Below, piece by piece: positions 1 through 64,000 of a stretch of 64,000 bases of DNA. Numbering within the stretch: the stretch's first letter is position 1; the number at the start of each line of letters is the position of its first letter. Made by a program: the position numbers and the translations under genes. The notes under the pieces were generated by a model. It was given only the letters and a program-made list of their open reading frames with translations, had not been told where the DNA came from and did not search any database. The stretch spans positions 310,001-374,000 of the forward strand of contig JAWWNJ010000168.1 in the NCBI GenBank assembly GCA_037176885.1. Reading direction: 5' to 3'. Source of the stretch: Favolaschia claudopus. Lineage: Eukaryota; Basidiomycota; Agaricomycetes; Agaricales; Mycenaceae.

Positions 1-1274
1 ACGCACTGGGGACGGGTATCCCACAACAATCGCCCCAGCCTTCGTGTTTGTGCCCTGGGCCGTGATCATGTCCGTTAGCACTCTCCGAATCGTCCGATAA
101 GACAACAGGTCCATCCCATGGCAGCAGCGACCCGAACAGAAAGTGCTGCATGACGGGCAGCTTGCCCAGGACTTCGGCGGTGTACATCTTGACCATGCCG
201 GAGTTGACTTTATCCCATGTTTTGACGGCTGAGATGTCGTCTAGCATTGGGGAGTGCCAGCGTAGGGAGGCGGTTTTTATCTGCGTCGAAGATCAACGGG
301 GTAGGCTGGGCGGTTAGGGCAAGCAAGTGCTTACCGAATTGATAAACTGGATGCAGGCAAAGTAGATGTATTCTTTAGCGTATTCCTCTACGATTTCGGA
401 GTCGTGGATGGCTTTTGGTCGAATGAATTTATGGCCTAGGGCCAGTCAGCCAACAGAGAAGAGCAGCACATCTCGAACGGCGACGAACCTCGCAGCTGCG
501 CTGCACCCAACAGAAAAGGTAGAAAGTGATAGTCGTCTAGGCCCCATACGCCATGCGAGCCCGCGGGTTCGAGCCAGTAGGTCGATTGTAGGATGCGCAT
601 GATGCTGATGTATCGCCAGAACACCCGCACGACGAGTGCTGTGTGGTCGGTTTGCTGCAGCACCTCGAGGCGTTCTAAACACATCCTGGATCGTATGAGT
701 CAGATCGGGTACATCCTGAATGCATTTGACATACAGCCAACACAGGAAATTGAGCTCCATGCCGCTCCCGTAGTCGATTCGCGTCCGATTTCCCCATGAT
801 TCGACAAAGTAAGCCCCGACTTCTTCGCGCGCATCGGCGGGTATCGGGAGTGTTGCGTGTAGAGATGGGGAGAGCTGGAAGTCCAGAGTAGAATTAGCAG
901 CATTCACGAGAGAAGAAATAGAACAACGCGCGCCTCAGAAACGCGATCGTAAAAAGTCCTGAACGCAGGATTGCCAAACCGCGAGGCAGCATTCTCAACG
1001 GGTGGGATTGCGCGCGCAGTAGCTTCTACTTCATCAAGAATTTTGAGTAGGGCGGTTACTCCCTGTTAATCCTTGAGCACTCGATGTTCCGAGTCACCGA
1101 GTGAAATCCCTAGCGCACGTCGGACTGCTGGCATTCGGCGCTGAGTTTTACGCCGACGACGGCATCGTTGAGGACGCCAATGTAGTCGAGAATCTGGTTG
1201 TGTGTCGGGCAGGTCTGGAAGTATTCGAGTTGAGCAGGTGTGAGGATCGCTTTAGTCGGTTTCTGGAAAGCCAT
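1..1274 (-). CDS. Serine/threonine protein phosphatase 2A activator (PTPA/RRD family), 3' end cut by window edge
   Basis: This is a PP2A phosphatase activator, a peptidyl-prolyl isomerase-like factor that helps load metal into and assemble PP2A-type phosphatases in cytosol and nucleus. The family blocks read in order across exons: N-terminal helix ([14 protein letters not shown] segment), FYDRVSE, then [45 protein letters not shown] and the C-terminal [10 protein letters not shown]. These are hallmark PTPA motifs. About five short introns are needed: one near 1063-1118 (GTGCGC...ACAG), one near 870-925 with uncertain ends, one at about 670-730, one near 437-490, and a phase-0 one near 280-340 right after FINS. 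The start is taken at the ATG at 1274-1272 (MAFQKPTK). The gene runs off the left edge, probably only a few codons from its end because the terminal VPSA motif is already reached. RRD1 and RRD2 cannot be told apart from this. Confidence 0.9.
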
Positions 1275-2054
1275 TTTGTGCTTACGAAACCCAATTGATG
1301 TCATGAAAACCTTTTTGGTGGAGCTCACCATCTCGAAATTCAACAAATTCGTCCTCAGTGCAAAAAAATGGCGAAAATCATGCATTTATTCCGATGAATC
1401 GTAAGAACAGGCGAAAAGGTGTAGACGAGGACGCGAATTCTGGACTCTCGGGACCGCCTCGTCCCTTCTGACCATATCTCTGCCTTCGTACGCTCTCACA
1501 GTACTTATTCGAATGCGACAAGAAGGCATACCTCATGACAACAGATAGCATCCGGACCCGTGTTTCTCTCTGTTTCTCTCTATGTCGCTCGGACCGCTGT
1601 TGCTTCCTGACCAGTAAGAGCTTTTCAACGACAACTTTGCTCGATAAGTGGAGTGATTTCGGTCCTTTCTTGGTCTCTCGACCTTTCCAAGTTCTCGATA
1701 GCTTCGAATGCTCCGGTACCGCCAAGCTTGAAGCCTTCCCGTTGCCGTCGAAATATCCGGTCATCCACTAGTTTTTTTTCCTTCACTCTGAATACATGCG
1801 AATTGCTTCTCGTTGAATTCCTGCACTCAAAACCCTTGCAATTACCCATGCTCTACGAAAATACGACCCTCTCAACCACATGCTGAAACGAACCCCGTCG
1901 CGTCTCTGGCGGTCCGCTCGGCGAATTCAGACAGTCATGCACATGAACTCCAAAGTCGGTGGCCTTCTATCACGAGCAACTATCTTTAGCTGTCGGAGTG
2001 GCGAAGCTGTTAAATAGCCCAAGTGTGCTGCCATGACCGGCTCATTGGCGCAAG
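1275..2054. other. Divergent intergenic region between PTPA and the GH127-like gene
   Basis: About 780 bp separate the two start codons. I find no coding pattern, RNA gene or repeat. Short open frames on both strands have no family motif. The region is rich in C/T tracts (for example around 1560-1620), as often seen upstream of basidiomycete start codons, and presumably holds both promoters. Confidence 0.5.
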
Positions 2055-5000
2055 ATGAAGTCCCCCTTTTTTCAATTGCTGGCCTGTCTCCCTTTCTTTT
2101 GGGGAGCCGCAGGACAAGCCACTACCTGTTCGTTGATTGGTTGAATTGCATATAGTAATTCTGACACTACAACTTCACTTCGCAGTGGCTCCTAAAAAGT
2201 TTCTTTCGATTCCGCTCGGTGCCATCAAACCCACCGGATGGCTTTTTGACCAGGTTAGTCTGCATGCATTTCTCAACGAGATTCAGCATCTTGATAATAA
2301 ATTGTAGCTGATGGTTCAAACCAACGGGCTTGCAGGTCACGAACATGAATTTTACAATTAGTTCGTAGTTCAGAGTTGCGAGAGAATATGTTCAGCTCAT
2401 TTAGGCTGCCACAAGCGTCTCCCAAACCGACTGGACTGGCGGAACATCCGCTTATTCTAGCCTCGAAGAAGGTCCGTTATATCCATATCACTGCCACCTG
2501 CGTGCGTAGATCAATCCGAGCGTTCTAGCCGGAAGCTATTGGTTCAACGCAATGGTCCCAAATGGAAGTAAGTTATTTTTTAAGAGTATTTTCTCGCTCG
2601 CCGAGATTGAATCATTCAGTCCTCGTCAACAATTCCGCCATCAATGCGAAAACTTCTGCATTCTTGTCGTATGTTCTCAGCCATCAAGATTCGACTGGTT
2701 GGCTGGGACCTGAGGTCGGAACCACCAAGCCTCGTTACTTGTGGGGAAGGTTGGTTCATTTTTTGCGCTCATTTGCACTTGATTCACGCGTGCCATAGAT
2801 ATCCGTTCATGTTTGGCGCCATCCAGATGACCGAATTCGATCCTTCGTTGACTAACTCGGTCGTCACTGCGTTGTATAAATTCGTGAATCTTGCCAATTC
2901 CATGTTGCGAAGCAACAATACGGGTCCGCATCTATCCTCTGCTGTTCGTTTTCGCTGAAGAAAAGTAGGCGTGGAGGACTGGACCGCAACTCGCTGGTTT
3001 GTTTTTATGCCTATTTCGACCTAAGATTCCCGAAGTGACCGCGTATCAGGGAGGACTTCGTCATCACTCTGCAATGGTACCTTCACAAATCACTCGGGCT
3101 TACAATTTAGCAGCTAAAATTATACTTAACTAGGCTCTACGACAATCATCCGCAAGGCACAGCAAGCCAGGCTCTCCTCATCGATACCATGGAGCGGTTG
3201 AAATGGACTGGTGTTCCTTGGGAGAAAGTGTTCTCGAAGCAGGTATGCACTTTTGGTTTCTAAATAATCTTAACTCGTTCAATATCTGAATGCGCAAAGT
3301 TCTTCCCAACCACAGCCGGTACGTTGCGCACATCTTACTCCGCACAGTCAAATATCCAACGTGTATCATTGTAGTTGAACATACGCCGAATCCGTTCAAC
3401 CTGCCTCTCACGGTACCTGTTACTACTCAATGCCGCGAGCTCCAATCCTGACGGTGTTTGTTCAGTGGCATGGCGTGAATATGGCGGAAGGGCTCAAGGC
3501 TTTGCCAGCAACCTATCGGTTCACGCACAATCAATCTGGTATTTTCGCTGTCCGCGTTCTCAGTGTCAACTCATTTCAAACGCTGTAATAGATCTCGATA
3601 CAGCAAGTCAAGGATGGGATCTGTTATTCCAATATCATGGCCGACCAAGCGGTATCTACGCTGCAGACGAGTACCTTGCTGGGCTCGAGGCCATCAGAGG
3701 GTCTGATTCACTTCGCGTTCCGAACATCACATGTCCTGATGAAATCCGATATTCGTAGGACTGAGCTCTGCCTGGTTGTGGTATGCGGATTTCTGTCAAG
3801 TAAAAATCTCATTCGTCTTGATTTCGTCATAGGAAACCATGTTTTCCGGCTCCTTCCTGTACCAAGTTATCGGGGACCCGAAATTCCTTGATCGAGTGAG
3901 TGTCATGTTGAACATGTTTGACGCATTCCAACTTTGTGGCAGGTGGAAAGAATAGCGTATAATGCGCTTCCTGGAACCCTGACGGGCAGTACGTGTTGAT
4001 GTGAAGGCATTTTTTTTTCGAACGAATCTAATCATGTCGGTGAATAGATATGTGGTCGAGGTTGGTTTTCTCCACGGTTCAATATACTGATAGGGACTTG
4101 AAAGACACACAGGCAATATCTTCAACAGCAGAATCAGATCGCAGCAAGGAATATGTCGACCAACCCATTCGCCAATGATGGTGAGTCTGAGTATGATAGG
4201 GTGCTGGACAGTCTTTTTTGAAAGTACCTCAGGGCCGTACAGTAACGTCTTCGGACTGGAGCCAAACTATCCGTAAGCGAAACGATGCTAGCTATCCTCT
4301 ATTATAACTTCATCGATTTGAACGATTAGGTGTTGCACCGTGAACCATCCTCAAGGCTGGCCCAAGTTCATTACCAAGTTAGCTCGGTTGCATTTCGATG
4401 CGAATCAACAACTCACGATGTTCAAGTTCATTTGTAACAACTCCGGACAATCTTTCTCTCGTACAAGTGTATCTGGGGCCGTTTTCAACTTCGGTCACTT
4501 TAGGATCCGGTTTGTTCACTATTACAGCTTAATTTATGCAGACAATTCATGAAAATTTGCAGGTAATGCGGTGACTGCTAACGTCGCAACGTACGCAATT
4601 TCAATTTTCCTGTGAATTTCACTCGGCTTAGCTGTACAATAAGGCTGTACCCTTTCAGCGACACACTGACCACGACTCTCGTTGCCAAGTCCGCGTTCAC
4701 CTACTACGTTCGCATTCCGAGTTGGGTTGTTGGGGGGACTATTGCTGTCAATGGCGCCGCTGCTAAGCCGGTCGCACCTGTTAATGGGCTTCAAGCAGTA
4801 AGCGTAGCAGCCGGTACAACTAAATTTGTGCTTCAGCTTCCCGCGCCTATCACTATTGGTGCGTGTTCTGGCTGTTCTCACGCCGGTTGCTGAACCAACT
4901 TCCAGAATCGCGACCTCACGGATCCATCGCTGTGCACAGAGGTCCTCTGCACTATGCTTTCGACAGTAAGAAATTTGATCCCTACTCTTGTTGTTTTGAG

Positions 5001-5426
5001 ACTGAGAAATCATACAGTTCCACGATCACAGAAGGTGTTGGCCACTAATGCTCGACAACCCATGGCTCAGGATCTCGAATTTGATGCCACAGCAAATTGG
5101 CAGTATGCTATCGACCCGGCTACGTTGAAATTTACCTCCTCTCCTCCTGCTTCTGGAATTCTTCCCTCTCCCATCTTTGACTCGGGATTGCCACCGCTCA
5201 AGATCACTGTTAACGCTTGTCTCGTCAATTGGGCGGTTGCGGCTCCGACCTACGCGGCATCTCCTCCGACGAATCCTGCTTGCACTGGCGCAAATACTAC
5301 TATTACTTTGACTCCGTACGGTGTAAGAAAACTTCCTCATCTCTAGCAACGAGTGCTGATGCGCTTTTTCTACAGTCTACGAAGCTCCGTATTAGCGAGT
5401 TCCCAGTTTTGACCAAGCCGCTGTAA
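2055..5426 (+). CDS. Secreted GH127-like beta-L-arabinofuranosidase (DUF1680 family)
   Basis: The predicted protein is a secreted glycoside hydrolase of the DUF1680/GH127 group, whose studied members release beta-L-arabinofuranose from plant glycans. The ATG at 2055 starts a typical signal peptide (MKSPFFQLLACLPFFWGAAG). An intron then joins to PLGAIKPTGWLFDQ, the family's N-terminal block, followed by NGLAGHEHEFY, STGWLGPE and the alpha/alpha-barrel region. The Zn-Cys catalytic set is visible: Glu and Cys of an ExC motif (TELC, 3763-3771) and the Cys pair in YPCCTVNHPQG (4331-4336). The C-terminal beta domains include YYVRIPSW, a spliced HRGPLHYAFD and AQDLEFDATANWQYAID. More than ten small introns interrupt it. 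The protein is about 600 residues. No frameshift is needed if introns are placed at the visible GT/AG sites. The exact substrate is unknown. Confidence 0.85.
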
Positions 5427-5555
5427 AGATTAAACTGGTTATACTTCTATTGTACTCGTATCTTCCTTCTTCTTTGAATATATCGTGTGTATGAAACCAG
5501 ATAAGAAAATTCAACCACATCAATGATGATATCAAATATCGATGGGCGGTAGTGT

Positions 5556-5563
5556 TATAAATA
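5556..5563 (+). promoter_or_regulatory. TATA box candidate upstream of GEN1
   Basis: TATAAATA lies 103 bp before the GEN1 start codon at 5666, in the 239-bp gap after the GH127-like gene. The match is perfect, but no transcript data support it. Confidence 0.4.
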
Positions 5564-5665
5564 GATCTACATCAATTCAACCAGAACGACGTGTCACACC
5601 ACGTGCTTACGTCGGTCACAAACGAACCAGTATCGCGTCCCGACTCATTAAGTGCATTCGGCACG

Positions 5666-8449
5666 ATGGGTGTCCCTGGACTATGGAAGGCAAGCTATTC
5701 TCTAGCTGTCGACAAAACACACTGTCAACTAACTCGTCTCCAGGAATTGGCCCCCGCCGCCAAAGTTCGTTCTCTCACCGACCTTGCCGTTCGAGAGGGG
5801 TTTGAAGCCAATCCCAACGGCTTTCGCGGTTTCCGAATTGGTATAGACGCCAGTATATGGTTCTTCCATGCCGCCTATGGGAAGGAGGGAGAGAACCCCG
5901 AGTTACGGACGTTATTCTTCCGCTGTGCCACCCTAATGCACTCGCCGTTTCTGCCACTTTTTGTCTTCGACGGACCGCTTCGACCCAAGGTGAAGCGCGG
6001 CAAGAAAATTAATACAGGGAGTCACAAGCTTTCGAATGGCATGAAGGATATTGTTGAATCGTTTGGGTTCGAGTGGAGGACGGTAAGTGCCGTGCATCTC
6101 AGATATTACATTGTCCTGACCCGCATGATTTAGGCTCCGGGTGAAGCTGAGGCGGAGCTTGCATATCTCAACCGAATTGGGGTCATAGACGGGATCCTCT
6201 CGGACGACGTTGACAATTTTTTGTTTGGTGCCACAACAGTTATTCGAAAGTAAGAACACCCTTCATATCCTGATTCTATCTCAACCGACATAATTGCCCG
6301 CAGTCCAAGCAATAATCTATCAGGCAATCGTTCTAACCCTGTTCTCAACTCAGAAGGCAGAGATGACAAGAACCACACGCGTGTCTATCGCATGCAGGAC
6401 ATTAAGGAACATCCGGACGTCTCGTTCACCCGTGGCGACATGATCCTCATCGGGTTGTGCAGTGGAGGGGACTATGATACCAGTGGCATGACTGGGTGCG
6501 GTCCAAATATTGCCAAGGCTCTCGTTCGCTATGGGTTTGGCCGCACTCTCTACGAAGCCGCCAAAACCCGGACACGAGACGCTTTGCCGGAGTTCCTCCA
6601 CAACTGGAGAAATCAGATCAGACACGAACTGCTAACGGACTCCAAAGGCTACATAGGTTCGAAACGACGCGCGCTGGCGTCGTCACTGCCGGATGCTTTC
6701 CCCGACATCGACATCCTCCTTTCATATGTCAATCCGATCACGTCTGAATCGCATGGCCGCTCAAAGGACAATCTCAAGCTCACCTGGGCGAAGGAGCCTG
6801 ACCTTGGAAAGCTCGCGGCTACTTGTGAGCGCTATTTCGAATGGGGGTACCGCGATGCTATCATCAAGCGGTTTAAAACTGTTATATGGCATGGTGCCGT
6901 CCTCCGTATCTTACGAAGGAGTGTATTGGAAATCGAGGACAAGCGCCGTCATCGTAACTTCCTTCCTTCCACCCCGACTAAGAACGGGGAGCTGGAAGTT
7001 GAAGGAACGCCTTCGAAACTCATAACGAAGCATTTTTCTTCGTTGACTGTACAAGACGAGGATGACGAGGATGAAGACTCCGAACCTCTTTTCACCAGAA
7101 TCACCCGTTCAAGGGAACATACGTCGACGGACCATATCCTGGAATACCGGATCGAGATCCGACCACGGCAGCTGGTGCGTTTAGCTGAGTCTTGCCTGAA
7201 AAATGATCGACGGCCGCTTGACGCTGATGAATGGGCCGGGATTACTGAGTCGGGCAATGAGGGGGAAGGCGGTACCGCCGAGACTCTCACACCGGAAGAG
7301 AGGCAAGCCAGAGAGGAGAAAGAGGTGCTAGTCTGGATGCCGGCGTCTATGCTGCGCCTAGCAGAGCCTCGTCTTGTGAGGGAGTTCGAGGAGAAGGAAA
7401 CAGCGAAAGCCGAAAAGAAAGCCAAGAAAACTGCACCCGGGACCAAACGCGCACCCGCCAAACGCAACCCGAAATCCAAGACGTCGGATGTGGAACAAGC
7501 TGCAAAGTCGAAGCCCTCCCCGAAGAAAGCTGTTCGGAAGACCAAACCCACGGCTGCCCCTGAGGAGGAGGAAGAATCCGAGCCCGTCACGCCGAAGAAG
7601 CCCAAAGCAACCAAAGCGAAAGCGAAGGTGGTGCCGGTGCTCGATTCGGATTCGGACGGTGCCTCCGACGATGAACTTCCTACTTTCAAACTGGCTCCCA
7701 AAGCGCCTGGGAAGGGGAAGCAGCCGGAGGTGGTCCGCGAGAATGTCCCGCCAGCGAAGATTGCTGACCCATTCGAACTACCCCAACCTCGCGTCGTCAG
7801 AGACCTCACGAAAAAGAAAGGAACGACGACCACGGACATCTCCCAGCCGCACCTCAAGAATTTTTTCCCTTTGAAGGAGGCAATGGGTCGCAAGAACAAC
7901 ATTCCAGCTGTGTCCGTGCCAGTCGCCGCAGGGCCCAAATCTCTGCACCATTCCACTCTGTCCGCATCGACGCCAGCGCGACCGCCTCCTCAACCGAAAG
8001 CCGGTCCCTCGCGGTCTCGCGACTACCAGGAGGAAGAGGAATCTAACAGCGAGGACGTGCCTCCAACACAAGCAAAGCCTGTCCCTGCTGCGAAGCACGT
8101 ACCACGACCGTTCCCGCTTTCGAAGGAAGACTTTCCCCCTCCCAAACGCCGCAACTCTCCCCCATCATCAGACTCGGATTCGCATTCTAATTCTCGAACT
8201 TCACGCCTCACGAAATCCCCACGTAAATCAGCGCAGCACAACTCCCCGGGTGCAAAACTGTCGGGCGCTAGGGCACCTTCCCCGACGCCACTAAGAGATG
8301 GTCGATCTAATGCACGCGAATTGCCTGTTATCGACATCTCCAGTGATTCAGACAGCCCTCCTCCTGTATCGAGGTTGGTGAAACCTCCGCGTCGAAATGT
8401 TCCCTCCAGAGTTCCCCCTCAGGAGGTTATCGATTTATGCGATCTTTGA
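5666..8449 (+). CDS. GEN1: GEN1/Yen1-type Holliday junction resolvase (Rad2/XPG nuclease)
   Basis: This is a structure-specific nuclease that cuts Holliday junctions symmetrically, acting in the nucleus at late recombination. The N-terminal XPG block is MGVPGLWK|ELAPAA, then IGIDASIWFFH and FVFDGP. The XPG-I block has APGEAEAELA and SDDVDNFLFGA. The helix-hairpin-helix region is GGDYDTSGMTGCG. The active-site acidic residues are therefore present. EYRIEIRPRQLVRLAE (about 7141-7190) resembles the chromodomain-like segment of fungal GEN1. The long basic, Ser/Pro-rich tail has many SP/TP sites, as expected for CDK control of Yen1, a PIP-box-like QPHLKNFF, and SIM-like VIDIS and VIDLCDL at the very end. 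Introns are at 5690-5743 (GC-AG), 6083-6133 and 6250-6303, giving 874 residues. Confidence 0.9.
5690..5743 (+). other. GC-AG intron 1 of GEN1 (54 nt, frame-neutral)
   Basis: The donor is AAG|GCAAGC and the acceptor CTCCAG|GAA. Removing the segment gives MGVPGLWK-ELAPAA, matching the conserved XPG N-terminus. The segment is 54 nt with no stop in frame, so retained RNA would encode an 18-residue insertion directly in the N-terminal nuclease block. Confidence 0.75.
7844..7867 (+). other. PIP-box-like motif in the GEN1 tail
   Basis: QPHLKNFF (about residues 674-681) fits Q-x-x-[ILM]-x-x-[FY]-[FY], the PCNA-binding consensus. It is in a disordered, basic tail, preceded by KKKGTTTTD. Binding is inferred only from the motif. 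Confidence 0.5.
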
Positions 8450-8642
8450 CACAATTCATGGTATCCTAGCTCAGTTATATATCTATAGACCTCATATCTA
8501 CACTGTACTACTATCTACTTGCATTTTTACTATATATTTGCTATATATGGACGCTGGACGAGTTTATATCGGAACCGGATGCCAAACAGAAATTCAAAAA
8601 ACTTTTTTTGTCAATGTTCACTACAAACCGTTGATACTTACC

Positions 8643-9487
8643 ATGGACCACCTCGACTCGGACGACGCGCCAGCGCCGCCTCGCCGCCATAAATGGATAC
8701 CTGTCACTGCGGTAGCTCTACTTCTGCCGCCTGGTGTTGTGGATCTGAAAAAGACCTCAGCTGGCCGCCGGAACGTTTTTAACTCTAGCGCCTCTTGTCT
8801 ACCTCATGAGGATGCGAAACCACCAACGTCTGAGTCTAAATTCTCTGAAAACCCCTCCACCGCGACGAATTGGCTCTATGTCAACGGCTCCCACTGCAAT
8901 GGCAACTTCCTCGCCCTTTTCTTTCATTGCAACAGAACCCCCGCTCCCGAGCGAAGCCGACCTACCAAAAGGCGCCAACTGGGACGACGACGATAACTGG
9001 GGTGTCCCTCCTCAACCACCAGACCCCAACGACAAATTTAATGTCGCAACGTATCTTCTCAAAGCTTTCGGTACTGCAACTTTGATCGTGACCAGCGTCG
9101 CGTTTGCTGGAGTTTGGGGTCTGCGCAGATATTTGGAAGTGGATAATGTACGTGTTTGTTTTCTTCTTGCTCTGTCAGTTCCTCATATAAATGCAGATGG
9201 AAGATTTCGCTGTGCAAATGCGACTCGCCATTATCAACAGAATGCCGCTGTATGCTGCTCGAATGCGTAATGCTCTGGCTTTACCCGTGGAATCAACTCC
9301 AAGCTCTACGGTCTCGACCGGCGCTCAGCAGGAATGGTCCTGGGATGAGGCGCAACAGCGTCTGGGTGATGCCTATAAGAAGGGTGGATTCACTGCGTGG
9401 GCAGAGACCGCTGCTCGAGAAGTAGAAGAGGAAGCAAAACTCGAATTAGAAAAGCGGGAGCAATTCAAATCCACAAAAGCAAAGTAG
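8643..9487 (+). CDS. Small two-TM protein, TMEM242-like
   Basis: A three-exon model gives about 245 residues. The start is the ATG at 8643 in CCATGG context. A 49-nt intron (8712-8760) joins HKWIPVTA to LAAGTFLTLAPLVYLMR and so completes a clean first membrane helix. Without this splice the frame lacks that helix. The second helix is LLKAFGTATLIVTSVAFAGVWGL, followed by RRYLEVDN. A second intron follows, then a soluble tail MEDFAVQMR... ending with a charged helix (AREVEEEAKLELEKRE). Two helices with short loops and this tail resemble TMEM242-type proteins, which in mammals aid mitochondrial complex I and ATP synthase assembly. That family call is tentative. It converges with the F-box gene, with 178 bp between the stop codons. 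Confidence 0.55.
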
Positions 9488-9665
9488 ACAAAAAGATTTC
9501 AATAAAATCGATTACCGACTCTCAAAGTGTATGGTTACAAAGCGTCAACTTTCGCCTACTTATGCTTTTGAAACAGAGGTGGGCACTCGGTCCCTTTCTT
9601 CGGCCGATGAGTGATATTCTCGAGACGAAATTGCACGGTCAACCAGGTTTCTTCAAGTTCAGATA

Positions 9666-10919
9666 TCAACTAGAAAAGTACGTTGTGCCTGTATACAATA
9701 CGGGCTTGTAAACATAGGAAATGAGCCTACGAGCGGTGCAAAGTGGAAGATACGCCCGAATCGTTTCCTCGTCTATAGCTCTATGCAACTGCACTCTTAT
9801 CGCCAGCCCGTTATCGAATTCCTGTCCGACAAGAAACCGGTCCACCCTTGCCCAAGACTTTTCATCGTGCGAGTACAGGCGGGCGAGTCTCCCCGGCATA
9901 ACCAATTCAATCTGTTCCAGCGCTGTGGATGCGATGCTGCATAATAGCTGCGGAACGGCCTCGAAATACAGATCTGGCTCGAGACGTAGATACCGGAGGC
10001 AGACATTGTGAGAGAAGTCTAGAGATAGGAAATCTATTTGCTAGCCATGATTTTACGATGCTAGATGGTAGAAAGATCACACACCTCGGTCCGAAAGGCG
10101 AAACGACAAAGAGAGATGTTGAAGGATAGACCCGCATACATTAAGATACTTCGCAATGGAAGTTATCTGCTGGTCAGATATACCGCCGAGCTGGAGCAAG
10201 GTCGTGGACAACTTGGTCGAACTTGATGAGGCATATGAAAGAAGCCAGTCCAAGACCTCCTCCGCAGCGCAGCGCGAAAGTCGCAAATTTTGCAGCATAC
10301 TGGGCGGCGGAATATGCGGGAGTTGTTTCCCGAGCGAAGTCAGACTCGACTGTACACCGTTCATCTCCAGTGCACGAAGATTCGGAAATGAAGAGATGAA
10401 TCCTAGTAGGTGAGGCGAGGTTTCCACCGAACGGAAAACTAGAGTTCCTATAGACTGGAAACACGACCACGGTGGTAGGAAGATCTGGGTAACCTCTGGG
10501 CTAATTCGATGGGAGCGGACACCTAAACTGTGCTGCACGAATTCGAGCGATTCGAGCAACGGCAGCCTGGCGCTCATGAGGGCCAAGTACGGTGCATAGT
10601 CGTTCGCTTGTTCCCGATTGAAGTGGCACCGGAAGCTTACTTCAATGGAGAAATGACGAATAGCATGCGCGACTGTAGAAAGCGGAGATTCAAGCAGTTC
10701 AAGCAAGGTGTGAATAGAATGCGTGTTCTCCAACACTGTTGTGGAGAAGAGGTATGAACGAGTACATCGAACCCAATTCAGCGCGACGAGACTGCAAGTT
10801 TCGAGAGCGTCACGATCCTCAAACAAGCGGTCGATAATGAGTTCTACAATCTCCAGAGGAAGTTCAGTCGTCGAAGTTGCCATTGAAGGAGCGTCGACAA
10901 GGGTGACTTCAAAGTTCAA
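9666..10919 (-). CDS. F-box domain protein
   Basis: The N-terminus carries an F-box-like helix set, TTELPLEIVELIIDRL...LETCSLVALNWV, typical of Agaricomycete F-box proteins that recruit targets to SCF ubiquitin ligases through Skp1. The rest is leucine-rich with repeat-like stretches such as LPLLESLEF and FPNLRALEMNG, suggesting an LRR-like substrate domain. One intron near 10025-10080 (GTGTGT...AATAG) joins LSFRLSDR to DFLSLDFSHNVCLRYLRL and extends the protein to a stop at 9666, giving about 400 residues. The start may be the ATG at 10919 or the one at 10883 (MATSTTEL). Target and role are unknown, as fungal F-box families are large and fast-evolving. Confidence 0.75.
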
Positions 10920-11168
10920 GAATCAAGATGATGACTCTTGGATGACTCACAGCGTTGCTGATTCAGACAAAAAGGTTATCAACCTCAGCAGCCTGCGAGT
11001 ATACAACCTCTTGAAGGGCACATATATACAACGGCCATATCTAGCTCAATAGTTGAGGTGTTGATAATCTACAATGATGGAGTAAAGAGGCTAGATATAG
11101 TGGCCTCGCCGGGGTAACGACGCATGGAAAACACGAAAACATGTGCGGAATAACAAAGTCCATCCTCC

Positions 11169-14100
11169 TTAATCCCAAGACGGAGATGCCTGGTATGAGT
11201 GACTTCGAGACGTCCCATTGGTGGTCGTCTGAGAAGGGCTCGAAGGAGACCAGGACGGTGAAGTAGGACTGTAAGCAGGCGAAGCAGGAGCTAGGAAACA
11301 ACGTCAGAAGGAAAAAGAAAAATAGATTCAGGTAACACTGACAATACGCGGGCGCTGGGGAAGAAGATCAATCGTCAGTTGATACTTCGGTCAATAGCGA
11401 GCATAGAAAAACATACAAGCCGGGGAGTACGTCGGAGAGGTGGGAGCTAGATAATGGAATCAATAATCAGATCGGCAGATAGCAATTAAGCACGACTAAC
11501 AGTATTTCGGAGACGAGGGTGACGCCATGGGGGAGGTTGGCGAATATTTTGGCGACGAGGGCGACAACTGCGCTGGAGCTGTAGAAGGTTTAGTAAGACG
11601 GACATGACAAGAGCAGATTCGGCGTACATGCTGTAGATGAGGGGAGGAAAATGAAGATAGATTAGTAAAAGAACGGTCATGAGAACGGAAAACTTGCTTG
11701 GAGAGTCTACAAAGGAGTGAGTACAGACATCTATGAAGAAAAGACGACGTACACCGCGGGGAAGCAGGACTGAAGGATGGACTCGTTGGCGAGTATCGTG
11801 GTGACGTTGGACTGAACGACGGCGACTGCGGACTGTACCGGGGCGAAGTGGGAGAGAAGGAAGGGGAGGTCGGGGAGTACCGAGGACTTGCTGGGGAGTA
11901 TCCTGGTGAAGGTAGAATCATGGGGGATGTAGGTGAGTACGTTGGCGATGTCGGACCACGAGCACTGCGATCGTAGAAGGGCGACGTAGCGAAGGGCGAT
12001 GTTCCGAAAGGCGACGTTGCTGTCCCAAACGGCGACTGCGGGACGTAGCCGGGCGACGTCGGCGAGTACATGTTGGGCGAGCTCGGACTGTACTGAGGTC
12101 CTGCGGGTGACATGTCGCCACGAGTGGGGGTCTGACCCCATCCGGGCTGGAATGTCGTGAAGTTCGGACCGTCGTCGCTACCGTTGACCGCAAGCGGGGA
12201 GAAGGACGCCTGGTCGCCTTTGAAGACCCCGTCCTGCCATACCGGCGAATTCGTGTCGTATGGAGTCATTGCGACTTGCCCCGGCGTCATTCCACCGTCA
12301 ACCTGCCCTGCCAGCATGTTCTGAACAGGCAACCGGTGATCCACGATAGCGTCCTTGAGCATGTCAATGTCAAGGGCTACCTCGAATGCTCCAGTGCCCA
12401 TAGGCGCCATCTGCCCAAACATCACGTTCTCCGCAATGCCATGGCAGTCGTCCTTCTCACCCACTGCCGCTGCCTCCATGAGGATTTCCACCGTCTCCTC
12501 GAAGGAACAACGCATCAAAGCACCGGTGTCCGTACGATTGATGCCATGACGAGTAATGGCCATGAGTGTCCCTCGGTGCGTCATGAGGTCGCACAACAGT
12601 GCTAGATGCCGGTAGTTGACATAAGACCCATCGAACTCGATGACATTCCGTAGCTCTCTCAAAATCGCAGCGCGGGCGGCCTCGATACCAAGGACGTTGA
12701 AGATTTCGACGCAGCTGTTCGAATAGGTCCGCTTGTAATCGACCCCATCGATGCACATCACAGTCTGCAAGTTGACACCCTCCGTTTCGAGAACCCACTC
12801 CCCTTTTTTGCGCACCTCAATGCGACCGTCGTCTTCGGTTACGACTTTGGCGTGCTCGAGGAGGAAGACTTTGCGAATGTCTTTGACGCCGCGCAAGCTG
12901 ACCGAGTTGAGCATGGTGTTCTCCAGTTGGCGGAGGAAAATGTCCTCCTCAATCTCGCCCATGCCATCATCGTCCTTGTCTCCTCCGCCCAACACACGAC
13001 ACCGGATAACGAGCTTATCGGCGTTGTCCTCACTCCAAATGACGAACAAATCAGTTTTGAAGCTTTCCGCGATTCGACTGGCTACGTAAGCCATAGAGAG
13101 TTTGCCGACCATCTTCTGGCGGTTGAGTTCAAGCCGGAGCAGCCAAGGAGATTGAAGATGAAGCTTAGATTCGACGTCTTCGTCCGGAATGGCGAAAAAG
13201 TCTTCGACGAATGCCATATCTTCTTCAATCAGGGTCGAGCTAGGGTCGGGATCGTACCATATCTCGACCGCTGAAGTGACCGTCCGCAAAGAGGTGTACT
13301 CCAGCTCATGAGCCACGAGCTGCGCACGCGTAGGCTCGACAGCGATCTCGGGGGCAAGGTATACAGTAAGGGAAGGGGTTTTAATGTTGGTGGCGACATT
13401 GATGATTTCCTTGAGACGCGGAACACCGAGCGTGACGTTTTTACTGGATACACCAGCATAATGGAACGTGTTCAGAGTCATCTGAGTGGCCGGTTCTCCG
13501 ATCGACTGCGCAGCCAACGTCCCACACATTTCACCAGGGTTTGCGATCGCTTGATTGAACTTGGACTCCACTTCGCCCATGACCCAATCGAACGCTTCGC
13601 GGTTGAGATGGAATTTCTCGAGTACACGTCGAGAAGCGAACGTGGAGCGAAGTTGTATCTGGAATCGCAAGACAGCGTCCTGTTGCGCCTTTCTACTGAG
13701 AGGATCATCTCCTCGGACAACGATGAGCCTCTCGCCAAGCTCCCTGACAGAATCGATGATGTACGCCGGCTCCAGGTCACTCGGTTGTCGGTGGTCGATG
13801 TGGAAGATTTGGCCAGCGTTTTGGATGACGCGGAGAAGGTTCACCGGGAGGTAAAAGTTCATATTGGGCTCCGCTCGAGGGAAGATGAAGGAACGCATCA
13901 GCTGCCGATCCTCCAGAAGCTGAGCATATTCTTCGTCCAACTTGGCCTGAAGCTCGAGCGAATTGTCGTCCAGTCCGAGCTGCAACACCCCATGCGCAAA
14001 CCCACTCTTCCCGTCCGTTACATCAACTTTGTAGTCATGCCTGAAAGCTGCATCACTGCAAGCGAAAGTATCGACGTTCTGCTTCTCGATGAAAGCGCCG

Positions 14101-17100
14101 TCCATACCATCCTCGCCGTAGACGAATTGGATGAGATCACCGAGGGAGTTCCGGACCGTCCCATCGTAGCACACCATGACGTCCTCCAGCGCTTTCACCA
14201 ATCGCCGTTGGATGTAACCCGTCTCCGCAGTTTTGATAGCGGTATCAATCAGACCTTCACGTCCGGCCATGGCGTGGAAGAAGAACTCCTGCGGCGTGAG
14301 TCCCCGAAGGTAGGAGTTCTCAACGAAGCCACGGGCCTCAGGACTGAAATCGTCTTTGGTGAAGTGGGGAAGCGTCCGATGCCGAAAGCCGAAAGGGATA
14401 CGACGCCCTTCCACACTCTGCTGCCCCACACAGACGGACATCTGGGAGATGTTGATGAACGAGCCCTTCGAACCGGCAACCACCATCTGCTTGACATTAT
14501 TATCCTCCTTCAAGTTCTTCTGCGCGTATTGTCCAGAATCGTCACGAGCAACATTGAGCTCGCGCTCCACCATCTTCTCAAAGGATTCGCGAATCGTCAT
14601 ACCGGGAGCAGCCTTCAGCCGATCATGCGTGGCATCCTCGATGATCTTGACCACATTCTCTTTGCATGATGCGATTTTCTGTGTGATGAAGGACATGGTC
14701 CCGCGATCAGCGATAGTATCGCCGATACCAATGCTGAAGCCATTGTGGAACAACCAGTAGTTGACGACCATTTGCAACCCAGTGAACAGCTGCCGTGTGG
14801 CCTCCGGCCCCTTCTCGCGGAAAACGACATGAACGAGACCGCCCTGCGAAGCACCAACAGTCTTCTTCTCCACAATTCCGAAGATAATCTCGCCATTTTC
14901 GATGAGCATCCCATCGTCGAGTGGAGGATTTGCCCTGTTGGCTTTATCGTCCGGATTTCGCGTGATGTTGATACCACGAGGGATGACGAGACTGAGAATT
15001 TGTTTGCCCGACCACAACGGCTTAGGCTTGATTATGGCGGGGATAGGAATCGTCCCGTCCCATTCCGGTACCCATAGGAGGATGTTCTGGACTTGGTTCC
15101 AATCCAAGAACGTATCTCGAAGCGTGAACTTTCGGATACCGCATAACGTGTCCTGGACGATGCCCATGACGGGCTTGTTAGCCTGCGGCGAGATGATCTA
15201 GAAGAAGGTCAAGAACAGGGGTCAAGAAGGTCAAGAACAGGACTTGAAAATGTGCAAGGAACTTGCCTGTCGAGGAACCCATGCGATCTGACTGAGCTCA
15301 GCTCTCGTTTCTTCGCTCTGGGGCACACTAGAACACAAAATAAGAATGCAGCCTCCTCAGCTCTAGTATCCACTTACTGCATGTTCATCTCATCGCCATC
15401 GAAGTCGGCGTTATACGGAGGTGTACTAAAATAGGTATAACAAAACGCCGCTTGCCTCGTCAACTAAGTAAACTTACACAGAAAGGTTAAGGCGGAAGGC
15501 TATGACAAAATCAGTCGGATACATGATAGAAGGCGGCAAAACTCACTTGAATATGGCATTAACTTAACTCGATGACTCATCATACTCATTTTGTGCAAAC
15601 TAGGCTGCCGATTGAATAACACGAAGCTGAGGATGACGATTAGCATAGCATAGGGAGTCACGTTAGGGCAATCAACTTACTCCCCGTCCTTGAGATGCCG
15701 CTCGACAATCCAGCCATACTGCAGAAAGGCGTCTGCACGCTTGTTATACCGCAAGTCGATCCGCTCTCCAGTATCTCGAACAACATAACGGGCACCAGGA
15801 TAAGCTGTCGGACCGTTGCGAACAAGCTCCTGCAAATAGCTGATATTGTACGGCGTCACTGTAAAGGGTTTAGCTTCTCGTCGAAGAAGGCAGAAAGAGT
15901 ACTGCCACAGACCTCGTTCTGGATACGTCAAATTCATTGCGATACTCTTCGGCACGCCAACCTCGTCCAACTCCAAATTAGGATCACCCGTGATCACAGT
16001 ACGAGCCGAAAAGTCGACACGTTTGCCCATCAAGTTACCCCGCAGACGGCCCTCTTTTCCTTTTAGCCGCGCACGAATTGACTTCACAGGACGACCGGAC
16101 TTTTGCAGCGCTTGGGGAATGCCAGCAATGTCATTGTCCATGTACGTAGCGACGTGGAACTGCGAACAACATGTCAATACAAGGAGAACATTCAGCACCA
16201 AAGAACCAAGATCACCTGGAGAAGTTGCTCAAACTCTGTGATAACGTGAGCGGGCGTGCCCTCGTTCTCACACCGTCGGACATTGGCTGACGCCTTGATA
16301 ATGTCGCCGAGTTTGTATGTCAAATCATCCTCACTGCGCATGGCGCCGCCATCAACAGCAATACTCGGGCGAACGGGAGGCGGGGGGACAGGCATGACCG
16401 TGAGAATCATCCATTCCGGGCGCGCATACTCATCTGAAAGACCGAGAAGATGAAGATCTGAATCGGACATCTTTTTGAACGTGGTATAGATGTCCGCAGG
16501 GTTAAACAGCCTCTTTTCGGGCTGTATCGACTTCATCTCCTGCAAGCTTCGTCAGAAATTGCGAGCGGGGAGTAGTTAGTCTACAAACATCATCATCGTC
16601 TTTTGGCCGCTTGTACTGCGCAAAAAGCTTGAGAGCCTCCTTCCTAACCAGGGGCTGTACATAGCCGCATCCTCCGTGACCCTTCTTCGGCTCTTCTCCC
16701 TCCTCCGCGTTTTCATCCTTGGGATCATCCGGTTCGCAAATCATTTTGGTCTTGCAATGTGCCCAGACAACCGCCATACGACGTTTTGGGTCACGAATGT
16801 GGCGAATTTTGTCCGCGAAATTAGGGTCCGACTTACATTTCATGCAATCAATGACGGTTCAGAGAAAGGTTCAAAAGAAGAAATATAGGGATAAAAACGT
16901 CAGCGTGTGTTTCTACATTCAACGACACCGCGCAACACCACAAGGAACAACGAAGGAGGGAATACACCACATCGCGTGAAAGTGCAAGCCAGGTACGCCG
17001 CAAGAGCGATCGGCCACGCGGCACGACGTGCACATTTTTCGCACTCCTCGTTCTGCCCCCCATTTCACCACGCAACCGCGTGTCCGGCCAGCACCAGGCT

Positions 17101-17740
17101 GATGACGCGGCGATCAAGCGACCGAAAACGCGCGCCAACAAGACCACGGGTAGCGGAACGCCTCGATGTTCGAGAAACTGACGTGGTGCGGGTTTGGGGT
17201 TCACCACGATGTGGAGAGAGCCCCCAGAAATTTGGAAAGGTGGGGTGCGAAACGAGTAGAGGAAAGGGAGACCCAACTCACGATGTCTGCTTTTAATTTC
17301 CCACAATTTACGCAGATGCACTCCAATATCTTCTTAACCTTCAAAATAAAGCCTATGGCGCTGTTAGCAGCTAGAAATGATGAATAGTGAGAGAGATAGC
17401 AAACCAGGGTGATATACAGGGCGTGCGAGCTCGATATGCCCAAAGTGACCCGGACATTCCGACATCCCTTCACCACAAGTCTGACACTTGAAGTTCCGGT
17501 CGATGGTACCCATGCGCGGGTCCATGAGCCCACCCAGCTTGGGTTTGCGAGTGGTCTCGTCCATGACCTCGGGATGTTCTATCTTGGCTACAGAGTACGC
17601 TTTCTAAATGAGGGGTCAGGCTGAGTCAACAACTCAAAGAGACCACCACGCACGATTTCCTCTGGAGACAAGATTCCGAATTGCACTTCCTTCACTTTGC
17701 GGATCGGTGCCGCCGAATAGGCAAACTGGTGGCCCAACAT
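11169..17740 (-). CDS. RPB1: DNA-directed RNA polymerase II largest subunit RPB1
   Basis: This is the catalytic subunit of nuclear RNA polymerase II. The start ATG (17740-17738) gives [20 protein letters not shown] and, after an intron, the clamp core with [20 protein letters not shown] (zinc site). Further blocks are [36 protein letters not shown] and the catalytic [11 protein letters not shown] at 15380-15412, where an intron splits the following His codon. Next come the bridge helix/trigger loop region ([20 protein letters not shown] and [16 protein letters not shown]) and [14 protein letters not shown] before the tail. The CTD has roughly two dozen heptad-like units, many degenerate (SPFGT type) before better YSPTSP units. 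It ends SPSWD. The last 600 bp of CTD are cut by several phase-1 introns. The total is around 1,750 residues. The exon path at 11579-11706 is unresolved. Confidence 0.96.
11343..11354 (-). other. 12-nt microexon in the RPB1 CTD
   Basis: Between introns 11355-11416 and 11291-11342 lies a 12-nt exon flanked by CCCCAG and GTCAGT. With its phase-1 neighbours it restores unbroken [17 protein letters not shown] heptads. Skipping it removes four residues without changing frame. Confidence 0.75.
16832..17281 (-). other. Unusually long (450 nt) early intron in RPB1
   Basis: The donor GTGAGT follows LKADI and the acceptor GTAAG precedes [18 protein letters not shown]. Most introns here are near 50 nt. 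It is GC-rich in the middle and open in one frame for 157 codons, but with no family motif. Confidence 0.6.
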
Positions 17741-18275
17741 GATGCGAGAAACGAGGATAAGAGACGGGAGGAGGTGAAGGCCAAAACCGAGTCAGGAAGG
17801 CCGCAAAAAAGGCCGTAGAGGAGACGAAAAGAGTTGAAGAGGGTGTATTAGCGTGTACAGAAGATATTTGAAGAGTTCCGGTGAGTTTTTGACGTGATTT
17901 GAAGGAGATTTTGCGTGAAGAGTGAAATGCGAGCAAACGTGGAAACGGGGAGAAATGGGGTGGGGCGGTCCAGAAGTGGTGTCAGTGAAGCCAACAGATG
18001 CAGGACAAGCGATAGGGGCGCGTTAAAGCGACAGAGGACGACGAGGGTGGGCTGTTGAGCTCAGTGTCGTCGAGGCGGAGGGCAAAACCAACAGGGCTTT
18101 GTTTCAACAACTGTAAACACCGGCTCCGTACAAGTACACCGCCACACCGATGACTGGGGCCACGCGCGTACCCCAACCAGCACAGAAAAAGTGCAAAAAA
18201 ACGGGATGCACCATTACCGATACTACACATAACTAGATACAGGGGAATCTACTACATAATTATAAGGTATAATCT
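17741..18275. other. Intergenic: RPB1 promoter and NUP42 3' flank
   Basis: There are 535 bp between the RPB1 start codon and the NUP42 stop codon, both on the minus strand. On the minus strand, just before the RPB1 ATG, there is a C/T-rich stretch (17745-17830). No gene or repeat is seen. Confidence 0.5.
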
Positions 18276-20486
18276 TCACCGCAACTCCAGTGGGGGTACC
18301 CAGTCAGGAATCTTGCCCCACTCAAACTTGTCCGCACGAAACGCCTGTACTACCCGCTCGGGCAGCATCGACAAGTAGTTTGGCGGCAATTGGCTATCGT
18401 ACGGTGTGAGACCCGGCTTGAAGCTCACTCTCGCGTTCTTGAAGTCGGGCGGAGGTGGCGCCTTGGATGACGTGGATGACGAGGGAGCACTTGTTATGCC
18501 AAATGCTGAGGTTGGTTGGGTAGGTTTGCCAAATGCATTGACAGGTTGCTGCTGCGACAAGTTCCCGAATGCAGAGGTGGGTTGCGGCTGCGATGCTGCG
18601 CCAAACGCAGAGGCTGGTGCGGCATTGCCAAACGCAGAATTAGCGGATGGTTGTGAAAACGCGGATGTCGTGGGCTGTCCGAAAGCAGAAGGCTTAGCAG
18701 ATGCAAACGCAGAGGATGCAGACGCCGGGCTTGTTGTCTGCTGTCCAAATGCCGAAGCTGGTGGATTGGCGTTGGATGGGTTGGTCGCAAATGCACTGGA
18801 GCCTGAATTGTTTGAGAATGCGGATCCTCCATTTCCAAAAACGGAGGATTGGTTTGAGTTTGCAGCAAGTTGGCCAAAGGCTGAAGGTGCTCCAAAGGCG
18901 GAGGCCGTAGCGGGAGCACCAAATGCAGATTGAGTTGCGGGAGCAGCAGGAGCGCCGAACGCAGACTGAGTTGCCGGAGCACCAAACGCGGACTGGGTTG
19001 AAGCAGCTGTTCCAAAAGCAGACTGTGCGGGAGTAGTGGCAGGTCTCCCAAACGCAGATTGGGCTGGCGCACTCCCCAAAGATGATTGCCCAAACACAGA
19101 TGGTTTGCCAGCAAAAGCGGAAAACGCCGTGGACGGATTTGTTGTCTGCTGCTGCCCGAATACGGATCCCGAAGGGTTGGCTGGCTGAGTCGAAAACGCA
19201 CTACCGTTAGAGTTGCTCGAAAACGCCGAACCACCACCACCGAACGCAGATGTTGCGGGTTGAGCTTGAGCTCCGAACCCCGACGGCGCCCCGAAGACGG
19301 AGGTCGTGGCAGGAGCACCGAATGCAGATTGGGTCGCGGGAGCGGCAGCACCGAATGCAGATTGTGTTGCTGGAGCGGATGCACCAAACACAGATGGCGT
19401 ATTCGATGCGGCGGCGCCGAACCCAGACTGTCCAAAGACGGAGCCGCCGTTCGCACCTGAGTTTGCGCCACCACCAAATACAGAGGATTTACCAGCAAAC
19501 GCAGAGAAACCGCCTGGACTAGCTGCGGGTGCAGAGCTTGCATTCGCACCAGCCCCGAAAGTGGAGTTATTTGTGGCAAATGCAGAGAATCCACCAGTGG
19601 CGGGTTTGGCAGGTGTGGCCGAACCAAACGCGGAGGGAGTCGCTGCTGTCGAGAAGGCGGATTGACCAAAAGCCGGCTGCCCAAACCCTGATTTACCGAA
19701 AGCGCTGCCGCCTGTCGTGATGCCAGTGCCACCAAAAGCGGAAGTCGAAGCTGGAGCAGGCCCTCCTCGACTGTTATTTGTCGCTTGCTCAAAAACTTTG
19801 AACGAATTGCTTAATGCGTTCTACAAGAAAGATGAGGTGACAATTGGTGACCCAGAGCGAGGAAACTGACGGAAAGCACTTGTTGAGCCGCATTTATCTG
19901 AGTTGTTTCGTAGGCAAACTGAAAACCTTCATGAGACGATTACTGTGTGCCAAACCGACCAACATACATATTCCTCCAAACGTCCTGCTTTCCCTGCGGT
20001 GGCGGCCTTAACTCTCAACTCTTCAGGAGACTGGTCAAGATTTGAGATGACCGTAGGCTCATATTTGGCAGGCCCATAAGAGGTGAGTGGCCACGTCGGT
20101 TTCTCTTTAGTGAGATCGGCTACAATGGACTCGGCTCTAATTCTCTGGTTGAGAACAAATGGAAAGGATAAAAGAACTCCACGCACGTAAACTGGCCAAC
20201 TTTGATATCTGCACCAGGACGAATGTATGTTTGGTCTTTGCCCGTATTCAGTTCACTCGATCGCGAAAGAGATTGAATGTATGTACTCACTGCCGCCAAC
20301 ATGTGTTTGGTCTTTGCCAATATTCAGTTCACTCGATCGCAAAAGAACTCAAATGTACTCACTGCCGCCAACATGCTCATTCTTGCAAGCCGTTCCGTAT
20401 CTACATCGTCCTTGTTGGAAGAACTGACAAATTGCCTGAAGACCGCGTTAACTTGCCACCATCGACGCCAAGACGGCGCTCACCAT
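18276..20486 (-). CDS. NUP42: FG-repeat nucleoporin of the NUP42/AMO1 type with N-terminal CCCH finger
   Basis: This nucleoporin sits at the cytoplasmic face of the pore and aids mRNA export with Gle1/Dbp5. The ATG (20486-20484) stands alone before a 48-nt intron (20436-20483). The next exon gives [21 protein letters not shown], a C-x7-C-x5-C-x3-H zinc finger. Two near-identical introns (20312-20362, 20236-20290) and a 21-nt exon follow, encoding a repeated NQT(H/Y). Then come [20 protein letters not shown] and [16 protein letters not shown], the conserved AMO1-type block, and [19 protein letters not shown] after two more introns. A long FG region has dozens of SAFG/SVFG units. The tail [17 protein letters not shown] is the conserved C-terminal Gle1-contact-type motif of this family. 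The exact junction between DIK and the RAESIVADL exon has two possible solutions. Confidence 0.9.
20228..20375 (-). repeat. Tandem 76/72-bp duplication spanning an exon-intron-exon junction in NUP42
   Basis: Copies lie at 20228-20303 and 20304-20375, directly abutting. The first 43 positions differ at three sites, the last 23 are identical, and only a 6-10 nt stretch inside the intron diverges. Each copy contains exon end, GTGAGT donor, intron, AAAG acceptor and exon start. The result is two phase-1 introns and an extra 21-nt exon. Confidence 0.9.
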
Positions 20487-20616
20487 AGGATGTAGGTGGT
20501 GAAATCCAAGTTGATGGAAGTGTACAGCCACCCTGACTCTTTCTGTCAACACGGTGTGCCGGAGCTTCAAGATTTTTCTTCCGTTTTCGGATAGCATTTC
20601 GATCCTCCCACCTACC
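20487..20616. promoter_or_regulatory. Bidirectional promoter region, NUP42 / DUF4267 gene
   Basis: There are 130 bp between divergent start codons. No TATA box is visible. It must hold both 5' UTRs and promoters unless one start is further inside. Confidence 0.5.
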
Positions 20617-20988
20617 ATGGTCCCCTTGCGCCACATCCCCCCGCTCTTCGTCGCCTTTGCGCTTACCTTTGGCGGCTTGTATCCTTTCTTTGATGCTCCT
20701 GGAGCAATTCGCGAATTCGGTCTCCCGAACCACGTAGCCACATCTTCCCCAGCCCAGTCCGTGATGAAACTCAGCTCAGCTCGCGGCTCCGCCATTGGAC
20801 TTGCACTCTTCGCGTTCTACTTGCGAAAACAATATGCCGCATTCGACACCGTCCTCGCCAGCCTATTTTACGTGGGAGTAGTAGATGGATACGTCTGTTG
20901 GCAGGAAGGTGTTCCGGGGAAAGCGCTTTTCCGTCTTTGCTCAGGCTTGGTCATCGGAGGCTGGGGCTTTTTGGGTCTCACTACTTGA
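20617..20988 (+). CDS. DUF4267 family small membrane protein
   Basis: An intronless frame encodes 123 residues starting at an ATG in good context (CTACCATGG). It has four hydrophobic segments: PPLFVAFALTFGGLYPFF, a mid segment SARGSAIGLALFAFYL, TVLASLFYVGVVDGYVCW and LCSGLVIGGWGFLGL. This four-helix pattern, with a conserved SARG and a Asp-Gly in the third helix, matches fungal DUF4267 proteins of unknown function, often found near short-chain dehydrogenases. The next gene downstream is an NAD(P)-dependent reductase in the same direction, 300 bp away, which fits that habit but proves nothing. Confidence 0.75.
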   Translation: MVPLRHIPPLFVAFALTFGGLYPFFDAPGAIREFGLPNHVATSSPAQSVMKLSSARGSAIGLALFAFYLRKQYAAFDTVLASLFYVGVVDGYVCWQEGVPGKALFRLCSGLVIGGWGFLGLTT

Positions 20989-21234
20989 CCGGAGACCTTG
21001 TTGTAACAAACAATTCAACTGACATGTTCACTCCAAATTACCTCCTCTACGTTTGTCACCCCGCCCGACTCCGCCACGGACGGTGCCAACGACCCACCCA
21101 ATTCCGCAACGTGACAGTGAGCACAAAGCACATCTTGGCTAGTCTTCCGTGAAGAAATTACGGAGAATCCAAGCATGACATTCAGCCCATAGCACACCAC
21201 TCGGTTAGTACTCGGTTCCTCTTCTATCCAGACG

Positions 21235-21242
21235 TATAAATA
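21235..21242 (+). promoter_or_regulatory. TATA box candidate upstream of the reductase gene
   Basis: TATAAATA lies 54 bp before the start codon at 21289, a distance compatible with a short 5' UTR. Confidence 0.45.
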
Positions 21243-21288
21243 AGAGCGTGAAGAACAAGTGAGGAATGCATAACTCATTTGCAACAAA

Positions 21289-22538
21289 ATGTCTCGTGGA
21301 ACCGTCCTCATAACTGGACTCACAGGGTGAGTCAGCCACGTCTGATACTCGGAAAGTGTGCTCACAATATGCAGCTTCATAGCAACTCACACCGCCCTCG
21401 CGTTCTTGAACGCGGGCTACAGTGTCAAAGGCACCACCCGAACGGCCGCCAAAGCAGAGCAATGGATTTCACGTTTCCCCCACCATAAACCTCGTTTCCA
21501 ATATGCAGTCGTGCCCGACATGTCCATTCCCGGTGCATTCGATGAAGCAGTCAAAGGCTGCGATTACATCGCGCACCTGGCTTCACCCGCCCACTGGGAC
21601 CAAACTGTTCGCATCGATTCTAATCCTGACTTCTTCTGGCTCTCGACTCAAAAGCGTCCTAAATATAGGACAACGAAGCCGATCTCCTCATTCCCGCAAT
21701 CCAAGGCACGAAGAACCTTCTCTCTGCAACCAAAAACGAACCCAGAATCAAACGAGTCGTCTTTACCTCCTCTCTTGCCGCCATCATCGAACCTACTACA
21801 CTCGAGCCCGGCAAGACCATCGTAGAAACCGAATGGAATCCAATCACCTACGAGGAGGCAAAGTCACACACCAACCCCCCAGTCGTATATCGTGCATCCA
21901 AAGCCCTCGCTGAGCGCGCCTTTTGGGACTTCATCCAGAAGGAGAAGCCCACCTGGTCCGGAACGAGCATCTGCCCTTGGTGAGCTATTTATTGACCTGA
22001 TATGTCCGAGTTCCCCCCTCCCACTGACCGACCACCTGAACTCAAAGCGCGACATTCGGCCCTCCGCTCCAAGTCACCTCTCTTTCCGCCCTGAATTTCT
22101 CAAACAAATGCTTATGGGATATAGCGAACGGTCAATACAAATCTGGCGTCCCAAAAGTAGGATCGCCCGTGTTCGTCGATGTACGAGAGGTCGCCCTGGC
22201 GCATGTACGAGCCGCAGAGCTAGACGTAGCCCAGGGCCAGCGTTATCTTCTCATCGGTGGTCCATATGTGAGCCTCATTTCACCCCCCAGAGCTCACACA
22301 TTCATTCCTCGAGTAGATTCCCGACCAAGTTGTTCAGATCATTCACAAACGATTTCCTGAGCTCCAGGGCAATCTGCCTCCCTTCGATTTCTCTAGAACC
22401 GACCATTTGAATGTCCGCTTTGACTCGTCCAAGGCCACGAAACAGCTTGGGATACAGTACACCGCTTTAGAAACGATGGTGACTGAAACAATTACCGCGA
22501 TTTTAACGGTGCTCAGAAGCAATGCTGAGACCAAATGA
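21289..22538 (+). CDS. NAD(P)-dependent reductase, extended SDR (Gre2 / cinnamoyl-CoA / dihydroflavonol reductase-like)
   Basis: This is a cytosolic carbonyl reductase of the extended short-chain dehydrogenase family, close to Gre2-type methylglyoxal/aldehyde reductases. Exon 1 gives MSRGTVLITGLTG and, after an intron ending at AATATGCAG, FIATHTALAFLNAGYSVKGTTR, making the TGxxGxxA nucleotide-binding loop. Then come YIAHLASP, an intron of about 62 nt, LLIPAIQGTKNLL and RVVFTSSLAA. The catalytic YxxxK is VVYRASK. Later introns fall before ATFGPP and after LLIGGPY. The stop at 22536-22538 gives about 335 residues. The substrate cannot be told from sequence. All motifs are intact. Confidence 0.85.
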
Positions 22539-23029
22539 AGTTGACGTTCAGTTTCGCCTGTATATACCTACATTGTGAATATTCGAACGGTGCATGATCA
22601 TTCAAGCTATACATACGAGTCGTACCAGCTGTTCAATACTTAGATTAACATTGGGCAGCGCTCTAGGACATACGCCGGGTGGGCACAATTTCAAGTTGTC
22701 TTGTGAGTTGAGAGAGCAAACAATCCGGACTTCTGAAAACCAATGGCCAGATGTCGACGAGGGACGGAAGACAAAGCTCGAATATATTACCAAAACGCAG
22801 GTGAAACACAATTGTACAGCACGAGTCCACAGCGCTAAGTCTAATACAAGGCGAAACAAAGAGAGAGAAAACGAAAGGTTTGACGTGCGTTTGGCTTCCG
22901 CGCGCAAAAGGTGGGCGAGACCAAATGCGCGTGTACTGAGCCCAGAGCCCACGACAAGGGAGCACGAGGATGGAGAGAGAACTCGCACCCTTCTCTGGGA
23001 AAGAAACACCTACCTCAAACCCACCGTGG

Positions 23030-23350
23030 AACCCAGAGCGTTGACGCGTTCAGTTTTGAGACGCGGCTTGAGGTCTTGAGGTTGATGCCTTGACGCGCCC
23101 ATCTTGACGCGCGAGTTGAAGCCTTGACGCGCCAGAGCTTGAGCGCGGCTTGAGGCCCAGCTTGATGCCTGAGGTCTTGAGGGTGAGGTCTTGACGCGTC
23201 CAGTCTTACGACGCGAGTTGAAGCCTTGAGATTGAAGCCTTGACGCGCGTGTCTTGAGGCGCGACTTGAGGTCTTGAAGTTGAGGCGTCGAGGCTTGAGA
23301 CGCGTCTTGAGGCCATGAAGCGCCTTGAGCAGTGTCCCACTGAGGTCTTG
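23030..23350. repeat. Degenerate minisatellite block 1
   Basis: Units of roughly 34-67 nt begin with TTGACGCG and contain CTTGAGRCGCG and a CTTGAGGTCTTGAGGTTG-like stretch. About five or six diverged units are visible. On the minus strand, all units read as CAAG/TCAA-rich with few stops, producing spurious open frames. The block ends with CCCACTGAGGTCTTGAA, which recurs near block 3. Confidence 0.75.
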
Positions 23351-23639
23351 AATGGTGTCGCAGAAGATCCAGAGACTCGGAGAGTGGGCGAGACTGCAAC
23401 TGTGGACGACGAACGTCAGTACGATTTCATAAGATGAAGAGAAAATCCAACGCACCGAGCTGCAACAAACGGAGCCATACGACCAGGCGAGGATGCAAAA
23501 ATGAGCAAGGCGAGATGAGTTGAGAGTCGGTGGGTGCTGCTGGTAAAACCAACCTAGGCGAGGTGGAGAAGAGTGAGTTTCGAGACGTTGGGGAGGGTGA
23601 CTGTTACACACCGAACGCGATGAAGGCGCGACGACGAGA

Positions 23640-23790
23640 AATACAAGGACAAGTCTTGAAGTTGAGGCCTTGACGCGCATCGCCATGTCTTGTGGCGCGG
23701 GTTGAAGCCTTGACGCACCGAGTCTAGCAGCGCGACGTGAAGCATTGAGGTTGATGCTTTGACGCGTAAGGCCTTGAGACCATCAGCAAA
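23640..23790. repeat. Degenerate minisatellite block 2
   Basis: The same unit as in block 1 appears about three times (TTGACGCGCAT, TTGACGCACCG, TTGACGCGTAAG) with the linking GAAGTTGAGGCC segment. Confidence 0.65.
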
Positions 23791-24114
23791 TCTACAATTT
23801 GATTGCCGTGTTGTGGCTGTTGTTACGCGTTGTCGCGTTGTGCACAACAAGCCCTGCCAAAAGCTACTACTTTGTGCCCTCCCCTCCGTTCACTGTCGAC
23901 CTCAATGATGTTTAGCAAGGTAGGAATATTCCAAAATCACACATAGCATTCACCTTCGTGGCATAATCAGCACTTTTTCAAAGAGTTTTGTGGTGCCAAG
24001 ACTGCTTGTTGTCAAAAAGCTGATCCGTGTTGTCGATGCAACGCATTGTCGTATTGTCAGCTGTTTTTTGCCGTTGTTAGGCGTTGTATACAACAGCACA
24101 ATAAAAATGTCAAA

Positions 24115-24370
24115 ACACTGATGACGCGGCTTGAGGTCTTGAGGTTGCTGCCTTGACGCGCATATATTGCGGCGCGGCTTGACATCTTGACGCACCAGAG
24201 CTTGAGACGCGGCTTGAAGCCTTGAAGTTGATGCGTTGACGTGCATATCTTGCGGCGCGGATTGAGATCTTGAGGTGTCTTGAGCAGTCTCCCACTGAGG
24301 TCTTGAACTTGGGTTCTGAGGCGCCTTGAGCAGTTTCCCACTGAGGTCTTGGATAGCGACGGCGAGGGCT
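24115..24370. repeat. Degenerate minisatellite block 3
   Basis: About five units like blocks 1 and 2 are followed by two copies of CCCACTGAGGTCTTG (near 24290 and 24337). The order of minisatellite, CCCACTGAGG tail and then a segment with GGCGAGATGAG is shared with block 1, so blocks 1 and 3 look like two diverged copies of one larger element. Confidence 0.7.
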
Positions 24371-24929
24371 TCATCTGCATGATCATCAGCTTGAGTTGAG
24401 AGAAGTCAGCTCGAAGACTACGGAGAGGATCAAGCTTACACATTGGGACGTTGAACGCTGAATAGTAGGAGACAAGGCGAGATGAGCGAATATCAAGAGC
24501 AGCTCAGGGGCTTGAGGCTTGGAAAGGCGACCCAGTTGGGAGATCATGAGAGTAGAGGAGAGAGAGTGAGAGTCACGAATGTCACAGGTGGCTGACAATT
24601 TATACTCTGTGCAGCAATTTCCGAGCCCAATTCGAGCTTCGAGTCAAGGTCAAAGTCGGTCTGAGCTTGGGAGAGAAGAGTAAGGGTCCAGGACATGTTG
24701 CGCTTGCGAAATTGAGCAACATTTATGAATGGTGGCAAAGTTTGTGGTGTTGATCTAATCAAGCAAATTCGCCCCAGCAGCAGGGATCGCACAATGAGAG
24801 GATCGTTTATACCTCATAATTGAGAGAATTTGGCTTGGTGAACACTTGCGGTCAACAAGGAGACGGGGAGTGGCAGAAGGAGAAAGGAGAAAGCGCGTTC
24901 GGCTCACATGACCGTGATTTACCCACGCT

Positions 24930-24971
24930 CACCAGGGCAACCCCGCGATGCACCAGGGCAACCCCGCGATG
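24930..24971. repeat. Perfect 21-nt tandem duplication
   Basis: Two identical adjacent 21-nt units, each beginning CACCAGGGCAACC and ending GCGATG. No coding context is seen. Confidence 0.9.
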
Positions 24972-25353
24972 GCGAGGGTTGATGGGAAACGGTCTGATTC
25001 CCACGCGACCGATTGCGATCAAATAAACACGTGACTCAAACCCACTGTTCAGAACGGCGCGCTTGAAGTTGTAGGAGAAAATTTGGCAAGAGCTTTGAAT
25101 TTTACATGAATTAGCAGTGTAATATTCACTGAAGAGTCTCTGAAACTTTCCAGGACACACGAAATTCGGGGACATTTGAACTTTTTGTGTTCCAAACTGG
25201 GTAAAACCCTCGGCCACCAGATGCTGTTTCCGGGTATCTGATCACCCTCGAAATGACGGATTTTTCCTCACCAGAGTCACCACATACATGTAACATACGC
25301 GCAAGACTCGTTGAGCACACCCAGCCTCGCCCCACTGCAAACCTCGAGGGCCA

Positions 25354-25379
25354 TGTCGGAAAAACACGCTTTTGCTTGT
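25354..25379 (+). repeat. Inverted repeat, left arm
   Basis: This arm begins TGTCGGAAAAA and ends TTTTGCTTGT. It matches the reverse complement of 26486-26511 at 22 of 26 positions. It is a candidate terminal inverted repeat. I see no clear target-site duplication. Confidence 0.5.
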
Positions 25380-26485
25380 AACGGATTGAACTGGATTACG
25401 GCCTTGTGGAGCCTTGAGACGTCTTGCAACCGGTTGGCGGGGTGGATTATAAGCCGCTTCAAGTTGTTCAAATCCTTTGTAACTTGCCTAGGTAAGACCT
25501 AGCACAATATGAAGCTCTAAGCATGCTACATCCTGAGATCATACTTACCTTCCCTGAATTCTGAGCCATTCATACTCCTCGTTTGCAGGTCCCAGTCGCG
25601 CAAAAGTACTCCAAGCTCAACCAGAACCGACCCTCAAGCATTACGGCACGATGACGACAACGCCCCACAAAGGTGCTGCGGAGCGCCAAACACAACCACC
25701 ACCCTTCTCTCTTCCTACTACGATGTCCATTCTCGCCAGCACAAGTCATCTTCACCCACAAGACTCCCCTCGTCGTCGACTCGGCCACTTTCTGCTCCAT
25801 CTTAGCCAACTTGTCCCCTCCGAGTCTCAATACCTAGATCTCAAAAATCCTCCAGTGCGTCGAGGGCGATGACTCGATGACGGATCGTATGTGCGGTGTT
25901 GAGCCCAGCAGAGGAACAGGCTGTAGAGAAGGTTGTCTTAGTACCTGAGGTAAGTGAAGTCGAGCGGTGTCTTCTTCATCTTGCGTTTCCGCGCGTCATA
26001 TCGACGCATTGATGAAGAATCAAGATGCATCTGGTGAGCGACTTAAACATGTAGTGTTCCCCTCTCTTACTTGCGATAGGTGTAGCATTCCAGCATGTAG
26101 ATGTGGTAAGTTGCTCGAGCGTCATTTTAGAATCTTCTGCTCACCCGTTGTCTCGCAGAGTGGTGTTGTCATCGAGCGACTGAATTTGCCGAGAGGGACG
26201 GTACGGTAAATAATATATTATTGTCTCGATTTCGTAGAGGTCATATAAATGTTCGTTCAAACCATTGTTCTTGTTGTGAGTACCTGGCAAATATGTGCCC
26301 AAAGGTGGCGATATCGGACGGGGGAGGTGGATTGCGACCTTGCAGCGGCTTGAAATACCGTAATCCGTTGGAGTGGATTAGAAGCCACCGCGTGGATTGG
26401 GAGACTCCATAATCCCAAAACTATGCGTCATAAGCCACGCTCCGCTTACGACCTTGTAGTGGCTTGGGACCCAGCCCAAGCCGCC

Positions 26486-26511
26486 ACAAGCAAAACCAGA
26501 TTTTTCCGACA
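26486..26511 (-). repeat. Inverted repeat, right arm
   Basis: Reverse complement of the left arm at 25354-25379. Just inside it is a hairpin, GGCTTGGG...CCCAAGCC (26460-26482). The arms enclose 1,158 bp with no recognisable transposase. Confidence 0.5.
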
Positions 26512-27156
26512 CACCGGCGACCAACTACGTTCTCATTAATATTCTATCAGTCTGAGTCGAAGGCCGACGCAAAGTCACGGTGTTGCAGGCCACTATCCAG
26601 GTCCCAAATGGCTCCAGATGGCTTCAAGTTGGATGGTCGCGAGACGTCGCGCAAGTGAACTCGGAGTGAATAAGTTTTATTTATCTTGGTGATACATACC
26701 ATGGAGGCTTTCTGTCCCGCCAATTTCCTTACTACCATCAACCAGTCTCTCAACCATAGCTTCCTCAGGCTATCGTCTTTTATTGATATCGATTCGATTT
26801 TGCCATCTACATACCTTTTGACACGATCTCGACGCACAAACCCTAAACGCGACCAATTCGATTTGCGTGGCAGTCCACCAAACGGCGAGCTTTCATGTAA
26901 AACTCTTCTACTAGTTCTAGCATCGCGCGCCCTTCCACAGTCTGTCGCCGCCAGTGCAGCAAACACTGCAATGATTCATCTTCCCGCGAATATCTTTGTT
27001 TGATTCGCTCAAGAGCATAAATTACGGTGCACTTCGGTCACATAAGAAGTAGGATTTGACATAGATGATTCCGACGATTCACAAAACATGGAGAAAAGAT
27101 TTCTGCAATATATGGAATGAATGTGGCCAGTGGGACCAGGACGCGGATTGATCTAG

Positions 27157-29255
27157 TCAGTAGTGAAAGGGAGACCGAGCTGTAAATATCTTCCACAAAA
27201 CCGTCGGCGCCAACAGAACTCTATCTGCAGCAAGGAGATGACGGCCATGCCATAGTGCCGATGCGACTTCATAGTCCTACACATGGGTCACCCACTGACA
27301 TATTCCACACCCAACTGAGTGCGAACGTACCTGTGTCGCAGCAGCCACCAGTTTAAGCTCGAACCAGCGCATTAGTCTGCCAGTATCTTTTGTTTCGCCT
27401 TTCATGGGTTCGCAGCCGGATATGCCATAATCTAGACACAGATGTTTATATCGGGTGCATTGAGAGTTTATGCGAGGCTTACCATGCAGCCTGGTAGCAT
27501 CCCTGAATATGACAAAAGTGATATACGGATTGAAAAGAAGATGAATTACGCTTACCACAGGCCTTGAATGTAGGCGGCATTCTTTTTGAAATAGCGAGCA
27601 GCAAAGTCCCGAGGAAGGTTGATAGCAGGATTTGCGGAGCGGAGTAGAGAGTCGAGAGCTGCAACATTGAGAATGATTTTGGCAAAGCCTTGTCTGGAAC
27701 AGATTATGAGTACGAGCCAAGCGCAGCATTCGGTACCACTAACGCATGAGTCGGATTTAACTGAAGACTCGCGTCGCCGATAACAACGAAATTGGAAGGC
27801 AACGCCTTGGTTGGCAGGCGGTGGTATTGGACGTATGACTGCGTCGCTGGAATTCGGGTTTTAGCTACATGGGAAGCTTTGAATACGCAGAGCTGCGAAA
27901 CTGGACGTACGAATTTTGACACTATCGAAACTGTTATCTGCGTTTTTGCACAAGATTTCGACCGCTTCGAAAAGCCAATGCGGGATGGGGGAAAATCCAG
28001 GGAACGTCTTGATGAAAGGAATCAGGTCGGAGACGGTTTTGGGCAGAACGCGATCTTCAGTGCCGGCATCTCCCACGATCAATTGGTCTACGCAAATGAG
28101 CGAAACCTCCGAGTCAAATAACCACAGAACGTACAGGTATCATTGTCACTCCGGAAGAAACCTAAGTACCAAGAGCCATGGTCGACGTGTGGCGCATTGG
28201 CGTAGATCACGACAGCTTTGCATGCATGTTCAGGAATGGGAAGAGTGGCTCCAAGCTCTGGAGGTACGAAGAAACATATCGACACATAGCGCAGCTTGCT
28301 GTTGTACGTGCGGCGAATATCTTCCGGTAACGCAAAGCCAGCGCTGTTGAGCCATTTGACCCCACCTTGGGTCGCCCCGGTGCAATCTGAGGTTTGTATT
28401 AGCGAAAAATAAACGTCAAAGACACCGATTAACCGGCAACTAGAGCGACATCATTGAGGACATCCTGCGTTCCATCAAGCTTCCGAACAGTGACGCTCTG
28501 AATAGAGCTCATATCCCTTGAGGGCTGGATGCTCCGGACGGTACCAGGCAACAAACGTATCCTTTCAATTGTTGGGTGCTGTCGAAGTAGAATATCCAAA
28601 ACTTTTTGAGTTGTAGATCGCCGTGTCACGATCGTGTCGGGAAACCATCCTTGAGCGTAATCAGGCCAGGGAGTCAGAATAGGAAGTCCAGAGAAGTGTA
28701 GCTGCCCGCCTGCAGGGACCACTCTGGTTCGCACGTCGCGTGAGATTTCGAGAAGACGGCCTTGACAAATTGTCAACTCACCGACCTCCGGCGGCTATGA
28801 ACTCCTCGTCAAAATTGGGCCATAGTCGCCTCGCACCCGCAGCAAAAAGATGAAGAAATACTGCGAGGAAAGCAAGTGTTAGTTTGAATGAGTGACAGCA
28901 TGATATGAGTTCCCTTACTGTGACTAGCGTTGTATTGCAAAATTCGAGTCTTTTTCTCGCTCTCAATTTCCGGATCGACGACGACTACACGCTCGAAGTG
29001 GTCAGCTAACAACCGAGCGGTCACAGTTCCCGAGATGCTTAGTGCCCCAGTGAGCACTGAAGGCAGCAGAATAAATTATACAAGCACAGACCTTCCACCG
29101 CAGACAACAGCAGTACCTGGAAATGTCCTGCTTCTCGGCTGGCCGAGTGCAGCTACTTCCTTGATCCAAGGGGGCGGTGATTTGCAGAACTTTTGCCAGA
29201 CAACGCCCGAAAGCAGGATGACGACGACAAATGCGTACCACAGAGAAGGGTCCAT
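27157..29255 (-). CDS. Membrane-anchored FAD-dependent oxidoreductase/monooxygenase-like protein
   Basis: The start ATG (29255-29253) gives MDPSLWYAFVVVILLSGVVW, an N-terminal membrane anchor. A first intron joins VVCGGS to ISGTVTARLLADHFERVVVVDPE, a Rossmann FAD-binding motif of the form found in squalene-epoxidase-like fungal monooxygenases. Further exons read LQYNASH, VFLHLFAAGARRLWPNFDEEF, RLLPGTVRSI and, at the second FAD motif, FVVIGDASLQLNPTHAQGF (the GD motif). About eight introns are needed and the last exon ends LWKIFTARSPFHY with the stop at 27157-27159. The protein is roughly 550 residues, close to related Agaricomycete proteins. Substrate is unknown, and no biosynthetic cluster surrounds it. 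Confidence 0.75.
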
Positions 29256-30319
29256 GGCGAAAGACACTGACAAGATAGGACGCTCGCACTGAGCTTTTAT
29301 TCGAGCAGCGTCGCCGTTCTGAGGTACGAACACTGTTGTTCAACATTCGGTTCATTGTTATCGGCAATGCTATGTTATGGGTTATGTATAGGTGTCTGTA
29401 CACGTTCTCAAGCTGATTTTCCTTCAAAAAAAAACGATCTGCGATGGCTCTAACACCACTTGTAAAGCGTCGAGTCCGGATTATTCAACTTGCTTTCCCT
29501 TATATTCGTTGGCTTTTGTCGCAGTACGTTTGAACCTGCCTCGCAATCGGATTGCTGTTGAAATAGCTGTGAAGACAGGAAGGTGAAGTCGTTGCGGGAG
29601 AAGCGAGCGGGCGCGGACCTCCAGAGCAGGTAGAATTTGGACTCTGGAGAATCAGAATCTGCTAGAACGATGTCAAGGTACGTACGGTCGGCGGCAAAGC
29701 GATAAGGTGGCTTGCAGATTTTTTTCTCCAATTTAAAGAAAGGGAAAGATAGGGAAACAAGGATGCGATGTGAGGTTGAGGGAATAATGGATAGGCGTTG
29801 CGTTGACGTGTATTCCGAGCTGTGGTTTGTGCGGGTGAAATTGGGTCGCTCCGATTCGCTGAGCCGTGCAGACGCCCAAGGATCTGTGTTTGGCCAATGT
29901 TTAAGTTAGGCTACGAATGAGATGGGGCCCCAATTCCGGTGCCTTGAGAGAGGAGGGACCCGAAGCAACCAAGCGCGAGAGAATGAAGACGGGTGGATGG
30001 GGCACGAGAAACTGGCAGTAGAACGCGAGATTGTTGGTCCAGTACACGACGAGCCAAGGCTCAGCCTACTGCCAGTGTAGAGAGAGTTGGTGATGTCCAG
30101 CAAAATGATCACGTAATACGTGGGAAGGCCTCATCCACTGGCACAGAAGAATCCCAACTGCTCATGAGGCCACAGTCCTCTCCTTTGAGCGCTCGGCAAC
30201 CTCAATGTACAATAAAGCACAGTTCATTCAGAGTGCAGGGAAGATACATTAAGTGTATAACAGCAGAGCCGCGCTCAAAACCAAATAATAATCGACGCAA
30301 AGCAAACTAGGCTCATGAA
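29256..30319. other. Intergenic: oxidoreductase promoter side and VPS27 3' flank
   Basis: In 1.06 kb only short frames without motifs are seen (for example 29712-29909 plus, 29906-30112 minus). A CACGTAATACGTG palindrome lies near 30110-30122. No gene called. Confidence 0.5.
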
Positions 30320-32841
30320 TTACAGGTCTATCAACAGTGCTTCCTTACGCTCCGGCGGCGGCATCGTAGTCGGGACCATCGGGAAAGTCTGTGGTGTCGA
30401 GGTTGGCGCGACAGGAAATATGGGGAGAGTCGGGGGCGGCGAAGAAACGTAATGCGATTGTTGCTGATGCTGTTGTTGAGCAAGAGGCTGCGAATGCTGC
30501 TGCTGATGATACTGTGGTTGGTACGGCTGTGGAGTAGATTGTTGCGGCGGCGCTTGCGAGCGTGGCGCCGCGTGCGAGACAGTGCTACTTCGCGAAAGAT
30601 ACGCGTTGTTGACGACAGGGGGTGAGGACGGGGACGCATAGCTAACAGTGTTGTGGCGAGAAAGCGAGGGCGAATGCGACTGCGGAGGAAAGTGCGAGGA
30701 TGGGGGAGGCGGGGAAGCGTATTGAGCCGGGGGAGGAGGCGATTGGGCATAATGCAGAGGTTGTTGTGCCTGTATCGACGGTGCGGAGGAAGGAGGTTGT
30801 TGAGGCGCATAAGAGACTGGTGGAAGACTCTGCCGACTGGGACCGGGCTGGTACTGCGGCTGCCCTATTGACGGAGCAGGGGGTGCATACTGCGAAGCCG
30901 AAGGCCCGCTGGGGACAGGAGATGAATGCTGAGGGGCGGCGTACTGCAGGTACTGGGATTGCTGTTGGGGTTCAGCATACTGTGGCTGCTGAGGCTGCCA
31001 CTGCGGCTGCGACGGTTCTGGACGAGGTGTATATTGCTGGGAGGGTTGGGGCGGCGCATCGACCGCGTTCTGCGGCTGCCATTGACCGTAACCATTCACA
31101 GTGTTATACCCAGTATTGTAGCTCGAGTTTGCCTCGTAGGGAGAAGCCGCAGCGGGCTGGGCGGGACGCCACTGTGGATGTACCACCTGCTCTGTCAACA
31201 GCTTGTCGTACAGCTTGACCGCCTGCGAGAGCTTCTCATGCATGTCCGAAAGAATTTCTGTAAAAAAGAAGATCGAGTTAACATCGTGGCCATGAGACAA
31301 AAGTGGTGACGACGTACGCTCTTTCCGCCCAGCATCATCCAGACCCAATGCAAGCTTTGGTCGCAGACTATTTGCTTTATCGTATAGCTCGTTGACGGCA
31401 GGATACCGTGTCATATCTCTGCCTCCCTGCGCATGTACTTGCTCCACAGTTTGACTGAAAGTAAGAATAACATCTGACTCCAATGGTTCCAGATCGTATG
31501 ATGGAATTCTAGCAGGCTGTGGCGGAACGACGCCTGGAGGATAAGACTGCGAGTATCGGTTGTAGGAGAAGCCAGGTTCTTCCGTCCTTGGCGTCTCCAT
31601 GGCCACTGGAGCGCTGGGTCTGGGAGCACTCGACTCGCGTAAACTGGCCTCAATTGCCGCTTTGAGATCTGGGTCATCGTCTTCTGACGCCTGAGTCCTG
31701 GGGTGGGTTGAGCGATCCACAAGAGGTGGCTCAGTGTATTGCCAAGAGGAGGGCTCCGGCTGGTAAGGGGTATAACCTGGACGGGCATGACCCCCTGCGG
31801 CGCCAACTTCTTGCAAGGACAGTTGAATCGCGCGTTGCAGATCTGCATCGGCGAGCTCACGCGCACCACGATTCGGGCGCGTGCCATGCAAGCTCATGGA
31901 ATGACGGTGCCCTTTGGAGTCGCTAACCAGAGAATTCAGATGCTAGAGCCGAACCGCCACGACAAACGACGCACCTCCGTTCACTCTTTTTACTGAGTTT
32001 GGGATAACAGCTGTCGCACACGCGCACTTCCTGGGTGATACCGAAGTGAGGGAGAGGTATCGTCTTGGATGAGCATTGTTGGTCGAAAACTTGTCCGCAG
32101 TTTCGGCAATGATGTTTGCGGTTCGTGAACGTGAATGCAGTCCGACATCTGAGGCAGACGTCCGAATCTATCCATTCGGGAGCCGTTTGCGTGTCGACCA
32201 TCGCCGAGTTGGCCGCAGCAAGGTCTTTTGGAGGGAACCGGAAACCTACACTATATTTGAGTGACCAAGAACAGATGCTGTAGGAGGAGTATACCTTCGG
32301 ATTGCAGCGTCTTGTAGACCTGCCCGACATAGCTTAGATTCGGCTTCCCTTCGAACGCAATGCTCCAGTTCTGAATGAATCGCAAAATATTATTTTTGAC
32401 GTCAACGTTCAGAACCGGAATCTTGAGGATTGAAACAAGGTTGTCCATGAACTCCCGCGAAGAGACCTCAGCAAGGAAAAGATCGCCCCCATTCTTGATG
32501 CAGATATCCGTGAGCTAAAACCATGGTCAAAGAATTGTCTGAAAGACACGAAGCGCTAACCGACCCCAAGTGACAAGTTTTGTACATTCGGGTTCTTGTG
32601 ATTGAGTCGCCGCTTCAGAGCACGCATCGCGTCCTTGGCTGGAACAGATTTCGAGCGAATTTGGTCACATATCTCCAAGTTGAGCGCGATATCCTCTGTG
32701 CCTGCGGGAAGCAACTCGGAAGTAGCCTTGTCTGTGGGGATTGGTCAGGTACTTTGGTTGCGTGTCGTGTGGGGTGTGCTAACCAATTGCCTCGTCGAGC
32801 TGAGATGTTCCCCAGAGCCAACTGCCAAGAAGGGAAGCCAT
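30320..32841 (-). CDS. VPS27: ESCRT-0 subunit Vps27 (Hrs homologue)
   Basis: Vps27 sorts ubiquitinated membrane proteins on endosomes. The ATG (32841-32839) gives [19 protein letters not shown]. The VHS domain follows ([44 protein letters not shown]). The FYVE finger is [10 protein letters not shown]...RKHHCRNCG...RVCDSC, with the PI3P-binding RKHHCR. Two UIMs are [16 protein letters not shown] and [21 protein letters not shown] motif lies at 31607-31618. A GAT-like helical region ([14 protein letters not shown] to [11 protein letters not shown]) precedes a long Pro/Gln-rich tail ending LLIDL, like the C-terminal clathrin-binding box of Vps27/Hrs. About five introns; around 750 residues. The domain order is complete and intact. 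Confidence 0.95.
31607..31618 (-). other. PSAP late-domain motif in Vps27
   Basis: Pro-Ser-Ala-Pro in RPSAPVAM, between the second UIM and the GAT-like region. P(S/T)xP motifs in Vps27/Hrs bind the UEV domain of Vps23/TSG101 and so link ESCRT-0 to ESCRT-I. Function here is inferred. Confidence 0.6.
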
Positions 32842-33073
32842 TAGATGGTGGTGGTGGTGGTTATGAGTATGAGTTGTTGCCGCCGCAGTGGACGTCACCG
32901 TCACAGCTGAAGGCTGCTTTGCTGACTAAGCAACTCTTTGGAAAATTCTAGTTCATCGAATCATCTCAAGCGCAGCTCATTCAGAGTAGTTTCAATGCAA
33001 AGAATGCGATCCATTTGGAAATAACAATACAGATGCAAGATGTGGTACAACAACAACAGTATGAGATCCACGT

Positions 33074-36000
33074 TTAGAAAGCTGTCGTAAAATCGCGATA
33101 CGCCTCAAGCTCCATAATGCCTTGCTGCGATTCAGACGACTCCGGGGCCGCAGCGGCGGAAGCCTCAATTGTACTGAGGAATCGACGGATGGCCTGCAGA
33201 CGGAAGTGCCAATTGGTGGTGATTTCCCGGCGCTCGGTGTCCCGCTCCGTCTGCGAGAACACCGACGCAAACCAATCAGCCAACAGACTGAGCTGACGCA
33301 CCAACAGCGGAAGGTTTTTGGCCGATATCAGCTTGAAGTGGCCAACAGGGGCAAAATCAGGCATGTCCGGTGCACGTTGCACGGTGAGCTTGAAGTATTC
33401 GTTTTCGTGAAGATTGTTAGAGAACGCCGCGATAGCGCCGAGGGAGTGTGGTTCGATGACAATGTTAACAAACTGGAATTGGGTGTTAAGTGTGTCAAAT
33501 CGGTATGGTTTTCCCGAGTCGTTCCAGACGATGCGGACGAAGTCGTTGCCAATGTGGCGTTTTTTGTTCGTGAATTGTGGGTCGTGAGCGTTGCAGGGCA
33601 TCATTGTCGCAGTGTGATACAGAATCTGACCGATATCGTCCCACCATGCGTATGCATACTCGCCGTCTTCATCAGGATCTAATCCACCAGCATAGACGTC
33701 AACCTGACCGCGCAAATTGATCAATCTCCCTATTCCCTCCAAAAATCGGGTATAGGCAGGCGAGCCGTGGGTGTTGCTCAGAATCTCCTGCTCTGTTGTC
33801 TGCCCTGGAGCGACATACATGATCCCCACTTTGTGCGTATCAATGACTGGTATGCGATCGAGGCTACTGAAGAATTTGGAGAGACCGGGTGAGTTGATTA
33901 GTTTGTGACGTTTCTTGGAGCTATTGTAACGGTGGGACACCTGAAGGGCAATGAAGGACGGGTCGAATTCGACTTGCTTCCGTCTCTGGGATGGAGCCGT
34001 CCCGCTCCAGACATAACCAGTGAGAGGATCAGGCGGAGGGATGTCCGGGTCAGAATCGCTCGGCGCCAACAAAGCGCGGACATTCTCTGACTGCATCAAC
34101 GCGTCAAGCTCATGAGCCTACTCAGATGCTGAGAAACTCACCGAGTCCGAGTCTGCCGCAGCTGGCTCAGGCTGGTCTGGGGAAGGTGTCTAATATGCTG
34201 TCAGTCAAAGCAAAGCGATCGAGAAAGCGAACAACTTACAGGAGGATCACTGGCGGAAACTGGAATCTCATCTTGAACAGCTCGAGGCCGAGAACATTCA
34301 CGGTCCATGATCAAAGCCGCAGGAAGAGATACAACATCAGGATCTACATCTCCCAAACCAACCATCGGAACGTTTTCAAGTCGGCACAGCATCTTGGTAT
34401 AGCCTGACGGTCCTCGAGAAAGAACTTCAAACCACCCCAACCGTTTGAGCGTCCGGATAGTGATAATCGAGTGTCCAACAGCCCAAGTTTTCTCAACAAC
34501 ACCATCTTCCGCCGCCAAACTCGGTCCCGTCGGATTCATCACAATATCCGACACGGGTGAATTCGCTGGTCGCGGGTCGGCACTGGCATATGTATAGCGC
34601 TCCAGCCAGTCAAAGCAAACCTCCGTCGGTCCGTCCACCGATTTCCCTTCCTCGTTGGCGAGAATGAGTTGTCTGATTATGTAAGAAACGTGTTTGTGGC
34701 GGTCCGGAAGCTTGAGAGCGAGGAACCAGACATAGACTGTGGAGTAAGCCAGGATACGAACATGTTCCGAGAGAGCCCAGGATCCTGTCGGCGTGTCCCG
34801 GTTCGCGTTATGGTGCTGGAGGTACTGCAGCGCCACGCCGAAAACCATCTTGAAGTCGGCCTCCGTGAAATTGGCATATAGAGGCCGTAATGAACCAACG
34901 ATAGACAGGAATCCAAGGATATGCACGGCCATGTCCGGGCTGGACATGATCTGGGAGAGCTTCTGGAGTATTCTGGACATGAACTTCGTCACGGACGGCG
35001 TGAGTTCGAATGCGGCAAGAGATAGTGCGTGCAAGCAACATTTAACCGTGGCTGGCTGCGCATCGAGTCCGTTTTCAAAAACCTCCACCAACTTGTGCTG
35101 CTGCCCCAGATCGAAACACCGCTGGTACCCCACTAAAACAGATAGAGTATGATACGCCAGCCCATGAGCGTCCCTCACTTTCAGTCCAGTAGGCCACCTC
35201 TCGACATGGGAACCCAAGCCACCGTTGAGAATCCCGTTGCAAAGTGCCGTGAGAAGCTTCGAACAGGCCAGGCGAGAGTTCGGTCCGCAGAACAAGTGCT
35301 TGTTGGATAGTTGATTCGGCAGATGGCAGAGAAGGTATGAAAGAACCTCCCAGTTGTGTTCCTTCTCGAGGATAGCAAGGATCGCGTTCAGATACAACGA
35401 GATCGGTAGTATCAGTCTATTCTGCGGGTCGACTGGGTCGAAGAGCGCAAGACCTTCACTGGGAGTATCCGCATCGACTACGACGAACGGGAGAGTCTCG
35501 GGGATAGTCCACAGCGGGTCCCTAGGCTTTGGTGTAGGAGCCTGACCGGCATCTACGAGTCGGGATCGGCTTCGACTTGTCCCTGAGCCACCGGTGGCAA
35601 CCGCACCACGCCCTCGTGGACGACGGGCGTCTCGTTCGTGAGGAACCCGAGGTCGTGCAGAGCGCAAATCCGATGCAAGATCAGTGGGATCAGTCTGCGA
35701 AGGCCGTCGCGAATCGGGCGGTGGCGAGGAGACACGGTAGATGAGAGCTCCTAACATCGCGACTAGTCCATGCGGATCGTATTCCGCTTGAACGAAGTAC
35801 AGACGATGGTCGCGATCCGACCTCAGCCGCATCATGAACTGAAGAATGGCGAGTCGGATTCTGGCTGACCTCGACTCGTCTAGAAGTTTTAGGAGTGAAC
35901 AAAAGACGTGAATTGAGACTTCGAGGTTGCTGGACTCCAACGCATAGGGCGTGAACGTGAGCTGGGTGAAAATGAGGACAAGGGCAGACACGGCAGCAAC

Positions 36001-38655
36001 ATCAGCCGTCAAACCACGAGGCTCAGGAGGGGTCGGAGGGCAGATTTCTTCCGGGGGAGTGTCCAGCGTCACAGGTTGGATAGATTGAGAACGAGAGGAT
36101 GCACCAGATGTAAGCGAGGAAATGATTGACGACATGACGAACGGAAGACCGGAGTCTTTGCTGTCCTTCTCCTTCTCCTTGCCTGTTGGGCTGGTATGGC
36201 TGGTATGGAATTCGCTCTGCATCCTCGACAGAATGGGGGTGGCGGTAGTTGAAGGAGTGATAAGGCCAGTATAAGGCGCTGGTGAGTGGGTGCCCGCGGT
36301 CGTGATTGAAGCTGTGTCAAAGTCCTCGTCATCGTAGTCGTCGCTTTGGGAAGCAGCAGTGACCAGCAGATCGAGGTATTCAGTGACCGAGTCGGCGCCT
36401 TTGCTCTCGACCGTTTGTAGCACCGCCTCGTCGCTCAAAATTTTCCACATCACTTCGCACTCGTCGCCCGCCCCATCTGTGTCGATCGAGCGCTGACATG
36501 CCTCCAGCACCAGCCGAGCGAGTGGTTTCCGGTACGACGGCATGTCCCGGATATTATCATGAACGCCTTCGAGCGCAACCATGACAGCCTTGCGAGTGAG
36601 CGGTCTCTGGGGGCTGACGAGTGACGGGTTTTTGAGGATGATATCCCAATTCTCTAACCAATCAGGAGAAATCGGTGTGAGGTCGTTCTGATCAGCCATG
36701 ACCAGAGGAAGCTTTGCGGTGTCTGCGTCGGCTAGATGATGGGCAACCTGGAGCAAAATGCGGGACAGCAGCGGCTTCAACTCTAGACTATGATCGCGAG
36801 AGAGGATGTATGTCAGGGTGCGGAGGAAGCTGGTGGGAGCTTCTGTGGGACGAGATAGAGGCAGTACGAATGGAGATCCGTCTGGATTCCTGAGCAGGAA
36901 CGTCAGATTTATACAGATGGAGAAAGGAAAAAATCCGTACCTCAGAGGCCGGATGTACTCCGCCAGATGGAACAGCGTCTGCCCAACGGCGGCCGCTTCT
37001 TCTCGGGTTAAAGACGCGCTATCTTCATCCCTCGCATCGACTTCTTGCAACACGTCTTTCAAAGTCCCTGAAAGCTCCTCAAGGATGCGTTCCACTCCGT
37101 CTCGTGCTTGAGGGTCCATCTCTTGTCCGTCAGGATAGCAGAAAGTGACCCAACCTTCGGCACTCGCACTCAACGAACGACCTAGCCGCTCAGCCTCCCA
37201 TCCACTCTGCCCAATCCCCGAGTCAGTACTGGGCCAAGCACGCTCCATCAACGCCTGCTCAATTTCCATATGCGCAGGCGCGCCGGAATGCGAGTACCCA
37301 GCCGAAGTCTGACGCAAGATGTACGCGCGCGCCAATTTGGCTGATAATGCTCTGCGGATGTAATTGCGTAGTGTTCGTTGAGCGCCGAACGCTGTGTGGA
37401 TGGCACTGTGGACGACTTTCTCGTTGATGGAGACCACCTCCCCGTTCTCATCCTCAGACGAGCTAGGGAGGTACAATGAGGGATGTAGATTGCGTTTGAG
37501 GATGTTCATACAAGTCGTCGCGTAGGGCCCGGATAATAGTGAAGCAAGGGTTTCGTTGATTTTGATTTCGGAGGTGGATGCGCGGGAGGGTTGAGTGGCG
37601 ACGGTGAGACGGGGCAGAGGCGATGCACAGTGAGCCAACACGCGGAAGAGGAAGGGGAGGATGAGGTCGAGATAAGTGGAAGAGAGGGTCTTGAGTTGGT
37701 TAGTGAGGTGATTGATATACACAGTGACGGCAATGTCAGAGGGTTGTCTCGAGGCAGCTCCAGGCGTTCCGGGCGTTACAGGTGGAGAGGATACAGGCGA
37801 AGTCAATGAGACGGAAGAAGGATGTCTGCGATGACTTTGACTGTACGACCGTACAGGACTCGCATTGGGTGTGAAATCGGAGGGAAGGGAGGACAGAGAG
37901 GGACGCCGTAAGGAGCTGATATCCATTGCTTTCTCCACCATACTAGCATAGAAATGGAGGACACCGACTATTTCTTCCTCTGGTAGCCTGGCCATGAAGT
38001 GCACGTTTCCGACCGTGGCGGTCAGGAATTCCGCAAGCATATTGACACTACGCTCTCGTTCAGCCCGCTCCGGTCGATCTAGAGCCAGATCCATGACAAT
38101 GGAATTGAAGGCAGTTGAAATCCATGTTTTTAGAACCGTTATAACATGGAGCTCGATACCAACAGTGTCCTTGCCCGACCGAGTGAGCGCACGGAGGGCT
38201 TTGAATCGGGGCTCCCAAATTTCTGACCCCCAAGAAGCGGTGGCGGGAACGAGGAAGAGGGAAAAGTATGATATGCGGTCAGACGAAACCAAACCTACGG
38301 CTTCAGGATTCTCAAAGTACGCAGAGAGAATCTCAAAACCAGCGCATTGAAATGCCACAGGAGACTCTGCAGCACACAGGGTCTTTAGAATGGGGTTGAG
38401 AACGGCATGCCGCGGTATCGGGGAATGGGTGGATAGGCCGGTGGCGAGTGAACGAGCATAAGCCAGGCTAGGTACAGCAGGGGGAGTCAGCGCTTGAATC
38501 AACTCCTCCAGCTGCAATGGAGGGGGCGTAGGGACTGCTGGGACGGGTGGGGTGGTTGCCTGGTCTGGTTTCTGCTTGCGCCATGGCCCAAAGGCTGAGA
38601 AGGTGGAAGTGTTCGCCCTTGGACGAGAACGGGGCGAGTCTGGGTCATGGAACAT
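33074..38655 (-). CDS. TSC2: Tuberin (TSC2), Rheb GTPase-activating protein
   Basis: Tuberin turns off Rheb and so limits TORC1 activity. The C-terminal Rap/Ran-GAP domain is unmistakable: HKVGIMYVAPGQTTEQEIL, NTHGSPAYTRFLEGIGRLI and KKRHIGNDFVRIVWNDSG. The catalytic Asn 'thumb' is the Asn of GNDFV at 33546-33548. The N-terminal half is an alpha-solenoid with a disordered start (MFHDPDSPRSRPR) and a low-complexity region with SP-rich segments near 37780-37890. One intron at about 36887-36938 joins IRPLR to NPDGSP. Near the 3' end a small exon (TPSPDQPEPAAADSDS) lies between two short introns. The second must be the 51-nt form ending GATGCAG before SENVRALL, because reading on gives a stop. 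Around 1,800 residues. The TSC1 partner gene is not in the window. Confidence 0.93.
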
Positions 38656-40658
38656 TCACAAGGACTGTGTGGGGATCCGGAGTGGGCTGGCGTCGTGGTG
38701 GAACATGCACTCTTACCTTCGCAGTCAATTCCACTCCGACTCGGGTCAAGCCTAATTTTGTCGTCACGGTCACGCTGCCATTTCACCCACGCGTCTCTTC
38801 AGTGTCTCTTCCTCTTCTTCCATCTCGAAAATATTCCATGGCAAGTCTAATTGCAGCTATCTTCCCCGTTCAGCACTTAACGAAAAACTTAGTCCGCCCT
38901 CTTCAATTTTCAGTCTCTTTTGCTGGTCATCCTTCTTCTCGTTTGCACTTCCACCTATGTTCGTGCACTGTTCCCGAGCTTAATAGACCGAAACAAGACT
39001 GGGTAATTCTCTACCTACTTGGCTCTATTCCGACTAATCTCCACCCAGATTTCTCGGAATATTCTTCATGTCAGCGCGGATCGGTTTGCCATTTACCACG
39101 TTCTTCTGTAGCAACTACTAATTCACAGTCCAGGCGAACGATTATCTCCCTACGTATCTCTTGCGTGTATGGCCATGGCGTGTACAATATTGATGCAATA
39201 AACTACCTCAACCAACAACACAGTGCGACTCAGATTTGTGAGCACGGACTCGCGTCCCAGCTTTCCCTGGCACATCCCTTACAGCCTCCCCACCCTCCAA
39301 GTCTTCTGCTTCCGAGAAACTTACGCGCTGCTCTTCTCTCGTGGCGTAAAACCCGGCACCATTTGCGAGAATTTAGACACGCATCCCTTCCACGCACACG
39401 ACACGTATATTCTCTCGTGGAGCTGGTTATATCCTTACTTCCAACTATTAGCCGTGCAACGCCTCCGAAGATCTAGAACAACTACACTATCAGCTAGGTC
39501 TGCGGCGCTCAACTGAACAACGAGGACACTTTCACCTCGTCGCCTGCGAATGAACTCACCTCTTTGCCTACAAGCCCTGCTCCATTTGGCAACTTCAAAG
39601 CTTAACTATTCTCATGTCGAAGCTCAATCAGAGCTCTATACTAGTAGAGCGAGAATTTCTACTGGCTGAGGCTCGCATCGCGCCTTACGACATGTCTAAA
39701 AGCTTCAATACGGACACCGTCCTCCACCGCCGCCGCCGCCGGGTGTCAGAAACCGCAACGCCCTGCACAAAAGGAATGTCTGCAAGCACAGAACACCCGC
39801 CGACGTCTCTGCATCCTTGAATGATCTGCTTGTATCACTAGATTGCGCCCCTGCGATGCATAAGAAGCTTTACCGATGTACTGCATACTCACGCGCGTCA
39901 ATGAGTCGGCGGTACTCAGATTTGCTGCTGCCTTCGATGATCACCAATCAAGTTGCCCTCTTGATCTCAGTATACTGAGGCGGCTGTCTACATTCGAGTG
40001 CACTCGTCGTCGGATGTCTGTCTGCCTGTGTATGGTCCTAACGGGGTACCGAGGCAATACAAAGGCCAAGTACATTGGATGCAGCCAACGGAAATTTTGC
40101 TCACACTAAGAGGTTCAACTTGAAGGAGCAACGGATTCTCAACGCGACATAGTGTATTCGTCTGTTGGTCAGTTCAGCGAGAGGCTGTTTCCAGCCGTTT
40201 TGAAGCCTTTGGAATGATCGGTTTTCCCAGTCACTGACTTCAAAGCCTTCCTCAGCTCCGCAAACGTCGGGCAGATCCCGCCAATGACATCATCGACATA
40301 CAACCAAAGAGAAGGCCCGGCGTGAATCCAGTGAATATTTCCATACACAAGACACAGACAGACAACACCCAATGGAAGATACGCATGCAAAATACGATGC
40401 TCTAGTAACACTTTGCTTTGCTAGCATGTACACAGTACGTTGAATAGAATACTAATCAAGAATTCCTCAAGAATCCCCAGCCCACGGCCAGGAAATCTGC
40501 ACTGTCGTAACACATTGGCCGTGGGTCGCGTGAAACAAGATAAAGAAGTGAGTAAGTGGGTATTGGTTAAATTCGCAGCGGCAGCTGCGAGGGAATAGGG
40601 AGGGTGCGGAATCCGAGTGGGTCGAAGGCTTGGGCTTCGACTAACCAAGCCCTAGCCC
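38656..40658. other. Intergenic: TSC2 upstream region and 3' flank of the DPBB gene
   Basis: Two kilobases contain C/T-rich promoter-like DNA (38780-38830) and short frames. A 309-codon open stretch on the plus strand (38547-39476) overlaps the TSC2 start antisense but shows no domain. Frames at 39223-39516 (+) and 40169-40411 (-) also lack motifs. I call no gene. Confidence 0.5.
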
Positions 40659-41806
40659 TTAGAGGGCCTGGGCGCCAAGGAGGGCAACAAAGGCAGCGGT
40701 CGCCAACAGCTTGTTGAAGCTGAGGGACATGGCGTCGCTGGAACCACCCTGGCCGATGGCACCGGAAATTTGCTTGGAGTTGTCCGAGTCGTCGGCGGAA
40801 GAGCCAGCAGAGCTGCCGGCGACGTTACCAGCATTGGCAACGGCCTCGGTGGGGACTGGCGGCGGGGCAGCCGAGGACGAGGACTTGGCAGCCGTGGATG
40901 AAGGCTTCGCCGAAGAGGACTTCTTCGTGGACGACGACGGCTTAGCAGACGACGAAGGCTTCGAGGAAGTCTTAGGCTTGGCAGAGCTGGTAGTCTTTTT
41001 CGTCGTCTTGGGGGCGAACTCTTGGACGTGAGTGGTAGAGGTGGTCTTGGGCGGGGGAGGGGGAGTGGTCGTGTGCTTCTTCGTGGTGGTGGTCTTGGGA
41101 GGGGGAGGAGGGTCATCGTGGTCATCACCTCCGTCGTTACCATCGGCGTAAGACCACGAGCCGTGGAGAACACCGACATCCAAGTCGCCGTTGGTGAAGA
41201 ATTTGAAGAGATCCTTGGTGAAGTCGAGCTGACCAACGTCCGGGCAGGTCGCGCACTTGATGAAGCTCAGAAAAAGATTCTGGCCAGAGAATAAGACAAC
41301 TGCATACCTGATCGACGCAAGTCGCAGTGGTGGTCTTTCCATTCACCGTGATCTTAAGCTGACGGCCACAGCATGCAGAACCGTCACCCCATTGCTGTGA
41401 ATAACGTTGAGCTTCGGCACATGATACCAAACAAGGTCAAGATTTACGTTGTAGCCCATCGCGACGTACTAATAGAGTGTGAGCCCCTAAGTCAGCTAGA
41501 AAAGAGAGAAAATACGTACCCAGTCGCTGTCCTTGTGGTTTTTGCCCGTGCAGGCATCACTTGAAGAGGAGAGAAGTTGACGCGTGTACAGAGAAAAAAG
41601 AACAAAGGGACGCACGGGCCAGTGTCGGTGGGATACCAGGTGAACTCTTTGTTCGTGAACTGAGCGCGCTTGTCCAAGGCGTGCTCGGTAGTGTTGTCGG
41701 CGCGCTTTGCAATGGCTGCGTGGTGGGAGCGAGCCTGCTGCTGGTTGTGGGAAGCCATAACCGAGGCGGCGGAGAGGATGAGAGCGAGGGTGGAGGAGGA
41801 GAACAT
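40659..41806 (-). CDS. Secreted double-psi beta-barrel protein with Ser/Thr-rich stalk, probably GPI-anchored
   Basis: The start (41806-41804) gives a signal peptide MFSSSTLALILSAASVMASH. A KR-containing propeptide-like stretch precedes FTWYPTDTGPDACTGKNHKDSDWYVAMGYN, assembled over short introns. WGDGSACCGRQLKITVNGK then leads into TTTATCVDQCATCPDVGQLDFTKDLFKFF and GVLHGSWSY. This is the cysteine-rich barrel seen in RlpA/barwin/expansin-like fungal proteins, with the Asp of QLDFT in the expected place. A long Pro/Thr then Ser/Lys-rich stalk follows, and a C-terminal hydrophobic tail (LLATAAFVALLGAQAL) preceded by small residues fits a GPI signal. Such proteins are wall-associated, and catalytic activity is not established. 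About 310 residues, four or five introns. Confidence 0.8.
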
Positions 41807-42714
41807 TGTGGTTAGAGAGAGAGATGTGTGAATGAACGTGGATATACGCTGGGGAGCGTTTAAGGGCTTGAAGCCAACGTGGAGGAGGGGAGGAGGAGGA
41901 GGGAGAGACGGTGAATGTCGACTGGAGTCTTTAGGTTGTCAGGGTTTCGATGCGAACAATTGTCACATCAATCTGCGGTGACATCACGCCGCGATTTTGT
42001 ACCTCGCTTTGATCTCTCTCCTCATTGTCCATGTCACCCATTATTTGCTTTTTTCACCCCTAGTGTCCTGCCAACCATACACAGAGGGTGAAGAACAATA
42101 ACCTGCACCTCACCCTCACCCTTGGATTTTTTTTCAGCCCAAAAACACGCCAACGTCGCGTGTTGGCGCTTGACGATGACAGCGGTTAACAACAACCCTC
42201 ATGCCCGAAGAAGAATTTCAAGGTCTTGGCCGAAGCAAGGCGCGCTTGCAAGAGCGAATCGGAAGAGAAATCGTGCGTTGATTTCCACGATCCGAGAACA
42301 TTTCTCTCTCGGAGGACTCCGACTCCGACCTGGGTATTCGGGCTTGCATTGCAGCGGCCAAGTCCAGATTATTATAAATATGTCACTTTTCTCAGTCATT
42401 GTCAGCGCTGACGGACGGCAGTTGAGACGTCTCAGACCACCGATGGTTATTATTCTTGACTCAGGTTCGAAGGGCCAAGAGGTTGGCTAGAACGTCCATC
42501 CGATCGGCGTTCGCCGTCAAGTGCAACTCGCTCGATAAGGGAATTGTTCTTGGACGTTTTGATGGTTTTGATGGGGAATCTCGCGACGCGTATCACCGAA
42601 ATTTTCTCTAACTTGGCAAAGTGGGGCGTTGCACAAAAATTTGGTTTCTAGTAAGTAGTAGATGGCCATCCTATATCCGAAATTTCCAGTTAAGAGATCC
42701 TCAGTTGAGTACCT
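41807..42714. other. Intergenic: DPBB gene promoter and ABC transporter 3' flank
   Basis: About 900 bp. A GA/CT-rich stretch (41810-41910) precedes the DPBB start codon on the minus strand, with a weak TATATC near 41848. The remainder has no gene, RNA or repeat that I recognise. Confidence 0.5.
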
Positions 42715-45700
42715 TCAGGGAAGAAAGGCCTGTGCCTGCAGTTTCCATATCTGAGCGTAGCCTCCATCCTGCTTGATAAGTTCATCGTGTGTCCCTTCCT
42801 CCAAAATAACCGAATCATTCATGTATCTGCACTCTGGGCGTTAGCCAGCAAGAAAAAAACACTTGGTGGAAGAACTAACAAAATCAAGTCGGCATGACGA
42901 GTAAGATTGCCGAACCGATGCGTCGAGAAGATCATCGTTTTGCTTCCTCGAAGCTTGCGAAGGCGTTCGAATAGATCTACGTCGTTCAGAAAAGTCAGAC
43001 GTATAAAAAAAGCCCCAGAACAGTTCCAACAAACCATGTTCAGCAGTTGGATCGAGGCTCGCAGACGGTTCATCGAAACATAACAATCCAACCCCGTCAT
43101 CGCGCATGAACGTCCGGGATCTACCCAGTCATTTCAACAATTCTTGTCTGAATGTTTGATTCGAGAGAAGACAAAAGAACACATACAAAGCGATGCGCTG
43201 CATCTGACCCCCAGACAACCCCTGCGAATGACTCGACATATTCGCCGCCCCGCGAAGGGAGCCGTACTGCACCGACCTGCCGAAAAGCGTCTTCGTTCCC
43301 TGAGGGAGCGAGGAGTACACATCGTCGACAGGGCGAGTGAGATACGTGTCGAACCCGTCGTCCAGACGCTCGATGAAATCAGTCGCGCCGCCAAGCGTGG
43401 CTGCTTCCCTGATTTTTTCGTCGTCGTGGGCGTTGGATGGGTCCCCTAGTGCGATGTTATCCTTGATCTAGTAATATTTAAGGTCGTTGTGTAAATATGT
43501 GAGTGATGGCAATATCAATGTGATGAAAATATCTCACTCACGGATAGAGGGAAGTAAGTATAATCTTGGAAAAGAACGGACGTGGCGCGTCTCAAATCCG
43601 CGAGTTTCAAGGTTCGGATATCTTGATTGTCGATGAATATTTGCCCTTCTGTTGGATCATATAGTCGCGCAATCAGCTTGAGGATAGTGCTTTTCCCGGA
43701 ACCGTTCGCTCCGACGATGACCTAACACGGTTCGCATTAGATGTGATCGTGTTGACTGTCACTCACACAAAGTTGGCCTTGCAAGATCTTGAACGATATA
43801 TTCCGCAAGACGTCCGTGTTACTTCCCGGATACCGGAAGGACACATTTCTATGAGGGAGTTACACCTTGTTAAAAAGAGGTGAAATGGATCGGCGGACCT
43901 GAATTCAACAGCAACTCCGAGCGCAAGATTTTGCTGATTTTCAGGGAAAGGTGTCGCTCCATCTTCAATGACATTGGGTATTTCGAACGTCTCGTATAGT
44001 TTCCGAATGTTAGCTAGATTTTCTACGACCGAACCGGTTCGTTCGAACAAATCAAACAATGTCCGTGAGAATTTTGAGGTGGTTTGTGTGATTAGGTTCA
44101 ACGAGGCGAGAGAGAGCGGGATATCAGAGGGGTATTGGACAGCTCGGAGGGTGAATACGATCTACATATGTAATGTCAGTGAAATTTTTATGGTCGTCGA
44201 GTAATTGGTGTGACCTGAGGCAACTCGCGCAGTGGATCGGAAAGAAACCCCGTCAAGTTCAGTCGATTTTTCATATTGTGGATGGCAAAGGCCTGCGAAT
44301 TGTCATGAAACAGCAAATGGAGGAAAATGAAAGGCAATCAAATCAACCTCGAAGAAATCCGCGGCTCGGCTTCCCAACCGGTCTGTAGCCTGGCGATAGC
44401 CTATGGATATTTGAGAATCGTATCACGGTTGAACACGAAAAATTACTTGAAACGAAATACTCAAACATCCCTCCCGCTACAAGTTCCTTCCTGTGAAGTT
44501 CTTGATGAACTGCACGAGCAAGTCCGATAGATTTGATATAGTCGGCATCCCTATTATGTATAACGAGGTTAACGATTGAACACGACAGCAATTATGAGAT
44601 ACCTCGTCGTAGCAGCCCATACTCCGGACGGCGAATAGTTCCGCTGTTCAAAATTCCTCCGAAAAAATGTATGTCCAAAACTAATCGTGGCCAGCAATAT
44701 TCCATCGCGTTGATCTTGGAGTAAATTATAGAGCACAGAAAATTGAGAGACCAGTTCCACTCCTGTTGAAAGCAGATGGAGAATTTGTTGTACATTGTTC
44801 CACGCAATACTTGTGCGAGAGCTCGTAGTTATGTTGTCTAGCTGTCTTTGGACAGCGGAGTCTGAAAATGTTGGCACATCGAGTCTAGCTCGTGCTTGGA
44901 AGGTATGGACCGAATAATGTCGCCTACACACGAATGAGTTACATTACAGAGTAGGGCGTGACCGGGTTTACCTTATCCGTTCGTTCAAAGGTCTATAGAT
45001 CAGGGCTTGACCGTGGTTCAGCAGACGAGTAATAGCGTTGCATATCAAGCGACTGGCGGCCACTTGAAAGAGGACGCCTCGGTCCACCGTACGGTGTTCA
45101 ACAGCATTTTGAACCTCGACACCAAAATTTCATGAGTCGAGCTGAGAGCCGCAATCTTACGACTTACGATTTTGAGCAAGAGACCAGCATACCTTATATT
45201 CGATGGATTACTCATGTATTTCTCAGATGACCGAACGAGATCATACCATAATTCAACCGCCGGGATCAGGGCAGCCACAACCGTCAGGATTAGATACCTG
45301 AACTATAAACATACATACAGTCCACAACAGCTATTGAACTTACCCAGCAAGAAGCCACCAACAGGCTCTGATCGAGCCTATTTCTTTCAGCATTTTCACG
45401 ACGAACGGAAAACTCTGTTTCATCTCGTGAAATGTCTCCAATTGCGCTCGCCAATAGCCAGGGACGTGCTTCAACCGCGGCTCCACCTCTTCGTATAAGT
45501 CCCAGATGCCAAAACGAGTGTGTTTGACTTTCTGCTTGTCCTCAGGATCGAAGACGCCTTCATCAGTGTTGACGGCTTTGCGTCGCCGGCCGAATCGTTT
45601 GCTCGGTAGCATTGTGTATAGGTTTGCGTAGAGAGGGATAGGCTTCCAGTCTGAAGGCACCTGAGATACACGTAGAAACGATGGCGGCGCGGGGTACTGC

Positions 45701-45723
45701 GCGTCGGAACCTTGGTGCGTCAC
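42715..45723 (-). CDS. ABC half-transporter (one membrane domain, one ATPase domain)
   Basis: An ATP-driven exporter-type protein with one membrane domain followed by one nucleotide-binding domain. The N-terminal exon (start 45723) is soluble ([16 protein letters not shown]), followed by hydrophobic segments such as [15 protein letters not shown] and [16 protein letters not shown] stretches spread over many small exons. The ATPase domain is complete after splicing: Walker [14 protein letters not shown]-loop VLFQDYTYF, signature [11 protein letters not shown], Walker [15 protein letters not shown] and H-loop IFSTHRF. It ends KLQAQAFLP with the stop at 42715-42717. About ten introns and roughly 800 residues. 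The order matches type-I exporters related to MsbA/HlyB that are common in basidiomycetes. Substrate and membrane are unknown. Confidence 0.85.
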
Positions 45724-47120
45724 GGTGAGTGACCGTGAGGCGTGGCTGATCGGGACTTGAACAATGTTATTTTAACCAAGGGGGTGCGGGCCGGAGAAGC
45801 CGGCACACCGGGCAGGGAGGGTGGGTCAGCCAAGGAGGTCGGTAAAAAAAAATAATGACCTTTTAGTTTTCGCAGGGGATTGAGCCTGGGAGGCCTTGAA
45901 ATGAGTACAATGTATTGTTTCTGATATTCACAATGTGTTCTGAGCATTCTTTGGTCAATACAAAGCTGTTCTCACCAAGTTGTCCCAATATGGAATCATC
46001 GGCTATCAGCTTGGCTGTATTTGGCAAAAGCACACTCAAGACATGTTCAATTTTTGAGTCACAATTTAAGGGTTTGAAAGGATGGCTCTTCATCATATTA
46101 ATCTCTGTAGACCTGTTCCAAGGCATCCAGATCAAAAGTGACTGAGAAATAGGTCAATTTGATGGTAACTTCCCTATTTGGACGTCACGTGGTAGGGTGG
46201 GTCCTGGAGAAGGGTCTCTAATAAAAAATGCAGCATGAGGTCTTTTTTTTTCACTTTCAGTACCCCCTTGATTTTAACCGTAACGCGTCATAGGGGCATT
46301 CTCTCGCCCTCCGGAAAAATGCCAACTTCCAACAATCCTGGGTGTATACATCCTGGGCGTTCCCGGCTGCCAGCAGTTGAGTTTTCCTACTTGTGGCTTC
46401 CACCATAATGCGAAAGGTTGCTCGGTAAATTCCGACATCAGGCACTGCCACCTGATTGCTGGGTTCAACCCGAAACCGTCATGTCCGAGAGGGATAAGAG
46501 TATGGGGAACAAAATTTGATGGTAGACATTGATGGTGGACATGGACATGCAGGGGAAAACACGCAGGCAGAAACCTGAGGTTGAATCCGTGCACGTAGGA
46601 AGCTGTAGCCAAATGCTCTCAGAATTTTCCGTGAGGATTTTTCCGCTCGTGTATAACCCTGCAGGCTGTATGCGTCGGCCGTCAATCATTTGTGAGTCAC
46701 CCGGGGTCACGGTGTGACATCTGGTTTCCTTCCCCCCACCATCCGTTCGAATAGTACCATTCGTCGCCCATTCGCTCATCGAAATGACCACCAGGGAAAC
46801 GGGTGGGGAGGCGGGGCAGCTGGAGCGCCAGAACTGTCAGAAAGACGGGCTTGTGGCAATTTCAATCGGTGAGTTTTTTTGTGTGTAATTTTCAAATTGT
46901 CATTTCTCCTTGGTCCTCTCTCGATGGTCCGTTGACGCATGTCGACGACTGCCACGTACGACACTTGCGTCTGACGCTTGCGACGCTATCTACCGACGAC
47001 TCTGATGACTCCAACTACCGCCTCTGGAGCACCGTGTTCAGTGGCGCCATCTCTGGGAAATGCTACTGTTCCAGCATAGTACATCGTTTCTCTGGTGCTC
47101 GATATGCTGCCCGCGGTGTG
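45724..47120. other. Gene-poor region, first part of second repeat island
   Basis: No conserved coding signal on either strand. Poly-A/T runs occur near 45845 and 46245. One arm of an inverted repeat lies at 46501-46556. Overlapping minus-strand frames around 46260-46790 have no motif. Confidence 0.5.
46501..46556 (+). repeat. Inverted repeat arm A
   Basis: The segment GTATGGGGAACAA...TTTGATGGTAGACAT...GGTGGACATGGACATGCA is matched, inverted and with a 10-15 nt insertion, by 49266-49332. The arms are about 2.8 kb apart. A candidate for the ends of a decayed element. Confidence 0.45.
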
Positions 47121-47343
47121 ATTCGGCGCGGAATGGTGGTCTCTTTTGTACCAATCTCGTCTCTTCGCCAACCGCAAGGCTTTCCCTGCGTGAACTTGCG
47201 TGTAGGGTATCTGCTTGAGGTGTATGCCTGCAGGCTTTATTGTTCAGGTCGTCGTGGGCGGGTGAATCCCTGCACCCGAGATCCCATAGGCATCTGGCTG
47301 TGCATTTTACCTTGGCCGTTATAAGGTGTACCAGTTTCCCTGC
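47121..47343 (+). repeat. Direct repeat copy 1 (about 220 bp)
   Basis: Starts ATTCGGCGCGGA and runs through TGCCTGCAGGCTTTATTG and GCATTTTACCTTG to CCAGTTTCCCTGC. Matches 47554-47761 with moderate divergence. The last 75 bp are repeated again immediately downstream (47341-47417). Confidence 0.7.
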
Positions 47344-47553
47344 ACCCGTGACCCCACGGGCATTTGGATGCGCATTTTACCTGGACGATTTTAAGGTGTA
47401 CCAGTTCTCCTGCAGCCATTCTCTTGCATGGGTTTGACTGCAGGAAATTACGGCCAACTTTTGACTTGCAGGCATTGTCTTCGCGGAATGTTACCATCCC
47501 AAATTCAATGGTGATGTTGTTTCTCTGGCACTTGAGATCTTGTCTCCCCCGCA

Positions 47554-47761
47554 ATTCGGCGTGGAGTGGTTGTCATTGTCTCCTCACCAGCTGCACATCT
47601 GTCTCTGTAGGATTTGTGTGTAGGGCTTTTGATTCAGTCATATGCCTGCAGGCTTTATTGCTCGGGCCCGTGTGTGCGGGTGAATTCCTGCACCCGTGAC
47701 CCCATAAATGTTTGGCTGTACATTTTACCTTGATGGTTATGAGATGTACCAGTTTCCCTGC
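47554..47761 (+). repeat. Direct repeat copy 2 (about 208 bp)
   Basis: Diverged second copy of 47121-47343, starting ATTCGGCGTGGA and ending CCAGTTTCCCTGC. The core TGCCTGCAGGCTTTATTG is identical in both. No coding function apparent. Confidence 0.7.
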
Positions 47762-48452
47762 GGCCATTTTCTTGCATGGCACAGGCCAATCTCTGTAGTA
47801 TTCTCCCTGCTTGCAGATTCATCCTCCAATTTCGTCCTCATTTCTGGTATAAATGTGTATGAGATTCTGTCCGAGCTGACTGTACAGTGTAACGATAGAA
47901 CTGTATGTCCACAATGTTATAATAAACAGTTTATCTGAAGGCTGAATGAACTAGTGAATTCCGCTGGATTGAAATTGGCTCCGACCGGGAAGCTGTATAC
48001 ACTTGGGACGGTTTGTGTTCGGGAAGTCAGGCATTTGCATTGTGGACTGCTAGTCTGATCAAAATGGGAAAGCACCACAGAATCGAGAACGGGGTCACCA
48101 GAAGTCCAGAGATAGCAAGAGGCCGAACTAGTACTGTGCCTTCCAAAATGCGGGAAGTCAAAATTTCATTTTCCAAGTTGATTCTCGAGTCGATTGTGAG
48201 GTCAATTTCGAACGAATACTTATCTCACTCAGTCAATTCTCGAACTTGATTGTGCTTGTGCCAGGTAATAATGGTGGAGGAAGAGGAGGATCTAATTAAC
48301 CGTATGGTCTCAAAGAGGAACAAGTGGTTTGCCGTACTAATACATGTTGATTTTCGAAGTCGATTCTCCCAGAGTTGCGAATCTGGACTAGAAACAGGTG
48401 ATCCGACTCCATTCTGCTCTGAAAATGGACCCATTTATTCATGTAGGTAATG

Positions 48453-48971
48453 TCAAGACTTGCTGAAATCTGATAGAACTCTATCGGGCACAGCGACCAG
48501 ACGGGCAAAATTTAAGTAACTCTGGTCTTTGTTCAGAGTGGTAATACAGACAAGACAGCATAGGTGGTTCGAGCAACTAAGTATGCGCCAAGAGGGATGC
48601 GTGAAAAGAGACAATGATTGAAGATACTGCAAACTTCTTAGGGCAAACCCGCAAGGTATCCAAACTTGCGAGTGTAGTTGATTTGGTTTGCTTCTGTACG
48701 GCCCGGGCTCGGTTACAGCAGTCTCATACTTAGACATCTCATCTAGCTTATGTAGACTGTCAACGAGAGTAAGAGCAAGCAAGTCAAATATATGTATTAT
48801 GACAAGGATGAGAGTATCCACGCCACAGCACAAAGACTCTTCGACTTTCGGGTTGGTTCGATGAATGATTTCGAAATTCAGCTGGATATACTGTAGACAT
48901 TTGGAAAGAGACTCGAGAGCCAGAGTGCCAGTGTACTTTGTGCGGCGCGGCGGATGTCCGATGAACAGCAA
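48453..48971 (-). other. Unassigned open frame of 172 codons
   Basis: A continuous frame begins MLFIGHPPRRTKYTG and has a hydrophobic stretch VDTLILVIIHIFDLLALTLVD. I recognise no family and see no signal of splicing or conservation. It may be chance or a transposon remnant in this repeat island. Confidence 0.2.
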
Positions 48972-49265
48972 GTATTTAAAGTATCTTGGATTATCGACCG
49001 ATGATCAATGCAGCCGGCAAGTCTGCTGGTAAGATCCTGCAGGGTAGGGAGCGTAGTATTTTGGCTGCAGGTAGCAGCATCTTGGTGAAGACGTGCAGGG
49101 AAGTGGTTGCGGTGCTCTGGCTGCAGTTAACACATTACACTGTCAACAATTATGTGCAAGATTTTATCAGCAAGACAGGCCAAAATTGTCATTGCTACGA
49201 GTTGCGCCTTGAGGGTATTGAGGAAGGAAGAGGATCGACGGACATTCCGTGCACTGAAAAACGTG

Positions 49266-49332
49266 CATGTCCATCCGGGTGTCCACCGCCGCGGCGGTGG
49301 ATATCTACCATCAATTGATCCCCATACCTTCA
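49266..49332 (-). repeat. Inverted repeat arm B with perfect 20-bp palindrome
   Basis: Reverse complement resembles 46501-46556 (GTATGGGGATCAA, TTGATGGTAGATAT, GGTGGACA, GGACATGCA). Inserted inside it is the perfect palindrome TCCACCGCCGCGGCGGTGGA at 49282-49301. Confidence 0.5.
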
Positions 49333-49396
49333 AGTAATTGTCATGTCCTGGCGCACTTTCCTGAGACTTTCCTGAGTCTTGGCAGCATACTCGCAT

Positions 49397-49959
49397 TTTG
49401 CTGGTACCTCCCCGTCTGACTGCTCGCCTGCTCTGGTGCCGGAAGGCTCGATTTCCGGTCTACCATCAACCCAACTCGAAGCTTTCGATTCCCAAATGCC
49501 TGCCGATGGCCCGATTCACCCCTCAAATTATATTTATGGCACTTGACCGACAAGGAATTCGAACAATCAAACAAAGTGCGTGCGGACATGAATTTGGCGC
49601 TCATGTTGGAGCTTCTCGTTAATGCCTCGGTTTCGAGCCTCGACTCGGATGCTTTGCGAACTCTGGACGAACATAAAAACAGTGCTACTGTAACCCATTC
49701 TGCCCGGACAGTGTACATTTTTCGTTTCTTGTATCCTTTGTGATACAGTGGTGACCCTCTATGAGCTCTCGTGCCATCATCATAGAACGTCTTTGTACGA
49801 TCCTCCTTTGTGTGGGCGCCAGAATCCCTTCGACGCGTCCCTGGCGCTTCTAGGTTTCTCAGGCTGAGGATACACGTTCCCTTTGTAAGAATAAACCAGC
49901 TGTTTCGTCACAAAGAAAGGCTGCGGCACGGGTCCGTTATACTCTTGTCTTGTTCTGCC
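49397..49959 (+). other. Helicase upstream region with unassigned short frames
   Basis: Between the repeat island and the helicase start codon are short plus-strand frames (49398-49622 and 49543-49743, the latter MTDKEFEQSNKVRADMNLAL). They have no known motif. They could be a small gene, a remnant, or 5' UTR of the helicase. Confidence 0.3.
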
Positions 49960-52900
49960 ATGGTGCCACCGCGCAAAGCGTCGTACCGCAGCGACCTGTT
50001 CAGCGATACCATACTAACTTCAGTCGAGGCTGTTGAAGCCGCCGTCGATGAATTTGCGCACATTGTGAACCACACTAACGTTGAGCGGATGCTCAATGAG
50101 GTGATGTCGCAGGAATCGCATGCTGTCGTGCGACTGGTACTTGCCGGTGCGTGTACCATCTACCTCGCACAAAATGCACCCAATGAACATTTAAACTAGG
50201 ACTAAGCAAGGACCTAGTCATGGCCTGCTTTCCTATCACTGCAGAGGCCTTCCATGTGTCTTTGACTCAGAAGATGCTCACGCTGCTCTCCGTGTTTTTC
50301 TCGGTCATGGAGGGTATTCGGATTCCAGATCTTCACGAGAAGCATTTCGCGCTTGTCAAGGAGGCCCCAGAACTGCTCAATCGGCTCAGGTCTCAACTCC
50401 TGCTCACTGAGCCGGATCCCGAATCGCCGACAATTGGCAAGAAGGGTAAAGCTGTGAGTCAAAAGAAGATCAAGGCCACACAACGTGCCCAAAGCAAACC
50501 GATTCTGGATCCCGCGCCTTTCGAGAGACTAGATTTGGCTGTCCCCGACACCCGCGATGAGATCGAGAGATGTGTGGAGATCGTACTAGCCACTCAACGA
50601 TCGATTTTAGACGTACGTATCATCTCTCTCCCATCCAGATTCCTGTTTGATTCGCCTTCAGGCATACTTGGAGGCGCTGCGACTACCAGCCGTGACCGCG
50701 GCTCTTAATGCTGCGGTTCTTCCAGCAGAATCTACATATTCGCCTGCTACTGAAGAACCTCTCGACACTGAAGGGGCTGGTGCCACTCAGCAGTTGGACG
50801 AACCTCCAGTCTCAGAGGAAAAGGTCGCTTATACCACTTTGCCGCCCATCAAATTGTGCGTGTCCGTTTCGCGGTAGCCCATTGTCTTTCTCATGGTCTG
50901 CAGCTCTTCTCTCTATCGCAAACGCGCCAAAGGATTCGGCGAATGGGATGTCAACGTTTCTCCCCGTGCGGAAAGCGATCTGCGCAAATACACCCACGCT
51001 GATCGCAAGTTGTTCGTCGCAATCGTCAAGAAAATGAGGTGTGCCATCTGTCCTCAGAGTTGACTAGTTCTGATCGAGGTTCAGAGAGCTTTCGAATGGG
51101 ATTTTTTCTCCTGATAACTACAAGCCGATCAATGGGGAGAATGTCGAAGTTCCCATTTACGAGGCGATGGTCACGGCTGAATTGCGATTGGTGGTGAGCA
51201 CACTTTGTGGTCTGATTTTACATGTTCCCAAAATCATATAGTACCAAATCGACTGCACGTTTATTTACGACCACGAGGTATTTATTTCGTACGCCTTTTA
51301 TTTAGTCTATGCGCTAAGATCGTTCGGAAAGATCGAGCAGCAAAGTATGTGAAATCATCTCATCTTATCTCTCGTCTGTACTACAACTGCGAACGAAAGC
51401 GATCAAAGTGTTCGGTATCTATACAGAGGGGCAACTTACCCGGGCCTCGTTTTGGGATTCGATGAGCCGCGAGTTGGGCCAGAGAGGCCAGGAGTACAAG
51501 GACAGGTTAGTCAATATTCTCCAGTCAAGCGTCCCAAGTCTTATGTATGCATCCACAGGTGTGGAGTGCGTCAAAAGTCTTTTGTCGGCGAGGACTATAT
51601 TCTCGTTCCCGCGAGGTTTCCGGTCCGCGCCGAGATGCAGTTTAGTTCTGGACGAGTGCCGGATCTGCCTACAGACGATGTAGAGCAGGTAGGTCTGTGT
51701 AATTGTCGTGAGCGGCGCTGTCTGACAGTTCCCAGATTCAATCACTTCTTTTGTGAGTAGCCATTACAGTTGAATATCATACGACACATACTCAGATTCC
51801 AAAGGAAAACCGTTCATCTTTCAGAGGTACGTCCGTGCAACTAGGATTACATCTCACATAGCACAACTACTCTCCAGGAACTGTTGAAAAACATTCTTGA
51901 GGACCGTGATGTGGCCGTGGCTCTTCAGATCTCGTATGTCTCCACTTTCGATTCCCAGTTTCACCCAGCTAATGACGCAGTCCTCGTGAACTGAACATCA
52001 TTGAGCATCCGCATTCGTGTTATGTAATGGGGAGGAGCGGCACCGGGTATGTTTTCTGTAGTCGATGTTCTGTGCGCCAATTTATTGTTGTTCCTTCGCA
52101 GAAAAAGCACGACAATGATTTACAAGATGTTAATGGTGGAGGCGTCTTCGGAACTGTCGCCTCCGACTGCACGCAAAATTCGACAAGTATTTGTATGTAA
52201 ATCCCCCGTTCTTGCGGGCAAAGTTGGGGAGCATTTCGACAAACTCTTTCGAGGATATCGGCCCGTCACTCTGATAGGAAACGTCAAAGCGGCAAAGAAG
52301 GCCGACAGAGCATTAGTGTCCAATGAACACGCGCATTGGCGAAGCGATCTTCCTAAACAGTTCAGTGATTTACAAGACGCAGACTTTCCTCTTTTTGTTT
52401 CTTTTGAGCAGGTGAGTGATTGAACGCGAAGCAAGGGCGCAGAGAACTTACTTATCACCGATTAGTTATGCCTCATGATCGAGAACGACATGTCCGCGAC
52501 TTCCAGCGTTTTCACAAGCAAAACAACTGTCACATACGAAAGATTTCGGAGAGATTATTGGTCTCACTTTTCGGAACTGCTGCGGAGAGGGTTCGGTGCG
52601 GATGCGTAATGAGTTTACCTACTCAATGTTATCTCAACAGCAGTTTTTACAGATTCATCGATGGTTTTCTCCGAGTTCATGGGTTCGTCTCCCGTTTTGA
52701 ATATAGGGGTAGTGCGACACTAACAACTTTATAGGCGTGATATCAGGTTCAGAGGAAACTCTGAGCTGCAAATCTCATTTTTTGGATCGTGACACATATA
52801 CTCAGCTGAGTGGACGAAGGCAGTCCACGTTTGCCAGCCAGCGCGAACAGATTTATGACCTCTTCGAGGCATATCTGAGTAGAAAACGTCATAATGGCGA

Positions 52901-55900
52901 TCGCGATGCCGCAGAACGGTCAGATTGCTTCAAGCAAAATAATTTTTTTCGTTAATATGGCACATAGTACTCATGCAATTCTCGAGTTCTTCACTAAACA
53001 TGGTGTTCCCGGTCGGAAGATCGATTACCTGTAAGACCAGCTAGGGATGCTTCTCCAACTTTGATTGATTCCTTTGCAAGATATGTGGACGAAGTTCAGG
53101 ATAATCTTCTCATCGACACCCTGCGTCAGTTGTTACCTTCTCTGAAACAGCTGGTCACTCATTTGAGCTCTCAGTTTTGCGGTCTCTTTGTCAGAATCCT
53201 AACGGGCTCTTCTGGGCAGGCGACACGGCTCAAACCATTGCTGCCGGCAGTTCCTTCAAATTCGACGAATTGAAAGCCTTTTTATACCGAACTGAAGTAT
53301 GTTGAGTTCGACCAAGAATTATCCCTCCTGATTGTTGAAATGATCCAGAGCAATCGACACAAAAAACACCCTGAACTTGACATCCTTCCACCTATATCCC
53401 CCCGCGTTTTTCAGCTGACTGTCAATTACCGATCCCAGACTCGCATTGTGAACTGTGCTCGCACCATAATTGAAACTCTGACAGCCCTTTGGCCGGAGTC
53501 TATTGACAGGCTCGATCCAGAAACGGGGACAGTCGACGGGCTGCAGCCCATATTCTTTACAGATTGGGATTCTGACAATGTTGAATCCAAGCAATTTCTT
53601 TTCGGTAATGAGTCATCGTATGTTCAGCTCTGCAAGTGTCCCGGCAGGTGTTCACGTCTTTTTGATAACAGAGGCTCTATCGAACTCGGTGCCCAGCAAT
53701 GTACGTGGCTATGTTTGATTTGCTCGGTTTGATAGGTTGAAATTCGACAGGCATTCTCGTTCGCGACGATGCCGCAAAGGAAGAGTTGAAGAAGTTCGTA
53801 GGTGAAATAGGAATTATAATGTATGATCAGTTCATCTGGCCGCCGGGTTTGTATACATTTTGATTGTTTCAAGGACACTCCACGACAGCAAGGGTTTGGA
53901 ATTTAATGATGTGGGGTTTAATTTTCGATATTATTGTCAATGAAGATTGACCATTGAATGAACTTGCAGGTTCTATTGTATAACTTTTTCGCGGACTCAG
54001 TTGCAACAGAGGCACAGTGGAGAATCGTGCTCAATTTCGTCGAGAATTGCCCGCACGCCCCTGGTCTGGACAGCATGCGTCAAACTAGTATTTGCAGCGA
54101 GGTAGAGTAAACGAAAAGAGTCATTTCAAGAGATTGACTCCTTGCCTCATGCAGTTAAAGTTCCTATATGTCGCCATCACTAGGGCTCGCAACAACATTT
54201 GGATTGCGGACTGTTCCACGAAGGGAGAGCCGATGAGGGTAGGTGCTCAATTTTGCAACGGCGCTGTGTATGAAGCGGTAATGCGCAACCAGACACTTTG
54301 GACAAGCAAGGGCCAAGTGCAAAGTTGCGTGTTGGGGGTAGACACCCCGCAATTTGCTATAGCGTCGACGCGTAAGTGGTCATGCTGGCTCGGTAGCAAA
54401 ATTTCATTGACAGTCGGGAATAGCGGAGGAATGGCAGGAGCAAGCTTGGACTCTGTTCGAGAGCCAGCAGTACTCCGAAGCAAGACTTTCTTTCATTCGA
54501 GCATATATGCCACATGAGGCCGCCGTTTCCGAGGCTTATCAGCTGTTCAAGGAGTCAAGCCAGATGCCCTGCAATTCCCGTCAACAAACTCTCGCTCGTA
54601 AAGCTGCTTTTCGCCAGGCTGCAGTGTCGTTCACTAATTGCGCCAAAAATACGCTTGGAGATACTGCGAAGGACTATTATAACGTAGCTGGGGAATGCTT
54701 TGAGCACGCTGAAGATATTGGTCGAGCGATAGCCGCCTACACATCAGCAGGATCGTTTGGCAGAGTCGCCCAGCTTTATCTTCGGTCCAAGAAAATCGAC
54801 GAAGCCGTAGCTACCGTCAAAGCTCACGAAGAGGACATTGATCCCGAGTTGGTCGAGAAAGTCATTGCTGTCGCACGGATATTCTTTTTCAACAAAGGGC
54901 ATATAGGGTCAGGCTCATTCAGACTTTGCAAAGTGATGAACTGCTCACGCGATCTCTCTTTACTTGAAGGAAAGCCCGAGAACTGTTTCCGAAGGAAGAC
55001 GATGCTCTGGTAATGGTATATCTTGAAGAACGTGGGATGGATTGCGAGCGAGCAGCCATTCTCGAATCCTCAGAAGAGTTTTCAGCTGCCGCTGAAATTC
55101 ATCTCAAAGAAGGTCGAACATCTGAAGCCATTGCTCTGTTTCTCCGAGACCAGAACATCGAACGGGCTGGTGATAGTGTGCTTCATGAATTATGGGCGAA
55201 ATTCCCCTTTGGAGTCCTACCAAACGCGCAAGATTGTACTGTCATGCTTGAGATGATCGGTCAACTCAACGTTTCCGCTTTGAACCCGAGTAAACGCGCC
55301 GAGGTTTGTCAATGTGAAATCTGCACGCACAAGTCTGACATGATCCTAGATCTCAATGTTCATTGCTATCGCTAATCGAGACTGGCCGAACCTGCTTCTT
55401 CTGGCACAGTCATTCCTGAAGGCTACCAACAAACCACCTGCCTTGTTGTCGCTCGACCACTACTTTGCCAACAATCGGCTCAACATAACGACCCCTGAAA
55501 TCGAGGAGGCGGTGGCCGATCTCCGCCTCTTCCTTGACTATGTTTTTCTCCTCCACAATGTTACCACTGCGGATCCTTGCATCTCCATCAATACCCGCAA
55601 GCTGTTGGGATATAAGAAAGAAGGGGAAGACCGATTCCTGGTTCCGACTGGGACATTTCTTCAGTCCGCCCTCTCGACTCCTTCAGGCGCTAGCGATGTT
55701 CTCTCAAGCTCCCAGCTCCGCGAAATATTCCAAGAGTCTCTACGGCAACGGATGTTCCACAGGATTCGCGAGGAAAACGCAATGTGTCGGTCAGCAAAAG
55801 AATTTGCAGGTCCCTGTCCGAGGTTTGCGTTGTCCAATGGGCAGTGCAATCACTTCGACTGTCGTCAAGAGCACATCTTGCCATCCGCACTCGATCAAAC

Positions 55901-58151
55901 CCGATATAACCTCCGGCTTAGAATGCATTTGTTGCAAATATTGATATACCAGGGTCTCACCACCGTTGAGACGGGCGACCGCGAGTAAGTAGTGTGGCCA
56001 AGCTTTGAATGGCCTACTGAAACAGTCGCAGATTTTGGCTGTCGCGTCTTTACACCATACTGAACCCCTTGTCGTATCAACTAGGTTCCGCAGCGAGTTT
56101 GGATCTCGGCTTGATACCAGAAGCCCAGCCAGGAATACAAATCGTGAAAGAATGGGTCCGAGACGGCGTTTATTCCCTGCAGTTCAAGCCGGAAAGTCAG
56201 TTCCTCACGCGTTTTGTACACCTCACCCAGCTTGGCTTCCAATTCGACGCCGGACATGCCATGTCATATCTGAACCACGCATCGATCTCGACGGATCCAA
56301 GAAAGCCACTGGTTTATCGTGCGCCGCCAGATGGTCGCTATGTCCTCACCGGATACATCTACAGCCTCGACGATCGGCAGCATTGGTGTTTGTCCGCAGG
56401 AATAGACTTCTTTTGGTGAGTCGCAACATTAAAATCCCTCATTCTGTCAGTCCTAAACGACCTGTCAGTCGCGTTGTCTCGTCGAAGTTAACAATCCAGA
56501 TGAACCTTCTGTGCGGCGTCGCAGAGCGCCTGTGCACTGGACTCGCCGTCGCTGCATGTCTTGAACGTTCCGGGTCGCTTCATGGCTTGATGCTCCCCCG
56601 AAGCTGGCTGATACGTAGGTCTCTGACCGCCGGAGGGGTCAACAGTGTTAGAGACACCAACGCGTTCTGGTTATGTGCTCAGACTTTGGTGTCGCTGTTG
56701 ATGCCACTGTGTTCCGGTATGGGAGCAGGTGCGTGGTGTCAGATTCACAGTGATCGTCACTGAGCTGGCATGCAGAACATCTACTGTACCAAGATGAACA
56801 TCTTGCCTCAAAAGCATATTTCGTGGTCAGAGATACATTTCTAAGCAGAATGTGAGCATACGCGCCCTCATTAAATGAGTGTACTCACGCCGAATTTGCA
56901 GCATGAGATGTCTTTGCTTCCGTATGTCATGACTGGCTTTGGAGAGTGCCGATCTGGACTAACCTTCCATTAAAACGCTTCATTCAGTGGCAGACAACCT
57001 CAGAAATCCGCACCTCCATCGATTTGTTTGGGAGTCGATTACCTCGCTACGCTCGGTTCCATCCCGTCGGCTCAGCTCTCTGTGCTCAAGGTGAGATCGC
57101 TGCGCAGTAGTAGTAATCGAACTGCCTGACCGCTTTCTAGATATGTCAACGCTCGTCAGTGGGCGGGTCTGGCGATCGCCGCGATGGCGTCTATGAGTGG
57201 CTCGTGCCATGATGAAATGGTGCAGATCGTGCACACCTCCCGCTGGCGACCCAAGGTAGTGGAAGGCGTGCGGCAAATTGTCTACACAGACATTGCGGAC
57301 CTCCCGCGCTTACTGGGTTCCTCTCAGTGGATGGCATTGACACCAAACTCTCGCCAGCAGCTCAAAAGCGACATAAGTGACCAGACCGGCACGGCGGCAC
57401 ACGATGCGAGCGCCGACGAGGAAGAGGCCAATGACGAGCGACAGCCCGAGGATGTTGCTGTCGAGTTGCCTGCTATGCCAGAGCCGGAACCACGATCGGA
57501 AGAAGAAATAGTCGCAGCCAGAAAGATATATAAAGTAATCTTGCAGGCCTCCAGTCGGAAGAAAGAGCGAAAAGAAGAGACCAAGTCAAGTGTCACGTCT
57601 GCCACCCTCGAATTCTTCACTGTATGCAGAGGCACCTCTTTAACCATGAACAAAGCACAGCGGACGTATCGCCTTCTCTTTTGCGGGCCCTTCCCGCATC
57701 TTCTGTGGTGTCTCGCTTCGGCGCTAACCAGGGCACAAGCAGAGTCGCAAAAGATTCTGGCCAAGCTTTCAAGTCCCGATAATGACGTCGAGGAGCTGGA
57801 AAAACTGGACAAGGAGCGGCTAGTTGTCGAGTGAGCAAAGCTATCCAATTTGTTAGACGTCTTCCCTGATCCATCCACATTAGACGCGCCGCCAAGCAGC
57901 TTGCTGAGCTGCGTCAAGTGCTGAATCCGTCTGCGGAAATGCATGGTAGACGTATTGTCGGCGAGCTCAAAACAGGGTCACAAAAGGCGGACGAGGCTCT
58001 CCGGTCCCTGCCATTCGAGATGCCTTCGATATTCTTCCGACACTTGGATATTGCGTACAAGGGGATACTGCAGCCTCGCGCAATCGTGACAGTGACGCGC
58101 CGCGCGCAGCCAAAGCCGAAACTGAATACATACGACGACGAAATATATTAG
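49960..58151 (+). CDS. Large UvrD-like SF1 helicase of the TRANK1 (TPR and ankyrin repeat-containing protein 1) type
   Basis: A giant protein, roughly 2,200 residues over more than 20 exons, starting at the ATG at 49960 (MVPPRKASYRSDLFSD). The first third is helical and unassigned. The helicase core is complete after splicing: motif I GRSGTGKSTTM (split by an intron near 52047-52101), motif II YVDEVQDNLLID (53082-53110), motif III LFWAGDTAQTI, NYRSQTRIVNCA, TLHDSKGLEFNDV followed by VLYNFF, and LYVAITRARNNIWI. This order, especially GLEFNDV-LYNFF, is that of TRANK1-like SF1A proteins. Behind it is a helical repeat region (AYTSAGSFGRVAQLYLRSKKIDEAV) resembling TPR/clathrin-like repeats. The tail ends KLNTYDDEIY. 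Function is unknown in fungi; ATP-dependent nucleic-acid work is inferred. Confidence 0.8.
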
Positions 58152-58155
58152 CCAC

Positions 58156-58579
58156 CTAGTCGACAGTAATTCCTTTTGTTCTAAGATCATCTTTTGCTTG
58201 TGAGATTTCCTGAGTGGGGTTGAAGAGATGCGGATAAATGAATAGTCAAAAGGAAAGACTTGAGCGTACATGCATCAACTCTTCGTATGCTTCAGGACAG
58301 TCCCTAAAGGTGAATAACCCCCATCCCAGCGACCACAGCGAGTACGAGCCGAATGTTACGAGGAGCCACCAGGGTATCTGCAGCAAAGAAAGAAGGGAGA
58401 AAATAAATTGAGCCACGATTGTTTTCGACTTGAAGTCGAGGAAGAGCACAGACAAGCGGCCAGATTTGGGAAACAGCTGCTTCGTCGAGACCGGGAACGA
58501 GGAAAACTTTGAAGAACACCAGTGCCCAAAGCGCAGTAAAGAAGGTGGAGATGAGAGCTACGCGATGTGCCCGCGCCAT
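58156..58579 (-). CDS. DPM3: Dolichol-phosphate mannose synthase subunit 3 (DPM3)
   Basis: A small ER membrane protein that tethers and stabilises the catalytic DPM1, which makes dolichol-phosphate mannose for N-glycans, O-mannose and GPI anchors. Exon 1 (start 58579-58577) gives MARAHRVALISTFFTALWALVFF, the first helix. Exon 2 gives IPWWLLVTFGSYSLWSLGWGL then TFRDCPEAYEELMH, the family's conserved FxDC segment. Exon 3 gives EISQAKDDLRTKGITVD and the stop at 58156-58158. The total is about 95 residues, usual for DPM3. Its stop lies 4 nt from the helicase stop on the other strand, and its start is 61 bp from the IND1 start. Confidence 0.9.
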
Positions 58580-58640
58580 GGTAGTTTAAGTACAAGCTGC
58601 TATAGTGCTCTTGTCTCACGCTGTACGGCGATCAAAATAA
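58580..58640. promoter_or_regulatory. Very short bidirectional promoter, DPM3 / IND1
   Basis: Only 61 bp separate the divergent start codons. No TATA box is seen. Either the UTRs overlap or transcription starts within a few tens of bases. Confidence 0.5.
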
Positions 58641-59906
58641 ATGCTCTTACGCTCAACAACGCGTTCGCTTTCCTCGTCGCGTTCATTCACTTCCTCGTGT
58701 CTCCGCCGCCATGAAAATCCACTAGTACGTCTCCTCAACTACCCAACGATATATCCTTCATTTCTACAGGGCCTCCCCAGAACCGGCGCCCCGAATCCGC
58801 CTCAAATGCCGCGAAGAGCAGGGCCGATACAGAAACGACCGATACCGAACGCGAAACGCGTACTTGCGGTCGCGAGCGGGAAAGGAGGTGTAGGCAAGAG
58901 CACCGTGGCTGGTACTACGATTAACGCCGCCGTCTGGGTCGAAACCTGAATTGTTTTGTTGCAAGTTAACCTTGCATATACGCTCTCTACGCTAAGGCCT
59001 CCGGACTCTTCTGCGCGTCTGCGCGTAGGGATCTTGGATTTGGATATCTTTGGGCCGTCGATACCCACTCTTATGGGATTGCAGAATAGCGAGGAGCCTT
59101 TGCTCACTTCGGGTATGTATGATGCGTCAAGTTGCATTCTTATGTGTATACGGGGACTTTAACTGTATTATTGCAGGCGGTGCCCTTGTCCCGTTAATGA
59201 ACCACGGGATATCGACGATGTCGATGGGGTACTTGTTGCCCCGCTCTCCCGACACCGATTCGAGCAACGATACCCCCGTGGTTTGGCGGGGACTCATGGT
59301 TCAGAAAGCGGTACAACAGCTGCTTTTTGACGTCGACTGGAGGGACAGCAACGGGAATGGGCTCGATGTGCTCGTGGTGGACATGCCGCCTGGGACGGGG
59401 GACGTACCGCTGACATTGGGGCAGTTGGTTGTCGTGGATGGTGCGTCTGGCTGGAAATAATGCACCTTTCGTTGCCCAAACGAGCTTGCCATAGGTGCTG
59501 TCATCGTCTCGACGCCGCAGGACGTTGCGTTGGCCGATGTTCGCAAAGGTATCGCGATGTTGCGAAAGGTGGCGGTCCCAGTGAGCGTTCTTCAGACCTT
59601 GAAAGAATGTTGCCTGAATTTTTGAACCAGATCACTGGGATAGTGCTCAACCAATCGCATTTCGTCTGCCCCGATTGTGAGACCCGTCATTATCTGTACG
59701 GGCCTGCGGAAGGGTTTCGTACGACTGCAGGCCGACTCGCAGTACCTATTCTCGCTGAGTTGCCTCTTGTGCCTGGTGTCAGCCGTGAAGGTGATCGAGG
59801 GGTCCCATATGGACTGGTGGCATCAACACCAGATGGTGCTGGAGGAAATCAATGGCTGGAGGACATGACTGGTGTCGCTAGAAAGATCTGGGACTCTTTC
59901 AGTTGA
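58641..59906 (+). CDS. IND1: Mitochondrial Fe-S assembly P-loop ATPase IND1 (NUBPL, Mrp/NBP35 family)
   Basis: Ind1 inserts Fe-S clusters into respiratory complex I in the mitochondrial matrix. The start at 58641 gives [19 protein letters not shown], an Arg/Ser-rich presequence. An intron near 58723-58769 leads to GLPRTGAP and [22 protein letters not shown], the deviant Walker A of the Mrp family. Then come [47 protein letters not shown] and [14 protein letters not shown]. The cluster-binding CxxC is [13 protein letters not shown], where Cys-Pro-x-Cys is expected. It ends [17 protein letters not shown]. About six exons and 330 residues. All key residues are present, implying that this fungus keeps complex I. 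Confidence 0.93.
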
Positions 59907-59959
59907 TAACAGCGCAGCAAAAAAACGACAATAAATTCTGTGTCTAGATACTTTGCAAT

Positions 59960-60838
59960 CTAACCCTCGGCTGTCTTTGCCAGGGCTGAACCGGATGCCT
60001 GCTCTCTCAGCCTCTTTTCTCTTCGCCGTTTTACGTCCCAGTTATATACACGCGCCGTGTTTACTTCCATGACTGTTATCTGTTCGCGAAGATAGTCGAG
60101 ATCTTCAATTGTGTTTTGCAAGTTCAGCTCAGCTGCTTCCAGCTTTGTTTTGAGTAGGGTTACTGCCTCTGGGATTTTGTAGGACAGCATTACATTGGCC
60201 TAGAATTGATTTATATGAATTAGCGCTGATACTCCGCGAATATGGATGGTTGCGCGCACCCCGAGCCAGAGGTAGACCGTGTCAGTGTCTTCTAACTCAG
60301 CTTCGGCATACAACGTGTCATTGAGTTCGAATGTGGTGGTCAGTGGTTTTTGAGAGCTCCCCTCCTCCAAATCGTCGTCGTCTTCAGCATCGAGATCGTC
60401 TTCTGTGGCCTTGCTCTTCCCTTCCTGCGAGACAACACCGATGAAAGGGGAGAATGACGAAGAAGCGAGACCAAACCAACCCTTCTTTCGTGGAGATACT
60501 CGACCATCATGAGCGTTTTCCTGATGTCAGGTATCTTGTCCTCTAAACCCGCGCGTCGCTGTGTAAGGTTGCTCTCCATGAATCGGTACTTTCTGTGCTT
60601 TCAGAAACAGACATTGGTGGTGCGGTACGCCGGGTGAAAGGGCAGGGATTCCGTACGCAAGAGCATCTTGGAATCTTTTGAGAGGACCATCCGCATCACC
60701 ATCGGGACCGCCAATGTGGTCTTCGATATCGGCCTATGCTGCGGGTTAGCTGGGAACGGCGACGAAGTGCGTGTTGAGTACGATGAAGGGTGCTTTGGGG
60801 ATCCCTCGTGGATTGCGCTCTTCGGTGGTGGTGGACAT
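59960..60838 (-). CDS. PAC10: Prefoldin subunit 3 (VBP1/Pac10)
   Basis: An alpha-class subunit of the hexameric prefoldin chaperone that passes nascent actin and tubulin to CCT. The start (60838-60836) gives MSTTTEERNPRGIPKAPFI. A first intron joins to ADIEDHIGGPDGDADG and PLKRFQDALA, and a second joins to KYRFMESNLTQRRAGLEDKIP. The acidic linker DDLDAEDDDDLEE and the beta region FELNDTLYAEAELEDTDTVYLWLGANVML follow. The C-terminal coiled coil is EAVTLLKTKLEAAELNLQ to YNWDVKRRREKRL. Stop at 59960-59962, about 215 residues, normal for the family. It converges with IND1 (53 bp between stops) and diverges from the FMP46-like gene with 60 bp between starts. Confidence 0.93.
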
Positions 60839-60898
60839 GGCTCAAGCTGAAATCTCTCAGGTGATCGCGGAGACTCGCTTTGATCCCGAACCACAACC
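60839..60898. promoter_or_regulatory. Very short bidirectional promoter, prefoldin 3 / FMP46-like
   Basis: 60 bp lie between the divergent start codons if the FMP46-like start at 60899 is right. No TATA box. This is the second pair of this kind within 2.3 kb. Confidence 0.45.
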
Positions 60899-61521
60899 AT
60901 GTTCAAACGCACTCTTTTCTCTGGCTGGACGCGTACAACTGTGGGTTCTACACCCATCTCTTTCGTATCATTCTCATCTTTCTTAGCATGAAATTTCGAT
61001 ATTGTATGCGTACTCTGTTCAGTGAATTTTCCTGACCGTTTCTCGAAGCCATAACCCGTCTTCACCCCCTTCAGTAAAGGCGCGTATGAAACCCAGCAGT
61101 AACAACAGTCTTTGTTAATGTGAGTAATGTAAGTCAGGCTCTGGGGCTTCTGCGTTCTGCTCTGTCGGAGGCGTATCCGCCAGGCAAAAGCAAATCACCT
61201 CTCACATTCAATCTCGAAGTTGTTGAAGCACCTCCAAACGCTGACCAGCTCCGCACAATCATGTCCTACCTGCCTTCTAACAACACACAATCCCGACCTG
61301 CGTCCTCTGTGTTTCTTTCGGCGCATCCGTCTTCCTCGTCGTCGGAAGGCGCTGAGTTGTCTGCGATTGTTGACCTTGGACGAGACAAGCCTAATACTTT
61401 CAAATGGCCAGTGATTGTAGACTGGAACGCAGGGAAGGCGAGTGTTGGTGACGCGGATGGCGCTGCTGGTATATTGGAGCTATTGAGGCAACAGCGGGAT
61501 GGTGACGCGCCGAAAGAGTAA
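60899..61521 (+). CDS. FMP46-like (DUF1687) thioredoxin-fold protein, probably mitochondrial
   Basis: The last exon (to the stop at 61519-61521) reads QALGLLRSALSEAYPPGKS, FNLEVVEAPPNADQLRTIMSYL and TFKWPVIVDWNAGKASVGD. This is the pattern of DUF1687/Fmp46 proteins, thioredoxin-like fungal proteins annotated as putative mitochondrial redox factors. The upstream part is less certain: ATG at 60899 (MFKRTLFSGWTRTT, presequence-like), an intron ending CTTAG at about 60987, HEISI, an intron ending CCTTCAG at about 61075, a small exon, then an unusually short possible intron (about 35 nt) before QALG. I could not find the usual ISxFHNP motif intact, so the first exons may be wrong. Confidence 0.6.
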
Positions 61522-61632
61522 TTCCGAGTGCTGCTCGAGTATTGCTGGGTCATTGAGAGGACTCGCCAGCGCGCAATGGATGTCTACCGTATATGTATCT
61601 TTAGTGAAATATTGGAGGGTGTATATGATCGG

Positions 61633-61639
61633 TATAAAA
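61633..61639 (+). promoter_or_regulatory. TATA box of the alpha-amylase gene
   Basis: TATAAAA lies 86 bp upstream of the start codon at 61719, in the 197-bp gap after the FMP46-like gene. The region between is C/A-rich, typical of a strongly expressed fungal leader. Confidence 0.55.
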
Positions 61640-61718
61640 GCCCAATCCGCACGAGTGATCGGTCAACCCAACTTGATCTGAACCACCATCATCCAACTAC
61701 AAACCACTCTTTCTCGCC

Positions 61719-63348
61719 ATGTACACGCCGGTCTTTATACTATTCCTCTCTCTCTTTTACGCTCTACAACCGTGCTCTGCTGCCGATGCCTCCGACTGGC
61801 GTTCACGCTCAATCTACCAAATCATGACCGACCGCTTCGCTCGCGCAGACGGCTCTCTCATTGCTCCTTGCGACCCCAAAGAACGCAAGTACTGCGGCGG
61901 CACCTGGTCAGGAATAACCAAGCGTCTCGACTACATTCAAAACATGGGCTTCACGGCGATCTGGATCTCTCCCATCGTGCAGCAAATCAGCGGCGAAACC
62001 TACGAAGGAGAAGCTTACCATGGCTATTGGCCGCAGAACTTGTACGCGCTAAATCCGCATTTTGGCTCGGAGCAAGATTTGAAGGACCTCGTCAACGCTT
62101 GCCATGCTCGCGGCATGTACCTCATGGTCGACGTTGTCATCAATCACTTTGCGAACCAGGGCGAGATTGTCAAGTATGAAAACTTTGTCCCGTTCTCTAA
62201 TGAGCGGTTCTTCCACTCGCGGTGTCCAATTGACTGGGGAAATCAGACGTCGATTGAATATGTGGGTTTACTTATATTCTTCTGCGATATGGTGTTTCTT
62301 ACCTATGCGTTCGATGATAGTGCTGGATGGGCGACGGTTTTGTTACTCTCCCGGACATCAACACTGAGGACCCGCAAGTCATCGATACGTGGAAGAAATA
62401 TCTGAACTCTGCGGTCAGCCAATATGGGATCGACGGTTATCGCCTGGACGCTGTCAGAAACATTCCAAAGCCAGTATGGAGCGACATTACTCGTTCAGTC
62501 GGTGTCTACATGCAAGGCGAGGTATGGGACAAGAATCCGAAGTAGGTGTATGTCACTTGCTCTCTGAAATGTGTAATCTCATCTCGCCCTTAATAGTATC
62601 ATCTGCCCCTACCAAGAGCACATGGGCGGTCTTCACAACTATCCGTTCAAGGAGATGGCGACTACCGTTTTCACAACACCCGGCGGAAATCTAGCTGATC
62701 TTGTGGAAGTGGCGCATCAGATGCAAGTCCAGTGCAAGGTATAATTTTCAAGTGGTGTTGTGCGACTGGCTGACCAACGAACCACAGGACGTCACACTCT
62801 TCGGATTGTTCATGGAAAACCACGACAACCCCCGCCTAGGCAGTTTCACGAACGACATGGCGCGCCTCAGAAATCTCGCCGTCCTCAACATCCTCACCGA
62901 CGGAATCCCCATTGTCTACTTCGGCCAAGAACAAGCCCTCACAGGTTCCCTCGACCCTCTGAACCGTGAAGCGCTCTGGCTCACGCGTTACTCGACCACC
63001 AATAATATCGTCCCGACCTTCACCGCGCTCAACAACCTCCGGAACTACATCATCAAGAGCAACAACGCACCCTTCGTCTCGACCCTGGCGACGTACAATC
63101 TTCTGGGGAACAACGCTATGAGTGTGCGCAAAGGCAACGTCGTGCTGGTTGTTACCAACTCGGGGCAAGGTGTCAATACGGATGTGGTGGTTGAGGGGTT
63201 CGGTGGCGGGATTGAGCTGGTTGATGTGCTGGCGTGTCGGGTGATGCATGCGGATGGGAGTGGGCGGCTGAAGGTGACGCTTGTTGGCGAGCCGGTGGTG
63301 CTTTACCCGGCGTCGCTTTTGACGGGGTCGGGGATATGTTCTATGTGA
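61719..63348 (+). CDS. Secreted alpha-amylase (GH13, Taka-amylase-like)
   Basis: An endo-acting starch hydrolase. The start gives a signal peptide MYTPVFILFLSLFYALQPCSA, then the mature protein DWRSRSIYQIMTDRFAR as in Taka-amylase. Conserved regions are DVVINH (I), YRLDAVR with the nucleophile Asp at 62447-62449 (II), GEVWD with the acid Glu at 62519-62521 (III) and ENHDNPR with the transition-state Asp at 62824-62826 (IV). Cys pairs KYCGGTW and ICPYQEHMGG are kept. Three introns (about 62262-62320 after SIEY, one after KNP, one after VQCK) give about 485 residues. A C-terminal beta domain is present but no starch-binding domain. All catalytic residues are intact. Likely extracellular nutrition. 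Confidence 0.94.
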
Positions 63349-64000
63349 TTTTCTGAAGGATTGACTGCTTGTATTTTTGTACCGTAGTACGGTTGCACGA
63401 AATGTATTTCTATGGCCATGACTCCTCCTCCAGGGTTCATACTAAGCAGCTCAAGAGCTCATGGTGCAGGGATCTGGATTCGAGGAGGGAAAGTCTTGCA
63501 GGACGGAAGTAGGGTCGGCGCTTAGCCGGCGCTTATCACAGTCTGGGAATATTCCGCTCCGTTACGCCGTTCTGTCGTTCAACTAAACGCTACCAAACGG
63601 CGACGCGGCGACGTTCGCGAGACCCGCCTAATCGGCGACGTCGCCGTCCAACCACCAGAATTGTACACTGTTCGGATGAACCCTTTTTCATGAAGTTCGA
63701 AAATGCGGAATCTCTGTCTGCGAGGAGCTCTTGGACCCGCTTTTCTGAAGTTTTCAACCTGAACAAGCCCGCTCCCACATATCGCGAAAGACTACGGCAG
63801 TCCTTACGGGAATCTATGCCCGAATCTATGTTCAGCACCCCTGGACCAGTGGACAGGCCCCTTCCATTAACGACATGCTTTAAATTCCGAATTCCGAGTT
63901 GGATCATTCCCCGAGGTTACAGGTAATGCCTACCCGGGCCCAAACGGCGAGATATAAAGCTTATCAAGTTACGAGTACGATGGCGTACTTTGACAACCGT
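63349..64000. other. Right-edge region, no gene called
   Basis: GC-rich segment 63595-63655 has three GGCGACG motifs including the perfect palindrome GGCGACGTCGCC (63634-63645). A plus-strand frame at 63690-63926 (MKFENAESLSARSSWTRFSE, 78 codons) could be an exon of a gene continuing past the edge, but no motif supports this. Confidence 0.4.

Follow-up and report, generated by a model that had tools for sequence, protein, structure and literature searches.

The Cryptococcus neoformans gene CNN00420 is presented in the relevant sections of Sharpton et al. (2008, PMC2395259) as an EST-supported case of intron gain by repeat expansion. Several copies of a repeat of about 107 nt, each composed of exon ends and one whole intron, provide this gene with extra near-identical introns, and the number of copies varies between strains. 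In Arabidopsis TOUCH3 (Knowles and McLysaght 2006), as summarized in parts of PMC4974935 and PMC2395259, tandem internal duplications detected by paralogue comparison copied an entire pre-existing intron together with flanking exon sequence. The passages of Ma et al. (2016, PMC4974935) on TOUCH3 treat it as multiplication of a pre-existing intron and not as creation of new introns, and they also cite Gao and Lynch (2009) for whole-intron multiplication by tandem duplication. The table of Yenerall and Zhou (2012, PMC3443670) excludes "simple duplications of pre-existing introns," and the pertinent parts of both papers separate intron multiplication from gains with new splice sites. The ATP2A1 gene (Hellsten et al. 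2011), as outlined in PMC4974935 and PMC3443670, acquired an intron by tandem genomic duplication in which exon sequence supplied the new splice sites and the protein could stay the same. In the potato RdRp gene described by Ma et al. (2016, PMC4974935), a single exon-intron boundary falls within the duplicated segment, and the gain involved activation of a cryptic exonic donor.

Here, we describe the tandem duplication of a segment with a complete intron in a NUP42-like gene, which lies in a 64,000-nucleotide stretch of DNA (the window). Like CNN00420, this is a basidiomycete gene in which the repeat consists of exon ends and one whole intron and in which the extra intron is nearly identical to its neighbor; the differences are that a single duplication of about 72 bp is involved, that it is present on all three contigs carrying the locus, and that splicing is predicted here from DNA. 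The likeness to TOUCH3, a plant gene, lies in the copying of an entire intron with flanking exon. As in ATP2A1, a tandem genomic duplication adds an intron to the gene, but in NUP42 both splice sites came with the intron that was already present, and the predicted protein is longer by seven residues. As in the potato RdRp gene, the duplicated segment crosses an exon-intron boundary, whereas no new splice site arose in NUP42. No AGGT was found at the junction and splice sites, and the classical model of tandem genomic duplication of an exonic AGGT does not apply because each unit has a donor and an acceptor of its own, with intron sequence between them. The case is one of multiplication of a pre-existing intron and not of creation under that model.

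An earlier note on this DNA had proposed intron gain by tandem duplication, with few clear natural examples. The duplication of a complete intron stands, but intron creation does not, and the claim of rarity overstates the novelty in light of what the cited parts of PMC2395259 and PMC4974935 report for Cryptococcus in 2008, with EST support, and for TOUCH3. The NUP42 duplication is real, well preserved, and ordinary in kind, a clean example of an already described route of intron gain. Intron additions whose source, boundaries, and relative age can be read from sequence are useful for estimating the rate of intron gain by simple duplication. Because this one is short, has clear breakpoints, and exists in three versions that help bound its age, it is also a good subject for testing whether splicing removes a doubled intron as two separate ones.

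Structure of the gene and of the duplication

Splicing by hand gave a minus-strand gene model of seven exons that encodes a complete protein of 635 amino acids, from an ATG at 20486 to a TGA at 18278-18276. Its six introns measure, in order, 48, 51, 55, 50, 49, and 50 nt, with the 51-nt intron transcribed before the 55-nt intron. The four introns outside the duplication (48, 50, 49, and 50 nt) are 48 to 50 nt long across all three contigs, referred to as C168 (the contig of the window), C15, and C1. The features of the locus are as follows.

20484..20486, minus strand: coding part of exon 1, the start codon ATG alone (gene model; same layout in C15 and C1)
20436-20483, minus strand: intron 1, phase 0, 48 nt (gene model)
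20363..20435, minus strand: exon 2, 73 nt, CCCH finger, ending in HVGG plus A (gene model; Pfam CCCH models)
20312..20362, minus strand: intron 2, 51 nt, GTGAGT...AAAG, phase 1, with an in-frame TGA (gene model, three-contig comparison)
20291..20311, minus strand: exon 3, a 21-nt mini-exon across the duplication junction, encoding NQTHVGG (gene model; 21 nt and frame kept in three of three contigs)
20236..20290, minus strand: intron 3, 55 nt (54 nt in C1), GTGAGT...AAAG, phase 1, with an in-frame stop (gene model, three-contig comparison)
20187..20235, minus strand: exon 4, 49 nt, starting with NQTY, which is also in the Mycena albidolilacea protein (gene model, protein alignment)
19968..20136, minus strand: exon 5, 169 nt, a conserved stretch aligning to the Mycena albidolilacea protein (gene model, protein alignment)
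19871..19918, minus strand: exon 6, 48 nt (gene model)
18276..19820, minus strand: exon 7, FG-repeat region and C-terminus, stop TGA at 18278-18276 (gene model; C-terminus similar in Hydnum protein P0002)
20304..20375, minus strand: repeat unit 1, 72 bp, exon 2 end, intron 2, and exon 3 start (Tandem Repeats Finder, alignment)
20228..20303, minus strand: repeat unit 2, 76 bp, exon 3 end, intron 3, and exon 4 start (Tandem Repeats Finder, alignment)

The predicted protein has a CCCH finger and an FG-repeat region, together with a second conserved stretch and a Hydnum-like C-terminus. NUP42 proteins have an N-terminal CCCH finger, FG repeats, and a conserved C-terminus. All of these are found here, with the CCCH and FG regions recognized by sub-cutoff Pfam matches (all seven families listed scored below the curated cutoffs; the CCCH matches lie inside residues 2 to 22) and the C-terminus shared with P0002. 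A protein search with residues 1 to 140 at E values up to 0.001 returned 5 of 151 candidates, one of which is named nucleoporin NUP42. The gene name is well supported because of the domain matches, the likeness of the C-terminus, the match to the Mycena albidolilacea protein, and this named homologue. As a separate observation, the lone ATG is cut off from the remaining coding sequence by a phase-0 intron of 48 to 49 nt in all three contigs (20436-20486).

The duplication consists of two abutting direct copies, one of 72 bp (20375-20304) and one of 76 bp (20303-20228), arranged head to tail at one locus on the minus strand. Each unit comprises 13 nt of exon end (CATGTTGGCGGCA), a GTGAGT donor, the intron, an AAAG acceptor, and 8 nt of exon start (ACCAAACA) and so holds, on the predicted gene model, one complete intron with exon sequence on either side. 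Tandem Repeats Finder placed the array at 20228-20375 (period 76, 2.0 copies, 88% matches) with a score of 218, the highest among its 12 rows for the window. When 2,555 abutting 76/72-bp pairs were scanned along the window in steps of 25 bp, the best pair began at 20226 (score, 101), and the runner-up elsewhere scored 85 at 24126. Pairwise alignment of the two units gave 67 identities in 76 columns, along with 5 mismatches and 4 columns with gaps; with a single 4-nt gap, as in an alignment of all six copies from the three contigs, there were 65 identities and 7 mismatches. The earlier note had described the same abutting copies and their parts correctly, and its count of 66 identical positions of 76 was right to within one by the pairwise alignment.

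In the flanks, no bases common to both breakpoints were seen at the duplication junction. None of the 15-mers of the repeat unit was found in the rest of the window. A search of the whole assembly with the unit at E values up to 10, using a program that skips simple repeats and very common words, returned three matches, all of them versions of the NUP42 locus, and none outside it.

Three versions of the locus and the age of the duplication

The assembly comprises 264.6 Mb in 460 contigs, among which C168, C15, and C1 match a 221-bp query from the NUP42 locus with 100, 99, and 93% identity, respectively. Both intron copies, the 21-nt exon, the GTGAGT donors, the AAAG acceptors, and an intact frame are present in all three. 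C15 and C1 carry private substitutions, and differences between the copies are fixed. C1 has a 1-nt deletion within intron 3 that leaves the AAAG unharmed, as expected of noncoding sequence. The end of exon 2 in unit 1 of C1 reads VDN, versus VGG in C168 and C15, which may be due to a later mutation or to exchange between units.

In a protein search, the assembly yielded 16 matches, only two of which lie outside the three versions (E values, 0.46 and 1.73). For each of the window stretches 16600-17700, 33000-34500, and 41000-42200, there is one match over the full length or nearly so on each of C168, C15, and C1, in addition to short partial matches elsewhere (two for 16600-17700 and four for 41000-42200). 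With all of the tested stretches lying on these three contigs, the pattern suggests three haplotypes or nuclei rather than a NUP42 gene family. The three contigs may belong to a single individual, as its haplotypes or nuclei, or may stem from a hybrid or a mixed sample. Synonymous divergence is 0.037 between C168 and C15, 0.088 between C168 and C1, and 0.104 between C15 and C1, and dN/dS values of 0.16 to 0.27, from NG86 values, indicate protein constraint across the three contigs. The order, orientation, and spacing of four tested stretches (window 16600-42200) differ between the contigs; for example, about 13 kb separates NUP42 from the 33- to 34.5-kb stretch on C168, compared with 39 kb on C15 and 59 kb on C1. 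Because of these differences, rearrangement and insertions between the three versions are suggested, unless contigs were misjoined.

The six unit copies, two per contig, cluster by position and not by contig in a tree without support values. Unit 2 has 4 nt that are absent from unit 1 on all three contigs, and three further sites share no base between the units, one of them also being variable within unit 2. Because this indel and these three sites separate the units on every contig, the duplication most likely predates the split of the three contigs. The mean distance between units is 0.138, compared with 0.098 between contigs within a unit, for a ratio of 1.41 whose bootstrap range (0.99 to 2.17) reaches 1. 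The event had been called recent, which is borne out by this ratio in relative terms only: the duplication appears to be older than the divergence of the three contigs but not much older than the present variation in the assembly.

We infer that the single-intron state is ancestral. The best match to residues 1 to 140 is a Mycena albidolilacea protein (P0001; 87 of 125 aligned columns identical), which reads ...CKNDHVQAGGGGGNQTYVRPG..., with one NQTY after a Gly-rich linker. Judged by the lineage of this one protein, the fungus most likely belongs in or near Mycenaceae. The NQTH/NQTHVGG repeat is absent at the matching place in this predicted protein, whose linker (QAGGGGG) differs, and a repeat of the NQTHVGG type is also absent in P0002. 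At the level of proteins taken from gene models, the homologues agree with one ancestral intron, although the mini-exon may have been overlooked in the Mycena albidolilacea model. A second protein search returned only the query itself among 70 candidates and no further mushroom NUP42 usable as an outgroup. From 18 candidates, a third returned only P0006, a fragment without the finger, and P0007, which is distant and has the finger but no repeat of the NQTHVGG type; neither is usable as a mushroom NUP42 outgroup. By eye, the public gene model for P0001 seems to lose the FG-repeat frame after about residue 120, and much of what follows is therefore probably mistranslated.

Predicted splicing of the doubled intron

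Splicing at matching sites in the two copies produces, on the gene model, two phase-1 introns, 51 and 55 nt long, that flank a 21-nt exon. The donors, acceptors, lengths, phase, and mini-exon agree with what the earlier note had claimed, as does the insertion of NQTHVGG after the CCCH finger in the predicted protein; the frame is kept in three of three contigs. The in-frame TGA that it had pointed out in the 51-nt intron is present, and the 55-nt intron likewise has an in-frame stop. Because both hold in-frame stops, neither intron could simply be retained in a full-length protein; the frame is kept either by removal of both or by removal of one 127-nt stretch. A pyrimidine is usual at acceptor position -3, and AAAG is without one, a point against the explanation proposed below.

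We propose that one head-to-tail genomic duplication of about 72 bp occurred in an ancestor of the three locus versions. The copied segment would comprise a complete intron, 51 nt long in unit 1, flanked by the final 13 nt of exon 2 and the initial 8 nt of the following exon. Because both copies carry complete splice signals, the two introns would be removed separately by the spliceosome, with each donor paired with the nearest acceptor. The junction would leave a 21-nt in-frame exon and thereby add NQTHVGG to the linker behind the CCCH finger, and a 4-nt indel would later have made the copies differ in length (51 versus 55 nt). By this route, NUP42 would have gained one intron through the multiplication of an existing one. 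That a single duplication of this kind, followed by two separately spliced introns and the NQTHVGG exon, is the explanation seems to us highly probable. Both introns are probably spliced, and the mini-exon is presumably included in at least part of the transcripts.

The identical donors and acceptors would also allow the first donor to pair with the second acceptor, and since the 21-nt exon is frame-neutral, skipping it would preserve the reading frame. If the mini-exon were always skipped, the gene would have one longer intron of 127 nt, an unchanged protein, and no intron gain. We regard this as improbable: two short introns are favored because the other four introns of the gene are 48 to 50 nt long, lengths that 51 and 55 nt fit and 127 nt would not, and short introns are usually recognized from the donor to the nearest acceptor. 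Within the mini-exon, both changes between C168 and C1 are synonymous, and no indels were found in the three contigs, versus one in intron 3 of C1; this argues weakly in the same direction, as the synonymous pattern is not significant (p about 0.11). The mini-exon could instead be a cassette that is included or skipped, giving two NUP42 isoforms that differ in linker length, a reading that overlaps with the proposed explanation. The duplicated identical splice sites, the frame neutrality of the exon, and its retention in three contigs are compatible with it, but no sequence feature points specifically to regulation, and we consider it possible though unlikely. The stronger version, in which the duplication gave rise to a cassette mini-exon that the three contigs keep because both linker lengths are used, is quite doubtful. 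If it were true, a cell could use the two interchangeable donors and acceptors to keep or leave out the seven residues that follow the CCCH finger of NUP42.

Adjoining near-identical introns could also have arisen if an introner-like element or other mobile intron had copied itself beside its source, and such elements have reportedly been found in fungi (PMC4457414). We assign this a very small probability, since no other place in the assembly matched the repeat unit in the search described above and since parts of the exons on either side belong to the repeat, which a tandem duplication predicts. Introner-like elements are expected as intron copies at many unrelated genes; the three matches obtained are all versions of the NUP42 locus. 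Short near-identical tandem copies can trouble assemblers, yet an assembly or sequencing artefact is very unlikely, to the point of being negligible, because both copies recur on three separate contigs, among which C15 and C1 show private substitutions, and because the two copies show fixed differences.

Other tandem repeats in the window and the genome

Three of the 12 tandem-repeat rows in the window, among them the NUP42 array and the one at 47267-47414, have periods of 40 to 300, as do 5 of the 22 rows in a 200-kb sample made up of 20 stretches of 10 kb from contigs C1 to C20. Because arrays of this period occur at these numbers in both, short tandem duplications are not rare in this genome, and the kind of mutation behind them is not unusual. 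At 47267-47414, a 70-bp unit is present twice, and by eye, a diverged-looking third copy lies at about 47680-47760. Open frames of at least 50 amino acids overlap 47267-47414 on both strands, and an Rfam search of the window, including this repeat, gave no matches at gathering scores. Several short tandem arrays with periods of 23 to 49 are located at 23081-24351, and this region matches C15 and C1 in numerous overlapping segments that have partly diverged.
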